Assembly (NCBI GenBank): GCA_037951105.1
Contig: JBAMJV010003066.1
Span: 248,001-312,000, forward strand
Direction: 5' to 3'
Origin: Echinarachnius parma
Taxonomy: Eukaryota > Echinodermata > Echinoidea > Clypeasteroida > Echinarachniidae
Length of the DNA: 64,000 nt
Below are positions 1 to 64,000 of the stretch, piece after piece (within the stretch, counting starts at the first letter, position 1; the number at the start of each line of letters is the position of its first letter). The notes under the pieces are model-generated. The model saw only the letters and a program-made list of their open reading frames with translations, was not told the origin of the DNA and did no database searches. Both the position numbers and the translations under genes were made by a program.

Positions 1-45
1 TGGAGATTTTTTGTAGAGTTAATTAAAGCTACCAGTTCTAGTAAG

Positions 46-170
46 ACTACCATCTGAAATCGGAGTTGTTCTTCTATGGTCTCAAGCTGAGCTCCCTCAT
101 CCAGCTGTTCAGGGAGCATGATGTCAGCTTCTCCCACCTGCTGCAGATGACGGAGGATGACATAGAGAAG
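46..170 (+). CDS. ASZ1: ASZ1 SAM-domain exon, copy 1
   Basis: Open reading frame with GAG at 63-65 and a donor AAG|GTTTGT after 170 (phase 0). It encodes the first helices of a SAM domain, with pattern GLKLSSLIQLFREHDVSF then HLLQMTEDDIEK. The exact acceptor is uncertain: AG at 44-45 is the last AG before the conserved frame, but the polypyrimidine tract is weak. A nearly identical copy lies 242 bases downstream. Confidence 0.65.
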
Positions 171-2216
171 GTTTGTATAGTTTATCAATTATGTCGTTTC
201 TAGTACAACTAAGAAAACAACAAATACATGGAGGAATTAACATGGAGATTTTTTGTGGAGTTAATTAAAGCTACCAGTTCTAGTAAGACTACCATCTGAA
301 ATCGGAGTTGTTCTTCTATGGTCTCAAGCTGAGCTCCCTTATCCAGCTGTTCAAGGAGCATGATGTCAGCTTCTCCCATCTGCTGCAGATGACGGATGAT
401 GACATAGAGAAGGTTTGTTGGTATTTTGAATATGTCTAGTTCAATTAACCATTTCAATTCTTTAGACCTGCTATATATATATAAATTGGTCAAATTGGTA
501 GAAAAATGAAAATTGATTGACCCTCTGGCTTGCTGTGTAGTTGAGTGAGCTATGTTAGATGCATGGCTTTTCTGCTTTTCCCATCTTTTCATCCTCATAT
601 ATATAATTGTATTTCTTTGATTCTGATTGTATAGCTTAGTGGAAATGTTCAATTTGTTTTACTGGGAGAGGGAGAATGCCCATAGCCATGCTAGAGAGAG
701 TTCGCCCTGTGAGAACCATTTGCACATCAGTGTAAATATCATATTATGAGAGTGACCTTTTGTAAACAATTCAGAAATAACCGAGATGAATGCTTGTATT
801 GATTATTTGACTGCTCTTGTGCATGTTATCTGTAGGTTGGTGTGTGTCAGGTCGGCCACAGGAAGAAGATTCTTGATGCGATCCACGGCATCCACAGGAA
901 GAAATGGGAACCAGGCAGCATCAGGAAAGCTTCCAAGAATCTCAGGTAACCAGGAGACAACAAATATGAATATAACTTTCCTGTCTCATCTCCCTTGACC
1001 GTATAACAATATAACTTATCTCTAAAGCCATTTTTGAAGATAATGATAAATGTACCTTATGAGATAATATTACATACTGCCATCTTGAGGCAGCAGTGCC
1101 GTTACTTGATAGGATGCATTATTATGCAGCCCTCCATTTTTTGAAATAATATTTCCACGTGCTAATATTGAAATTCAAGATGAACCTGATGAATAATTTC
1201 CAAACCATAAACAAACAAGCAAATATGAAACAAACATGCAAGCAAACAAATAAACAAACAAACTCACAATTTAATAATTTACCTGACCATTCCTTGTGAT
1301 CTTTCCATTCACAGTTTGAAGGAGACCCACGCTATCCTAGACAACATCAACAAACACCTGTTGTACATTACCAGCAGCATCCAGTACTTCCAGATCAACC
1401 TGACGTCACACAACACCCTGACTGACCCCTCCCAGGAACAAGGCAGCCTCGACCTCGTGTCAAAGGTCAACTCAGATCTACTCACCAACACCAGGCTACT
1501 GCATGACAAGCTCAGGGAGTTCAGGACACTGGTCAATGAGGTAAGAAAAGATGGAGTTACAATAATGCAAGCTTTTCAATATAAAACACCTTGACTGTAA
1601 CAGATCCCTCTTAGGAACCAGGCAGCCTCGACCTCGTGTCAAAGGTCAACTCGGTACTACTATCAACACCAGGCTACTGTTTGACAAGCTCAGAGAGTTC
1701 AGGACACTGGTCAATAAGGTAAGAGGAGACGGATGGAAACAAAATCTGAAGCATTGTTCATTTAAAAATGGAATGGTCTAATAATTGAAATCATCTGACC
1801 CAAAATATTTATGAACCTATGAATGCATAACTACACAATCTTATGGTTACAAAAAAAATGTAATCACATTTGTACATATTTGGAGGATTTGCGGAAACGA
1901 GTAGAAATTAAATTGAGATGGAGAAAATATGCTTCACTCACCTTTATGATTTTAGTCCGTACAAGTGAATTTATAATTACAATGCTCTGTTTAAAAGATA
2001 AACTTTATTTATACTAAATAAAATCTTTGTTTTATATCTTCACTACAGGCATCGAAGTCCACAGACAGTGTGCCAGCTGATCTGATAGAGGACCCAGACA
2101 AACAAGGCATGTCTGCAGTCAAGAAGACCTTAATGGCGCTAACGGCAGTAGGGGTGGTCGTCAGCATAGCGTGGTTCAAGAAGCCCATCTGGATTGGCTA
2201 CTTTAAAACTAGCTAG
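46..2216 (+). CDS. ASZ1: ASZ1/GASZ-like protein, 3' part of gene (5' exons outside window)
   Basis: Multi-exon gene entering from the left edge. Exons 46-170 (or its copy 288-412), 836-945, 1315-1540 and 2049-2216 have canonical GT/AG junctions and compatible phases. Together they encode a SAM domain (ELFFYGLKLSSLIQLF, then HLLQMTEDDIEK, then KKILDAIHGI), a helical region and a hydrophobic C-terminal segment (LMALTAVGVVVSIAW) just before the stop. That order (SAM, helical region, C-terminal membrane anchor) is that of vertebrate ASZ1/GASZ, which sits on germ-cell mitochondria and nuage and supports piRNA production and transposon silencing. The N-terminal ankyrin repeats of the family would lie upstream and are not visible. 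The family call rests on remembered similarity to human ASZ1; another SAM protein with a tail anchor is possible but less likely. Confidence 0.72.
288..412 (+). CDS. ASZ1: ASZ1 SAM-domain exon, tandem copy 2
   Basis: Near-identical duplicate of the exon at 46-170, including its intron flanks (unit of about 242 bases). The frame is open and the donor (AAG|GTTTGT) is kept. Differences are mild: R to K, E to D and silent changes. With the inferred acceptor each copy begins with two bases of a split codon and ends in phase 0, so including both would break the frame. They would have to be used alternatively, or one is dead. Which one is used cannot be told from sequence. Confidence 0.5.
836..945 (+). 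CDS. ASZ1: ASZ1 exon: C-terminal half of SAM domain
   Basis: Acceptor CTGTAG|GTTGG and donor CTCAG|GTAACC. It joins in phase 0 to the SAM exon and ends two bases into a codon. It encodes VGVCQVGHRKKILDAIHGIH followed by a basic stretch; the KIL-AI helix is the last SAM helix. The 110-base length (36 codons plus 2) fits the next exon, which starts with the third codon base. Confidence 0.75.
1315..1540 (+). CDS. ASZ1: ASZ1 exon: helical region after SAM domain
   Basis: Acceptor CATTCACAG|T and donor AATGAG|GTAAGA. It encodes 75 codons rich in L, N, T and K (for example ILDNINKHLLYITSSIQYFQ, later LRTLV-type helix LREFRTLVNE). In ASZ1 this position holds a helical or zipper-like segment. The exon contains a perfect TGACGTCA, probably by chance. 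A decayed copy of its 3' half follows at 1601-1718. Confidence 0.72.
1601..1718 (+). pseudogene. decayed tandem copy of ASZ1 exon 1315-1540 (3' half)
   Basis: It repeats the exon from GATCCCTC to the donor (AATAAG|GTAAGA), keeping SLDLVSKVNS, but one base is lost around 1650, which breaks the frame relative to the parent exon. No good acceptor is visible. It is most simply a tandem duplication remnant within the intron. Confidence 0.75.
2049..2216 (+). CDS. ASZ1: ASZ1 last coding exon with C-terminal membrane anchor
   Basis: Acceptor CACTACAG|GCATCG, phase 0. It encodes 55 codons ending at TAG 2214-2216. After an acidic stretch (LIEDPDKQG) come two lysines and a hydrophobic helix LMALTAVGVVVSIAW, then FKKPIWIGYFKTS. 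A single hydrophobic helix flanked by lysines at the extreme C terminus is the expected mitochondrial or ER tail anchor of GASZ. No AATAAA could be confidently assigned to this gene. Confidence 0.75.
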   Translation, partial: ASKSTDSVPADLIEDPDKQGMSAVKKTLMALTAVGVVVSIAWFKKPIWIGYFKTS

Positions 2217-2265
2217 TCTGCCGCTGAACTTTGTCATCTCGTGATTGGATACTTCAAAAGCAAAC

Positions 2266-2364
2266 ATGTCTGTAGTCAAGAAGACCTTAATGGCGCTAAT
2301 GGCAGTAGGGGTGGTTGTCAGCATAGCGTGGTTCAAGAAGCCTGTGTGGATTGGCTACTTCTAG
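2266..2364 (+). pseudogene. tandem copy of ASZ1 tail-anchor coding segment
   Basis: A second copy of the anchor-coding part (MSVVKKTLMALMAVGVVVSI then WFKKPVWIGYF, stop TAG 2362-2364). It keeps the frame and has a potential acceptor (TGTAG|TCAAG at about 2273-2274). A third, shorter fragment of the same repeat unit follows at about 2366-2430. It could serve as an alternative terminal exon, but a plain tandem duplication within the 3' UTR is simpler. Confidence 0.7.
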
Positions 2365-2486
2365 CTAGTCCACCACTGAACTTTGTCATCTCTTTATTGG
2401 ATACTTCAAAAGCTAACATGTGTACAAACTGATATGTTACAAATGTTATGCAAAGTGAGCAGGATTGAAGATTTGTTATTAATTAA

Positions 2487-2620
2487 GGTGGTTCAGATTC
2501 CTAAATCAGATGTGCGGTGCCGTGCCGTGTTGCGAAACGCCTTGCGCATGGTGTACGGTACACACTGGCTCAGTGTTTGCAGTGCGCACAAAAAATGGCA
2601 GCCCGCAGTGAGCTTTAAAA
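2487..2620. repeat. dispersed repeat, family shared with 16290-16400
   Basis: A CpG-rich stretch (AAGGTGGTTCAGATTCC, then GCGCATGG, then CAGTGCGCAC). It matches, in reverse complement, the segment at 16290-16400 (AAGGTGGTTTGGATCC, then CTTGCGCAC, then CAGTGCGCAC). The pair shows an interspersed repeat present in both orientations. Class unknown. Confidence 0.6.
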
Positions 2621-3130
2621 TGCCTTGAAATGCTGAAATGCATCTGTAGCGAGCTAGATCCAGTATATTCAATAAGAGCAGTATTTTACTCCTATTCTAC
2701 TGTCTTTCTATGCATTTGGGAGAAAATAGTATAACTTGTAAGTTCTGTGAGATTTGTTTTCGCTTGATGGTTTGTTTAAGATTAATTAGGAAGTCGTATC
2801 TATATATATCTATATATATTTCCCACCTTACCATTTTAAAGAAATTAAAAAAGATATTTAAATACAGTTAGCAATACACATATATTAAAAAGGGAAACTA
2901 TTCCATGCTGCATTGTGTTCTGCTAACCGGTAGTATTTGTTGTAAGGTTTCAGCAAACCTACTCTTAAAACAGCATTACTTATGAAAATCGTAAATAATA
3001 ATTGCAGAGCAATGGGGGTATATGAAGTATCAGGTTGTATTTCACACATAATTGAAACCCACAATTTTATCATATGATTAAATTGTATTTTTGGTATTTG
3101 CTGCAACTATTATAAATCAAACTTGCTTTA
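2621..3130. other. A+T-rich intergenic sequence
   Basis: No coding, RNA or clear repeat structure seen apart from a short TATATC run near 2805. Probably the ASZ1 3' flank. Confidence 0.5.
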
Positions 3131-4637
3131 TTAAAGGGATAGTTGAGTTCTGGTAAAGAGAGTACAGTTTTGGTCAAACTGAATTTTAGTAAGCAAAACC
3201 TGCATTATTACATTGCAAACTAATAGTTATAACTCCACCATGCTCAAAAGAAATACAAAATTACAAATAACTAAGTGAAAGGCCTGTTATCATTCAAAAA
3301 GAGCCGTTAAAACTCAAGAGGGTGCTCTCTGAACACTCATCGGTTTCAACCATTTAAAATAAAATATTGTGAATGTGATGTTATGTTGAAATGGTGATTA
3401 GATAGAGAGATTATCAACAACTATTTAAAAACAACTTTTGTAAATTTTTGAAAAGAGGAAGCATTTTTATGCATTATGTTTTCGGGTTGTCCGTCCGTAC
3501 GTACGTCCGTCCGTCCCGTTTTCGTTCTCGCGATATCTCAAGAACCGGTTGACGGATCAATTTCAAACTTGGAATGAGTATACATATTGGGGTGACAATG
3601 ATCTGATTAGATTTGGGGGGTCATGTGGTCAAAGGTCAAGGTCACAGGGCTCATTATATATGCAAAAATAGCTTGTAATGGCAAAATCTCAACAACTGAG
3701 AGGCAGAATTCAATCAAACTTAGAACCTGGGTGCATTTTAGAAAGCCAATGAAGCCATATAATTTTGGGCTCATGAGGTGAAAGGTCAAGGTCACAGGAC
3801 TCATTAAACATACAAAAATAGCTTGTAATGGCAAAATCTCAAGAACTGAACATCAGATTTCAATCAAACTTGGTACCTGAATGTATTATAGAGAGCCAAT
3901 ATAGCTATGTACAATTTGGGGGTCCTGAGGTCATAGGTCAAGGTCACAGAACTCATTATAGATACAAATAATCGCTTGTAATTGTATAAACTCAAGAATT
4001 GAATGTCAGATTTCAATCAAACTGGGTACATGAATGTATCATAGGGAGCCAATGTAGCTATACAATTTTGGGGTCATGAGGTCAAAGGTCAAGGTCACAG
4101 GATTAAAAACCTCAAGAACTAAATGTCAGATTTCAATCAAACTTGGTACCTGAATGAATTTTAGGGAGCCAATGTAGCCATACAAGTTTGGGGTCATGAT
4201 GTGAAAGGTCAAGGTCACAGGACTCATTTTATATGCAAAAAATAGCTTGTAATAGTGATATCTCAAAATCTGGTTGGTGGATTACCATCAAATTGAGTTT
4301 ACAGAATTAATTATGTGCATGTTTATTTGGGCTTGATATAAAAATCGCGTGATAGTGGAGGCATAATTTTCGACTGCGCGCAGTCGAAGATCCATCTAGT
4401 TTAAATTTGTTAATGGCTGGTTCAAAATTGTCTAATAATTGTGGGGCCTCACATTTATTACGAATGGTTATGTTTATGGATATTTCAGCCATTTCTGAAC
4501 CGATTTTGATCAAATAAAGTTCATTCTGTCATTAAAATTGTATGCTCTTTCGAATTTGACACTCAGTATTTCATTATCTCACAAAAAAATTATTTTGAGT
4601 AGCACCCTCTATACCAAAACTCCAACTATCCCTTTAA
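3131..4637. mobile_element. TTAA-flanked MITE (TTAAAGGGATAGTTG family) interrupted by a Helitron-like element
   Basis: Left end TTAAAGGGATAGTTGAGTTC and right end ...AACTATCCCTTTAA form terminal inverted repeats of 15 perfect bases, continuing with one indel for about 25. TTAA occurs at both borders, as with piggyBac-type insertion. Interior sequence at both ends also matches in inverted form (GGGTGCTCTC against GTAGCACCCTC). About 935 bases in the middle (3464-4399) are a later nested insertion. No transposase is present. Confidence 0.72.
3464..4399 (+). mobile_element. Helitron/Helentron-like non-autonomous element, copy 1
   Basis: Starts TTTTTATGC, passes through a CCGTCCGT-type tract, then tandem units of roughly 110-130 bases (CTCAAGAACCGG, GGGGTCATGAGGTCAAAGG, AAGGTCACAGGACTCA). 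It ends with the 16-base perfect palindrome CGACTGCGCGCAGTCG at 4371-4386, nine bases before a terminal CTAG (4396-4399). A hairpin about 10 bases before a CTRR end is the Helitron 3' signature. Internal tandem repeats recall bivalve pearl/HINE elements. The 5' hairpin present in the other two copies is missing here. Confidence 0.65.
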
Positions 4638-4639
4638 AG

Positions 4640-5050
4640 CATACTTTTTATTTGTAAATGCCTGTCTTGCCTTGATGCAAGTTTCATGTGGTGCTTTAAA
4701 AGTTTAACGGTAAGATAACATTTCATAATTTGTGGAAATCCTGTATAGTCTAGGGAAAGTAACAGTTTACATTGTGTTAATGAAGAGCAAGAAACAACTT
4801 TATATTGTCCAAAGCTTAATCTTTTCCACAGGACTCGTATAAAGCCAAGAAGAAAATGCAATTGTGATATATTGATATTCCTTTTTTGTATTTACTGTGC
4901 TATTAATTTTGTTTATTTTAAGTTTGAAGTTTCAGGCATGTCCGGTTTCCCTTTCAACTCCTAATGATTTCCCTTGACTACGGGAACCAGGTTGGTTGTG
5001 TACAAAGTCTCAACATTTCAAACAGGTTAACTGTCCGATGTCAGGAGAGA
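4640..5050. other. intergenic sequence, no feature seen
   Basis: A+T-rich, no convincing ORF or repeat. Confidence 0.5.
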
Positions 5051-5052
5051 TT

Positions 5053-5138
5053 TTAAACCATGGTTTTAAATTTAAACCATGGTTTTAAATTTAAACCATG
5101 GTTTTAAATTTAAACCTTGGTTTTAAATTTAAACCACC
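5053..5138. repeat. self-complementary 19-20-base tandem repeat, four units
   Basis: Four consecutive copies of a unit containing AAACCATGGTTTTAAATTT. Each unit is itself nearly palindromic, so the array can fold into alternative hairpins or a cruciform. The last unit has one change (CCTTGG). Confidence 0.85.
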
Positions 5139-5579
5139 TTTGTGAATTCAAGCCAATGAAATAATAAACACTGAAGGATACATTGTACTCAAAATTATGT
5201 TTTCTTCATGTTAATGAGTTATTTAGTCTAATATTTATATTTGCATGTGTGAAGTATAGGTTGAAAGGAAATAATTGTACTTTTATTATTTTGGCAGTCT
5301 GAATATGGCAATAAGGTGGTTTCTTTCTTAAATATGTGCCTTTGATTCCTATTTTGTATGAATTTTACAAATAGGTTATACCCATACAAGTTCTTGGCTT
5401 TTGGGGGAAGAAAATACATGATATCTACTGCAATTTTTACTGGAATGAAAGTATTTGATTTTGCAATTTTTTGAAGTCGCAAATATGTAGTCAGTTTAAA
5501 CCAATGTAAACGATTTGATCTGTGTATATTTAAACGTTTTCATGACCAGTCCTGAAGGGGTTCAATCCTGGGGTATACC

Positions 5580-5987
5580 TTAAAGGGATCTAGTAACTTT
5601 GTCAAAATCCACAAATCTTACTTAGAACTCTAGTGGTTCTATTATACCTTGTTGTATTTGTATTACAAATAGAAGCATGGAACAGGTTTCTGTTTTTTGA
5701 ATTTCCCTTTTGTTAAAAAAGATATTTACGATTTGTGTTTGGATTTTTAATTATCCACTGGAAAATTATAACTGTGTAGGAAGTCAATACAATGGGTTAG
5801 CGAATATCACGTTGCATTCTTGCTCATTACTCGGTTATATGGCATTCATTTACCATGAAATTTGTACACATAACTCTGTGGACATATCAAATCATAACAA
5901 TACACTTTTTATCAACCATTCATCAATTTTGGTACATATCAATACTATATATATATATATATATATCAAGTTACTAGATCCCTTTAA
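5580..5987. mobile_element. TTAA MITE, TTAAAGGGATCTAGTAAC family, copy 1
   Basis: Perfect 18-base terminal inverted repeats, TTAAAGGGATCTAGTAAC (5580-5597) and GTTACTAGATCCCTTTAA (5970-5987), with TTAA at each end. The interior is noncoding, A+T-rich, with a TA microsatellite at 5945-5966. The short ORF that fills most of it is incidental. Confidence 0.8.
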
Positions 5988-6590
5988 TAAATTGAACTGG
6001 TACATGTACTTCCTAGAGGAAAAACAAAATCATGAAGGTTTGGGTGCTGCAACCTACATGTAGTAATTGGTTCTAAAAAAAGAGCACAGGTTATCCTGTG
6101 CAGGGAGCAAAATGTTGTAAATGTGATTAAACCTTTTTGGGGGTCAAATTAGAAGTTGTTTCTGGTTTTGGTTCTAACTTCTAAAGGCGGATGCCTTTCC
6201 TTACTTCAACCCATCCCATTTCCTCTGTATTGGGTCTGGCATCGAGCCAGTTTCCCCTCCAAGTATATCTAAAATAATGGCATACATTTAGATAAGTTAA
6301 GATTGTTACCCTGTCTCACGTATGTACATGTACATGTATATCAGAGATTTGTTTAAAGGCAAAAAGCCTGAATTCAGGCCCGGGTCAATAGAAATTCTGG
6401 CTTGTTCTGATTATTTTCCACACAAATCAGGTATCATGATTCGGTTTTCAGGCTCTCGAATCAAAACTGTCTGACATCACAGGTGTATTAATTGTATCGG
6501 GCATTCTGGTTAAGTGCAAGATTTGATTGCTGTAAGAATATCCCGCCGCTTTCACAAAATCTCTGTGCATCGGGATTTCATTAGTCATGT

Positions 6591-6950
6591 CCAATTCTCG
6601 AGAATTGCAAAATGTGTGTCCACACGATGCCGTATTCTCAAGAATTGCAATTCTTGAGAAGTAAAACTGGAAGTAGTGTGCGCGCCTTTCTCATTTGAGG
6701 CCACGCACACTCACTTGACTTGTTTTCACAACGAAAGCAGATTGTTGACATGAGGTCAACCTAAACTACAAGTCTCGTGGTTGATCGTGTCCACACGGTA
6801 AAAAACTAGACCGTGCGCCTAAATTTAAAGTTATCTTGTGGTTTCAAATCTTTAAGTTTGCGTAGCTAAACTTAAAGGTGAGCGTGTCCACACGGGCGCA
6901 AACTACAAGATAACTTGGAAGTTTGGGCAGACCGTGTGGACACTACTACA
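6591..6950. repeat. palindrome-rich repeat with four GTGTCCACACG motifs
   Basis: The 11-base motif GTGTCCACACG occurs at 6616, 6787 and 6884, and in reverse complement at 6933-6943. Between them is a perfect 26-base palindrome (6635-6660, centre AATTGCAATT) and inverted copies of AACTACAAGATAACTT. No ORF. Probably a non-autonomous DNA element; ends not defined. Confidence 0.55.
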
Positions 6951-7251
6951 TGTATTTACAATATGACGCTCCATAAGTGTTTTTAAAGCCATTTCTATCT
7001 TGTGAAACTCTATTGCAACTACATTCAGTTAGCTTAATCTGTTTGTTCCTAAAAACAAACAAAAATCTCCTAATTTGATTATAATGGTCCACCAGGTTCC
7101 TGCAGGCAACTGATTAATGGCTGTCTTGTTATGTGATCATTGTTCAATCAATCTGTTCAAAATTGTTTGGGAAGTAATTACTGTATACTGTATACATTAT
7201 GATATGAAACAGTAATGTCATTTTGGTTGGTCAGTGAAATCTGATCTCGCT

Positions 7252-7614
7252 TTAATAAAGGGATCTAGTTAAACTTTGTTGACATTTGCAAAAACTTACA
7301 AAAGGTTGATGAAATGTGTACTTCTGTGATCTGATGCGTCCATTGAGTGATGTGTTAAAATTCCATGTGAAATGAGTGTCATATGATCAAGTAGTGAGTT
7401 TTGTACACAGTTGAAAGTCTCCCAGGGAGACCTTCAAATCCGAACACTTTAACCATAAATACTATATCTGTAACAAAAGAGATATTTGGAAAACTGAAAC
7501 ATGTTCCATGCTTTTATTGGTAATATGAATACAACAAGGTACATTGTACATGTGAGGAACGCCAGAGTTCTAAGTAAGTTTTGTGATTTTTGTAATGTTA
7601 CTAGATCCCTTTAA
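7252..7614. mobile_element. TTAA MITE, GGGATCTAG family, copy 2
   Basis: Ends AAAGGGATCTAGTTAAAC (7257 on) and GTTACTAGATCCCTTTAA (7597-7614). The interior is related in inverted orientation to the copy at 5580-5987 (for example the stretch around GATGCGTCCATTGAGTG). A related degenerate copy lies at about 10774-11228. Confidence 0.72.
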
Positions 7615-7676
7615 TAAGCGGAACAATAATGCTTGCCTCCCAGGAGATCTCGAGTAGGATGGGATGTCAGCAGTTT

Positions 7677-8268
7677 TCTTGTGTCTTGTCTTGTCTTGTC
7701 TTGTTAATACTGCACAAATCGCCTCCAGATGGTGCTATAAACGTGCAGGCCTTTAAATGCAATCAAGGCTATGCACTAGATTTCTGCCTTTTCAAGCAGA
7801 TCCTTAAATGTAGAAGCATCCGCCGTTTTAATGTTTGATGGCAGTGCATTCCAGAGTGGAATGGTCCGGGGGTACAAGGAAAAACGGTAGCAGTTCTTGC
7901 TACTTAAGATAGTATCGTAGTTTAAAATGTGGTGTTGGCGGGTGTGAGGCCTCCTTTCTCGATTTTGGTTGTTGAGCGATAGGTGACGAATGTTTGCTGG
8001 TATTAGTGAGTGTGCTTCTTTGTACAGCATGGAGAGTCTGGCTATCGTACAGCGCTTCTGGAGCGTGTCCCATTTCAGATCATGAATCATGTTAGTTACA
8101 CTGCTGGTCCTGCTGTAATCATTTGCAACAAAACGTGCGGCTCTCTGAACTTTCTCCAAATTGTCAGTGTGTACCTTCTGATGAGGGTCCCAAATTGAGC
8201 TGCAATACTCGAGTCGAGGTCTGACGAGTGTTTTGTAGGCAATATCTTTTGATTTGATGTCGATTGTG
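7677..8268 (-). mobile_element. 3' end of a CR1/L2-type non-LTR retrotransposon
   Basis: Read on the minus strand, an uninterrupted frame from about 8268 to 7776 encodes LVRPRLEYCSSIWDPH, then EKVQRAARFVANDY, then a tail ending ...WNALPSNIKTADASTFK. This is the conserved C-terminal region downstream of the reverse transcriptase catalytic domain in CR1/L2/Jockey-like elements. It is 5'-truncated, with an in-frame TGA just upstream. The 3' end runs into (ACAAG)n at 7678-7705, a microsatellite tail of the kind such elements carry instead of poly(A). Dead copy. Confidence 0.8.
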
Positions 8269-8409
8269 AGTCAAATCGAGAAGAGCTTTCGGAACTATCG
8301 GATCCTTTATCAAAGCAAAATAAATAACAAGTAACTCAAGTTTTCTTCTGCTGTGATAATACAAATGTATATGTCTGGTGTGAACCTGTTTGCTCTGCGA
8401 ATGCATTGT

Positions 8410-9205
8410 TTACTTTAATCCTGTCTTGAAAACCAAATTTATGATCCTGTTTCCTTATAGATATTGTTGTTCACATCAAGCTATTTATTTGAACCCATAA
8501 AACGCTTTTTGATTTTGGAATTGCATGCATTTGTCATAGACCGCAGCCCGAGTATTTTATCTGGTCTGTACCATTGTCATTATTTTCTGATGTATTGAAA
8601 ATCAACTCAGTATTGTAAATAATAGGCAGATGCTCAACATTGTCTGTTAGAATTAAGCAAAATTGTGTATAATGTTCTCTGCTTGTAACAACAGCAACAC
8701 AACAAACAAAAAACTGAGCAAGACAATTTGGCTTAGATAGGTCATGACCCAGCGACCTACAGATTGCTAGACTTGTGATATTGATGCAATGGAAATCTTA
8801 AATACTTGTTAAATCATGTTATTTTATGTGTGCATAAATATTTTGGTGATGTCTTTCTTTCATGTTATCTACTTGTTAATAATGCCTTTTCGTGGAAGAA
8901 AAAATCTATCATAATTATGTGTGGATATGCTTTTGTAAGAAAAATATAAAATAAACAACCAGAATATGACCATGTGGTAATATCTCTATTTTGTTATCTT
9001 AATTTGTCAGTGAATAAAAAGTGTTCATGGAAATATGCAAAACTCTAATTTTGTTATGTCGTTTATTGTACATTCTTCAGATGGACTGGGACAGAGGAAG
9101 ATAAAACAACATATATTTCAAAACTATTAGGAATTCAAAGAATTTATGAAGAGTTCATATACAATCTGATAAACCCATTTGTTGAATGGAAATGAGCAAA
9201 GATAA
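8410..9205. other. intergenic sequence, no feature seen
   Basis: A+T-rich, no ORF of note and no recognised repeat. Confidence 0.5.
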
Positions 9206-9210
9206 ATAGG

Positions 9211-9295
9211 CTTCGCTGGGAATTGAACCCGAGACCTCCGGATGCTAGATATCGAGCACCGGTCTAGCAAGCCGGAGGTCTGATTCCCGGCGAAG
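9211..9295. repeat. tRNA-like palindrome with two opposed B-box-like motifs
   Basis: On the minus strand, GGTTCAATTCC (plus 9219-9229) matches the tRNA B-box consensus. On the plus strand, GGTCTGATTCC (9277-9287) matches 9 of 11 positions. The arms CTTCGCTGGGAAT and ATTCCCGGCGAAG, and AGACCTCCGG and CCGGAGGTCT, are complementary, so the block folds on itself. It directly abuts the Helitron-like element starting at 9300. Not an intact tRNA; probably a tRNA-derived SINE piece in inverted duplication. Confidence 0.5.
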
Positions 9296-9299
9296 TATA

Positions 9300-10214
9300 T
9301 TTTTATGCCTCCGCCAACGAAGTGGCCGGAGGCATTATGTTTTTGGGTTTTCCGTCCGTCCGTCCGGCTGTCCCGTTTTCGTTCTCGCGATATCTCAAGA
9401 ACCAGTTGACGGATCAATTTCAAACTTGGTATGAGTGTACATATTGGGGTGACAATGATCTGATTAGATTTTAGGGGTCATGAGGTCAAAGGTCAAGGTC
9501 ACAGGACTCAATATATATGCAAAAATGCCTCGTTCTCGCGATATCTCAAGAACCGGTTGACGGATCTAATTCAAACTTGGTATTAGTGTAGATATTGGGG
9601 TGGCAATGATCTGATTAGATTTTGGGGTTCATGAGGTCAAAGGTCAAGGTCACAGGACTCAATGTATGCGCAAAAATGCCTTGTTCTTGCGATATCTCAA
9701 GAACCGGTTGACAATTCAATTTCAAACTTGGTATGAGTGTACATATCAGGGTGCGACTGATCTGATTAGATTTGGGGAGTCATGAGGTTAAAGGTCAAGG
9801 TCACAGGACTCGATATGTATGCGAAAATGGCTTGTAATGGCAAAATTTCAAGAACTGAATGTCAGATTTCAATCAAACTCGGTACCTGAATGTATCATAA
9901 AGAGTCAACGTAGCCATCAAATGTTGGGGTCATGAGGTTGAGGTCAAGGTCACGGGACTCATTATACATGCAAAAAAGCTTGTAATGCCAAAATCTCAAG
10001 AACTAAATGTCAGATTTCAATCAAACTTCGTACCTGAATGTTTTTTAGGGAGCCATCAGAGATTGGGGTCATATGGTCAAGGTCACAGGACTCAAAATAT
10101 ATGAAAAATATTTTTAAAAATTTAATCAGTGCATGTTAATTTGGGCTTGATATTAAAAATCACGTGATAGCGGAGGCATAATTTTCGATTGCGCGCAATC
10201 GAACATCCATCTAG
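9300..10214 (+). mobile_element. Helitron/Helentron-like element, copy 2 (most complete)
   Basis: Starts TTTTTATGCCTCCGCC and folds at once into a stem (ATGCCTCCG paired with CGGAGGCAT, loop AACGAAGT). Then comes (CCGT)n, several tandem units with CTCAAGAACCGGTTGACGG, and the 3' palindrome CGATTGCGCGCAATCG at 10186-10201, nine bases before CTAG (10211-10214). No coding capacity. Same family as 3464-4399 and 19681-20465. Confidence 0.7.
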
Positions 10215-10215
10215 T

Positions 10216-10770
10216 TCTTTGCTAATTTTCATTTATTTAAAATATTTCTAGTTTCCTTTATGTTTGAAACCCATTTTAAAATATTTTTAGACAAAGCTTC
10301 CATCATATAACACGATATAAAAATATCTTTTAAATACCTTACTGATTGTACATGTATATGAAGGTGTAATTTGGGAGATATGATTAAAACTATCATATAA
10401 TTTCTTATAAATAATACCTCCTTCGGTTTTGCATACAAACCCTTCATATGTTTACATGAGAATATCAACATACAATATCGTACACTATATACATAACATA
10501 CAGTATTTCAATGCACACTTGAAGACTTTATTTGATCCAGGAGCCCTAGGGATCAGATACATGATTCCTAGTTATGATATAATTAGTGTAAGTGTATGAT
10601 GTTTCTTACTTAGCTTTCTACTCGACTTATTACATTTCTCATATCCTTCCCCAGCCTTTTTTCTGTCTAACTTTATCACTTCCTCTCAATTATCTCTCAT
10701 TTCTAAACTGCCCCTATAGATGCAAGATTTGTAAGTTTTATAATAAGTTACATATGCACAGATTGAAAAA
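10216..10770. other. intergenic sequence, no feature seen
   Basis: A+T-rich; nothing recognised. Confidence 0.5.
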
Positions 10771-10773
10771 ATG

Positions 10774-11228
10774 TTAAAGGTTGTATTTCTGTGACCTGAT
10801 ATGTTCACTGAGTAATGTGAGAAAATTTCATCTTAAATGGATGCCATTAATTATGGCCGAGTTATGGCAAAGTTATAACAATGCAAAGTGCTATTTGCTA
10901 ATTAATAGCGAAGTTTGTTGAAATGATCCTCAGGATTTTTTGGAATTAGGCCATAAATATCTCTATAACAAAGAGAAAAATTGAAACCCTAAATTTGTTT
11001 TTTTGCTCATAAATAAAAGGAAAACAATGAAGCGTGAAAGATGCCTCTAAGCAATGATATATTGGGGCACCACAACCATTTGTAGTAATTAAACAAATCT
11101 GTATTTTATATAAATGTTGATTTTTATATGGGTTGAAACAAATAAATTGAAATTAAATTGAAATTGAAAAAACTACTATGCAATTTGGTATGCGATTTAG
11201 ATAAAAAGTACATGTAAGATCCCTTTAT
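10774..11228. mobile_element. degenerate TTAA MITE related to 5580-5987 and 7252-7614
   Basis: Left end TTAAAGGTTG and right end AAGATCCCTTTA. The interior CTGTGACCTGATATGTTCACTGAG parallels the copy at 7330. The ends have drifted, so borders are approximate. Confidence 0.5.
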
Positions 11229-11264
11229 ACTGCTTTTTCCTGTGTATTCATATATTACAAAATA

Positions 11265-11595
11265 TGTAGTTCTCCCCATCTACCACTTTCTTTATCTCGC
11301 TCTCCCTCTCTCTCTCTGCCTCATCCCCTTTTACTGCATCCTATTATGTGAGATGCCTACCCCAGATCAAGGAACAGTGCTTTGGTCAAATCATACCCTT
11401 CAACAGGTGTACCTCTTTAAATATAACCTATTAAGTGGAGACCACTGCATTGTAACATTGTATTGTATTTTCCTCTGCTCCTTTCTAGTGTCATCTCTCT
11501 CCCCATCTACCCCTCTCTCTCTCTCTCTGCCTCGTCTCCTTTTACTGCATCCTATTATGCGAGATGCCTACCCAAGATCAAGGAACAGTGGGAAA
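11265..11595. repeat. two direct copies of a pyrimidine-rich ~95-base block
   Basis: CTCCCCATCTACC...CTCTCTCTCTCTGCCTC...TTTTACTGCATCCTATTATG occurs at 11271-11370 and 11497-11590, about 225 bases apart, including a CT microsatellite. Confidence 0.75.
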
Positions 11596-12021
11596 TTAAA
11601 GAACAGGAAACTTGTAATCACACTAGAGAACAAACAGATTTCCAGTGGAAAACTCAACCACTTCTAAATTTAGCTCGCCACATTAATGTGCTCCCACAGG
11701 AATCCTAAAATAGCCCATAAGCAGCATGTATTTCTCAATGAATGCATGTGTATGTGGTTTGCGTTATCAGTGTTCAATATAATTACAGATCTTGTTCTAG
11801 TACCTCCAGTAGCCCTTGCATGATATCTGTATGGAGATTTCTAGTAAGGTTTGATGTAAACTCGTGTTGAACATTGTGGAAGTTTCTTATACAGAGTTGG
11901 TGAGGGTGTGTCTAACCAAATCCTGTCCTTATTGTTACAATGTTCCATAATCACTGGAAAGTTTGATTAGATGTGATTTCATTTTATTGTTGCATGTAAA
12001 GATAGCTATTTATGCGCAAAG

Positions 12022-12129
12022 TGAAACGGGTAATTTTCTCTCAACATATGGAACAAACTCCCACAAAGTGTAGTCCAAGCCCCCTCACTCCTAAATTTTA
12101 AGAAACAGCTATCCAACTTGGGTTTTTAA
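12022..12129 (+). mobile_element. C-terminal scrap of a non-LTR retrotransposon ORF
   Basis: Plus-strand frame 12034-12129 reads FSLNIWNKLPQSVVQAPSLL, then NFKKQLSNLGF, stop. It matches the WN-LP-VV-A-S-FK pattern at the C terminus of CR1-like reverse transcriptase ORFs. An in-frame stop precedes it. Distinct from the element at 12300-12930. Confidence 0.55.
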
Positions 12130-12299
12130 AATGGGCTCAAAAGGGCCCCCTAAACCCTGCCACGCCAAACTATCTACTCTCACGATGAAGATGGTGAGGT
12201 GTGGCCTTCAAGGTATGTTCAAAATATTAACAGGTATATGCCCCTCCATGAGTATTATCTTTAATTAATATATACATTGTATCAACCAGAGCCTAATAA

Positions 12300-12930
12300 G
12301 AACACAAATTTGATAAAATGTTAAATGTCAGAACGGATCTACTACTGAAGATGTTTAGCACCGCATTGGGAAAGCAATGGGAGTAGTCCAAAGACTGCAC
12401 ATCATCTGGCGATCAACAAAAATTAGAACAAAAACAAAGACTGAACTTTACAAGGTGCTTGTTCTGTCACTACTACTCTACCTGAAACCTGGACTCTAAA
12501 AAAGGAGGACGAGAGAAGACTCCTGACATTCGAGATGGCATGCCTCAGGAAGATCATAGGAGTTACAAGAGTAGACAGAATCAGAAACACAGAAATTAGA
12601 AAACAACTCAATATGAAGCTCACTGTAAATATGGATCGGATATCCAAAAAAAGACTTTGATTCTTCGGACACATACAGCGAATGCCTCCAACACGCTACC
12701 CCAAAGTAGTACTATATGGAAGAATAGATGGGGTCAGGCCACGTGGAAGACCTCCACAAAGATGGACAGACTGCATTAAATCAGACTGCTCAAACCGGAA
12801 TGTAAACTCCTACACAGAGACTGCACACCTGGCAAGAAACCGAAAGAAATGGCGAGAAATCGCGATGCGGATGCCACCACTCAACCAACCGTTGGAGTGA
12901 AAGGCATAAGTCAAAGTAAGTCAAGTTAAA
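12300..12930 (+). mobile_element. 3' end of a second non-LTR retrotransposon (endonuclease/reverse transcriptase type)
   Basis: Plus-strand frames encode KLYKVLVLSLLLY, then ETWTLKKEDERRLLTFEMA, CLRKIIGVTRVDRIRN, FFGHIQRMP, and RPRGRPPQRWTDCIKSDC. This is the typical tail of RTE- or L1-like ORF2 proteins in invertebrates. A TGA at 12656-12658 and a frameshift near 12480 break it. It ends in an AAGTC-type tail (AAGTCAAAGTAAGTCAAG) near 12908-12926. Dead copy. Confidence 0.75.
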
Positions 12931-13500
12931 TGTCAATCACACAAATACATGCACATATAAACACACACTATCATATATACTGATGCAAAAGGGCACAAAC
13001 GTGTGGAGACTTCTACTAACCAAATAATATTCCATAATTATTATAAATTCTTTACATTGGATGCAATATTTGTTTCCTATTAGAATATTAAAATGTCTAT
13101 GCCTCTCCCTGAATATAACCTTTACTGAATAGGTCTCAGGTTCAAATGCTTGGGAAACCCTGTTTTCATTTATATTATATATTTATAGTCAGTTTCTCTT
13201 CATTTGAAATAATAGATTCATACTTAGCATAATATGAGTAGCAATTTGGTACCATGTTCAAATGTCAAACGCACAAATATATTGCACATACAAACACACA
13301 CACACTATCTGATTCACCAACCCACTAGTTAGCACATATCATGTATATTAGTGACAGACACTATTTAATGAAAAAAGAGGCTTTGATTCCACATTTAGTA
13401 GTGTTGAGTATTTTTATTATCATTATTTCATCCAGTGTATATCTTACAGCGGTAGTGTGGAGACAGGAGTAACACAGGAACAGATAACACATTTTGAAAT
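12930..13500. repeat. imperfect direct duplication (about 330 bases)
   Basis: ATGTCAATCACACAAATACA with following ACACACTATC at 12930-12980 recurs as ATGTCAAACGCACAAATATA at 13263-13310. The surrounding intergenic sequence shows no gene. Confidence 0.5.
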
Positions 13501-13939
13501 ATGCTGATTCAGAAAAATTTGACATTACTTCACAAATACAAACAGGTACATAAATACCTACATTGTAATAGTTACATCCAATGTAATACTGAACTGTACA
13601 CTCATTATGTTCGCAGGATAATTATTCCCCCCTATTCGTCTCACGAAGGTTTCATTAAGCAACTTTGGACATTTGTCGTTTTCTAGGAGTGAATCTAATA
13701 CAGAGCTCGTCTTATTTATGTAGATCACCATTCTGCCACATCGCAGAAAGAAAATGTGTTTATTATTTGTCAATTCAAATTGAACTTTGACATTGATGAA
13801 ATATTTTCAGTTCACATGCAGTTCATTCAAGAGCACACATTTTACTTTGCTAATTAAATATACAATGTACATGTATACTGTATGTCATGCAAAAACCAGT
13901 CTTGCATCTACATGTATGAACTTTTCTTCCATAATTTGA

Positions 13940-14290
13940 ACAAAGTGATTATCACAATCCATAATGCAAAGGGTGATAGAAACATATCTAGAGCTATGTT
14001 CATATATCTTAATAATGTTGCAATTGTACTACCGCGATTAACTTGTCCAGAATGGTTTTGAATATAGTGATTACCACAATCCATATTATGTAATGAGGGA
14101 TATAAACATCTCTCTTTGTTTGTCTCTTGTAATAACGTAGCAATTATACTCCTGTGATTAACTTGTCCTGAAAAGTTTGAACATAGTGATTACCTAAATC
14201 CATAATGCGAGAGATGGCAATATCTCTCTTTGTTCGTCTCTTGTCATAATGTTGCGATGATACCCACAATAAGCTTATTAAGTGCACAGC
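13940..14290. repeat. three tandem ~120-base units
   Basis: Repeated pattern AGTGATTACCACAATCCATAAT, ATATCTCTCTTTGTT-GTCTCTTGT, and GATTAACTTGTCC-GAA, at about 13944, 14072 and 14191. Units are about 85% alike by eye. Confidence 0.75.
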
Positions 14291-14299
14291 ACGCAGTGT

Positions 14300-15110
14300 G
14301 GTAGTATCGCCTCGACTTTACAAACGTTAAATGTAGTCATGCATTGTTATTACACCTAAACAATTTCATCTTTCAAAATTCTCATTAATAATTTAAATTA
14401 ATTATGCATGCACTTACAATTATTCTTAAAAACTGCCAGGCTGCTCATGCATTGCATTTTGTACTGTTTTGCAAGCAAATTTGGGATGAAGAAATGATAT
14501 GAATGAAGTAGTGATATGAATAATGAAATGAGATACATGGTAGATAAAATTTGTTGCTTTTTCCCTCTTCATATAATCTGGGTTTTTTGAAAAGTTTTAG
14601 AAAATAAGTTTTCTTATATACTCTCTTGTTATGTTTTGGGCAACAAAAAGTACACATGAAATATTTTACTAAGCTTACACATGGCAAATGAAAGATATAA
14701 AATAAAGATTTCTAATGGCTGAAATTTATACATAACAACTATAAGCAAACAATTTGTCAGCAACCATATGCCCCTTCATTAAAACAAAATAGTATTCTAA
14801 TTTTCCTAGAATTGTGAGAACACAGATGTTTAACATCTATCGATTCAGCATTTTACTGGGTATAACAACAATGACACAAAACAAATTCTCACATAAAACA
14901 CAACTTATAAGTACACAAAATGATAAAGCTATCATAAAAAAGATAATCTGCACTCTTCAGGATATCTGATTGTTCAGGTATACATGTTAGGCTACATTTG
15001 AATGAACTTATATACAAATAAATGAGCTGTTTCCCAGGAACATTTATTACAGTAAAAATGTATATATTTTTAAAACAACCTACTTCTGACAGTCTACTAA
15101 ACACATACAA
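14300..15110. other. intergenic sequence, no feature seen
   Basis: Very A+T-rich, no recognised content. Confidence 0.5.
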
Positions 15111-15114
15111 ATAT

Positions 15115-15262
15115 GGATCCTGTAACATAAAGATTTATGATTAATTGTATGATCAATTAATAAGGCATACTAATTGATTGTATTTATCAATAAATTAATC
15201 CTATGATCATTCAATTGACTGTACTAACGATTAATCGTAAATCTTCATGTTACGGAGCACCG
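15115..15262. mobile_element. fold-back MITE (CTGTAACATAAAGATTTATG)
   Basis: Left arm CTGTAACATAAAGATTTATG then ATTAATTG; right arm CGATTAATCGTAAATCTTC then ATGTTACGG. Multiple ATCAATTAAT motifs lie between. A related truncated copy is at 30855-30940 (CTGTAACATAACGATTCATG). Confidence 0.65.
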
Positions 15263-16285
15263 TTGTTCATGGAGAGTCTGTTTTGATACTTCTGCCCTAT
15301 GGCAATGTGCTGTTTGGCAAACTAAAAAAAGTATCACACATCTGTTGCATGAATGTTAAAATCATATTTAGACCTCTTTACTATAGCTTAAATTGGTGTA
15401 GAATAATATGAACAACAATGAAAGATATGTACCAATTATATTATCTTCATATTATGTGAGCCATGTCATAACCAATTTGAAGACCATCATACTCTCCAAT
15501 ATTTCCTATTCCAGTGAAAATATTGTTAGTAAATTAAATTGCCAATATGCGTATCAAAAACTGAAAAAATAATATCCATATATTATTGTTGATACCTATA
15601 AAACCAAATAACCACTTTTTAGTAGCATGGTATTGAATAATGATGTGTGCTTCCAGTCCTTGTTCATAATCATCCATTTAGAGCACATCTCCAGCATTTA
15701 TTGCCAAATTTGACAAATACCTCCCCTACGGTTTGCATATCAATACAGATAAAAATAGAAATTGGATACAATATTTCATTTTATATGTACACGTACATAT
15801 TTTGTTAAAATATTAAGTAAAATGGAAATAACGAATATAACAAATCATTCTAAGATGCTGTAAAAATAGTTTACTTTGCTTTTAATATATTCAATGCAAT
15901 ATAATTTCTGTACATATGTCGACATAAAATATGTTTTAGTCCAAAGGGATGGACTGTATGTAAGATACACAACCACACACCATTTTCTATCAAGATAGGA
16001 AAATATTCTAGACTAAAATGGCAAGCTAAAGTGTTTGATTGCTCACCAAACATAACTCAACAATACCAAAAAAAAGACAAAAAAAGATAATATCTGCTAC
16101 CTTTAAGGTAAATGAAACTTATTCACAGACTATTCACATGTTAATATAACATTGTGATATGGTTAACCCTTGACAGACAAGGTGGAGCTTCAATATCATA
16201 CAAAAGTACAACAGTGACATAAGAACACCGTTTTTCGACTTAGCTACAAAGTGTCATGCGTGGGTATGCTACACCACAGATCCCC
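15263..16285. other. intergenic sequence, no feature seen
   Basis: A+T-rich; no coding or repeat signal recognised. Confidence 0.5.
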
Positions 16286-16289
16286 ATTT

Positions 16290-16400
16290 AAAAATAGGCT
16301 AGTTTGTGCGCACTGCATAACACTGAGCTGATGTGTATTACGCACTGTGCGCAAGCCGTAAACAAGATGGCACAGCGCGTCTGATTTACGGATCCAAACC
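16290..16400. repeat. dispersed CpG-rich repeat, inverted relative of 2487-2620
   Basis: GTGCGCACTGCATAAC, CTGTGCGCAAG and GGATCCAAACCACCTT match the reverse complement of the element near 2487. Confidence 0.6.
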
Positions 16401-16897
16401 ACCTTTATAAATGCATCAAGTTTTAGTGTGTATTTTCATGTCATCTCTGTATTGTATCATATAATAATGCTATGGTTGCTACAGAAGTAGTATTGTTGGC
16501 TGATCACTAGAATTAAATGGCACAACTTGAAAATAAATGCAGCAAAATCGCTACTAAATCAAAATCACAATTTTTAAAACAAGATTTATATAAACATTCA
16601 AGGATAATAATAAGCTTCTTCAGATGGATCATGGTTCTCATTATTTTTGGAACTTTTGTGAATCTTAAAAATGCAGTTACATGCTTCGCTTGCATTCAAG
16701 ATCCAATGGGAACCTCTATTAAAGCCAATTCATATTTTAGAAGCTAGTAACTTTTAATTTAAAAACAGTCATGGTTGCATCATTTATTTTACTCTCTTAA
16801 GACTTAAAATCTGGATGGATAAGTCACACATGGGGAAGCATCACACAAGAAATAATGACAAGGATTTCTGAAAGAAAATGGATAAGATAGTGAAAAG

Positions 16898-17197
16898 ACC
16901 TGGGCCCATATTCATAAATGCCTGCTAGCTTAGTTGCATGCTAAGTCTATTTTGGATGACGTGGCTAAGAATTAAGCACATGATATTTTAGTTGCTAACT
17001 AGGGTTAACTTAGTGAGCACCTAAGGCTTACCCAGCTAACCTTAGTTGGGGACTAGTGAACTTATTAAGGAAAAAAATGAAGCCTGATCTAGCTGACTTT
17101 ACCTGGTGACTTTGAAAGCTTCTTGTTGCATTCTTTGCCCTAGCTACCATACAAAATAGACATAGCCAAAAAAAAGGTAGTAGAGAATATGGGCCCA
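16898..17197. mobile_element. MITE with GGGCCCATATTC termini
   Basis: Left CTGGGCCCATATTCATAAAT (16899 on) and right GAGAATATGGGCCCAA (17183-17197). The interior is rich in TTAGT/CTAAG inverted motifs. No ORF. Confidence 0.65.
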
Positions 17198-17304
17198 ATT
17201 TTATTTTACTTCATGGAGCTACATGTAACTAACGGAACAGTACTCTTACGAATGACTGTATATATACATCTTACCTTGCCAATGAAAAATGAGTTGATAT
17301 CATA

Positions 17305-17798
17305 CAGGGTGGCCCCCCAAAAAAAACGGAACGGGGCACTTCCCAAAATAAAGTAACAAAATTATTATGTCCATCGGATAGGGCGTCCTTTCCAATGAAA
17401 ATCGATACCATGAACAGTAATGTTGGTCGTGTAGTTTTCTGTTTTAGGGCGCTGTGAGTGACACCATGTCAGGTTCCCATTTTTGTCAATTTTTACCAAG
17501 TCAGTGCCTGATAAATCGGACTTACTGCCCGTCATAGTGTCGAACAACTACGCCCATTCTCTCGTTGTGCGATGCTACGACGGGCAGAAGGTGCGATTTA
17601 TCAGACACTGACTTGGTAAAAATTGACAAAAATGGGAACCTGACATGGTGTCACTCACAGCGCCCGAAAACAAAAACTACACGACCAAAATGATTGTTCT
17701 TGGTATCGTTTTTCATTTGAAAAGACACCATATGGACATAATCATTTTGTTACTATATTTTGGGAAGTGCCCCGTTCCATTTTTTTGGGGCCACACTG
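17305..17798. mobile_element. mariner/Tc1-type fold-back element flanked by TA
   Basis: Ends CAGGGTGGCCCCCC and ...GGGGCCACACTG, each bordered by TA (17303-17304, 17799-17800). Nearly the whole element is a long inverted repeat: arms of about 230 bases (GGAACGGGGCACTTCCCAAA ... ACTTGGTAAAAATTGACAAA) surround a short loop near 17546-17575. TA target and the CAGGGTG-CCC end fit Tc1/mariner. It lies about 600 bases past the MITF stop on the same transcript strand, so it may be inside the MITF 3' UTR. Confidence 0.82.
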
Positions 17799-18176
17799 TA
17801 TAGTCAATACACAGCTACCAGCGCTATGTAAGGACAGTACCTCTTCTATGTGTGTAATGATGATTAAACAACTTGTCACTATAAAGTGATTTCACTTATT
17901 GTGTAATGTGCTGCTGGGTTTTACCAGTTGTTAGGATGTGCTATGTTCATATGTAAATGGTAACATTTTAGTACTTCTAGATAGCAAAACAAATCAAATT
18001 GCATGATTTACATTTTTACCACTAGCCTTTTTTGTTTTACAAGATAAAGTAAGAACATTATATACAAATGACTGCCACCAGAAAGTGTCTAAACGATAAT
18101 GAATGGTGCTTCCCCATTGCAAAAAATTCCATCCTGTTCACATACATGTCACATATTATTATCTTTTTACAGCAAG

Positions 18177-18404
18177 TTAACAGTGGCATGCAAGGCCACT
18201 GGGCATTCCTCGTCTCACCGGCCAGCGGGAGACACTAGTCCCACTCCCCTGCTTTGTTGTTAGTACAGTGGCGAAGGGGTTCATAGTCCCACTGTCCTGC
18301 CTTGGTGTTAGTACAGAAGCTAGTGGGTCTGCAGTCCCACTGCACCACTTTGGTGTTGGTACAGTAGCGAGTGGGCACACATCACGTCCATGCCAGTGTA
18401 TTAG
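18177..18404 (-). repeat. MITF 3' UTR with three ~47-base tandem units
   Basis: Units CCCACTGCACCACTTTGGTG, CCCACTGTCCTGCCTTGGTG and CCCACTCCCCTGCTTTGTTG, each followed by TTRGTACAGNNGC, run from about 18236 to 18380. They lie just past the MITF stop codon on the minus strand. The ORF they create is incidental. Confidence 0.75.
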
Positions 18405-18914
18405 TTACGAGAGGAAGTCATGCGCATGCTGAAGTCCCTCGGGCATCTCATCCAAGCTAGTCAGGCTGGAGCGTCGGCTGCTGTGTAGCGACGTTGCCAT
18501 GGGCGACTGCGACAGAAGGGGGTCCCCCGAGGGAGAGCCAACGTCACTGTGGGTGTCGTCCATGGTGGGCGTGGTAGCCTCGGACAGGGCATTGAAGTTG
18601 GCAGCATCGGCCGAGGAGAGGCCATTACCGTACGCCCCAGCTGAACCTTGACCCTGATGGCCGTCCATATGCTGCATGAACACCTGGTTGTCAGTCTGCA
18701 GTTGCTGCTGCTGTTGCTGCTGTTGCTGTTGTTGCTGCAACTGCTGTTGCTGAGCTTGCTGCTGCTGCTGCTTGGCATTGGGATCCTGCTTGAACTGGAA
18801 GTCAATGTCTGTGCCCTGCAGACGCATGAACTCATTGGCTATGGTCTCGGTGCGCGTGTCGGGGCTCAGGGCCTGGGTGCTGATGTTGAACCTCTTGCAC
18901 TGCATCTCAAGCTC
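18405..18914 (-). CDS. MITF: MITF terminal coding exon with polyglutamine and Ser-rich tail
   Basis: Acceptor CTGTATTTCAG|GAGCTT, phase 0; 169 codons and stop TAA (18405-18407). It begins [10 protein letters not shown], matching human ELEMQARAH after the zipper. Then come [13 protein letters not shown], an interrupted polyglutamine tract of about 25 residues (absent from this position in human MITF as I recall it), a Gly/Ala/Ser-rich region, and the conserved end GDPLLSQSP ... [15 protein letters not shown], parallel to human DPLLSSVSP ... SSRRSSMSMEE, a phosphorylated region. Confidence 0.95.
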   Translation of the reverse strand, partial: ELEMQCKRFNISTQALSPDTRTETIANEFMRLQGTDIDFQFKQDPNAKQQQQQAQQQQLQQQQQQQQQQQQLQTDNQVFMQHMDGHQGQGSAGAYGNGLSSADAANFNALSEATTPTMDDTHSDVGSPSGDPLLSQSPMATSLHSSRRSSLTSLDEMPEGLQHAHDFLS

Positions 18915-21900
18915 CTGAAATACAGCAAGGGCATGAATGGGAATAATAATTTATAACTAATAGGAATAATTGTTTAAAAACCTTGATATAAAATTAAGAT
19001 AGGTCTTTGGCAATTGATTTCATACCCATCTACATACAGATGTAACTGAAATATCACACAATGACAAATATAGCAAATGTGAAAAGAAACCTTAATCTGA
19101 TTGGTATTTTTTAATGCTAGTGAAAACAAATCTTCATACTAGGATTTTCCCCCTTTTATGGGATGAACCATAAGGCAGATCAAAATTCTACCCAAAGGCC
19201 GACTGGATATTATTAGGGCTCAACAAAGTAAACAATAAATGATTATCCACTGAAAATGACAAATGGACGGATAAACAACCAAGTCATAGACAACTTTCTG
19301 TCATTCTGGGGAAAATTACAAGTACCATCAGTTTGAGGACAGATATGACGTTTGCATTTTTGTTAATCCCTGGATTGTATTTGTAAAGTGCATACCTGTA
19401 TTCTGAGCATCATGCGTCTGTTGATGGTCTCCAGCTGCCTCTGTCTCTCCGCCACCTGCTTGATCCGGTTCTGCTCCTTCTGCATCTTGCGGATGTAGTC
19501 CACCGACGACTTGAGGATGGTCCCCTTGTTCTGCCTCTGGTCACTGCAGGAAAAAAACACAATTGTACTTGTTTGAGGACAGATCTCAAAGCAGGCCTCA
19601 AAACCTAGTATCTTTTTAAGCAAATGTGCAGTATATGAGTTACATTTTGGAGGAGCAGGCACCTTTCAATGCATGACAAACTAGATGGATCTTCGATTGC
19701 GCGCAATCGAAAATTATGCCTCCGCTATCACGCGATTTTAATATCAAGCCCTTATTAACATGCACTGATTTAATTTTTTTTAATATTTTGAGTCCTGTGA
19801 CCTTGACCATATGACCCCAATCTTTGATGGCTCCCTAAAAAACATTCAGGTACCAAGTTTGATTGAAATCTGACATTTAGTTCTTGAGATTTTGGCATTA
19901 CAAGCTTTTTTGCATGTATAATGAGTCCCGTGACCTTGACCTCAACCTCATGACCCCAACATTTTACGGCTACGTTGACTCTTTATGATACATTCAGGTA
20001 CCGAGTTTGATTGAAATCTGACATTCAGTTCTTGAAATTTTGCCATTACAAGCCATTTTCGCATACATATTGAGTCCTTGAGACCTTGACCTTTGACCTC
20101 ATGACCCCCCAAATCTAATCAGATCAGTGGCACCCCGATATGTACACTCATAGCAAGTTTGAAATTGATCCGTCAACCGGTTCTTGAGATATCGCAAGAA
20201 CGAGGCATTTTTGCGCATACATCAAGTCCTGTGACCTTGACCTTTGACCTCATGACCCCTAAAATCTAATCAGATCATTGTCACCCCAACATGTACACTC
20301 ATACTAAGTTTGAAATTGATCCGTCAACCGGTTCTTGAGATATCGCGAGAACGAAAACGGGACGTACGTACGGACGGACGTACGTACGGACGTACGTACG
20401 GACGGACGGACGGACAACCCGAAAACATAATGCCTCCGGCCACTTCGTTGGCGGAGGCATAAAAACAATTGTATTTATTTGAGGATGGTCCCCTTGTTCT
20501 GCTACAGGTCACTGCATGACAACAAAATTTGTATTTGTTTGAGGTCAGATCTCCATATGAAATGGATCTGATGGAAAATGTGCATAGGAATTTGGAGCCA
20601 TTCAGCTCCACCAAATTAATAGAGAATGATAACTCGATGGCCTTTCCCTAACTTAGTTGTGCAAAGGTTAAAGTAACTTTATACAGGTCAATGTTCTTTC
20701 CCTAACTTGGTTGTGCAAAGGTTAAAGTAACTTTATACAGGTCAATGTTCTTTCCCTAACTTGGTTGTGCAAAGGTTAAAGGTACATTTTCCCCAACATA
20801 TAATCACCTTTGATTATGTTCTCTAAACGTTAAAACACAATTTCATGCAAATACGACCAACATTGGCCTTTTGAGCAAGGGATGAGCATCATTCAAAGTC
20901 ACTCGCTGTACGGGATAATCCCATTCATCGCGAACACCATGGAGGCTGCCATTGGTGTTTATGAAACTCGGATCGCTCTATGATGTGATGTCAAACCAGA
21001 ACTACTCTTTTTGTTGGCTCACGTTTGGCCTTGTGTTTGTGCACAAACCCGCGAGCTGCGAGAGCTAACAAAAAGAGGCGGAGCTTGTTTGTTCGGGTTT
21101 GACGTAGCATTTCGGCGCGAACAATTACAAATCCGGGTTTCAAAAAATATAATGGCAACCTCCACGCGATACGCTATACGCGATGAATGGGATTAGCCCA
21201 TACAGCGATTGACTTTGAATGATGCCCCTCCTTTGTTCAGAGGGCATATTTGCATGAAAATATGTTTTAATGTGTAGAGAAATTAATCAAAGGTAAATAG
21301 ATGATGGGGAAACTTTCCCTTCAAAGTAACTTACGGGTCAATGTTCTTTGGGATGAGTGTTCCTAGCTCCTTGATGCGGTCGTTGATGTTGAATCTTCTC
21401 CTTCGCTCAACTGTAAGATAATTATCAGGAGAAAACAAGATGATAATGGATATAAATTATAATAAAGTAAACACAAGGGATTTTGTGAATACAGGACAAG
21501 TAATTTTATAAACTACTTTTCATTTACCTGGTATTGCCAAGATATTAAGCAAAATAAACTACTTTCTTGTCTTGCAAGATATAAAGCAAAATACCTAATT
21601 AGACCCTGCTAACAAAGTTTAATCCCGTCAGCCTGAAAGATTGCCAAAGTGAGCCAAACATTGCCAAACATAGCAGCAACTAATTCATGCAAAGTGGATT
21701 CTTCATGTAAGTATTGAATTACATTTATTAGGAATAGGTTAAATAGAATACCTTGCCTCAAGGTTATAAGAAAAGGAACACGCATATATATTTTAATATC
21801 TTACTGAATCAGTCTATCGGATGCGAGTGGGGGCAAATTAATAAATAACATTAAAAAATCATGATCAAATCTGCCAGCAAGAACTCACTCATGTTGTGGT

Positions 21901-24900
21901 TGTCCTTCTTCTGGCGTTCCTTGTTCATGGACCGCATCTGGTCGTCGGAGAGGGACAGGGGTTCAGACTTGACCTGGGGCAGGTCAGGGGGGCATGAGTT
22001 GGACTGCTGGTTGGTCAGGAAGGGAGCCATCTTACTGGTGTTGAAGGGTGAGTCGGGATAATTCTGTGTCACGGGCATCTACAGGGTGGAAGGCAAAGAG
22101 ATAAGAAAGAGAAATTGTTAATGGTGATATCTGACATGTTTCGGTAACGCAGTGAAAGAGGGTTGATTGAACTGAGTGTATTAAATATCATAGGCTGATC
22201 AGATACAATTATATTACACTGTAACTAGTACAACAAGGATTGCTAGTTGGTCTGGAACATCTTGCTCAAGTCCTTATAAACCCTGAGTGAAGAAACCCTT
22301 TCCTAGTGTAGTCATATTTCAGGAATCGATTGAATATATGATCCATAGAAAATAAAACAATTATCAATAATAATCAATAATTATGTTTTTACATAGGATG
22401 AGTAAATAGTAAGAACTGACAGTGTTTGGCACGGAGAGTTTGTTGGGTTCCTGTAGGTACTGAGTGAAGAAAACCTTTTTTTAGTGTTGCAAAATTTCAC
22501 GAATAATAACAAATAATAATAATGTCATTTGGATGCAGTGCGAGTGTAATGAAGAGTTTGGGTTCTTCAGGGTAAATACTGAGTGAAGGGACCTTTTCCT
22601 AGTGTAGTAAAATTTCAGGAATAATCTATAATTATGCAAATGGTAGGAGTAAATGGTGAATACTGACCGACGTTGGCATGGGTGAAGGACTATTTTCCTA
22701 TTGTAGCAAAAATTAATGAATAATCCATGATAATAATTATTAAATAAGTACATGTAAGTTTTTTACATAGTACGAGTAAGCGGTGAGTAAACTGACCGTG
22801 TTTGGCATGGCGAGTTTGTTGGGGTCCTGCAGGTACTGAGTGAAGGAGTCGTCTCCCAGAGCCGACTCCAGATTGATGACTTCATCCAGAATATCATCCA
22901 CCTGAGGGAAAGGGTGAAACGAAAAACACAAACACAAATAAAACATTGCAATCTTGCATTCACATATTTTGGTACAACTACAGCAAATTTCACTACAAAT
23001 TAACACTCTTGATTAAACCGGCTTGTGGCTATTCCTTTTTTGTGCGTATGTTCTATAAACAAAGCTAAGCTGGATATATCTCAAGCTCTGTCCTCTTTAT
23101 TTTATAATGAAACAACTTCAATTTTCTCACACAATTCTCCAATGCCCTGATGGACTATTCTGGCACTATCCGTGGATGGCATAATCATCCCCACAAATTT
23201 GTTATGTTTTCCAAATTTCCATGTACGAATTCTACTATGTATATACGCTAGCTTGAATTCTGTTGAATTACAACAATGTTTAAATTAGAGAACACAATCA
23301 TAACATTTGTTTGCTTTGTGGTAACACACACCTCAAACATGAAACATGATATCTAGTATTAAAATTATATTTTCCCCACGATTCAACCTAAATGAATAAA
23401 CCAGACAAATTTGTATTTGAACTGCAAGCGCAAATAGCTGTTGACTCTGCAGTATGAGTATTTGGGGAGGGGGAAAGATGAATAGTCACAGTCTACTCTG
23501 AATAGAAAAAAACTCATGAGAAATTCAATCCTTTGGAAATAAAATGATTAAAATGAATCCTACTTGTGACTTCTTTTAATGGTTGGCATAATATCTAGAA
23601 AGAGGTCTAACTTTCTAAACCCTCACTTCTCCTATGTATGCCTTTAAAAAAAGGAACACAACTATACAATATATACAATTCTTTGAATACATATGATAAC
23701 CCCCAATAATTTGCGTGCCCCCCCCCCCCCCTCAGACAGACCACGCTAGGCCACTGAGCCTACATGTATCATGCGTGACAGTGTTCGATCCAGACATGAT
23801 GTGCATGGCTAATCAAGCGAGGCATGGCACAGCTGCCAGCACAAGATACAGCACTATGTATGAGTTACAACGTTGATATGTAACTGATACAATCGTAGCG
23901 TGCTTTCACATATTTTGCATACAATTTATGAAAAAAATGGGACATATTTTCAATTCCCTTTTTTTGTTTCATCATTAAAAAAAGATAGGAAAAAACATTA
24001 ACGTGGATTAAAGAGTGAATAAAAGAAATATGTTTTGTATCACACACATACAAGCTTAATTTTGATAAAAGGCATATTCATTTAAACAAAATTGTGTAAT
24101 CTTTTTGTCTGATAAAATTGTTAAATGTAATAAAAAAAAAAAATAACCACAGTTCTACAAAATTAGAATTGAACAAATTCCCCAAACTTATTTTTCTTTA
24201 TCAAATTGATTTCTCTCTACACTGGAAGACAATAGGAAATCCTTAAAAAAAAGGATCTTATTCAGAAAACAAGTGAAGAAAAATGTGCATAACACACTGA
24301 GTACCATGGAATAAATATTGTTAGATGACTCTATGGGATTTTCAATATTCGGGGCTGATTCGGTTAAGGGCTTTATTAGGAATATCATAACAGGAAGGGC
24401 GCAACAGAAATGAAAGCGAAAGGACTATACATGTTTGTACAGAGTTGTGATTCTGATAAAAGATTAATTGCAAAATGCCCACTATGCTCTGACTGTGACC
24501 TATGTTCATGCTTTTACATCATGAACATGATCAGACTAGAGGGTTAAGCAAAAGTAGAGTGGACAATCTTGTAGTGGCTCAATGAAATTAGATGTGTAAT
24601 GTGTTTAAAAATAGAAGAAAATGAATGAAAATGTAGAAATAGAACAACAATGTGGAAATGGTTACAATATTACACAAAAAGTCACACAAAATTAACACAA
24701 ATGGAAAATGGAGATACTGACATGTGTTTCAATCAAATCAAATTATAAAGTAAGATGATGAACAAATATCAAATACTTACAATAAATATGAAAAGTTTTC
24801 TCACAAAAGAGACAAGTATTTACCTCTTGAAACATGAGAAGATGCATTTATACCGAGTTCTGTTCCAAAAGCTCTCCAAAAGTTGGTGTACAGTATTATA

Positions 24901-27900
24901 GAAACTTTGCAAAAACCCTGGTACTCCTAATCCCATAAAGACATTACTGTGACAATTCACCCAGAGAGTTTGTGTTGTGTGATTTATTTTCTCTAAAAGT
25001 TTTAGACATTGATCCAAAGTACAATTAACAGAGGACCAAAGTACAATTAACTTCCTCCATGAAGGTTACCATATTGGGATCAAGGGGAAATAAAAATCAA
25101 GTAAGATGATAATCAAATATTGAATATTTACAATAAATATGAAAAGTTTTCTCACAAAAGAGACAAGTACATGTATTTACCTCTTGTAACATGAGAAGAT
25201 GCATTTTTACAGAGTTCTGCTCCAAAAGCTCTCTAAAAGTTTGTGAACAGTGTTATAGAAACTTTACAAAAACCCTGGCACTCCTAATCCCATGAAGACA
25301 TTACTGTGACAATTCACCCAGAGAGTTTGGGTTGTGTGATTTATTTTCTCTAAAAGTATTAGACATTGATCCGCGGAGGACCAAAGTACAATTAACTTCC
25401 TCCATGAAGGTTACCACATTGGGATCAAGGGGAGATCAACATTGACATCTATTATCTCATTATACACCCAATGTTTTGATTTACTCCATGATAAAATTTC
25501 CCCTGAAATGTCTAAAATGTCTAGCTAGTCAACATTGACATCTATTATCTCTTTATTCACTCAATGTTTTGATTTATTCTGTGATCAAATTTCCCCTCAA
25601 TTTCTGAATTACTGTATATCAACTCCAGTGGCCTGATCAGAATATCAACTTGTTTTTATGTTTAGCCCAACTTGTGGTTGAAGAAAAGCAAAACTTCTGT
25701 TTAGTCTACCACTGACGAGTAAGACAGTTCAATACAGCTTGCTCTAAAATGGGTCAGATAAGCGCTGAATTCATACTGACACTAGCCATACAAACGGGAA
25801 CTACTGTCCAGGTCCCTGATAACGATATCTAATAGCTCAATTACTAGAGGCAAATTAAGTGAAAATGCGTTGACAGTTGTACAATCAACTAAAGATAGGG
25901 CTACAAAACCGGGTTAATATGTTGGAAATACAGGTATATACTTTTTGTCAGCAAAATTGCAGTGGAGTGGCAATTTATTTAAATTCTGAACATGCCAGGT
26001 TCATATTTAAATAGAAATTACAGTCACATGGTATCTGGGGAAAATGATTGTTATAATTAAAGGCCATTCCACAATTATAGCATTAATTAAAAAAAAAACA
26101 TGACAAGAGAACGGGAAATGAGAAGTGCTTTATTATTAACAGAAGGGACAGCAATATATGAATGCATGGCAGGCAATCTTGTTGTGGAAAATGGCTGTTT
26201 CAGTTGATAGTGCGATGTGAAGAGAGATAGCAGACATTTAATTGGAGGAAACAACAACTAGTAAGCAGTGATTTAACTATCAATAGGATGGCAGACATTT
26301 GCTTGACATCTGTCGATGTTGACAGAGGAGGGGCTGTTACTGCAATTTAATGGACAGTAAAATAATGCAGATGAGGGGGGGGGGGGGGGGGGGTTGACAT
26401 CATTTAGAGATGAGAAGTCACAAATCTTTATCAAACTGAAAGTTAAACCACATCAGATGGGGCACATACGGAGGTGACGACATCTAAATAAGAAGTCACA
26501 AATCTACATCTGACCCATAGTAAAACCACAGAGAGGATAGGGTGGGGGGACTGGATATGGATGAGGTGTGGCAAACAACACAGGGATGTAGTTGACAACA
26601 AAGGGATGGGAGCACACAATTAACAGTACTGAATCTGACAAGCAATACAATCTACATTCGACCAATAGTAAAACCACAGAGGGGATAGGATTTGGGGGAT
26701 AGGGTTTGGGGGAGGGGGACTGGATATGAATGAGGTGTGGGAAACAGCAAGACGAGGGGAAACAACACAAGGATGCAGTGACAACAAAGGGATGGGAGCA
26801 CACAATTAACAGCACTGAATCTGACAAGCAATAAAATCTAACAGTGATAAGGGTGAAACAGGAGGGCGGGAAGACACAATCAACAGGACGGGCTGAGGAC
26901 CCAGGATGATCCGTTTCTTGTACGTTCAGGATTCGCACTCACATCCTCGAACATGGATAGCCACGTGGGACTGACCAGTTCTATCCTACATGGTTACTTA
27001 AAGTGATCCATTATTACTTCAGACCATTTTTCCAAAAGTGATTCTTGAGACTTCAATCATACACCAATAATCATTGTAAGATTATTCTGAATGATGTATG
27101 AAAGTTTCATAGAAAAAGAACACTGTTTACCTGTAGAGACAATCAATGTTGGATTTTATCTCCTACTGTTCATTGATTTTGACTACAATCAAAAAGCCAG
27201 GACACTTTTTATTCTATCAAAAATATATCAAAAATTAGGGAAAACATTCAAAAAATCAAAACCCATTTCATTCTTCTTCAATGACCAGGAGAGGTAACAG
27301 TCACAAAGGTTTGTCCTTCAATGTCTGCCTTCTGTGACCAGACCATTATTTGAGACATGACGCATGGTGCCGTGACAGGGTGATAGGATCTGACGTACAA
27401 AGGGTTAATTGTACAACAGTGATGGAGATGATTTCTCATTTTTCTTTACATGATCAAAGAATTTTTGTTTTGTTTTGAGGAGCACATGAACTTCTTAATT
27501 TTTCTTAGGTTTTTAAACTGTGATTTATGAATTTCACAAGAGATACAGTATACAATTTTGTAAAGAAATAAATTGTCTTCTCAACTTTTGTGATACAGCC
27601 ATGAGTATGTTGGGAAGCACATACTGTTTCCTGCTTGATATCAAAAGATACTTTGGCTTTACCTCATGTAGTGCTCTTATTTGCCACAAGAAAACTAAAT
27701 GCTATCTCTCAACATAAACATAATGACGTTTGGCACACCAGTTGCAACTGGAAGCCATTGAGTCTCTAGCTGGACATCATATAATCCTTCACTATTATAC
27801 CTACAAAAATAATGGTAACTATAAACAAATCTTGATCTTTGAAGAGTAGGGTGTGCTTAAATACACTTGTCTAGCCTAAATTCAGTGCTTCGAAACATGT

Positions 27901-30900
27901 TTTAAGTAAATAATTTGTCTTGATGAACTATAGCCCCAAAACACATTTCAAAATGAAGAATCAGGGCTTTAAAATGTATTTTAACACACCAACAGATGAA
28001 GAGCATTCCACTCACCTCTTGTGATGTCGACATGGGGCTGTTTGGTACACTGGACTGGGAGCCATTGAGTCTCCTGCTGGAGGGTGACTGGGAGGAGGCT
28101 GCGGAGGACACCATGCCAACGAGATGGTGGTTGGGGTTGTTCTGGTTGGTCAGATACTGCTCCACCTGACGCCTCTGGTTCTGCTGCAGATGGAAGCGGG
28201 TTGGGTTCTCTAGTTTGGTGTTCACCTGTAGCATAGGAGTAAGACAGAGGAGAAGGGAAAATTAGCATTTTAAATGATGTAATAGGTAGATGGATACTGA
28301 ACTGGGAACTGGAGACAGAATATCAAATTTATGTGGGGTCAGTTCTGGTTGGTCAGGTACTGCTCCACCCTGATGCCTCTGGTTCTGCCTCAGATGGAAG
28401 CGGGTCAGGTTCTCAAGCTTAGTGTTCACCTAGAGACAACAAGAACTAGAAAACAGAATAGATCATAAGTGACAGACAGACCTGATAAGAAACAGAATGT
28501 TCTATTATACTTAATTTTATGGCTAGGTTTGTTTTGGTTGGACAGGTACGGCTCTACCCGACACCCCTGGTTCTGCTGCAGATGGAAGCGGGTTGGGTTC
28601 TCTAGCTTGGTGTTCACCTAAACACAATAAGAAAGGAAATGGAGACAGAAGCATTTCAAGAAATCATCTTCTAAGAACTAAAAAGGTGATTGATTTAAAC
28701 TGATCTCCAAGAAATGATGGAATAACACTTCTTATAGTCAAGTGGGCCTGTTCCATGTTTTAAGGAAGGTACATTTTCACCTGATGTATCTGATTCTGCA
28801 AACAGAAAGGAAGAAAACAGATAAGAACATTAGTTTATCATTCCATCTGATTGCATGTATTTTCATTATATGTGGAGTTGGTTTTGGTTTTACGGATACT
28901 GTTCCAACTGTTGTCTATAATAAAACGGCTCCGGTAAATTCAGTAACGTGATTGGCTAATTCCGATCATGTGGGCATTGATTACTTTTCACCAACTGCAC
29001 AACCGTGCAGAAACTGCGCAACCATCATGCCGATAGTGCGCAACCATCGTGCCGAAGGTGTGCAACCCGTGACGTCACAATGCTTGTTTACATGTAGTTT
29101 GTTTGTTTCTACCGAAGAAAAAACTTGCGAAAGAGATCGGGGAAAAGGATGGAAAATGACTCGTTTTGTAAACTATATATAAAGTTGTGAATAAATTATT
29201 GGCAGTTTCGTAAATAATATGGTATGTGGTTTGATATTGTTAAGTTTAGGAATGGAAATGCATACATCCCTTTGATAATTCTCACTTTTACGGACAATTT
29301 TTCGGCGATTTCGCATCGGACTGAATTTGGTCTGCTAAGCTGCAGAGTCAAATTCAGTCAGCGAGTAGTGATGATGAATGATGCAAATTTAAAATAAATT
29401 CCCACTCTAAAGAGTAGATTGTAGATTATAGTGGCAAGTCTGTTTCAAATAGTCCAGCGATCATAAACAATTCCGTGGTTGAGCTCGTTTTATAAAACAG
29501 ATAATACACGTTCTTAATTATCATGCATCAGTGTTAATGCAATGCACTCTCGGTTTTGTCAGATGGTGCGTATGTGCACTCGGCTTGCGCCTCGTGTGAT
29601 GCGTACATCTGACACAACCTCGAGTGCGTTGCATTTACAGAATGCACTCTAGAACGTGCATTATCTGTATATAATTCTACAGGACTATAGGAGTCATTGA
29701 ATGGAAGTGATTTTATATAATTACAGAAAATGTCCAGATTTCAGTATTTGTGAAGTGTATTCAAGATAAATAAAAGGACCGTTTTGAATCAGAAAGACAA
29801 AATGAGAATTAAAACGAAAGGAATAATAAGTTATAAGGTAAGTGAACACAGTTTCTATTCTAAAGAAAGATTAGAAGTAAACATATCCCGGATCATGTAC
29901 CATTGTTCAACCTTCAGAAAAATAAATTAATAGATAAGAATATTAAACTATCCAAAAAAAAACTTTCTCTTTCTAAAAGGAAAAACATTAAGAAACTCTT
30001 CAAATGGACTAAACATAAGGCCAATCATTTAATCAATCAGATGATATGGAAAAAAACACCAGGAAATGACAGGACAATTTGTATTTTTTTTTTTTTCCCT
30101 CTGATATGTATGAAAGGCGTTCATTCTGTTTCCGTTGATATTTGAAGATATTATTGGGGGAAATTTAATTTGTTTTTCTCAGAGGTGAACTCTTGTAAAT
30201 AGGGAGGTTAAATTTGTTTTTCTGTGATATGCAAGGGGAAAGTTTAATTTGTTTTTCTCAGAAGTGTACTGTAATATGACCAATTGCAGAAAAACAAAGA
30301 GGGAATTTAAAAGTGTTTTTTTTTTGTGATTTGCAAGGAGAGGTTTAATTTACTTTTTTTTCAGTGGTGTACAGTAAATGGGGATTTTTAAGTTTGTTTT
30401 TCTGTGATATGTCATATTAGAGTAAAAGTGAAAGGGGGAGTTTAAAGTTGTTTTTCTGTGATATGTCATGTCAGAGTGGAAGCGAAATTGGAGGCGTGAA
30501 GATGGACATGGGGAATATGCCAGGAAGCATGGTCTGTCTGCCACTGCGGTCCACCAAGGGCCTTCCTGTCCTCGTTAATACCCGCTACTCATTAACACTA
30601 GCCCCTACGGCAACCTGGACTGCCTTGTTTGAAAAATCCATGGAAATAATGATTTCAAAGACAAGAGGCTACTCGCAAGAGAGGTGGCTACAAGCCTTTT
30701 TAACAAGGATTACGAGTTTATGATTGCTCTCAGTAGACAAAAATGAAAATGGGATAGGTATGGCACTCATGTTAGTTCAGTTGTGCGGGGGTATGCCTAA
30801 CTGTTTGTAACTCAAGTAATACGGAAATGCAATCATCGGGAAAACTGACAGGGGCCCTGTAACATAACGATTCATGATTAATTGTACAATCAATTATCTG

Positions 30901-33900
30901 GTTGCATGATTAATTGAGAATCTTCTTTAAATGGGGCCCAGATGTACCTTAAATTAATGAAAATGAGCAGAGAAAATTGGACTTTGCCAAGAATACATTT
31001 TGTGACAAGGAAAGATTAAACTCTACCTAACTTATTACAATGGAGGAAAAACATTCATGTCACTGAGCTGACCTAGATAGTCCCGTTTATTTTAACCACT
31101 GAGCCTGGCTTTGGATTCATGCATGATGCAGGTACCATACGAAAACCACTGAACATTTGTAGGGGATTCTTGCAAGTTTCTGTGGTTTAGAATCCTGTAA
31201 GCCAGGTATCCACACAACATTGAGTCATGTGCCGGTTTTAGCCTTTACGTTAGCCCTGCGCCGTCCCTAGCCCCACCACTAGGGCACCAGCCTGATCAGT
31301 AGACAATGACTTAATCCCCCGTTTCCTGTCAGAACAGGCCGGCCATACACAGGCTGTCCATACACAGGCCGGCCATATACATGGCAGGACCAAACGCAGG
31401 ATCTCTTTGGGTGTCTAGACTAGTCAAGCTGGGGGACTTGCTGTAACTAGGGTGCTTGGACTGTTTGCAGAGCAACACAAATAGCAGAGAGGGAAAAGGG
31501 ATGCCACTTAAATAATGAAAAGACTTTAAAAATGGTATCCAGTTTCATTCATAAATGGACACGACCTACATTTCAAGGAAAAGGAAAAGTGTGTATCGAT
31601 TTTATTATCAGCGTTTTTAGGAGCTAAACAAAACAGTTAGAAAAGGTGAGAGGAGGACATTTCTGACCTGTATAATAAAACTCTCGTTCTGTGACTAGTA
31701 CAAAAATATATTGATGTATCAGTGTTTTAGGGGCTAAACAAAACAATCAAAAAAGCTGGGGGAAGGATAAATGGTATCATTGTATAAGCTCTGGTTTCAA
31801 AAAGGAAGGATGGGATGACAAATTTCACCAACAATTTTCTTTTCTTTATTTCTCTAATAACTTTCCGCTTTTCCAAGAAACCATCAGACTGCCCATAGTC
31901 TAGATACTACCATAATTGATATAAGGACACATGGTTGAATAGACTCATTTCCTCCCATTTGAGAAGATAATAAATGACACACTTTCCAAAACCACAAACC
32001 TCCGAATTGAAAAGGATCAAATTTACAAAGTGCTCATATATTTCAGATACCTCACAGATAACAGACTGTAAAATAAACATTAATGATTAATGCAATAAAC
32101 TCTACACTATCTACTTTCGCAGTCACACTGTTCAAAGAAGTCAAATTTGCAAAGTATTCTCAATCCGGTAGAATTATTCTTGGTAAAAATTACTAATTAA
32201 GATGAGAAAGTCAATGTCAACGGCTGTCCAAAATAGCTCTGCATCGCTCGACCTCCTTCAAGATTATTATTAAAGCTATTGTCTTTTAGGGTGTGTGAAC
32301 TCTGCGTGAACCATTACAAGGTGTCCAATACAACTTGTTTTTTCCTGTCAAAATGCCCCCGCTAATCCCGCCTCAATGGCTTTGCCCCGATGATGAGCCC
32401 TCAGTCATCCCAAGACCTAAGCTGTGTTCTTAGCGCAGCGCCTGCTAGGGGTGGGCGTTGCCTCCACAAGCAGGTTAAGATAGGTCATCAAGACCTTGGC
32501 GCTTTAATCCCGCCGCTTGACAAAGATGTTGTCCCACGTCAAACACAATATCCTCTCACCCAGTGTCTTCTGCTCGGGCAGCGAGCAAAGTGGATTAAAG
32601 GTGGGAAAATCCCTGACCGTGAACTATGCCCTGCATTAGGGCACAAGTTCATAATTATACTATGATGCAAGTTCCCTTTCCCAGTTCCCTTCCCTTTACT
32701 GTCGTAGTTATTAATAATTAATACAAAAATGAACAAAGAAAATTGGGATTCACAAGGAATCCAACCTGAGATCTCTGGATTATATTAGGCCAGTGGTTTA
32801 ATCACTGAGCTAGAGAGCACTGGTGTTGGTTTCTGGAAACTCTCTTTAATGGTGTTTCTAATTATCAATAATACAAATTTCAATCATCACTGATACTAAG
32901 TTCATAACCATATTATTGTATGTAAAAAGAAGTGGATCAAGAAAAGTTCTGTGTGAACTGATTGTATTGGTACTGTGGAACACGACTTTTAAAATGCACT
33001 ACTAACTGTTTTTCCATGAGCTTTAAAACAATCATTATGCATATACATGGCATTATATTTAGGAATTACACATAGCAAACTATATGAGCAATGTAAAGTA
33101 TACAAGCAATGTATTTATCTGATTCTGTTACAAGATGTTTAGTCTCGTAGCTTCGAAAATATAAAACAAAGATTAAAAATTAAATGCTTACAGTAGCTTG
33201 TGAAACCCCATCAAAAGTGGTGCATTAGCATAATAGACCAATTAATTTTGACGAAGAGGAAATAAGTTAAGTCTTAGTCAGAGAAAGTGGGAAGGGGTCC
33301 AATAACCTGTTCCTACTTGCATGTTCTTGGTGTTAATGTGTCAATTTGTGGGAGAGGAAAAGCAGCCACAGAAGTAATGGCAGCATAATTTTGAACTTTT
33401 GACCACACAGCAACATCCATCATAAATTGTGTATAAATACCTTGAACAATATCATTATGAGTATTGCTGCCATCTTTTTTTGGAACAGTTAATCACCATT
33501 AGAACAAATTGACACAAAAAATTAAATTAAAGAGTTTCCATTTTTATATAATTTTCCTAACCATCAAAATGTGACAAAAAACTTCTTAAAGATGTGCATC
33601 AAATCAGGGTTCTTTCATTTCATAAAATAGTTGTCAGTATTAATAAGTTATATTTGTTTGATGAATGCATTGTTTGTAGAGTTCTATGAATAAAGAGGCC
33701 CTATAATAGCATAAGTAATTCACCAAATCCAATAGAGTTTAATGATAAATGAAAGCATTGTATTTTTTAATAGAATGGAGAGAATCAAGAAATGCAGGAA
33801 TCAGAAATAGCGCAAATGATCCAGCAGTAGAACATGACTTCACATGGCATCAAGAAAGGTTTCCGTAGCCCCTGGTTGAATCCCCCCTGGAAACAATCCC

Positions 33901-36900
33901 TGTGGATTTGCATGCAGACGGCAGATTTTCGCAGGTCTCTACTAACAACGGGCTACCCTTCCTCGGCTCACGCACATAAAAGGATCCAGGCGAGAGCTAG
34001 CTGCAACCCAGAAATAGATTGGCTGATAGTCAGAAACCGCTGCTGTGGCCTTCGGGGACCGCAGAGCTGCTATTTTGATAGTTGCGTTCATTTCCATCTA
34101 TAAATAGTGCTGAGTAAATTCACTACTAATAACTTTGCAAAATCGGAAAGCCAAACCAGATAAAAACACACCAGGGAACATGACTGCTCCTGGAAGGGGT
34201 AAATCTGGAGAGTACAGAGTATTTATTGCAAAGGAAGGGTACAAAAGAAAGGCTCTAAATCTGCACAAACAGGAACCGGGGAAACAAGGGGTGAGAATAG
34301 AAGAGTACCCCATCAAGCAGGAGGGTAACTAGAGATGAGGGAAGGAGGTAAATCAGTTTGAAGCAAGGTGAGCGAGTCTGCACTATTCACAGTGAAAACA
34401 TAGACAAGGAAAATCAGATACAAAGAAAGGCTCTACTCAAATTTATACAAACGGGGGGCAAAAATTATTAAAGAGTATTTGGGCAAGCAGGTAGGAAGCT
34501 AAGGATGGAGGATGAAAGTAAATTTCTATAGAGATGTGAGCGATGCCCCACAAACTATTGTTACAAAGAAGGGCACAAACAAGACTCACAAACAGAAACA
34601 TGGGCAAATAGTAGCTACAGTAAAGAGTATCTGAGCAAGCAGGTGGGTAACAAAGGATACTGGAAGGAGAGAAGACATTGCAGCGATGAGAGCAAGTCCA
34701 CGGTGAAAAAAACGGTACAAGAAAAAGTTCTAACTCTAGTCAATCAGGAATGATGGCCAATAAGTGGTCAAGTATTTGGCAAGCATGAGGGTATCTAAGG
34801 ATGCTGGAAGGAGGGGTAGCTTATCAGTGATGTGAGCAAATCCATGGTGACAAGGCATACAAAGAGAAGTTCTTACCCTACTCTACAAAGTGGCCAAGTA
34901 TTAGAGAAAGCAGAAGAAGGGTAACGAAGGATGCTGGAAGGAGTGAAGACTTTTATAGTGATGAAAGCAAATCCATGGTGACAAAGCGTACAAAGAGAAG
35001 TTCTTACTCTACTCAAACATGAATGAGGGCAACAAGAGGCCAGGTATTTTTGTCAAGCCGGAGGGTATCTCAGGATGAGAGGAGGGAAAGATTTCCTGAA
35101 ATGTGAACATGGCTCGACTTGGCAGAAAGAGTTGCAATCGATTGTAAAGTTGCAATGGATTGCAAAGTGGCAATTAACCACAAGTCAGAAAATATGAACA
35201 TTGCAACCAATAATATTTGCGCATGTCACCTTGATCTGACTTGCAATAAATTGCAACTTAACAATCATTGCAACTCTTTCTGCCATGGGGCCCCGGTCTT
35301 ACACACATGGTGACAAGAAAGGTACAAAGAGACGCTCTAAACCCTTCTCAAACAGGAAAGCGGGTAAACAACAGGGGGGCGAGGTTGTGGGAAGGGGCCG
35401 TAGAGAGGGGGTGGAAAGAGCGAGATGTGTGGGTGGTATCAACACCACAACGGGAAATGGCAGTGCCAAGGGAGATGGATCAAAAAGTAGGGGAAAAAAG
35501 GACAGATCTTTATGAAGATGGTAACATGGCGGCAACTGGGGAGTAACATAATAGCACAATGGGTGTATCATTACTTATCAAACATCATAAAGAAAAAATC
35601 AGATTGTATCAAATTCTCAATCATAGTCTTGTTTCAGTAAAACCACACAAGTGACTCGCATCCAAGAATATCTTCTTTGTATCAATTTGTAGGCTTACAT
35701 TTGTGTCACACAATGAAACAAATATATAAATTGCAGTTGTTAAATTATATAATGGCCATAAAATGTTAATTATTACTTGCACAAATCAATAACTTGCTTT
35801 TTTACGTCAAAAGTTGCTTTGAAACTGATAGAATCTGTTGGACATTAAAAATGGAACTAGGTCAGGCAATGAAACGCAAGAAAGTTCTGTGATCCGCCTC
35901 ACGTTTCTGCCTAATCTATTTGTGTCATCGACACTAGCTATTCTTTGATTTGAATGCAACCAATCAGATCATCTGTTAATTATTTTGGGAGATTTCCCTC
36001 CTTTCGGAGTGTACCGCAAAGAACGGAGGTGACAAGAACGCGAGGAGTACCTGCAATGTAGCAATATCCTGTTATTCAATTCGATGCATTTTTACAGCTG
36101 TTACCGACCTGGCTCTGTGAAACCACAAATCTCTGGATAGCTGGGGTGTGTTTCACAAAGATTCTAAGGTGAACTTAACTCTAAGTTGGACCTAACTATT
36201 ATGGATAGCTGTTAGTTCTTTTTAATTGTTGAAACAGTTCTTTTTAAAAGGTATACATTTTGATACAAAACAGTAATATTTGTCATCATCAAGGAGCCTT
36301 AAAGTTTGATTGATATAGATTGTTGCTAAAAGTCTCAAATACTTGCTTTTTTTTTGCTTTTGAATATGTTTTGTATTCCAAGGCTACAAATGGCTTTCCA
36401 TAGTTGTTAGATCCAACTTGAATTAAGTTCAACTTTATAGAATCTTTGTAATACACCCCCCTAGGCTCGCTGCAATACGAACAGGATGAAGAGTCTCGGG
36501 GATGCTTGCCTACAACTCCCCAAGGCAACACTTTGACACACAAACAAAATGACAAGTCAAAAGCTGACAGACAAAAGATTCCAAAGAGGCTCTGCTGATA
36601 ATGAACAAAAAAACTTGCCAACCGTTATTCTGAAGTTAGTAAATGGAAAAGTTTCTGAAGAAAAATATTCTCAAGTCAATGAACAAGTCAAGATAAATTT
36701 TGCTCATGCATGTAATTCATTGTATCCATGATAGGATTCAAGGGGAAAATTTATTTGGTAAACTGAGAAAGTTACAAGATAACAAATCATCCAGATTTTG
36801 TATCAAAAATAAATATCCATGAGGAAGACCAATAAAGGAGAAGAAAGCGAAAATAAGATAAACGCAGGACACCGCAGAAGACAAACAGCAGATAAAGACA

Positions 36901-39900
36901 GAGATAACCTGAAATCCAAGCCCTATTGTCAAAAGACCTGTATCAGCATCTGGAAACAAGGACTTCACAAACAGAGTTTTAAATAGACAGAGAACTTAAA
37001 GGAGGCCACTACGCAAAGAACAACACATAATTATACGTTTTGGTACAGTTGTGTGCTATCAAATAGATGCCCAACACTTTGCAAAGGGTTGTGTAATTCA
37101 TAAACAATGCAATTAATTACCACCACTTACGGAACCATTATGACCTCATGGTTCCGTACGTGCTAAACGTTTGGGAGTGCGCCAATTCTATTCACGCGTA
37201 CGTTTGAAGACAATAGATTTACAGACGAGGCGTTCGTCCTAGACCAAAGGCAGACCCATGAACACAGGCTGTAGTCTGGTGATGCATTTTCAAATTAAAT
37301 ATAATTTATCTGAACTTTTTGGTGGAATGGACTACTAAAAATGTTACCATTCATTTATAAGAATATTATTTTTGGGTGGTGGTACCCTTTACCCTGTTCA
37401 GGACTGATTTTGTTATAACATGCTTTCTCCAAAGACCCAAGCACAGGTATTTAAGGGACCAGTCCTGAATGGGTTAAACGAGAATTGAGTTGTGACGAGG
37501 CAGATATGAGCGAAGGCAGATGTAAATGTCAGCAAATACCATGGTCATTATTACTGTACTAATCTTAATCAAGTACAACTGGGGGGGGGGGGGGGGTGGA
37601 TAAGGATGGTTGCAAACGTTCCAACACTAGCTTGCACACATTTGGTTATATTTCCTTCAATAGTATTTAAAACACCATTTGACATTAACAACAATATACA
37701 GATTGCAGACTAGAGCTGTATGGTTACAGAAATGGGAGGGCAGATTAGGGTGGTGGATTAAGACTGTAGGTTGGAAAGGGGGGGGGGGGCAGTCATGACA
37801 TAATCAAGTTTCCAACACCAGGTTTCACACATTTGCTTAATACATTTCCTAAAATAAACTCTGAACAACAGTAATAGACATGTATGTATCAAAGTTCATA
37901 CTAAGTTGGGGTGTGAGGTCATCTAGACAAAAGACAAAAGGAGAGGGGTAAGGGGGAGGTAAGAAGGGCTGCGAGGGGTAATCATGACATGCATACATTT
38001 CCAACACCAGGTTTTGCACATTTGATTATATATTTCCTAAAATAAAGTTTGTAACAGTAATCAAAGTTCATACAACGTCTGGGGTGTGAGGTCACTTAAA
38101 TGGGCGAGGGCAGGTTATGTTATAGACCAGAGGAGGGGGTGGGGGTGGGGGGGTGGGGGCTGGGGGCTGGGGGCTGGGGGAGGGGGGGGGGGGGTAGGAG
38201 GGCTGCGAGGGCATGACATGCATATAAGAAACAACACCAGGTGGTCACACATACCGCTTCCATGCATCCCCCAAAATAACAAAATGTGGGGCGGTCAAAG
38301 GAAGCTGGTGATTAGGGGAGGAGGTATCAACTGTTGTTTGTGACTGAGGGCAACCAGGTCGGTCCAATGGTAGTCCAGGAAGGACCATCATAGCTCCAGG
38401 AAAGACAGGGTGGAAATGAACTGTCACAACTTGAGCATTACAGTCCCGTCATTCCACCCTCTGGAGAAATCATCCAGACACGTATGTTGTTTGAAGCGAA
38501 GAAGATAGTAGCCAGGGTAATAATTCAGATGCATCCTCAAGAACAATGGAAGAAAGTAGCTAGGGATAATAAATATACGGATGCATCCTTGAGAACAATG
38601 TATCTACAGTAGGAGGTTCAACTGTAGGGCATTGTCTTTGACTTGACTTTTTCGCTTCATATCTTATATTTAAAAAATGTTTTGTCCTCAAAATAATTGA
38701 ACACTTCCCAGTTTACAAATGATGAGCATAAGTATGATACCCCCAGGCTATCTTCATTCTCCTACTAAAAATATCAATATTCAGAAAATTACACACACAC
38801 AACAAAAAATATGTCCTTGTTTAGCAATTTAATTTTAAACTATTTCAAAAGAATGAATTAGGCAGTCGGCAAAACCTGACTGATAAAAATATATGTATAA
38901 CATCAAATTTACATGAATTGCATCTTTTAGGTACGGTACATTAAATACATTGCCTACTAGGAAAAATTCATTACCTGAATCCGACTTTATATTCCCCAAA
39001 ATGAATATCTTGCATTTTGTATGAATACTAGTTTTCTAGACCAATAAATAGTACTTAAAACTCCTGTAATTCTGAATAAATCACTAGATCAAATGTTGAT
39101 TAGATTTGCAGGGATTTCACCACACCCTAAAATTAGCAATATTGGGCGATTAGTTATTCCAGGCTAATTGAAAGTAATTGATAACTTTCCCCCAAAAGTA
39201 ATTTTAGAAGAGTGTACATGGATATATACCTGATGCAACTAGGAAATGTATTTATAAGCCAAGTAGTTAAGTCGCCTTGAACTTTGGGAGACTCTGTGGT
39301 TAAACTCATCAACCCATTTAAGAATATTTGATTTTGGTATAACATGCATTCTCCATACACCACAGCCAATGGATATTGTTGGACTAGTCCTAAACGGGTT
39401 AATATGAACACTTAAAAGGGCAACACATACAGAACGTAGAAAATGTGTGCATTACACACAGCATTTCTCACTTCACATGTAAAGAAGAGATACAAGCTCA
39501 GGCATATAACAAAACTAACAAAAATAACACATTGTAAAGAAAGCGAACATTCATAGTAAATGCATGAAACATTAGCTAATTGATATACAATGTGCAACAG
39601 TCGCAAAAACTTTGCACTAAACTTGCTTAGTTTTTCTTGTTTCAAACATGAGTTATCGGCAGATCTCCACATCAACTTAGCTAAATCAACTATTCCTATT
39701 TCATAATACAGATAAACATTATTTTGTTTACTAAAAAGGTTTTTAAACAGCACAAGGAAAGGGAGTGATCGTGTAATGATCAAAATTTTAGCATGACATG
39801 ATTCTCCACCTGAACTACACTTGCAGGCAAACAGCGATTTGAAGGCTGTATGCGTACACGCTCGCATGCTAACAATGTACATCTATCATAAACAAAGTAT

Positions 39901-42900
39901 TTGAAAATAAATGATAGCAATTAAATCCGTCCTGCATGTCTCTCTCAGAGCAGTAGAACCTAGGGTTACTTCATAATTGTACAGTCTACAGCTAACTGGA
40001 TCACTCAAATGAGAATGTTTGTAGTGAAGGAAGCTTATATTAACACCCATGCAAATATCAGTCATTTGGAAATGCTGTTCCCTCATGATGAAAACAAACT
40101 ACTTAAATTATGACTTCATAAGAAACTAATGCAGAGGTTCAAATATTATATGAGTACTGCATTTGTCAGGTATTGGGTCTATTTCAATATCATGCAATGG
40201 TTGAATGTCGAACCTTGGGTTAACATAAGATACAAGCTCTTTGAATCCTCAAAAAAGTCTGGTCTTTGACTCGTGCAACACCAGTGATTTAGGTCTGCAG
40301 CATGCAATCTACATAATGCCCATAGAGATACAATAGATATAGCATAGTAATAAGAGTTAAACCTAATTGAATGGCAAGACTTAAAATGACAAACCTGTTG
40401 GTGAGAGTGTGGGCCCGGGCCGTAGTAGGGCAACATGACTGCTATTCCGCCATACATTCTGGACGTCTCAAGCTCTACCAGCGAGCCGAATAACGCACTA
40501 AAACACGCTTAACAATGGCGGCCTTCAAACAAGGTGAAAATTGAACGCAAGGGGGATGATTGTTGCTTTTCTGGTGACGATGAAAGATGATGATCATAGA
40601 TAGTGATGATGAAAATCAAAGAAAGAAATAGTTGATGACAAAAAAATCGAGAAGTTGAGATTTTTGAAGAGGAATGGATAAACCCCAGCTACCAGCGCCG
40701 GGTTGACACGATGAAATGAATCGTGACTCGAGTCAGCACGACAGGCCCGCCGAACAAACACTCGCTAGGCTAGTTGTTCCCAGTACGCACTCTGAGCCTG
40801 CGCAGTAGCCCCGGCCCAGGAATAGAATCGATGAGATCACTTTCCCTTTCCCAAATTGCCCACTGCCTGTTGTGCCTTCCCAACTCTCACTGTGTTGTTA
40901 TTGAATAGGGTCCTAGCAAAGGAACTAGGGCAAAAACTCACTTCCCCCCTCTCCCCTATCAACACTCTATGGTTGCCTAGTTTGCAACATTAATTAATCC
41001 TGCCTGGTAAATAAATGTTTTTAAAAAAAAAAATTTCTGCCACATCCTTCCTTCGTCTATCAAAATATGATCTTACACACAGCCCCCCCCCCCCCCCCCC
41101 CTGACCAAACTCAATCTATCTAAATCAAGTTTTCTTCTCTGATCAATCAATGCTCTTTCATGTTGTTTCCACATTTGTAACATTATAATTAGTAATACAG
41201 CTCAAATAGAAACAATTCATCAGTAACAGTAAAACATTACCCCTACTTTCTGCAACCCATGTTCTTCCCCCACCCCTAACCTGAAGCAAGTTCGCTAAAA
41301 TCATCAAAGTTTTCCGAAAATTCTGACATAACAAGACTCAGGGGCCTAGCCTGCTAGTTAGGAGCTATATTAAGCTTCAGAAGTTGATTGAATTATAAGG
41401 AAAACATCTACATTTATGTGTTAATCATGCCGTACCCAAACTGTTTGTGCTATATCAGCACAGGAGGCTGGGTCCAGAGGGTATCGTCAAATCACCAAGG
41501 ATACACTCACATAGAAACAGTTTCCCCATTGACTCTATGATGTTATTTGCCTGGACGGTTTGAATCCTGATTACGAGCAAACATCTAAACATAAATTTCA
41601 TATTACAGATAAGCAGGGAAAGTATAATTATCAAAATGCTTCAAACTTTTGAACTTTTAAGTTCTAAACATATAAAGTTATTTAGGGTAGCCTAAAAATA
41701 CATCTACAAAGAATATTGTGGAGACAAGTATCAATTAATTGCAGTTGACTAGTACAAATTATTCAAATATATTTAGCTTGTAACACACTTATGTGGAAGG
41801 CTGCTGGAAATTCTACATGAGAAAAATGCATAATTAATAAACATACATGTACTTCTTTTAATAATTTCTAGCGATAATGTATGTATGATTTCATAGCTGA
41901 ATTTAAATGTATCTTTGTTTGTTTTGCAAGTATAAAGCATATTTATTAATCCTCAAGCACACCAGTATTGATGTATAAAAGCCTTTCAATGGCTTCCTTT
42001 GATCCAACCACTAAGTAATATTAATTTATGTACATTTGCAATGAAACCTTGATATCCTTATATTGATTTACATTTTGTTTTTTTGTTATTATCTACCCTT
42101 AACATTAAACATTCTTTGTTAACTATTCTTAAAGAGTCTATAGTCTTAGAAAATGGAAAGAACTGGCACCAATGTGCTACATGATAAATCTCTGCTTCCT
42201 CTATAAAACAAATCAATGTGAGGACGAATTTAGAAATAAGACAGAATCGCTTGGGGTAGGATTTCTGGTTCATGAGCCCTACGACTTCCAGTCAGGAAGG
42301 ATCATTCCTCAATCCACAGTCATGCTCAAACATTAATGTTTAATGGTAAAAATAAAAACAAGAATCTTCAGTGGCGTAGCATGGACAAAATGATTGTGGG
42401 TGGGGGGGGAAGGCAGAGCCATGCCACTAGGGGGCAGGCTCATGTCTTTCTCTAATTTGTACCGTTTTTATAACCCTATTGTTTGTATTGTTTTTGTCAA
42501 TTTATTTGGGAGGGGAGTGGGTGGGGAGGAACATCCCTGATAGCAGACTGACGTCTTTATGACGTCTTAATTTGATCGTAAACTGGTAAACACGTCATAT
42601 GTCGTACAAACGATCAGAATACGACGTCATTATGACGTATTTTAAAGACCATTTTTGACATGATGACTTATGTTGTATAAAAGACGTAACATTGACGTCA
42701 TTATAACATCTTTAAACGACCATTTTTCCACTATTTATTTTTGTCGTAGGAAAGACGTAAAAACGATATCATTATAACGTCGTTCAAAGACCATTTTTCA
42801 GAATGTATTATTGTCGTGTAGAAGACATGATAACGACGTCTTTATAATGTCGTTTAAAGACCATTTTTGCCATACGGGTTTATTTCGTATCAATAACGCT

Positions 42901-45900
42901 ATAAAGACGTAAGTTTGACGTCTTTTCAAGAACAATTTTTTGCCATCATTTTTTGTCGTATGGACGCCCTTTTTACGACGTTAATGTGACGCATTTCAAA
43001 GACCATATTCCAATTGTTTTTTGTCGTATGGAAGGACGTAAAAATTACGTTAATATTACGTCATTTAAAGATCACTTTTTCAGTATTTATTTTTGTCGTA
43101 TAGAAGACGTAACAACGACGTCTTTATGATGTCTTTGAAAGACTAGTTTGCCATCATTTTTTGTCGTATGGACGACCACTTTACGACGTCATTTTGAAGT
43201 CTTTTCAAGACTAGTTTTTTGCCATCATTTTTTGTCGTATGGACGACCTTTTTACTACGTCATTTTGACGTCTTTCAAAGACCATTTTTTCACTATTTAT
43301 TTTGTCATAAACACGTCTAAAAATTGACGTCTTGATGATGTCTTTTACAGACTATTTTTGCCATTATGGTTTGTGTCGTACGACGACGTTAATACAACGT
43401 CATTATGATGTGATTTCAAGACTAGTTTTTGCCATCATTTATTGTCGTATGGACGACCTTTTTACAACGTCATTGTGACGTCTTTCAAAGACCATTTTTT
43501 CCAATGCTTTCTCGTCATATTAAGGATGTAAAAACGACGTCATTATCACGTCATTAAAAGATTATTTTTAAGTATTTATTTTGTAGTATGAAATACGTTA
43601 TAACGACGTCTTTATGATGTCTTTGAAAGTCCATTTTTGCAATTAAGGTTTGTGTCCTACGGACAACATTATTAAGACGTCATTTTGACGTCTTTTCAAG
43701 ACTATTGTTTGCCATCATTTTTTGTCGTATGGACGACCACTTTACGACGTCATATTGAAGTCTTTTCAAGACTAGTTTTTTTGCCATCATTTTTTGTCGT
43801 ATGGACGAACTTTTTACTACGTCATGTTGACGTCTTTCAAAGACCATTTTTTCACTATTTATTTTGTCATAAAAAAGTCTTAAAATTGACGTCTTCATGA
43901 TGTCTTTTAAAGACTATTTTTGCCATTATGGTTAGTGTCGTACGACGACGTTAATATGACGTCATTATGATGTGTTTTCAAGACTAGTTTTTGCCATCAT
44001 TTAATGTCGTATGGACCTTTTTACAACGTCATTGTGACGTCTTTCAAAGACCATTTTTCCAATGCTTTTTCGTCATATTAAGAATGTAAAAACGACGTCA
44101 TTATCACGTCATTAAAAGATAATTTTTAAGTATTTATTTTGTAGTATAAAAGGCTTTATAATGACGTCTTTATAATGTCTTTGAAAGGACCATTTTTGCC
44201 ATTAAGGTTTGTGTCGTACGCACGACAATATTAAGACGTCATTATGACGTCTTTACAAGACTAGTTTTTGCCATCATTTTTGTCGTATGAACGACCCCAT
44301 TACGTCATTGTGACGTCTTTTAAAAAACATTTTTTCCAATTATTTTTTGTCGTATAGACGACGTTATTACAACGTGATTATGACGTCTTTCAAAGACATT
44401 TAAACAATTATTTTTGGCGTATGGACGACCTTTTTATGACGTCAATAAGACGTCTTTATATCGTCTAAATGGCGTAATTTATGGTACAAATTGACGTCTT
44501 CAAGACGTCTTCAAGACGCCTTTTCGGAAAAAGATACGTCATTATCACGTCGAAATATGACGTCTATATGACGGTAAACGCGGGTGCAAAATCTTCACTT
44601 TTTGACGTGAATTTACGACGTCTTAAAGACGACGTACACAAGGTGAAAATCACGTCAAATCCGGACGTAAAAATCACGTCTTATATTGACCAATAAGACG
44701 TCTTTATGTCGTCTTAATAACGTAATTAATGGAACAAATTGAAGACTTAAAGACGTCATAAAGACGCCTTTTCGAATAAAAATACGTCATTATCACGTCA
44801 AAATATGACGTCTATATCACGGTAAACGCGGGTGCAAAATCTTCACTTTTTGACGTGAATTTACGACGTCTTAAAGACGACGTACATAAGGTGGAAATGA
44901 CGTCAAATCCAGACGTAAAAATCACGTCTTATATTGACCAATAAGACGTCTTTATGTCGTCTAAATGGCGTAATTTATGTTACAAATTGACGTCTTCAAG
45001 ACGTCATAAAGACGCCTTTTCGGATAAAAATACGTCATTATCACGTCAAAATATGACGTCTATATGACGGTAAACGCGGGTGCAAAATCTTCACTTTTTG
45101 ACGTGAATTTAAGACGTCTTTAAGACGACGTGCACGACGAAAAACGACGTATATTTGACGTCATTTTTACCAGTGTTTGCTATCAGGGATTCATTATTGG
45201 CTGTAGGCCATCTTGTTGGATCATGTTGGAACTGTGTATGACACTAAATACAATATTTATGTGGGAGTGGTGCATATTTATTAGTGCGTCAATTATTTGC
45301 TTTCTTCGTGAAAAATATATCAAATCATAACACGCTTTCCCAGATGCAGTTAATCTTAAGCCCTAATTTCCTATCTAGGTATGCACCAGATTGCACAATT
45401 TCAAATTCATAAATGCAAAATCTTTCTTACCGTGGGAGGGGGATACCCCCTCCCAAACCCTCCCCCTCCCTCCCTGCCCCAGCCCTCAGGCGCTTCGCTC
45501 CATCGGGACTCATTATTGGCAGTGTGTTGTTGGATCATACATAATGTTGCATAATTATGGTTTATGTTGTGTTGTGTGTGTGTGTTTTGGGGTACATATT
45601 TATTAGTGTGTCAATTATTTGTTTTCTACGTGAAAAATATATTCAAACTTTCTGGTCGATCAAATCATATCACGCTTTCCCAAATACAGCCGAATTTCCT
45701 ATCTAGGTATGCATCAGATTGCACAATTTCAAGTCCAAATATGCAAAAACTCCCTACCGTGGGAGGGGGGACACCCCCTCCCACACCCTCCCCCCGCTCA
45801 GTCGCTTCGCTCCCTCGCAATGTCTCACTCTCACCTCTGGCTCAAACTTGGCAACCCAGAGTGTGGTTGGGCATGAGCCCCTATACACACCAAAATTGTG

Positions 45901-48900
45901 AGCCCCCTTGGGGTTTTGCCCAACCCCCCCAAAATCCAAAACTGCTTCCGGCGCGCCTGCCTCTGACCTAATAAAACAAATATGCAATTTAGCTGATTAT
46001 CTGTATAATGCTAATTCTACAACAAATTTTCAATGTTGCCAAGGTAACATTGCTAAATTATCTAAAGAAACCTTTAAGCACATGAGAAAAAACAAACAAA
46101 TATTGGACTGTCTACAACCTATTATCGCCTACAGGAATAATTCATCATCGATTATAACCGATAGTATCAAAGTGGAAATAACCCAATGATGCCTGGGTGG
46201 TAATATTGCTAGATTTCCTAAAGAATCCCTTTAGAACATGAGTAAAAACAAACAAACAAATATTGGACTTATGAACGTCTACAACATAATAGGATCGCCT
46301 ACAGGAATAATTCATGATCGATTATAAACGATCGTATCAAAGTGGAAATAACCCAATGATCCCAAGGTGGTAATATTGCTAAATTTTCTAAAGAAACCTT
46401 TTAGAACATGAATAACAAAAGAAAATACAGTAGGACTTATGATTAACGTCTTCAGGTCTAATGGATACAGGATTCATTCATGATCGATTATAAACAATCG
46501 CATTAGAGTGCAAAGTAAAATTCCAATTTTTATAACTATTTACATTGAAAACATTGTTATTATGATCTTGTTTTTGCAGATATTAAAACTAATATAAATA
46601 CCAACCTGTTTTTAATATTTTCAACATGATTTGCAAATTAATTATTTAGGCATCAACTCTTTGAAATACTAAACAGTCAATACTAACCATTTAAATCTCA
46701 CATACTAAGAAGCGGGATATATATACGGAACCTATACGACAACTGATCAGTAAGGTGTTAGACGTAGGTTATAGGATAGGATAGGATAGGTTTAGGATTT
46801 AGGAATAGGATAGGATTATGTGTTACATGTTATAAAACTGTTGACTGTGGAATATACTACAAGACATAACCATCTCAATTTTTAAATTATTAATAATGTA
46901 AAAATCGCTTCAAAATATGACGTCAATACGTCTTTTCGTCATAAAAAGACGTCGTTAGCACGTCAAAATGTCGTGAAACGCGGGTGCAAAATCTTCATTT
47001 TTTGACGTGAGTTTATGACGTCTTTAAGACGACGTACACGACGTGAAAATCACGTCAAATCAATACGTAAAAATCACGTCTTATATTGACCAATAAGACG
47101 TCTTTATGTCGTCTTAATAACGTAATTAATGGTACAAATTGACGACTTAAAGACGTCATAAAGACGCCTTTTCGGAAAAAAATACGTCAATATCACGTCA
47201 AAATATGACGTCGATATCACGGTAAACGCGGGTGCAAAATCTTCACTTTTTGACGTTAATTTACGACGTCTTAAAGACGACGTACACAAGGTGAAAATCA
47301 CGTCAAATCCAGACGTAAAAATCACGTCTTATTTTGACCAATACGACGTCTTTATGTCGTCTTAATAACGTAATTAATGGTACAAATTGACGACTTAAAG
47401 ACGTCATAAAGACGCCTTTTCAGAAAAAAATACGTCAATATCACGTCAAAATATGACGTCGATATCACGGTAAACGCGGGTGCAAAATCTTCACTTTTTG
47501 ACGTTAATTTAAGACGTCGTTAAGACGACGTACCCGACGTAAAATGACGTAAATTTGACGTAATTTTTACCAGTGTCTGCTATCAGGGATGTGCCCCTGT
47601 ATATATGCCACTGAAAGTTATGCATGTTCTCTGTCACACAAAACAGTTTCTAAACTGAAGAATGGTCTGCCATAATGTATTTCATGACCAAGATTGCTAC
47701 CAAATGAAAAATATTGCTTCAGGATAAAAGTGTATATTGTCTATGAACATTAGATAATTTACATATATGCTTTATAAATTAAAATTGTTTATTCTGTTCA
47801 GAGTATTTTGATGCAAACTTTTAGGTAGAGGCATATCATTATGCCTAATACTATAAGCTGGAAGAACTAGACATGAAAACGTTGTGCAAAATGTACTGGG
47901 TAAAAGTCCTATAGTGTTCCATTTTTGGAACTAGTTATTTCACAAATTCTCCACAAAACCCACCAGAAACTATCTCGGGCTCAGTCCTCAACCAGTTAAC
48001 AGATTTGGGAGAGCAGTTGGTATCACTGGCATTCATGAATCACCACTCATGTTTCACAGTCAATGTCAAATGGCGAGTGAATGTTCATGGATAATGTTCA
48101 CCCATGCCCATATATCCAAGGGGGACGGGACCTCGCAAGGGAGAGAGCGTGCCAGGCTTGTCATGTTAAAGGCATATATGCGTGGGTTATTAGACGCGTG
48201 GATCCATCTTGCGCACTTTTACGCACGGTACGTAATCCCCATTGGCTCAGTTATAAGTAGCGATCGCAAACTGTCCCGGCTTCCGAATACCCAAGTAAAA
48301 AATGCATACAAAATAGTCGCGTTCGGAATGTTTGTACTATTCGAATGGAGATCCATCAGAGATGTTTACGAGCGAAAATATCACGTAACACGCTTAACCG
48401 CAAATACTTCAAAGCGCCGCTGTTTGATGTCTTAGGTGACAGCGTGAGAAATTCTTGCTGCATGCAATTTCATAAGAAGGCCCGTGTTCAGATATTTCGA
48501 AGCACCGCTCTTCGATCGATCCAACACATATCGTGAGTTTACCTCGAGATATTACGGTGGAGTCGAGTTGGAATTTGCTGACTACCCTTTATAACCCACG
48601 CATATATGCCTTTAAGACAACTTTACTCGTACGTCAGAAACACTCTCATTAGTCATGATCAACACAGGAAAACAATAATGCCCAAGTTTTCCACCTCATT
48701 CATCCTCATACCCCCTCGTTTGATCCTGACAGCAGAGATTATACGCCATTCTAATGTAAATTCACTGAGACATCCAGGATCCTGGCAAGGGGGTTCAGTA
48801 AAAGTTCAATCCTATTTCTTTTTTAGGAACATGGCATCACTGACATCTATTTTATCAAAGATCCTTTAATGAAAACGAAATATGATGTGTCAAAACATTG

Positions 48901-51900
48901 CTACAAATTTGCTTTGAATCATTTGAAGAATTAATTTTTTGTTAGAAATGCCTCAATTATATGTGTAATACTACCCTGAACAAGAATTTAGACCAAAAAT
49001 ATGACCAATCTCTTTAACAAAAATAGACCATATGCTTTACATTAAGTGAATGTATCAAATCATAATGATAGTCCAAGTCCAATATTTTCCTCATGCTCAC
49101 GTTTTAAATCATTAACTATACGAATAATTCACATTGACATGTTCAGGAATAGTTTTTAAAAATATATTCAGGTTGGGTGTGTGAACATAATTTTGGATTT
49201 TCCCTTAATAACTTTTACTACCTTAATCCAAGATTATGTCATGAGTCATTACCTGCCTGCAAAACAATGTCTTGTGAGTTTTTGTTCTCTGAGCATTGTT
49301 TATGGATAGCAATACTGTTTGAAAACATACCTAGCCCCTTGCAGAAAAAGATGCAATCAATCATAGTAAAGTTGCATAATTGCAAGTCAGAAAATTTGTG
49401 CTTTTCAACCAATCAGATTTGTGCATTTAGTCACATAGTCTGACTTACAATTCATTGCAACTGTACAATCATTTGTATCTGTTTCTGCAACAGGGCCCTT
49501 GTCAAATACATTGTAAACCACTATGACCAGATACAAAATATCTAACCTAAAAATGTATTACACTTTGTGAACAAACACAAATTTCTACAACCATGATACA
49601 AGGAAACAACTGGCATGATTTAAGAGAAAGTGGTCAATGGAAATTGGCTTTTTATCCTCTGATTCACCAGAATTAGTCATATAAAATCAAACCAGATTCT
49701 TTTTTTGCCAATATCAAACTGCTCTAGATACATTTATGGGGAGGAAACCAGTTAAGTATCAATATATCATCAAATGGGACATAAAGTAGGGAATATGAAG
49801 GCAAAATGCCTCATTATGAGAGTCATTTTATTGATGGTGGCAGGGTCAGCTTAAAAGTAAATTTTACCCAGTTACTAAACGCTACAGTAACCTTTATGAT
49901 ATGTGAACTACTTCCAGCTGATACCTGGCATTGTACAGATAAACTGTGGCTAAATATGCTCAAATTTACAGTAATATGCAGATTGGCATATTTATACTAT
50001 AGAATTATTCTTTATTTTTAATCTAATTTTCTCGTAATTGAATTCAATATGAACGAATTGGATCAATTTTCGCCAACTGTTTGTTTTTCTTAAATTTCCA
50101 TAAATATTACAAAAAAGCATGATAAGATCTACATTTGTGTGCCCCGAGACCATTGAAGTTTGAATAAGGTGGTCACACCTGCATTTTTACACAATATGCA
50201 CCATCTGCATAATTTAATTTACTAGATGGCATAAAAATTGCCAGTGTGTGTATGAGACCATTTAGTACAGTCAAACTTGTGTATAGCGACTACCTTTATA
50301 GGGAAACAAGAAATGTGGCCTCTGTAGAAAAGTGACTTCTATTAGACAGGTCTCATTACATCGTTTTCCTCTGCACATAGGGAATCACCTTTGAAGGCCA
50401 CTATATGCAGGTTGAATGCTATAATAGGCAGGTGTCTAATGAGACATGACTGACTTTATTGTACTTTGGGCAATATACACATTATGCATATACATGCATG
50501 CACATAGCACACCATTACAAGTCACTCCATAAAGGCAAGGATTGGGCCTTACAAGTTGCTCTCTTGTTTGCAAGGATTGGCCCTGCAGCAAGTGAGAGAA
50601 TGTTATTATCTTGTGCAGCGCCCAAGGCAGTCTTCCTGGACAGTAATGTTGCACTGCCTGTGGGTGGCCTTCCAGCGCTAGCTAAACCAGAGAGGGTCTA
50701 ATCTAATTACAACTCATTAATAACCAAGAGTAGCACTCCGGGAATGTTTTCTATGTTCTAACTTTGTCTGGAGGGATTACTCTTAATAATGAACCAGAAA
50801 ATGTTTCTTACAAACATTACCCCACAAACTTTTCAGGTAATGTAGATCCCGGCAACAATAAGCTCTATTACTATTAGGAAGTGGGTTCATTTATGTGTTC
50901 TGGAGAATTTCGATAATGGAAAATAACTTTATGTTCACTTATTTTCTTTGGAGATATTATCCATTTGTTATTAGAGCTGATTAGTTACCACTTCTGGCGA
51001 TGTAATTAAACAGATTTTATATTGGAATGAGTCAGCAATAATGATATGGATCATGATTTGCATTTTTACATCAATGCGGCCAAACATGTTTGTTTTGACA
51101 TGAAACTTTCACACTTCATTCAGTAGTCATAAACATTAATTGGATTGGTCATAAACAGTAGTTAGATTGATCAAGCCATTTTACTTAATTTTGTCGAGCA
51201 ACTTATTATTGTTATTAACCATAATTTTTCCAAAATATTCCAGGTCATCTATAAAGTTATGTCCTTTTTCAGGGGGAAATTGTATATATTCCTTGTATGC
51301 AATATACATACATGGCTGATTTACTTTAAAGTATGTAACACATTATAATGGTATATTCACTCATCACTCATCAATGTTATTTATCTAGAAATAATGCTGA
51401 TGTTTAGGCATTTACCATTTCCCCAAAATAAAACTGATTTAAACCAAATGTGATGTTGAAGTATACTTGGGCAAACATAAATATATTTTTAATAGAATCT
51501 ATGCATTGAATATTTGTCACAAGCAGTCAGAGGAAACGTCAGTTCATTTCATTAAAACAAAATTGTATTTTTGTTTGCCAAGACATGAATCAAGCAAAAT
51601 GCAATAATCAGGAAGTTGGTCCCACCATTACTTGGACCATTACTTCTATTAATAAACGCATCAAAGCAACCCAAACTGATGAATAATAGGATTTCTAACT
51701 ATGACTAGCAGCATCAAACTTCCCCTTTCGTTGGAAGTCATTCTTTCTCGTCACATTAACCTGTTCAGGATTGCATGGTCCCAATAATACTTGGACTGGG
51801 GTCTACGGTGAATGCATTATATCAAAATGAAATTGATTTTTTTCTAGGTTAACACATACGTGAATGGTCATGAAATACCTGGGCTAGGGTCTATGAAAAA

Positions 51901-54900
51901 TAGATAGATAGATTGATAAATATTTTATTTAGTCTTCAAACAAACACAATGTTACAAACAAATGTGTCACCCATTTGCAAAAGAAAACAATATTATACCA
52001 AAATCAAATCGTCTTGAACGGATTAAACTGGTGGTTGCCATCACACACAGGAAGAGAAACTTGTCACCATTCTTCACAAGAAGAATTTAATGAAAATAAA
52101 GTTTCCCAGCAGGAATATGTAAGGAAGAAAAACTCTGAAGATGGCAGGTCTTAATTCCGACTTCCCATAATTAATAACTGGGTTGCTTCTTTAGAGGAAG
52201 TCATTAGGCAGCTACCGTTCTGAGGATGAAACACTACAAGCAGTCCAGTGGGCATTGCGGACAGCAGGACCAGGAAATTAGACAGCAAATGACATCACAG
52301 TATTAGATAAGAGGATGGTCTATTATTGACCAGTAGATGGGCAGTATCTGATTAATAAAAGATTGTGGTAAATCTAATATATTCATGATGATGAAATAAT
52401 CTCATTCGTTAATTTAAAATTGTGCGGCTAAATACTAAAAGCGCTCTAGAGGGGATTGTGGACAACGTGACCAAGAAATGAGAAAGCAAATGACATCACA
52501 GTATTAGATAATTGAATGTTCTTTTGACCAGTAGGTGCACAGTATTTGATGGACAATTGATAATGAGTAAAACTAAACTAATTATGATGAAATCATCCCA
52601 ATTATAAATTTTAAATTGCGTGGGTTTAACAGTAGAATTAAGTGCTCCAGTGGGAATCGCGGACGGCGTGACCAAGAAATTAGAAAGCAAATTACATCAT
52701 ATTACATAGGTTTATGAAAAATGGATGTCATACAAAAATCAAACAGTCTTGAAAAGGTTTTTAAAAAATCAAATCAAAGGCCATGAAGTAAAAACCAAAA
52801 TACAATCCACACCTTCTTCAGGATACTTTTAATACAGATAACACTTAAAAACACTACAACCACAACCCACTTTCTAGATGTTGCTAAAAATAAATCGGTG
52901 GTCAACCGTCAAATCAAAAATACAAACAAACATACATTGTAGGGTTTCCATATCACTCACCAACAGTATTGATTAATTAAAACTTCCTACAAAAACATTC
53001 CCTGCACAGCAGACGTTTTGCATGAAACCACTATGACAGCTAATTAAATACAGTACATGCAAACAGCATTTTCAATTTGTGTCATGACCACTTTTTAAAC
53101 AAGGTTTTTTATTGCGCTTTATCTAATATGTACACATCTTTGTTAAGTTCTTAAATTAATCTCTCACTTTTTTTTCATGGGCGTTTGATTAGCATATAAA
53201 CAGTTGTCAATAGTCCTTTTCTTCATTATATCTATCTATTAATTTATATCTAATGTTCATCTTCAACCAAATGTATTATATTACTAGAATACATTTTACA
53301 TGAAAAATACATTATATATAGCACAAGTATTTTCATGTTCAAAGTTCAAACATCTATTTTATAAACCCTTTAGGTAGACAGTAATGCACTGCCTAATACA
53401 ACGACAGAAAGTTTTTTCAGAACCCTTCTGGCAAAATGAATGTTACCAGTCTAACGGGCCATGCCTGGAGTCCAGGAAAATAGAATGTCCGTCCCCATAA
53501 TGAAGAACACCTGGGTCCTGTTAGAAGGAAGGGAGAAACTACACATAGTGAGAGTTCACAGTGCACTTTAGTTCACCGCCTCATTACGAAGGCAACATTA
53601 TATGTTAAACAGTTAATATGCCTAGGGGACGGGACAAAAATAAAGAATAACTTCTCCACGGCACCCTAAAGTCTACTTGCTGAAGTCTAAATATAGGTTC
53701 CCTAGCGCCCTGAATTACTTGTTTTCTCTGTGTTTTTTGCATACAGCAACATATAGTTTTATATACTATCTAGCTCATGATAAGCCTCCTTAAAAAGCCA
53801 CCTTAAAAAAACAAAATCATGCACCTGCCATTCCAGACGAGCCACCAAACAGGGTGCACTAGAAATCCAACTAGCAATACAGGTCTAAGGATCATCTTGC
53901 AAGAACCAAATTCAAGAATAAAATGTTCTGCTTCATATTTTCAAAAAGTAACACATTGTTGTAAAATTTAATTATCTCCCACCTACTGACTTTGATGATT
54001 GTCATCACTGTTCTAACATCTAAAGAGTCACATAGATTTAATTGCTATTCAATTATCCACGATCTTACTCTCTAAAAACATGGCTGTTTATTTCATGGTC
54101 AAAATTACAATAACTAAAATTTGTGCTTTTTAATGATCTAATAGATCCCTGGTAACCAAACATCCGAGGCATTCTTCCTCTATTTTAGAAGAAAACAGAC
54201 TGCCCTTCAGTTGGCTGCCCCAGCAATAAACCAGAGGGAAGCCGTATCAGGCTGCAGAGGAAACACATGTTTGACATGGATTCCAAACAGAAGGCCTCGT
54301 ATTACAACCAGACTCATCGATAGTTAGAGATACTCAATTAATAGCGGGAGATCACTGGATATCAATCAACGCTTGACAGCAGCCAAACAAGCCTCATCTT
54401 CTTCCTTCATCTCTTTCGTAGGCCGCATGAAGTGTAGTTTCAATAAGCGAGACAAGTTAATTTCAGGATTATCCTCCCCATCCCATCCTCTCCCCTTCTC
54501 TTCTCCCTTCTCTCCATCCATCTTTCCTATCTCGTTTCTTACCCCAGCCTCATGAAGAGAAAAACTTCATAGAGAGAAAGGGTCAGTCAGTTTGCAGATG
54601 TATCATCCGCTCTTCCTTCACCCCTTATGCAGGTCTCATAAAGAGTAGCTTTAAAAAGTGTGTGAGTTAATTTCAGGATTATCCTCCCCATCCCATCCTC
54701 TCTTTTACTCTCCACTCCTCTCCTAACTGACCATCCTTCTTTAAAGATTGTTTCTTACCCAAGCCTCATTAAGAGAGAAACATCATAAAGAGAGAGGGTC
54801 AGTCAGGTTTTAGAAACATCACACATCCTCACAGTCCTCCCCTGCCAATTTCTCTCTCTTCTCTCATCTCTCAACTCTTACTCGAGCCTACGGAAAAGTG

Positions 54901-57900
54901 AGAAACTTTATAAAGAAAGTGGCCTGGTAAATGTTTGAAGAAATCCTCTCTCCCATCCCTTATCCATCTAAGAATGAAGAAGAGAGCTTCAAATTAAGAG
55001 ATCACTAGAGGGGTAATTGAATAATTTGTCTTGGAAGGTTTCTTCCATCCTCTCTATCTTTTCTCCCTTCTCTCAACTCTCTCCTGGCCTCCAGAATTGA
55101 CTAACTCCATTAAGAAAGAGGGTCTGTCAGTCAATTCTTTGAAGTATCCCCCTTATTTCTCCCCAGTACTTATTCTTCCTCACCTCTCCTCACCCCCTCC
55201 CTCTCCCCCACCCCTTCCTCTTTTTACACCTATCATCTCTCATCCTGGCCTAATAACAGAGACAAACAGTCTTCTAATTATCTGAGGTCCCCTCCCCCTA
55301 CCCTCCTCATTTCTCTACCCCTCTGCGTAGTCTATCTCTCATTAATTCCCTATCCCTGGGTCTTTCACAAACAAGCTTTCCTCTCCAATGCATTCAGGAT
55401 TATTGATATATCCTGTTTTCGAGTAGAATGCTGATTCAGACGGGACAGCTGACCTTTGTGACCTCCCTGCGAGAGGGATCGTAGCACCAGCTTGGACGAG
55501 AACAGGGTGTTACGGCGGTGACGTCATGCCTAGATGGCACGTCAGAATCAGAGAACTAGCACTCCTCAACTTGGATGGGGGTTCCCATCTATTTATTTGT
55601 GGTTGCTACGGTGACCAAAGTATTATGACGTAGGTGAGATTTGGTTCCATGTGTGTCCGCCTAGCGAGTATCACCAGGGGACATTGGTTGGTTCATCGAA
55701 TTAGAACACTCTCAAGGAATTACAAACCAGACCTTCATCTGAATGAAAATGAAATATGACTGTCACTGGCAAACCACAGGAACGATTTACATGCTAAAAA
55801 TTCCAAAGTTCTGGCTTAAAATAAGACATTTAACAAGAAATGATAAGTTAATCAATGAAATCTTCATATCACTTCAGACTTTAAAAACTCTTTTTGTCCA
55901 AGCTTTCTGAGACACTTTAATCATTTCTTGAAATCGACTGATCTAAAAAAATACTGCGTGGGAGGTAAAGTTTTGTTTCCATACTAATAATGCTCAACTT
56001 CACACTTGACATAATTTGGAAAAGGTTAATTAGAAATGATGCTAACCACATAGGTTCTAGTGGTATATTAAACACATTTAAGACCATGTAGCTTAATTTG
56101 ATACCTAAACATGTGTTACTCTACAGAAACGTCCCAAGTTAGTTATTACAAGATCAAAGAAAGGTATCACTCTTAGATAACACACAGTGGGGCTCTACTT
56201 TTACTGTCAAATGTATCAACCTTATTTGATTGTATCTTGCACTACAAAGCATGGAACAATAAAGAGTGATTTAAACTTTCAAATACAAAACTTATGGAGC
56301 AATTGCAAGAAAGCTCTATTTAGAAAAGATCATAAACAAGGAAAGGTGAAAACTGTAAGAATATAATAACCTTGAAGACAAAGTTTGTTACACTAGAGCC
56401 AGTGGAAGAGTTGTCAGCATTAAGTGTAGCACCTTAACCCCCTTAAACTAAGTGGGCAGAAAAACAATTGTTCTTGGATTCTTTCCTCATTTAAACTCCG
56501 TGGCTCTAATCAAGTTTGTGGGAGTGTGAAACTTCAAAGTGAAGGGACAAGATAGTAATTACCACAGTAGGAAAACTGGCATTAGAAGGGTAATTTCCTT
56601 CAAGAAAAGCCCACGTCAGTTCTGATGAAGGAAAGTCCATAGCAACAAAGGCTGCATTGTGGTCACTTGAAATGGGGCTGAAGCACTGGTGACGCTAAAG
56701 GGGGGGGGGAGGTAAGGGGGCATATTGCCACCCCATTAGGGAATGCTTGCCCCCCCCCCCCCCCCCTCCCCCCGAGGTGGCAAAAAATAATGTACTACAT
56801 TCTACAAATTTCATTTTTGTTGCACATCTTCCCTCCCCCCCCCCCTTACCTCTTATTGGAAACAATACCCCTTGCTGCCCACTGTTTGTGCTGACCCTTA
56901 CTCTGCCACTGGACCGAGAGGATGTTGTAAGACATTGGTGAAGGATTACACACCAATTAACCTGACTCAGCCTGCATTTCCCCTCTGCTGATAGGTGTGC
57001 TCCTCCTTCTTTGCAACACTGTTTACTTTTGTAGGACATACATACACCAGGGGGGTGTTTCACAAAGATTCTAAGTTGAACTTAACTCTAAGTTGGACTT
57101 AACAATTATAGAAAGCCATCTGCAGCCTTGGAATAAAACATGTATATTTATATTCAAAAGTTAAAAAATACAAGTATTTGAAATTTCCAAAAAAAATTAT
57201 ATAAATAACTTCAAGGCTCCTTGATAATAACAAATATTACTGATTTCAATTAAATTGTTTGACTTTTCAAAAGAAGCTAATGGCTTTCCATAATAGTTAG
57301 GTCCAACTTAGACTTAAGTTCAACTTTGAATCTTTGTGAAACAACCCCAGTTCTTTACAAGAACTCATATATATAAATTACAGTATACTGGAATATAAAA
57401 AGAAACCCTTTCAGCACAGTAGCAAATTTTAACGAAATAAATCAAGTATTTGTTTCTCTCTATGCTACCGCTTAAAACTATGTTCAGCCGTGTAGTGCAC
57501 ATCTACATGTAATTGAACAGGCCTAGTGGCCTACTATAATATGTCAATGTTTTACAGATATAACATTTTGTTGACCTCTTGTTCTACCTATCTGAAACCA
57601 AGAAAATACTTTACCTAAACAATTCAAATGTTTTAAAAGTATCCTTCAATTTGAAATACAAACCGTCGCAGCTATAATAATGTTCAGGAAAAATTCAATT
57701 ACCTATGTAAGCAATCACCATATCTCTGATTGCAAGATAGCTACTAGTGTTATTAATAAATGGTTTTGAAGGGGGGGGGGAAGAAGAAAAAGAGGTTAGA
57801 AATAGTGACTAAATACAGGACTCATGGTGAGTTTGACAGTTTTTGTATTAAAACTTGTACTCAAGCTAACAAGAGAGGGCAGCATTAAGAAAATTGAGGT

Positions 57901-60211
57901 CAAAATGTCTCGCAAATGAGCCCATTTCAACTTTCACTTACATGCATTATCCATGTAACCTAGACAAGTACATACGTTAAGCAGATAAAAAAACTACATG
58001 TAGCTAGCTAGAAACAGCATTAAAAGTTCTTGCTTGTTCAACTATAAAGTAGAGATTGATCTTCACCAAAATCTCTATAAAGGTGTCCCTCTTATTTCTG
58101 ACATTTTAGGTCCAGTCAGTCATTTATCTGTGAATAAAGTAATCATAGCATGAAATCACATAGAGATAATTTTTACCATTTTACCAGTAACACACAAAAC
58201 CCTGCAGGACTCCATTGTCACTGTCTTGTTATAGTCAGCAGAGGGCTCACTTCCTTTCCAGTCAGAATGCGCCTTTGTGTCTTTGTGTCTTGCTATCCTG
58301 CAATCTTAATGAATAGGCAGAAAATTCCAATAGGGAAATTCCATACAGGAAAAAATAGAATCATGTGAGACATGAATATACAAAAAAAGTTAGCAGTACT
58401 GTTAAATTGAATGGTCATAATACAGAATGATTTTATATCATTGTGAAGACAAAATTAAAAGGCAAGTGATGTAATAATATTGAGAGATTACATCAGAATT
58501 ATTGTTCAATATAAATTATACAATATCAATGGCTCTAACTGTCAGAGGGCATAAATGTGCCTGCATGAATTTATGATGACTTTTTTTAGTATATTTTACA
58601 AAAGTAATTCATGCTAATGTATTGTTTGTTTTGTCAAAAGAAATGCACACTTTCCTGTGACACCTACTTGGGATCATAGCCAGTTTGTACATGATAGCTG
58701 GCAATGGGCCAGCTTCCTTAACACTGCAGTCAATTAGTTGTCACTAAATTAAATATTATTGATGGCGTATGTGACAAGTACAATATTCTTTTAAATTAAT
58801 ATGGAATGCAAATTAGATACAACACATCTTCATCTGTAGTGAAGCTTGCTGCATGTGGTCTTTGTTTGTATCACCAAAAAAGGGATTAATAGCAGAAGAT
58901 GAAACTGGCTTTTAACCCGTTCCCTACAAGATATTGAAATCCCCATAGACTTCGTACATAGCCTAACCGGTTGCTGTAGGCAAGGGGTTAATAGGGTAAG
59001 AGGAAACATTTGGTCTGCCCCCCTTTTATTTTGTTTGAAAGGGGAGAATAGGCACTTTAAACCATTATAATATGTATGTATATAAAAGTTGAGTGACATC
59101 AAAGGATGAATTCAGGGATTGAAAAAGTGTGGGCGTTTCTAACTTCTTTGACCTGGCCCCCCCCCCCCCCCCCCCTCCCATCCCCCACCAAAATAAATAG
59201 CTGTTATCAGATATACATGTAGGTAATCCTATATGAAGTATGAACATTTCCTTTCTGAAAGGTCATCCCACAGGAAAATTTCTCCCAACCTAGGGAGAGC
59301 CATGCTTTGCATTAGGGGCAATATCACAGCCCCAGGGGACTGCCATTACATCATTGGCCCCAAAATAAACTAGTTTTTGTCCGCCCACGGATCATGTGGT
59401 CGCGGTCATGAGATAACCGCAAAAAGAAACAAACAACTTTATAAATTATTGCCAGCCAATTTTGTTTTCAAACTTCCTTTTCAAGTAGTGCCCTTTTAAA
59501 TCGCAATGATTCCAATCGGCTTTGTTCATTTATATCGTACACCAGAGGGTATAGGATGCTCCATCTTTGGAGCTATTTCCAGCAACTGCCCATGTTCTAC
59601 ATTACAAATGGGACAAACTGTTGAAACTGGTCTGAAATCCTTATAGGAATATACTTATCCCCTACTTTTGAAAATCTTTTTAAAGAATTCAGACAGTTTG
59701 TAATTGGAACTTGGTAGGTTATTCCCCCTAGATATGGATGAGTTTTAAGGTGGATTACCTTAATTTTGTTATTCGTGTACATGTGTATTGTCCAAGTCAC
59801 CATGGAAATAACAAATAATCCAGGAGGGAACATTTAAAATCATCATTAATAGGCCCCAGGGTAATGTGAGAAGCTAGTGACAACCAACAGATTTTGAAGT
59901 GAAGATTTACCTTCAAGACTTCTCTGGGCAGAGACGACATCTCCGGCACCGGGCTGAGTTTGTTGGCTTGTGGGATGTCCATGGCAACGGGAGCACTGGC
60001 CGACAGCAGGGGGTTACTAGTGTTCTCCAGCAGGTGCATGAAGGAGGCGCTGGAGGCACTGGCTGCGTCTCCCCCTACTCCTGCTCCTACAACCATCGGC
60101 CTGTCCTCCTTCTCCATCTCCTGGTGGAGCTGCTGCCGCATCAGCTCCTGCCGGAAGGTGGTCCGCATCGACATGGCGCCGGGGGAGAACTCCGTCCCGG
60201 GTCGAAGAGAG
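18405..60211 (-). CDS. MITF: MITF/TFE family bHLH-leucine-zipper transcription factor
   Basis: Single invertebrate-type MITF/TFEB/TFE3/TFEC gene. MiT/TFE proteins bind E-boxes (CACGTG, TCATGTG) as dimers and control lysosome biogenesis, pigment and nutrient-response genes. Seven shared or long-form exons plus an alternative first exon join with consistent phases. From the internal start the short product is 433 residues; the long form has at least 512 plus an unseen N terminus. In order it shows: a Rag-binding-type LMRQQ helix; ENPTRFH and [14 protein letters not shown] (equivalent of the ERK/mTORC1 serine TFEB S142/MITF S73); an acidic activation helix [20 protein letters not shown] (14-3-3/mTORC1 serine equivalent to TFEB S211); VKSE (sumoylation consensus); basic region and HLH; zipper; polyglutamine; and a [12 protein letters not shown] tail. 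I am confident of the family; the symbol stands for the whole MiT group. Confidence 0.93.
18697..18771 (-). repeat. CAG/CAA repeat coding for polyglutamine in MITF
   Basis: Mixed CAG and CAA codons give runs of 5, 4 and 12 glutamines broken by A and L. Mixed codons suggest relative stability compared with a pure CAG run. Confidence 0.9.
19396..19543 (-). CDS. MITF: MITF exon: helix 2 and leucine zipper
   Basis: Acceptor TTTCCTGCAG|TGACC and donor ATACAG|GTATGC; one base plus 49 codons. It encodes [19 protein letters not shown] (human DMRWNKGTILKASVDYIRK), then the zipper with [19 protein letters not shown] and LRIQ. A partial copy with its acceptor lies at 20467-20520. Confidence 0.96.
19681..20465 (-). 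mobile_element. Helitron/Helentron-like element, copy 3, in MITF intron
   Basis: Minus orientation. The 5' hairpin lies at about 20430-20461 (GCCTCCGGCCAC, GTTGGCGGAGGC as read on plus) and the (CCGT/ACGT)n tract at 20360-20415. Tandem units follow. The 3' palindrome CGATTGCGCGCAATCG is at 19694-19709, with terminal CTAG at 19681-19684. Same family as 3464-4399 and 9300-10214. Confidence 0.7.
20467..20555 (-). pseudogene. partial duplicate of MITF exon 19396-19543 and its acceptor
   Basis: Plus-strand TTGAGGATGGTCCCCTTGTT, then CTGCTACAGGTCACTGCATG and TTGTATTTGTTTGAGG-CAGATCTC, repeats 19510-19590. Only the first part of the exon is present. The acceptor reads CATGCAG|TGACC and is still usable in principle. 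It abuts the Helitron-like element ending at 20465. Confidence 0.75.
20641..20800. repeat. tandem ~61-base units carrying a piece of the MITF exon 21335-21410 boundary
   Basis: Three starts of CTTTCCCTAACTTGGTTGTG and two complete AAAGTAACTTTATACAGGTC-AATGTTC segments. The latter resembles the exon/intron junction AAAGTAACTTACGGGTC-AATGTTC at 21325-21346 (donor lost by the TATA insertion). Together with the fold-back element at 20777-21327 this places copies of the exon edge on both sides of that element. Confidence 0.7.
20777..21327. mobile_element. fold-back MITE ending beside the MITF bHLH exon
   Basis: Left arm TTAAAGGTACATTTTCCCC ... ATGAGCATCATTCAAAGTCA then CGCTGTACGGGATAATCCCA. Right arm TGGGATTAGCCCATACAGCG then TGACTTTGAATGATGCCCCT ... 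GGGGAAACTTTCCCTTCAA. Arms are about 165 bases around a CpG-rich centre. Its right end lies fewer than 10 bases from the donor of exon 21335-21410. Confidence 0.72.
21335..21410 (-). CDS. MITF: MITF exon: basic region and helix 1
   Basis: Acceptor ATCTTACAG|TTGAGC and donor TTGACCC|GTAAGT; 76 bases, the same length I recall for the vertebrate exon. It encodes [20 protein letters not shown], virtually identical to human MITF. With the preceding exon it completes H-N-M-I-E-R-R-R-R, holding the E-box contact residues His, Glu and Arg. Confidence 0.97.
21889..22078 (-). CDS. MITF: MITF exon: 14-3-3 site, SUMO site, start of basic region
   Basis: Acceptor CACCCTGTAG|ATGCCC and donor AACATGA|GTGAGT; 63 codons plus one base. 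Visible motifs are SNSCPPDL (serine equivalent to TFEB S211, which binds 14-3-3 when phosphorylated by mTORC1), VKSE (psi-K-x-E sumoylation consensus, as in human IKRE), and [11 protein letters not shown] leading into the basic region. The first codon happens to be ATG, but phase 0 continuity with the preceding exon argues it is internal. Confidence 0.95.
22252..22740 (-). repeat. four decayed tandem copies of the MITF acidic exon
   Basis: Units at about 22252-22375, 22380-22500, 22505-22622 and 22626-22740. Each has a damaged version of GTTTGTTGGGTTCCTGTAGG and ACTGAGTGAAG, followed by TTTCCTAGTGTAG-AAAATTTCAGGAATAAT. The intron flank is duplicated too. None keeps an open exon with both splice sites. 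Confidence 0.75.
22797..22901 (-). CDS. MITF: MITF exon: acidic activation helix
   Basis: Acceptor TTCCCTCAG|GTGGAT and donor AACACG|GTCAGT; 35 codons, phase 0 both ends. It encodes [18 protein letters not shown], the counterpart of the human acidic activation segment VIDDIISLESSYNEE that binds p300/CBP, and ends AMPNT like human QMANT. It is the first transcribed unit of a five-unit tandem array with a period of about 120 bases. Confidence 0.93.
22905..24775. other. MITF intron, no feature beyond simple tracts
   Basis: A+T-rich intron with a C run at 23719-23732. No exon-like conservation seen. Confidence 0.55.
24779..25600. repeat. tandem duplications in MITF intron
   Basis: A unit of about 350 bases (AATAAATATGAAAAGTTTTC ... 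TGGGATCAAGGGGA) occurs at 24779-25090 and 25130-25435. A second unit of about 95 bases (AACATTGACATCTATTATCT ... AAATTTCCCCT) occurs at 25438-25503 and 25530-25600. Confidence 0.8.
25601..26370. other. MITF intron, nothing recognised
   Basis: No ORF or repeat signal. Confidence 0.5.
26376..26830. repeat. G-run and tandem ~140-base units
   Basis: A G run at about 26376-26394, then repeated ATCTGACCCATAGTAAAACC, then CACAGAGAGGATAGG, GGATATGGATGAGGTGTGG and AACAAAGGGATGGGAGCACA, at about 26500 and 26645. Confidence 0.7.
26998..27300. mobile_element. truncated TTAA MITE, TTAAAGTGATCC family
   Basis: Left end TTAAAGTGATCCATTATTAC, then TTGAGACTTCAATCATAC, CACCAATAATCATTG and TTTCATAGAAAAAGAACACT. 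This parallels 63063-63240 and 61590-61670. No matching right end found. Confidence 0.6.
27725..27790 (-). pseudogene. fragment of MITF exon 28016-28225 (3' half)
   Basis: Plus-strand GTTTGGCACACCAGTTGCAA, then GGAAGCCATTGAGTCTC, parallels 28038-28080 (GTTTGGTACACTGGACTGGG, AGCCATTGAGTCTCC). It is short and has no open frame. Confidence 0.65.
28016..28225 (-). CDS. MITF: MITF exon: ENPT element and S73/S142-type site
   Basis: Acceptor ATGCTACAG|GTGAAC and donor CAAGAG|GTGAGT; 70 codons, phase 0 at both ends. [20 protein letters not shown] parallels human [20 protein letters not shown], followed by QVEQYL. Near the end, VPNSPMSTS keeps the proline-directed serine phosphorylated by ERK or mTORC1 in vertebrate MITF/TFEB. 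Decayed copies of this exon lie on both sides (27725-27790, 28334-28429, 28525-28617). Confidence 0.92.
28334..28429 (-). pseudogene. decayed copy 1 of MITF exon 28016-28225 (5' half)
   Basis: Minus-strand VNTKLEN-TRFHL is recognisable behind an AG acceptor (CTCTAG|GTGAAC), but a one-base insertion near 28374 shifts the frame and no donor remains. Confidence 0.8.
28525..28617 (-). pseudogene. copy 2 of MITF exon 28016-28225 (5' half), frame still open
   Basis: Minus-strand [17 protein letters not shown], then [12 protein letters not shown], behind an acceptor TGTTTAG|GTGAAC. The frame is intact for 31 codons and runs on into intron to a stop after 62. There is no donor at the parental position, so as an exon it would give a truncated product. 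Confidence 0.75.
28880..29690. repeat. CpG-rich intronic repeats including a ~97-base hairpin
   Basis: 28975-29090 holds repeated TGCGCAACCATC units and a perfect TGACGTCA (29070-29077). 29537-29633 folds back: TGCAATGCACTCTCGGTTTT and AACCTCGAGTGCGTTGCA arms around TGCGTATGTGCACTCGG. Wider inverted flanks ACAGATAATACACGTTCT and AGAACGTGCATTATCTGT suggest a MITE of about 29490-29670. Confidence 0.65.
29691..30855. repeat. MITF intron with repeats of TTTAATTTGTTTTTCT
   Basis: Between 30150 and 30470 the phrase TTTAA-TTGTTTTTCTGTGA, then TATG-CA, recurs about every 50-70 bases. The remainder is plain A+T-rich intron. A GC-richer patch at 30480-30620 has no recognised identity. Confidence 0.55.
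31200..31460. other. GC-richer intronic patch
   Basis: Stands out from the A+T-rich intron. It has three copies of a CAGGCCGGCCATACACAGG-like unit (31335-31385). No coding potential seen. Possible regulatory sequence or repeat. Confidence 0.35.
32195..32660. promoter_or_regulatory. candidate intronic cis-regulatory module
   Basis: GC-richer island with two TAATCCCGCC motifs (about 32363 and 32507; TAATCC is the Otx/bicoid-type core) and an AGGTCATCAAGACCTTG inverted motif (32487-32503) resembling nuclear receptor half-sites. No splice-bounded ORF was recognised. Function is inferred only from composition and motif matches. Confidence 0.3.
32744..32820 (-). repeat. tRNA-derived SINE head or tRNA pseudogene
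   Basis: Minus strand CTCTAGCTCAGTGATTAAAC matches a tRNA D-arm/A box, ACTGG...CCAGA forms an anticodon-type stem, and GGTTGGATTCC (plus 32756-32766) is a B box with one change. The acceptor arms do not pair, so this is not a functional tRNA. Confidence 0.7.
32830..34130. other. MITF intron; GC-richer block at 33835-34090
   Basis: Mostly A+T-rich. The block at 33835-34090 has higher GC and an open plus-strand frame, but no recognisable protein family and no plausible splice partners. It may be conserved noncoding sequence. Confidence 0.35.
34150..35110. repeat. six or so degenerate tandem units of ~150-165 bases
   Basis: Recurring order: GGTACAAAGAGAAGTTCT, ACTCTACTCAAACA-GAA, GGGCAA-AAG-GG, AGTATTTGGGCAAGCAGG, GGGTAACTAAGGATG, CTGGAAGGAGGG, GTGATGTGAGCAAATCCA. 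Starts near 34150, 34400, 34560, 34700, 34850 and 34985; a further partial unit is at 35305-35400. Confidence 0.75.
35120..35285. mobile_element. hairpin MITE rich in TTGCAAT
   Basis: TGGCAGAAAGAGTTGCAA at the left and TTGCAACTCTTTCTGCCA at the right form an 18-base perfect inverted repeat, continuing imperfectly. The interior carries many TTGCAAT/ATTGCAA motifs. A related copy is at about 49335-49500. Confidence 0.78.
36146..36463. mobile_element. fold-back MITE (TTTCACAAAGATTCTAAG), copy 1
   Basis: Left GGTGTGTTTCACAAAGATTC then TAAGGTGAACTTAACTC; right GAATTAAGTTCAACTTTATA then GAATCTTTG-AATACACCCCC. Long imperfect inverted repeat. Second copy at 57052-57348. Confidence 0.75.
36470..37555. 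other. MITF intron, nothing recognised
   Basis: No coding or strong repeat signal. TTAACCC-type ends near 37390 and 37475 hint at a small degenerate element. Confidence 0.45.
37575..38230. repeat. tandem ~240-base units with long G runs
   Basis: Repeated TTTCCAACACCAGGTTTCAC, ACATTTGCTTAATACATTTC, CTAAAATAAA and GGGGTGTGAGGTCA at about 37800 and 38000, with weaker copies at each end. G runs occur at 37580-37597, 37778-37790 and 38131-38195. The last is a run of GGGGGT/GGGGGCT blocks able to form stacked G-quadruplexes on the plus strand. Confidence 0.75.
38500..38610. repeat. two ~67-base direct copies
   Basis: GAAGATAGTAGCCAGGGTAA, then TTCAGATGCATCCTCAAGAA, recurs as GAAAGTAGCTAGGGATAATA, then ACGGATGCATCCTTGAGAA. 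Confidence 0.75.
38620..40390. other. MITF intron downstream of the internal first exon
   Basis: A+T-rich. A 156-codon minus-strand frame at 39412-39882 is unlike any family I know, lacks splice context and is likely chance. A CCCATTTAAG / CTAAACGGGTTAA pair at 39310-39403 may be a small element. Confidence 0.45.
40395..40457 (-). CDS. MITF: MITF alternative first coding exon (M-like short isoform)
   Basis: ATG at 40457-40455 opens 21 codons ([15 protein letters not shown]...HQQ) that end in phase 0 at CAACAG|GTTTGT. They join directly to the common exon starting VNTKLENPT. This mirrors vertebrate MITF-M, whose 11-residue exon 1M ending HYQ joins VQTHLENPT. The product lacks the Rag-binding region and would be 433 residues. 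A CpG-containing stretch lies just upstream. No cDNA evidence is available here, so use of the exon is inferred from phase, position and donor. Confidence 0.72.
40458..40860 (-). promoter_or_regulatory. likely internal MITF promoter
   Basis: An isolated CpG-richer stretch immediately upstream of the short first exon. It holds a YY1-like AACAATGGCGGCC (40511-40523), a palindromic TGACTCGAGTCA (40724-40735) and an NRF1-like CCTGCGCAGTAG (about 40798-40809). No TATA box is evident. Transcription would run on the minus strand. Start site not determined. Confidence 0.5.
40880..42365. other. MITF intron upstream of the internal promoter
   Basis: A+T-rich with a C run at 41084-41101. No exon recognised. 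Confidence 0.5.
42560..44450. repeat. ~70-base ACGTC monomers, ~560-base higher-order unit
   Basis: Monomers pattern as GACGACC-TTTTACGACGTCA, then TT-TGACGTCTTTCAAAGACCA, then TTTTTGCCATCATTTTTTGT-CGTATG. The distinctive string GCCATCATTTTTTGTCGTAT plus CCACTTTACGACGTC recurs at 43150 and 43711, with a related GCCATCATTTTTGTCGTATG at 44270. This gives a higher-order period of 559-561 bases. Confidence 0.8.
44455..45175. repeat. ~245-base ACGTC repeats, first block
   Basis: Units at 44455, 44696 and 44942 contain ATAAGACGTCTTTATGTCGT, then AAGACGCCTTTTCG, ACGGTAAACGCGGGTGCAAA, ATCTTCACTTTTTGACGTGA and AATCACGTCTTATATTGACC. Confidence 0.85.
45190..45815. repeat. ~315-base direct duplication inside the 5-kb element
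   Basis: CATTATTGGC ... CATATTTATTAGTGCGTCAA ... CTATCTAGGTATGCACCAGA, then TTGCACAATTTCAA and CTTACCGTGGGAGGGGG, occurs at about 45192-45500 and again at 45509-45800. The short ORFs here (45391-45987) are repeat-derived. Confidence 0.75.
46030..46510. repeat. three tandem ~170-base units
   Basis: GGTAACATTGCTAAATTATC, then TAAAGAAACCTTT, CAAACAAATATTGGACT, ATCGCCTACAGGAATAATTC and GATCGATTATAA-CGATAG recur from about 46045, 46200 and 46370. Confidence 0.8.
46765..46820. repeat. GGATA microsatellite-like run
   Basis: Repeats of ATAGG/GGATAGGAT. Confidence 0.8.
46915..47575. repeat. ~245-base ACGTC repeats, second block
   Basis: Same units as 44455-45175 (two full copies at 47095 and 47341, one partial before), ending at the right terminal repeat. 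Confidence 0.85.
47620..48160. other. MITF intron, nothing recognised
   Basis: A+T-rich, no feature. Confidence 0.5.
48166..48615. mobile_element. TTAA MITE with 25-base perfect terminal repeats
   Basis: Left end begins TTAAAGGCATATATGCGTGG and continues GTTAT. The right end is its exact complement, ending GCCTTTAA at 48615, for 25 paired bases including TTAA. The interior is CpG-rich (GATCCATCTTGCGCAC, CGGTACGTAATCCCC). The incidental ORF over it is not a gene. Confidence 0.85.
48620..51890. other. MITF intron; one hairpin repeat at 49335-49500
   Basis: Long A+T-rich intron. 49335-49500 carries AAGTTGCATAATTGCAAGTC ... CTGACTTACAATTCATTGCA, a relative of the TTGCAAT MITE at 35120-35285. 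Nothing else recognised. Confidence 0.5.
52235..52700. repeat. tandem ~190-base units
   Basis: GGACAGCAGGACCAGGAAAT, then TAGACAGCAAATGACATCAC and AGTATTAGATAA-TGG, recurs at about 52258, 52457 and (partial) 52661. Confidence 0.78.
52800..54370. other. MITF intron, nothing recognised
   Basis: A+T-rich, no gene-like or strong repeat signal. Confidence 0.5.
54390..55400. repeat. pyrimidine-rich tandem ~230-base units carrying GGATTATCC
   Basis: Recurring AATTTCAGGATTATCCTCCC, then CATCCCATCCTCTC (54462, 54669), CCAGCCTCATGAAGAGA-AA and GAGAGAAAGGGTCAGTCAG (54545, 54762, weaker at 54885 and 55100). GGATTA is an Otx-type core; its repetition may be incidental to the tandem array. Confidence 0.7.
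55430..55660. promoter_or_regulatory. candidate enhancer or promoter with CRE and RFX X-box
   Basis: GC-richer patch containing a perfect CRE TGACGTCA (55519-55526), a CRE half-site ATGACGTAG near 55625, and an X-box GTTGCTACGGTGAC (55602-55615) that fits GTNRCC-N2-RGYAAC on the minus strand. No ORF. Regulatory role inferred from motifs alone. Confidence 0.35.
55690..57050. other. MITF intron with G/C homopolymer-rich block at 56690-56860
   Basis: Mostly A+T-rich. 56700-56770 and 56832-56848 hold long G and C runs; ORFs across them are low complexity. Confidence 0.5.
57052..57348. mobile_element. fold-back MITE (TTTCACAAAGATTCTAAG), copy 2
   Basis: GGGGTGTTTCACAAAGATTC, then TAAGTTGAACTTAACTC, at the left; GACTTAAGTTCAACTTTGAA, then TCTTTGTGAAACAACCCC, at the right. 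Same family as 36146-36463. Confidence 0.8.
57350..59900. other. MITF intron next to the upstream exon
   Basis: A+T-rich, with a G run at 57770-57780 and a C run at 59157-59175. A TTAACCCGTTCCCTAC / GTAGGCAAGGGGTTAA pair at 58913-58990 may be a small hairpin element. No exon recognised. Confidence 0.5.
59911..60211 (-). CDS. MITF: MITF long-form exon: Rag-binding-type N-terminal region
   Basis: Acceptor TTTCTTTGACAG|C and donor CTTGAAG|GTAAAT; phase 0 at its 3' end. It contains [20 protein letters not shown], aligned with the TSRILLRQQLMREQ element of MITF-A and the N terminus of TFEB, which binds active RagC/D at lysosomes. It ends SLPREVLK, like the PMEVLK of human exon 1B. Relative to TFEB, R4 and L11 equivalents are kept while S3 becomes M and Q10 becomes E. 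It starts one base inside a split codon, so at least one more 5' exon lies outside the window. Confidence 0.88.
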
Positions 60212-61585
60212 CTGTCAAAGAAAATGTCCAATTTAGAAAGTGAGACAAACAGAGTAGGAAATACATTTCGATGAGACAAAACAAAATTCTTCTCAAAAGC
60301 AATGTCTTTGTTCAATATCCATACTGATACTAATTTTTTTCCTCTGGATTTATTGGCTCCAGTAGTAAATTCCATCCAGGTTTCAAGAAAACAACTTGCA
60401 AATAGGAGCATAGCAAATGAGTTCATTACAAGATGAAGAAATGATATAAAAATATAAATTCACCACTGCTTATTTTGCTACATGTATGGTTTTTTTTATC
60501 AGCCTATCCTGGGAAGAAAAAAAATCAGCATTGGACTCTGTACTCCATGAGCCATCTCCATCCTAGGATGCGGAGAATTGGAATCTTATTTCCCCTAAAG
60601 AGGGGAGTACTTACAGTTTTGTAGTGCCAGAAGTTAATCTGGCACAACCACCTATAAACTACTAAGCTCCCCTGACAGGTAAATAAAACTGGAAGATGGG
60701 TTTATAACAATGATAGGAATGCCATGATGTTCATAATGCGCATATCATGCATGTCTCTATTACAATGTACTATCTCAATATGATAACATGTGTCATCACA
60801 TATAATGAAAGACTCATAGCCTGCATAGAACATCAATGCATGCCAAAATGCAGGGGCCTCGTCAAGAATTTTCTTTCAGATAACTTATTAACTCAAGAAA
60901 ACTACAATAAATCAAATATACCTCAGGCTCATTCCCTGCAAAAACATCAGAAAATCACTCAAATCACTGACAAAATCCTCTTCCTTTCCCCACTTCATTC
61001 TGATCCGATAACACGTTTCCATGATCAGGAATTTAAGGTACAACCGCACACACTTAATTATTCCTGAATAAAAACATTCCTGAATAAAATATTTCTGAAT
61101 GAAACAAATGTATGAAATACTCCACAGTTCCAAGCAACAAACTAAAACTAGATTCCATGTTCGTTTCGTTTTTAAATAGGGTATTTCCACAATTTTGTTT
61201 TGAAAACAGAATTGGAGCAAGAGATTTTTGTTTCTCCTCAAGGAAAGTCGTACCTGTTTAGACCAGATGCTCCAGAAACAATTTGCATTGCACGTTTTGT
61301 AATATATATATTGTGATATTTTATACCAGCAGAAAAGAGGCCATAAAGTGAGAGTATTTATATTACCAAGGAGACACAATACATATACATGCGTATCATT
61401 TCCAATGTAAACAGTTGTCAACACTGATCATTCTTGTTTTTTGAAATCTGAAACATACTTTGTAACTATGACTATTTCAATTAAATATTTTTGAATATGG
61501 TTATCATTAATAAAATGATTGCATAGAAACCACACAAAACTACACATTTTTGCAAAAGTGAAATTTGAAATGTAAGTCATATATA
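60212..61585. other. MITF upstream intron or flank
   Basis: No further exon recognised. The 170-codon minus-strand frame at 60912-61424 is A+T-driven with no family resemblance. Confidence 0.5.
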
Positions 61586-61589
61586 CATG

Positions 61590-61830
61590 TACCAATATCA
61601 TTGTGAGATTCGTCTGAATGATATATGTGATAGTTTCATAGAAAAGGAATATATACCAAGTGAAAAAAGGTGTAAATTAATGTCACATTTTAATTTTTAT
61701 TTCCTTTGCTGGTTTGCCAAATATTTTTAATACCATTGAAAAGTGTTCCAAAATGCTTTTCATTCAATCATAAATATCTCAATAATAAGGGGACATTTAA
61801 ATAATCAAAGTCCGTTCTATCTTCTGTTAC
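61590..61830. mobile_element. relic of the TTAAAGTGATCC MITE family
   Basis: Interior phrases CCAATATCATTGTGAGATTC, ATGATATATGTGATAGTTTC, ATAGAAAAGGAA and ATAATAAGGGGACATTTAAA match 63063-63624 and 26998-27300. Ends not found. Confidence 0.5.
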
Positions 61831-61837
61831 CATAACC

Positions 61838-61865
61838 CCCCCCAAAAAAAAAAAAAAAATTAAAA

Positions 61866-61920
<55 letters not shown>

Positions 61921-61922
61921 CC
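61838..61922. repeat. poly-A then (AAAT)n microsatellite
   Basis: C8 and A14 runs followed by about 15 ATAA units to 61920. Confidence 0.95.
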
Positions 61923-63060
61923 AAGAGAAATGTGAAAGCTCAGTGATTTGATTTTAATTTGACAAAGTTACTGGAACACTTCAGCTCAACCCCATAAACA
62001 TTCAAATAAATAGTAAAATACTTCCCTCGATTCCATCAATAAGTGTATCATATTATCATATCTAAAGCCAAATTTGTGTCAATGACCTAATTTATCCTTA
62101 ATTATCAAATGTGATTATCTGATAGCCACCGGAAGGCCAAACAAGTTGGCGATTAAGAAATTTATATCTAGATAATACATGTACATTACCCTTACAAATG
62201 TACACAGAGGTTCAGACATTCAGAATGTTAAATGGCCAATATATACTCCCATTCTTTAATATATTGTTGGATAAAATGCTAATTGAAATACATAATATTG
62301 TGACTGACCAATGAAAGCACGGTAGACATACCACATCTGAAAAAGATAACCTACAATTTATGACATTTTGGGTTATTTACTTATTTGCCATCAAATAAAG
62401 AAGATAAGAAAGATCAGTTTACACTTACTCACCCCCACACGAACGATAAATACAAAATAAAACAAGGCTACATTCTTGCACAATCCAGTTCAGGTATACA
62501 CAGCATGTTCGAACAGGTTGAAATACAATGCTGTAAACTATCCCTATACAGTACTTCATAAGGTATACATGTATGTATGTTCTTTTTCTTTATATTATAT
62601 AGGCATTGCAAGGGTAGTCTATTCAGTATAAACTGCTTTTCAAGAGAATATCCCTTTCTGCTGGTACCATTACCCACAGTTCTCTACAGGCAGAGCACAC
62701 AGTTTCAATATTAAACTTTCTCATTTGTGATACTACAAAAAATACAAAGAAACTGTCAAAACTGCAATTCATGATTTTGTTGCATGCATATAATTGAATA
62801 TGCCTGCTGTAAATATGGCTTATAAATGCGGAGCATTTTGTTGGCAGTCAACAGCTTCATTGCAATAATCACTATACAGTATACAAAGCTTAGAACAATC
62901 ACCATTGCACATCATTTTTCCCAATTTGAATAATTTTTTCCCCCGCACATAAATTAGCACAGGCCTGCTGGCCCGGGGCAAATAAAATTTGCTTTGGGCC
63001 ATCAAAATTCATTGATGTTAAGTTCTACTGGCCCAAAGGGGCAACCAAATATATAAGAAT
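61923..63060. other. MITF upstream intron or flank, nothing recognised
   Basis: A+T-rich, no feature. Confidence 0.5.
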
Positions 63061-63062
63061 TG

Positions 63063-63624
63063 TTAAAGTGATCCAGGTACAGTGTCAGATATTGCACAAA
63101 ATGACATTTGAGACTTCAATCCTATATCAATATCTTTGTAAAATACAATTGAAAGATTTGTGAAAGTTTGAAAGAAAACGAACACTGTTACCTAATGAAA
63201 AAAACAAATATTGAGTTCATATTTTATCACCGAATACTGGATGGCCTGCCGTGGATTTGTCGCAGTAATAATCATCCGTTTGATCTTGACGATATCCGCA
63301 CCCATGTATACAGACGGTAAGGAATTCATGGAATTTGCGCGCACTCGGCTCAAAGTTCAGTGGGTCGGGAGAATTTCCACGCGAGCGGACGTGTTCACTA
63401 CGACAATTGTACTTTTTATCAAAAGCGTTAGCTAATGCTTTTGAAATAATGATTTTCAATGATATATCTTCATACTAAAGGGACATTTGAAAAAATCTTA
63501 TTATATAAGATAATATTGAATAATATTCTTCTCTTACCATAAGCTAAACAACACGGCAGAAGAGAGAACGAGGAAGCTCCAAGTATTTTTCGTGGAGTTA
63601 GACACTTTACCTGGATCACTTTAA
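63063..63624. mobile_element. TTAA MITE, TTAAAGTGATCCAGGTA family (complete copy)
   Basis: Perfect 17-base terminal inverted repeats TTAAAGTGATCCAGGTA (63063-63079) and TACCTGGATCACTTTAA (63608-63624), TTAA at both borders. GC-richer centre at 63240-63420. No transposase. Confidence 0.85.
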
Positions 63625-64000
63625 TGTTATTTTTTGTTATTTGGGTCACCAGAAGTTTCAGACCACTAGAGTTTGAAAAAATCTTGTTTTTACTTGTCCT
63701 ACTGGGCCACAAGGCAAACAGTTAATTTCTAGCATTGCATACTGTAGTGTAAGTACTGTAATAAGCATAAGAGGCCTTACATTTTCACTTTGTACTATCT
63801 TTGATCTGTTGATTTTACAGGAAAGTGATGTTATGACGACAAATGTACACATGCTGACGCAAGTACATGCCTAATATGTACAGAGAATCGTTACATACAA
63901 TATCGAGATAAACTCTACTCCTTAGTTAGATCTGTGCTCAATAATTTCACCTTAAAAATTCCATTCAAGTCTACATGTCACTTCATTATCACATAATATT

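Follow-up and report, generated by a model that had tools for sequence, protein, structure and literature searches.

A candidate internal promoter with a short first coding exon, in the layout of vertebrate MITF-M, in an echinoderm MITF gene

The MITF gene described here, an echinoderm (probably sea-urchin) member of the MiT/TFE family, probably contains an internal promoter, followed by a short coding first exon, that works like that of vertebrate MITF-M. The gene lies on the minus strand of the window, the 64,000-nucleotide stretch of DNA that was analysed (C3065:248001-312000 of a 1.2-Gb animal genome). Its features are given below in gene order, with positions in the window unless the contig is named.

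C3065:329257-329435, about 17 kb beyond the window: exon A, first coding exon of the long form, encoding MSESGVDLDFDL...YEIKSQSAA
60211-59911, minus strand: exon B of the long form, encoding a Rag-docking-type region through LPREVLK, with a phase-2 acceptor and a phase-0 donor (AAG|gtaaat)
40860-40458, minus strand: candidate 5' leader and core promoter
40416-40829, no strand assigned: CpG patch, spanning the putative internal promoter together with the 5' leader and the candidate coding exon, CpG o/e 0.98 over 40395-40830
40457-40395, minus strand: candidate first coding exon of the short form, 21 codons, donor CAG|gtttgt, phase 0
28225-28016, minus strand: common exon C, from VNTKLENPT to STSQE, with a CAG acceptor, joined by the long and the short form
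22901-22797, minus strand: exon D, acidic region
22078-21889, minus strand: exon E, SNSCPPDL through KKDNHNM
21410-21335, minus strand: exon F, basic region
19543-19396, minus strand: exon G, helix-loop-helix and zipper
18914-18404, minus strand: exon H, C-terminus with poly-Q and DPLLS...SSRRSS, matching DUF3371

The encoded protein has a bHLH-zipper of the MITF type (Pfam HLH, 55.5 bits), and a 420-aa query, consisting of the long form minus most of exon H, matched MITF (4ati, E 4.2e-41) and TFEB (7ux2, E 3.4e-53) in the PDB, with the alignment to the TFEB chain stopping short of the Rag-docking helix. Only one locus of the MITF type was found in the assembly with a common-exon query. The long form has a coding capacity of 572 aa and the short form of 433 aa, and all exons join without a stop. 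The long form appears to carry an N-terminal Rag-docking-type region, as judged from its match to PF15951, which starts at profile position 1 and runs to 136 (67.9 bits, cut-off 27). A tblastn search with a piece of MITF-A also matched this region (E 4.75e-5), and a Pfam scan gave a sub-threshold match to MITF_TFEB_C_3_N (E 0.049) in 59797-60456, inside which exon B lies. The short form matches PF15951 at profile positions 58-136 only (51.7 bits, cut-off 27), with positions 1-57 lost. It retains the NSPM and SNSCPPDL stretches, both of which align with TFEB and are presumed to be phosphorylation and 14-3-3 sites.

Exon A was traced through four stretches beyond the window and a tblastn search with vertebrate pieces, in which its match was weak on its own (E 1.0). 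It was identified because MSESGVDLDFDL...YEIKSQSAA resembles the vertebrate exon, and because it has an ATG, CpG-rich DNA upstream, and a donor in phase 2 that matches the acceptor of exon B.

The candidate short exon sits in the 31.7-kb intron separating exon B from common exon C, between the Rag-docking exon and common exon 2, and joins the latter in phase. Its start ATG at 40457 has an A at -3, a second in-frame ATG follows at 40436, and its last exonic base, 40395, joins 28225 in frame and in phase 0. The first-pass annotation had described an ATG at 40457, 21 codons, a phase-0 donor and an exact join to the VNTKLENPT exon, and these frames and phases were all confirmed. Provided that the exon is used, the putative short protein would lack the Rag-docking region (PF15951). 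The donor is weak, with T at +3 and +4, and scores 1.62 on a donor matrix on which the donors of the common exon, exon B and exon A score 7.47, 4.66 and 1.9. It is the better of just two donors that score at least 1 within 40350-40900.

An open reading frame followed by such a donor is not beyond chance. The pattern counted as chance was an ATG with at least 14 codons and a phase-0 donor of equal or better score, and in 28226-59911 the sense strand has nine occurrences, one of them probably the true donor of exon B where the range ends, and the antisense strand has 11. Eight of the intron candidates have a purine at -3 (2 sense, 6 antisense). A genome sample of 175,616 bases (5,000 of them N), drawn as 19 stretches from spaced contigs, held purine-bearing matches at a rate of 0.19 per kb on each strand, and of the 30 CpG patches in the sample 6 contain one on either strand; the candidate's own patch scores as having none because the patch window begins 6 bases inside the exon. 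The open reading frame and donor were therefore rejected as significant by themselves, given the 9 sense and 11 antisense occurrences and the 6 sampled patches. What stands out is that they coincide with the CpG patch: counted over the 400 bp preceding the donor, the short exon has 22 CpG and the other seven purine-bearing candidates have 3 to 16.

The first-pass annotation had placed a CpG-containing patch upstream of the exon. The upstream CpGs are indeed dense, and since they remain so from 40416 to 40829 the patch takes in the exon as well as the DNA before it. Its edges are sharp, with o/e values of 0.22 and 0.37 in the flanks and the nearest outside CpGs at 40272 and 41054. In unmasked DNA the o/e is 0.75 upstream of the gene and 1.17 at the distal promoter, and through the gene it runs, in order, 0.47 (intron A-B), 0.32 (exon B to the short exon), 0.47 (the short exon to exon C) and 0.48. 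Downstream of the gene it is 0.47, as low as in the gene body, so CpG depletion is no neat mark of the MITF gene alone. The patch was compared with others in a set of 36 CpG patches, made up of the 30 from the sampled stretches and 6 from the 104-kb locus; its flank o/e of 0.34 is the lowest of all, the sampled range being 0.53-1.5. Among 1,198 low-repeat 400-bp windows of the 104-kb locus 1.6 % are as rich, and the patch ranks third-equal among separated peaks. A genome search with the 466 bp of 40395-40860 gave, apart from the query's own locus, one match of 43 bp, which lies in CAT-rich sequence; this search skips very common words, and the evidence that the patch is single-copy is good if incomplete. 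The sequence supports a promoter-like character for the patch, and its pattern is as expected for an unmethylated internal promoter in DNA that is presumably methylated.

The next richest patches of the intron are at 46.65-47.05 kb (20 CpG, among tandem arrays) and at 28.95-29.35 kb (19 CpG). The latter was rejected as a second internal promoter, as it lies inside a dispersed repeat, and the very CpG-rich stretches at 42.6-47.6 kb were set aside as promoters, being mostly tandem arrays. An equally CpG-rich low-repeat stretch is found at 77.3-78.3 kb (C3065:325301-326300; 49 CpG, o/e 1.28). It falls within intron A-B, lies 3-4 kb inside the distal promoter, and may be a repeat or a further promoter.

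The candidate leader is poor in start codons, having one ATG vs 5.4 expected from shuffles (P 0.009 over 403 bp; P 0.058 and 0.236 in two shorter stretches). The distal promoter region of the gene has no such depletion, with 19 ATGs vs 16 expected. The sole leader ATG, at 40597, opens a 40-codon upstream frame that closes before the start codon and would count if transcription begins above it. An NRF1-half-like site is found at 40804 and a YY1-like site at 40455, and no TATA match occurs in 40458-40860. A 12-bp palindrome, TGACTCGAGTCA, is located at 40735-40724.

The following arrangement is proposed. The long form would be driven through exons A and B and then the common exons by a distal, CpG-rich promoter some 17 kb outside the window, and the patch at 40.4-40.83 kb would be a second, internal promoter of the same gene. 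The short transcript would start upstream of 40457, encode 21 residues of its own and have its splice junction between 40395 and 28225. Its 433-aa product would keep the activation, phosphorylation-type, DNA-binding and zipper regions and be without the Rag-docking region. The analogy with vertebrate MITF-M suggests that this protein would avoid lysosomal recruitment, with a more nuclear location and weaker control by nutrients. The arrangement thus predicts the transcription, splicing and translation of the short form, its localisation and tissue, and the use of both promoters. If the short exon is used, it would give an invertebrate deuterostome the vertebrate-like choice between a lysosome-tied and a lysosome-free MITF.

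Vertebrate MITF-M, as described in PMC7470386, has a short exon 1M that is spliced straight to exon 2 and skips exon 1B1b, which carries the region binding active Rag GTPases, and MITF-M is constitutively nuclear. The candidate would resemble it in having a short coding first exon joined onto exon 2 and in keeping the DNA-binding and zipper regions. It differs in having 21 codons, in contrast to the 11 of exon 1M, and in a peptide similarity that is unconvincing.

An internal start is already a known kind of architecture in this family, because the Caenorhabditis elegans gene hlh-30 has one: according to PMC3685541, its transcripts a, f and g use an alternative first exon within a long intron, which is rated well supported and was tested with reporters, and several isoform promoters are drawn in PMC8354637. 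The likeness to the present gene is that of an invertebrate MiT/TFE gene with an intronic alternative first exon; a point of difference is that the two hlh-30 promoters drove one shared, broad nuclear pattern (PMC3685541). An invertebrate MiT/TFE gene can thus use an intronic start, which does not make it the same start. TFE3-L and TFE3-S are comparable in that alternative transcription starts lead to differing MiT/TFE N-termini (PMC12852735). The excerpts of PMC7815692, PMC9363479 and PMC3626940 make no mention of an MITF-M-type short form in an invertebrate, and in literature mostly outside subscription papers, partly in excerpt, hlh-30 was the only invertebrate MiT/TFE gene found with an alternative first exon. 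In sea urchins, Pl-Mitf of Paracentrotus lividus is reported in pigment cells and skeletogenic mesenchyme, and the excerpts of PMC9363479 that report this describe no forms differing in first exon. With Mitf reported in these pigment and skeletogenic cells, sea-urchin RNA data offer a direct test of whether the MITF-M-type form arose within vertebrates, is an older device or evolved by convergence.

Several other explanations of the locus were weighed. Any unmethylated element would retain CpG, so the patch may be a regulatory element without a promoter, such as an enhancer or insulator free of germline methylation, beside an accidental open reading frame; the missing TATA match and the frequency of such frames and donors in sampled CpG patches (6 of 30) agree with this. 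It is nevertheless rather unlikely, since a promoter is better suggested by a patch that ends beside a phase-0 donor, is poor in upstream ATGs and has an NRF1-like site. The patch could also be a real internal promoter whose first exon is non-coding or uses another donor, with translation from the common exon, for example from the Met of HHLVGM, or whose transcript is non-coding or antisense. The weakness of the donor and the commonness of the frame and donor by chance point this way, as does the patch itself being the better-supported part; against it stand the rank of CAG|gtttgt as the better of the two donors across 40350-40900 and the depletion of sense-strand ATGs, which favours a sense 5' leader and a used ATG, and the explanation was judged unlikely. 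That the short exon is a cassette exon and not a first exon is very improbable. Two AG sites (first exonic base 40472 or 40466) do keep the phase-0 frame of exon B open with a length divisible by 3, but both are GAG sites that lack a pyrimidine tract. From six more AG sites, located upstream as far as 40570, the phase of exon B runs into a stop, and the CpG patch would be left unexplained.

The favoured reading, in which an internal promoter serves a short coding exon, has a sub-case in which this exon is the orthologue of vertebrate exon 1M and the promoter is older than the vertebrates. With respect to the Rag-docking exon and to exon 2 it is placed as exon 1M is (PMC7470386), and the similarity to the 1M peptide gave shuffle P values of 0.014 and 0.028. 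The same score is, however, reached by 3 of the 111 ATG-to-donor peptides of the locus, including the candidate's own second-Met peptide, and on this ground the similarity was not taken as evidence of homology; the phase is set by the shared acceptor and therefore adds no support. Orthology with exon 1M was judged quite improbable. The first-pass annotation had interpreted the exon as MITF-M-like with an architecture that may predate vertebrates: the layout, splice point, phase and promoter-like sequence bear out the likeness, and the step to common descent is unsupported, because the 21-residue peptide is no closer to the 1M peptide than a few chance peptides are. It is just as doubtful that a long, nutrient-controlled and a short, Rag-blind MITF were already made from two promoters in the ancestor of echinoderms and vertebrates, with MITF-M as heir of an old mesenchymal or pigment-cell promoter.

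Several repeats lie within the gene. On the minus strand, the 5' half of exon C is repeated in two decayed copies lying in tandem, at 28617-28520 and 28429-28332. Both keep intact TAG|GTGAAC acceptors and are 88 % and 65 % identical to the exon over 100 nt, ungapped; the first keeps its frame over 35 codons (74 % identical) and the second is frameshifted. The donors that follow them are weak (1.62 and 1.8) and the copies are therefore probably skipped, though their acceptors could serve as decoys for either first exon. The dispersed repeat at 28916-29671 (about 755 bp) has at least 73 matches in the genome including itself, counted with the best 40 of 1969 candidates scored, and part of it also matches the reverse strand. 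In the intron between exon B and the short exon, 42621-47554 holds tandem arrays whose units measure about 70 bp and 248 bp and whose CpG o/e is very high. Between exons F and G, at about 20300-20510 on the minus strand, the translation is repeat-rich.

The mitochondrial contig of the assembly, C14600, points to an echinoderm, probably an echinoid. It holds a ring of about 15.8 kb, since two tRNAs recur about 15,808 bases apart. The genes, identified by eye on the basis of translations and tRNA calls, follow the order of echinoids and holothuroids. TGA is read within COX1, and one AAA codon of this gene (in MNNMSFW) is at a site that is Asn in other animals, this being a single codon. Between tRNA-Thr and tRNA-Pro lies a control region of about 146 bp; this gap, which includes a run of 25 C, favours Echinoidea.
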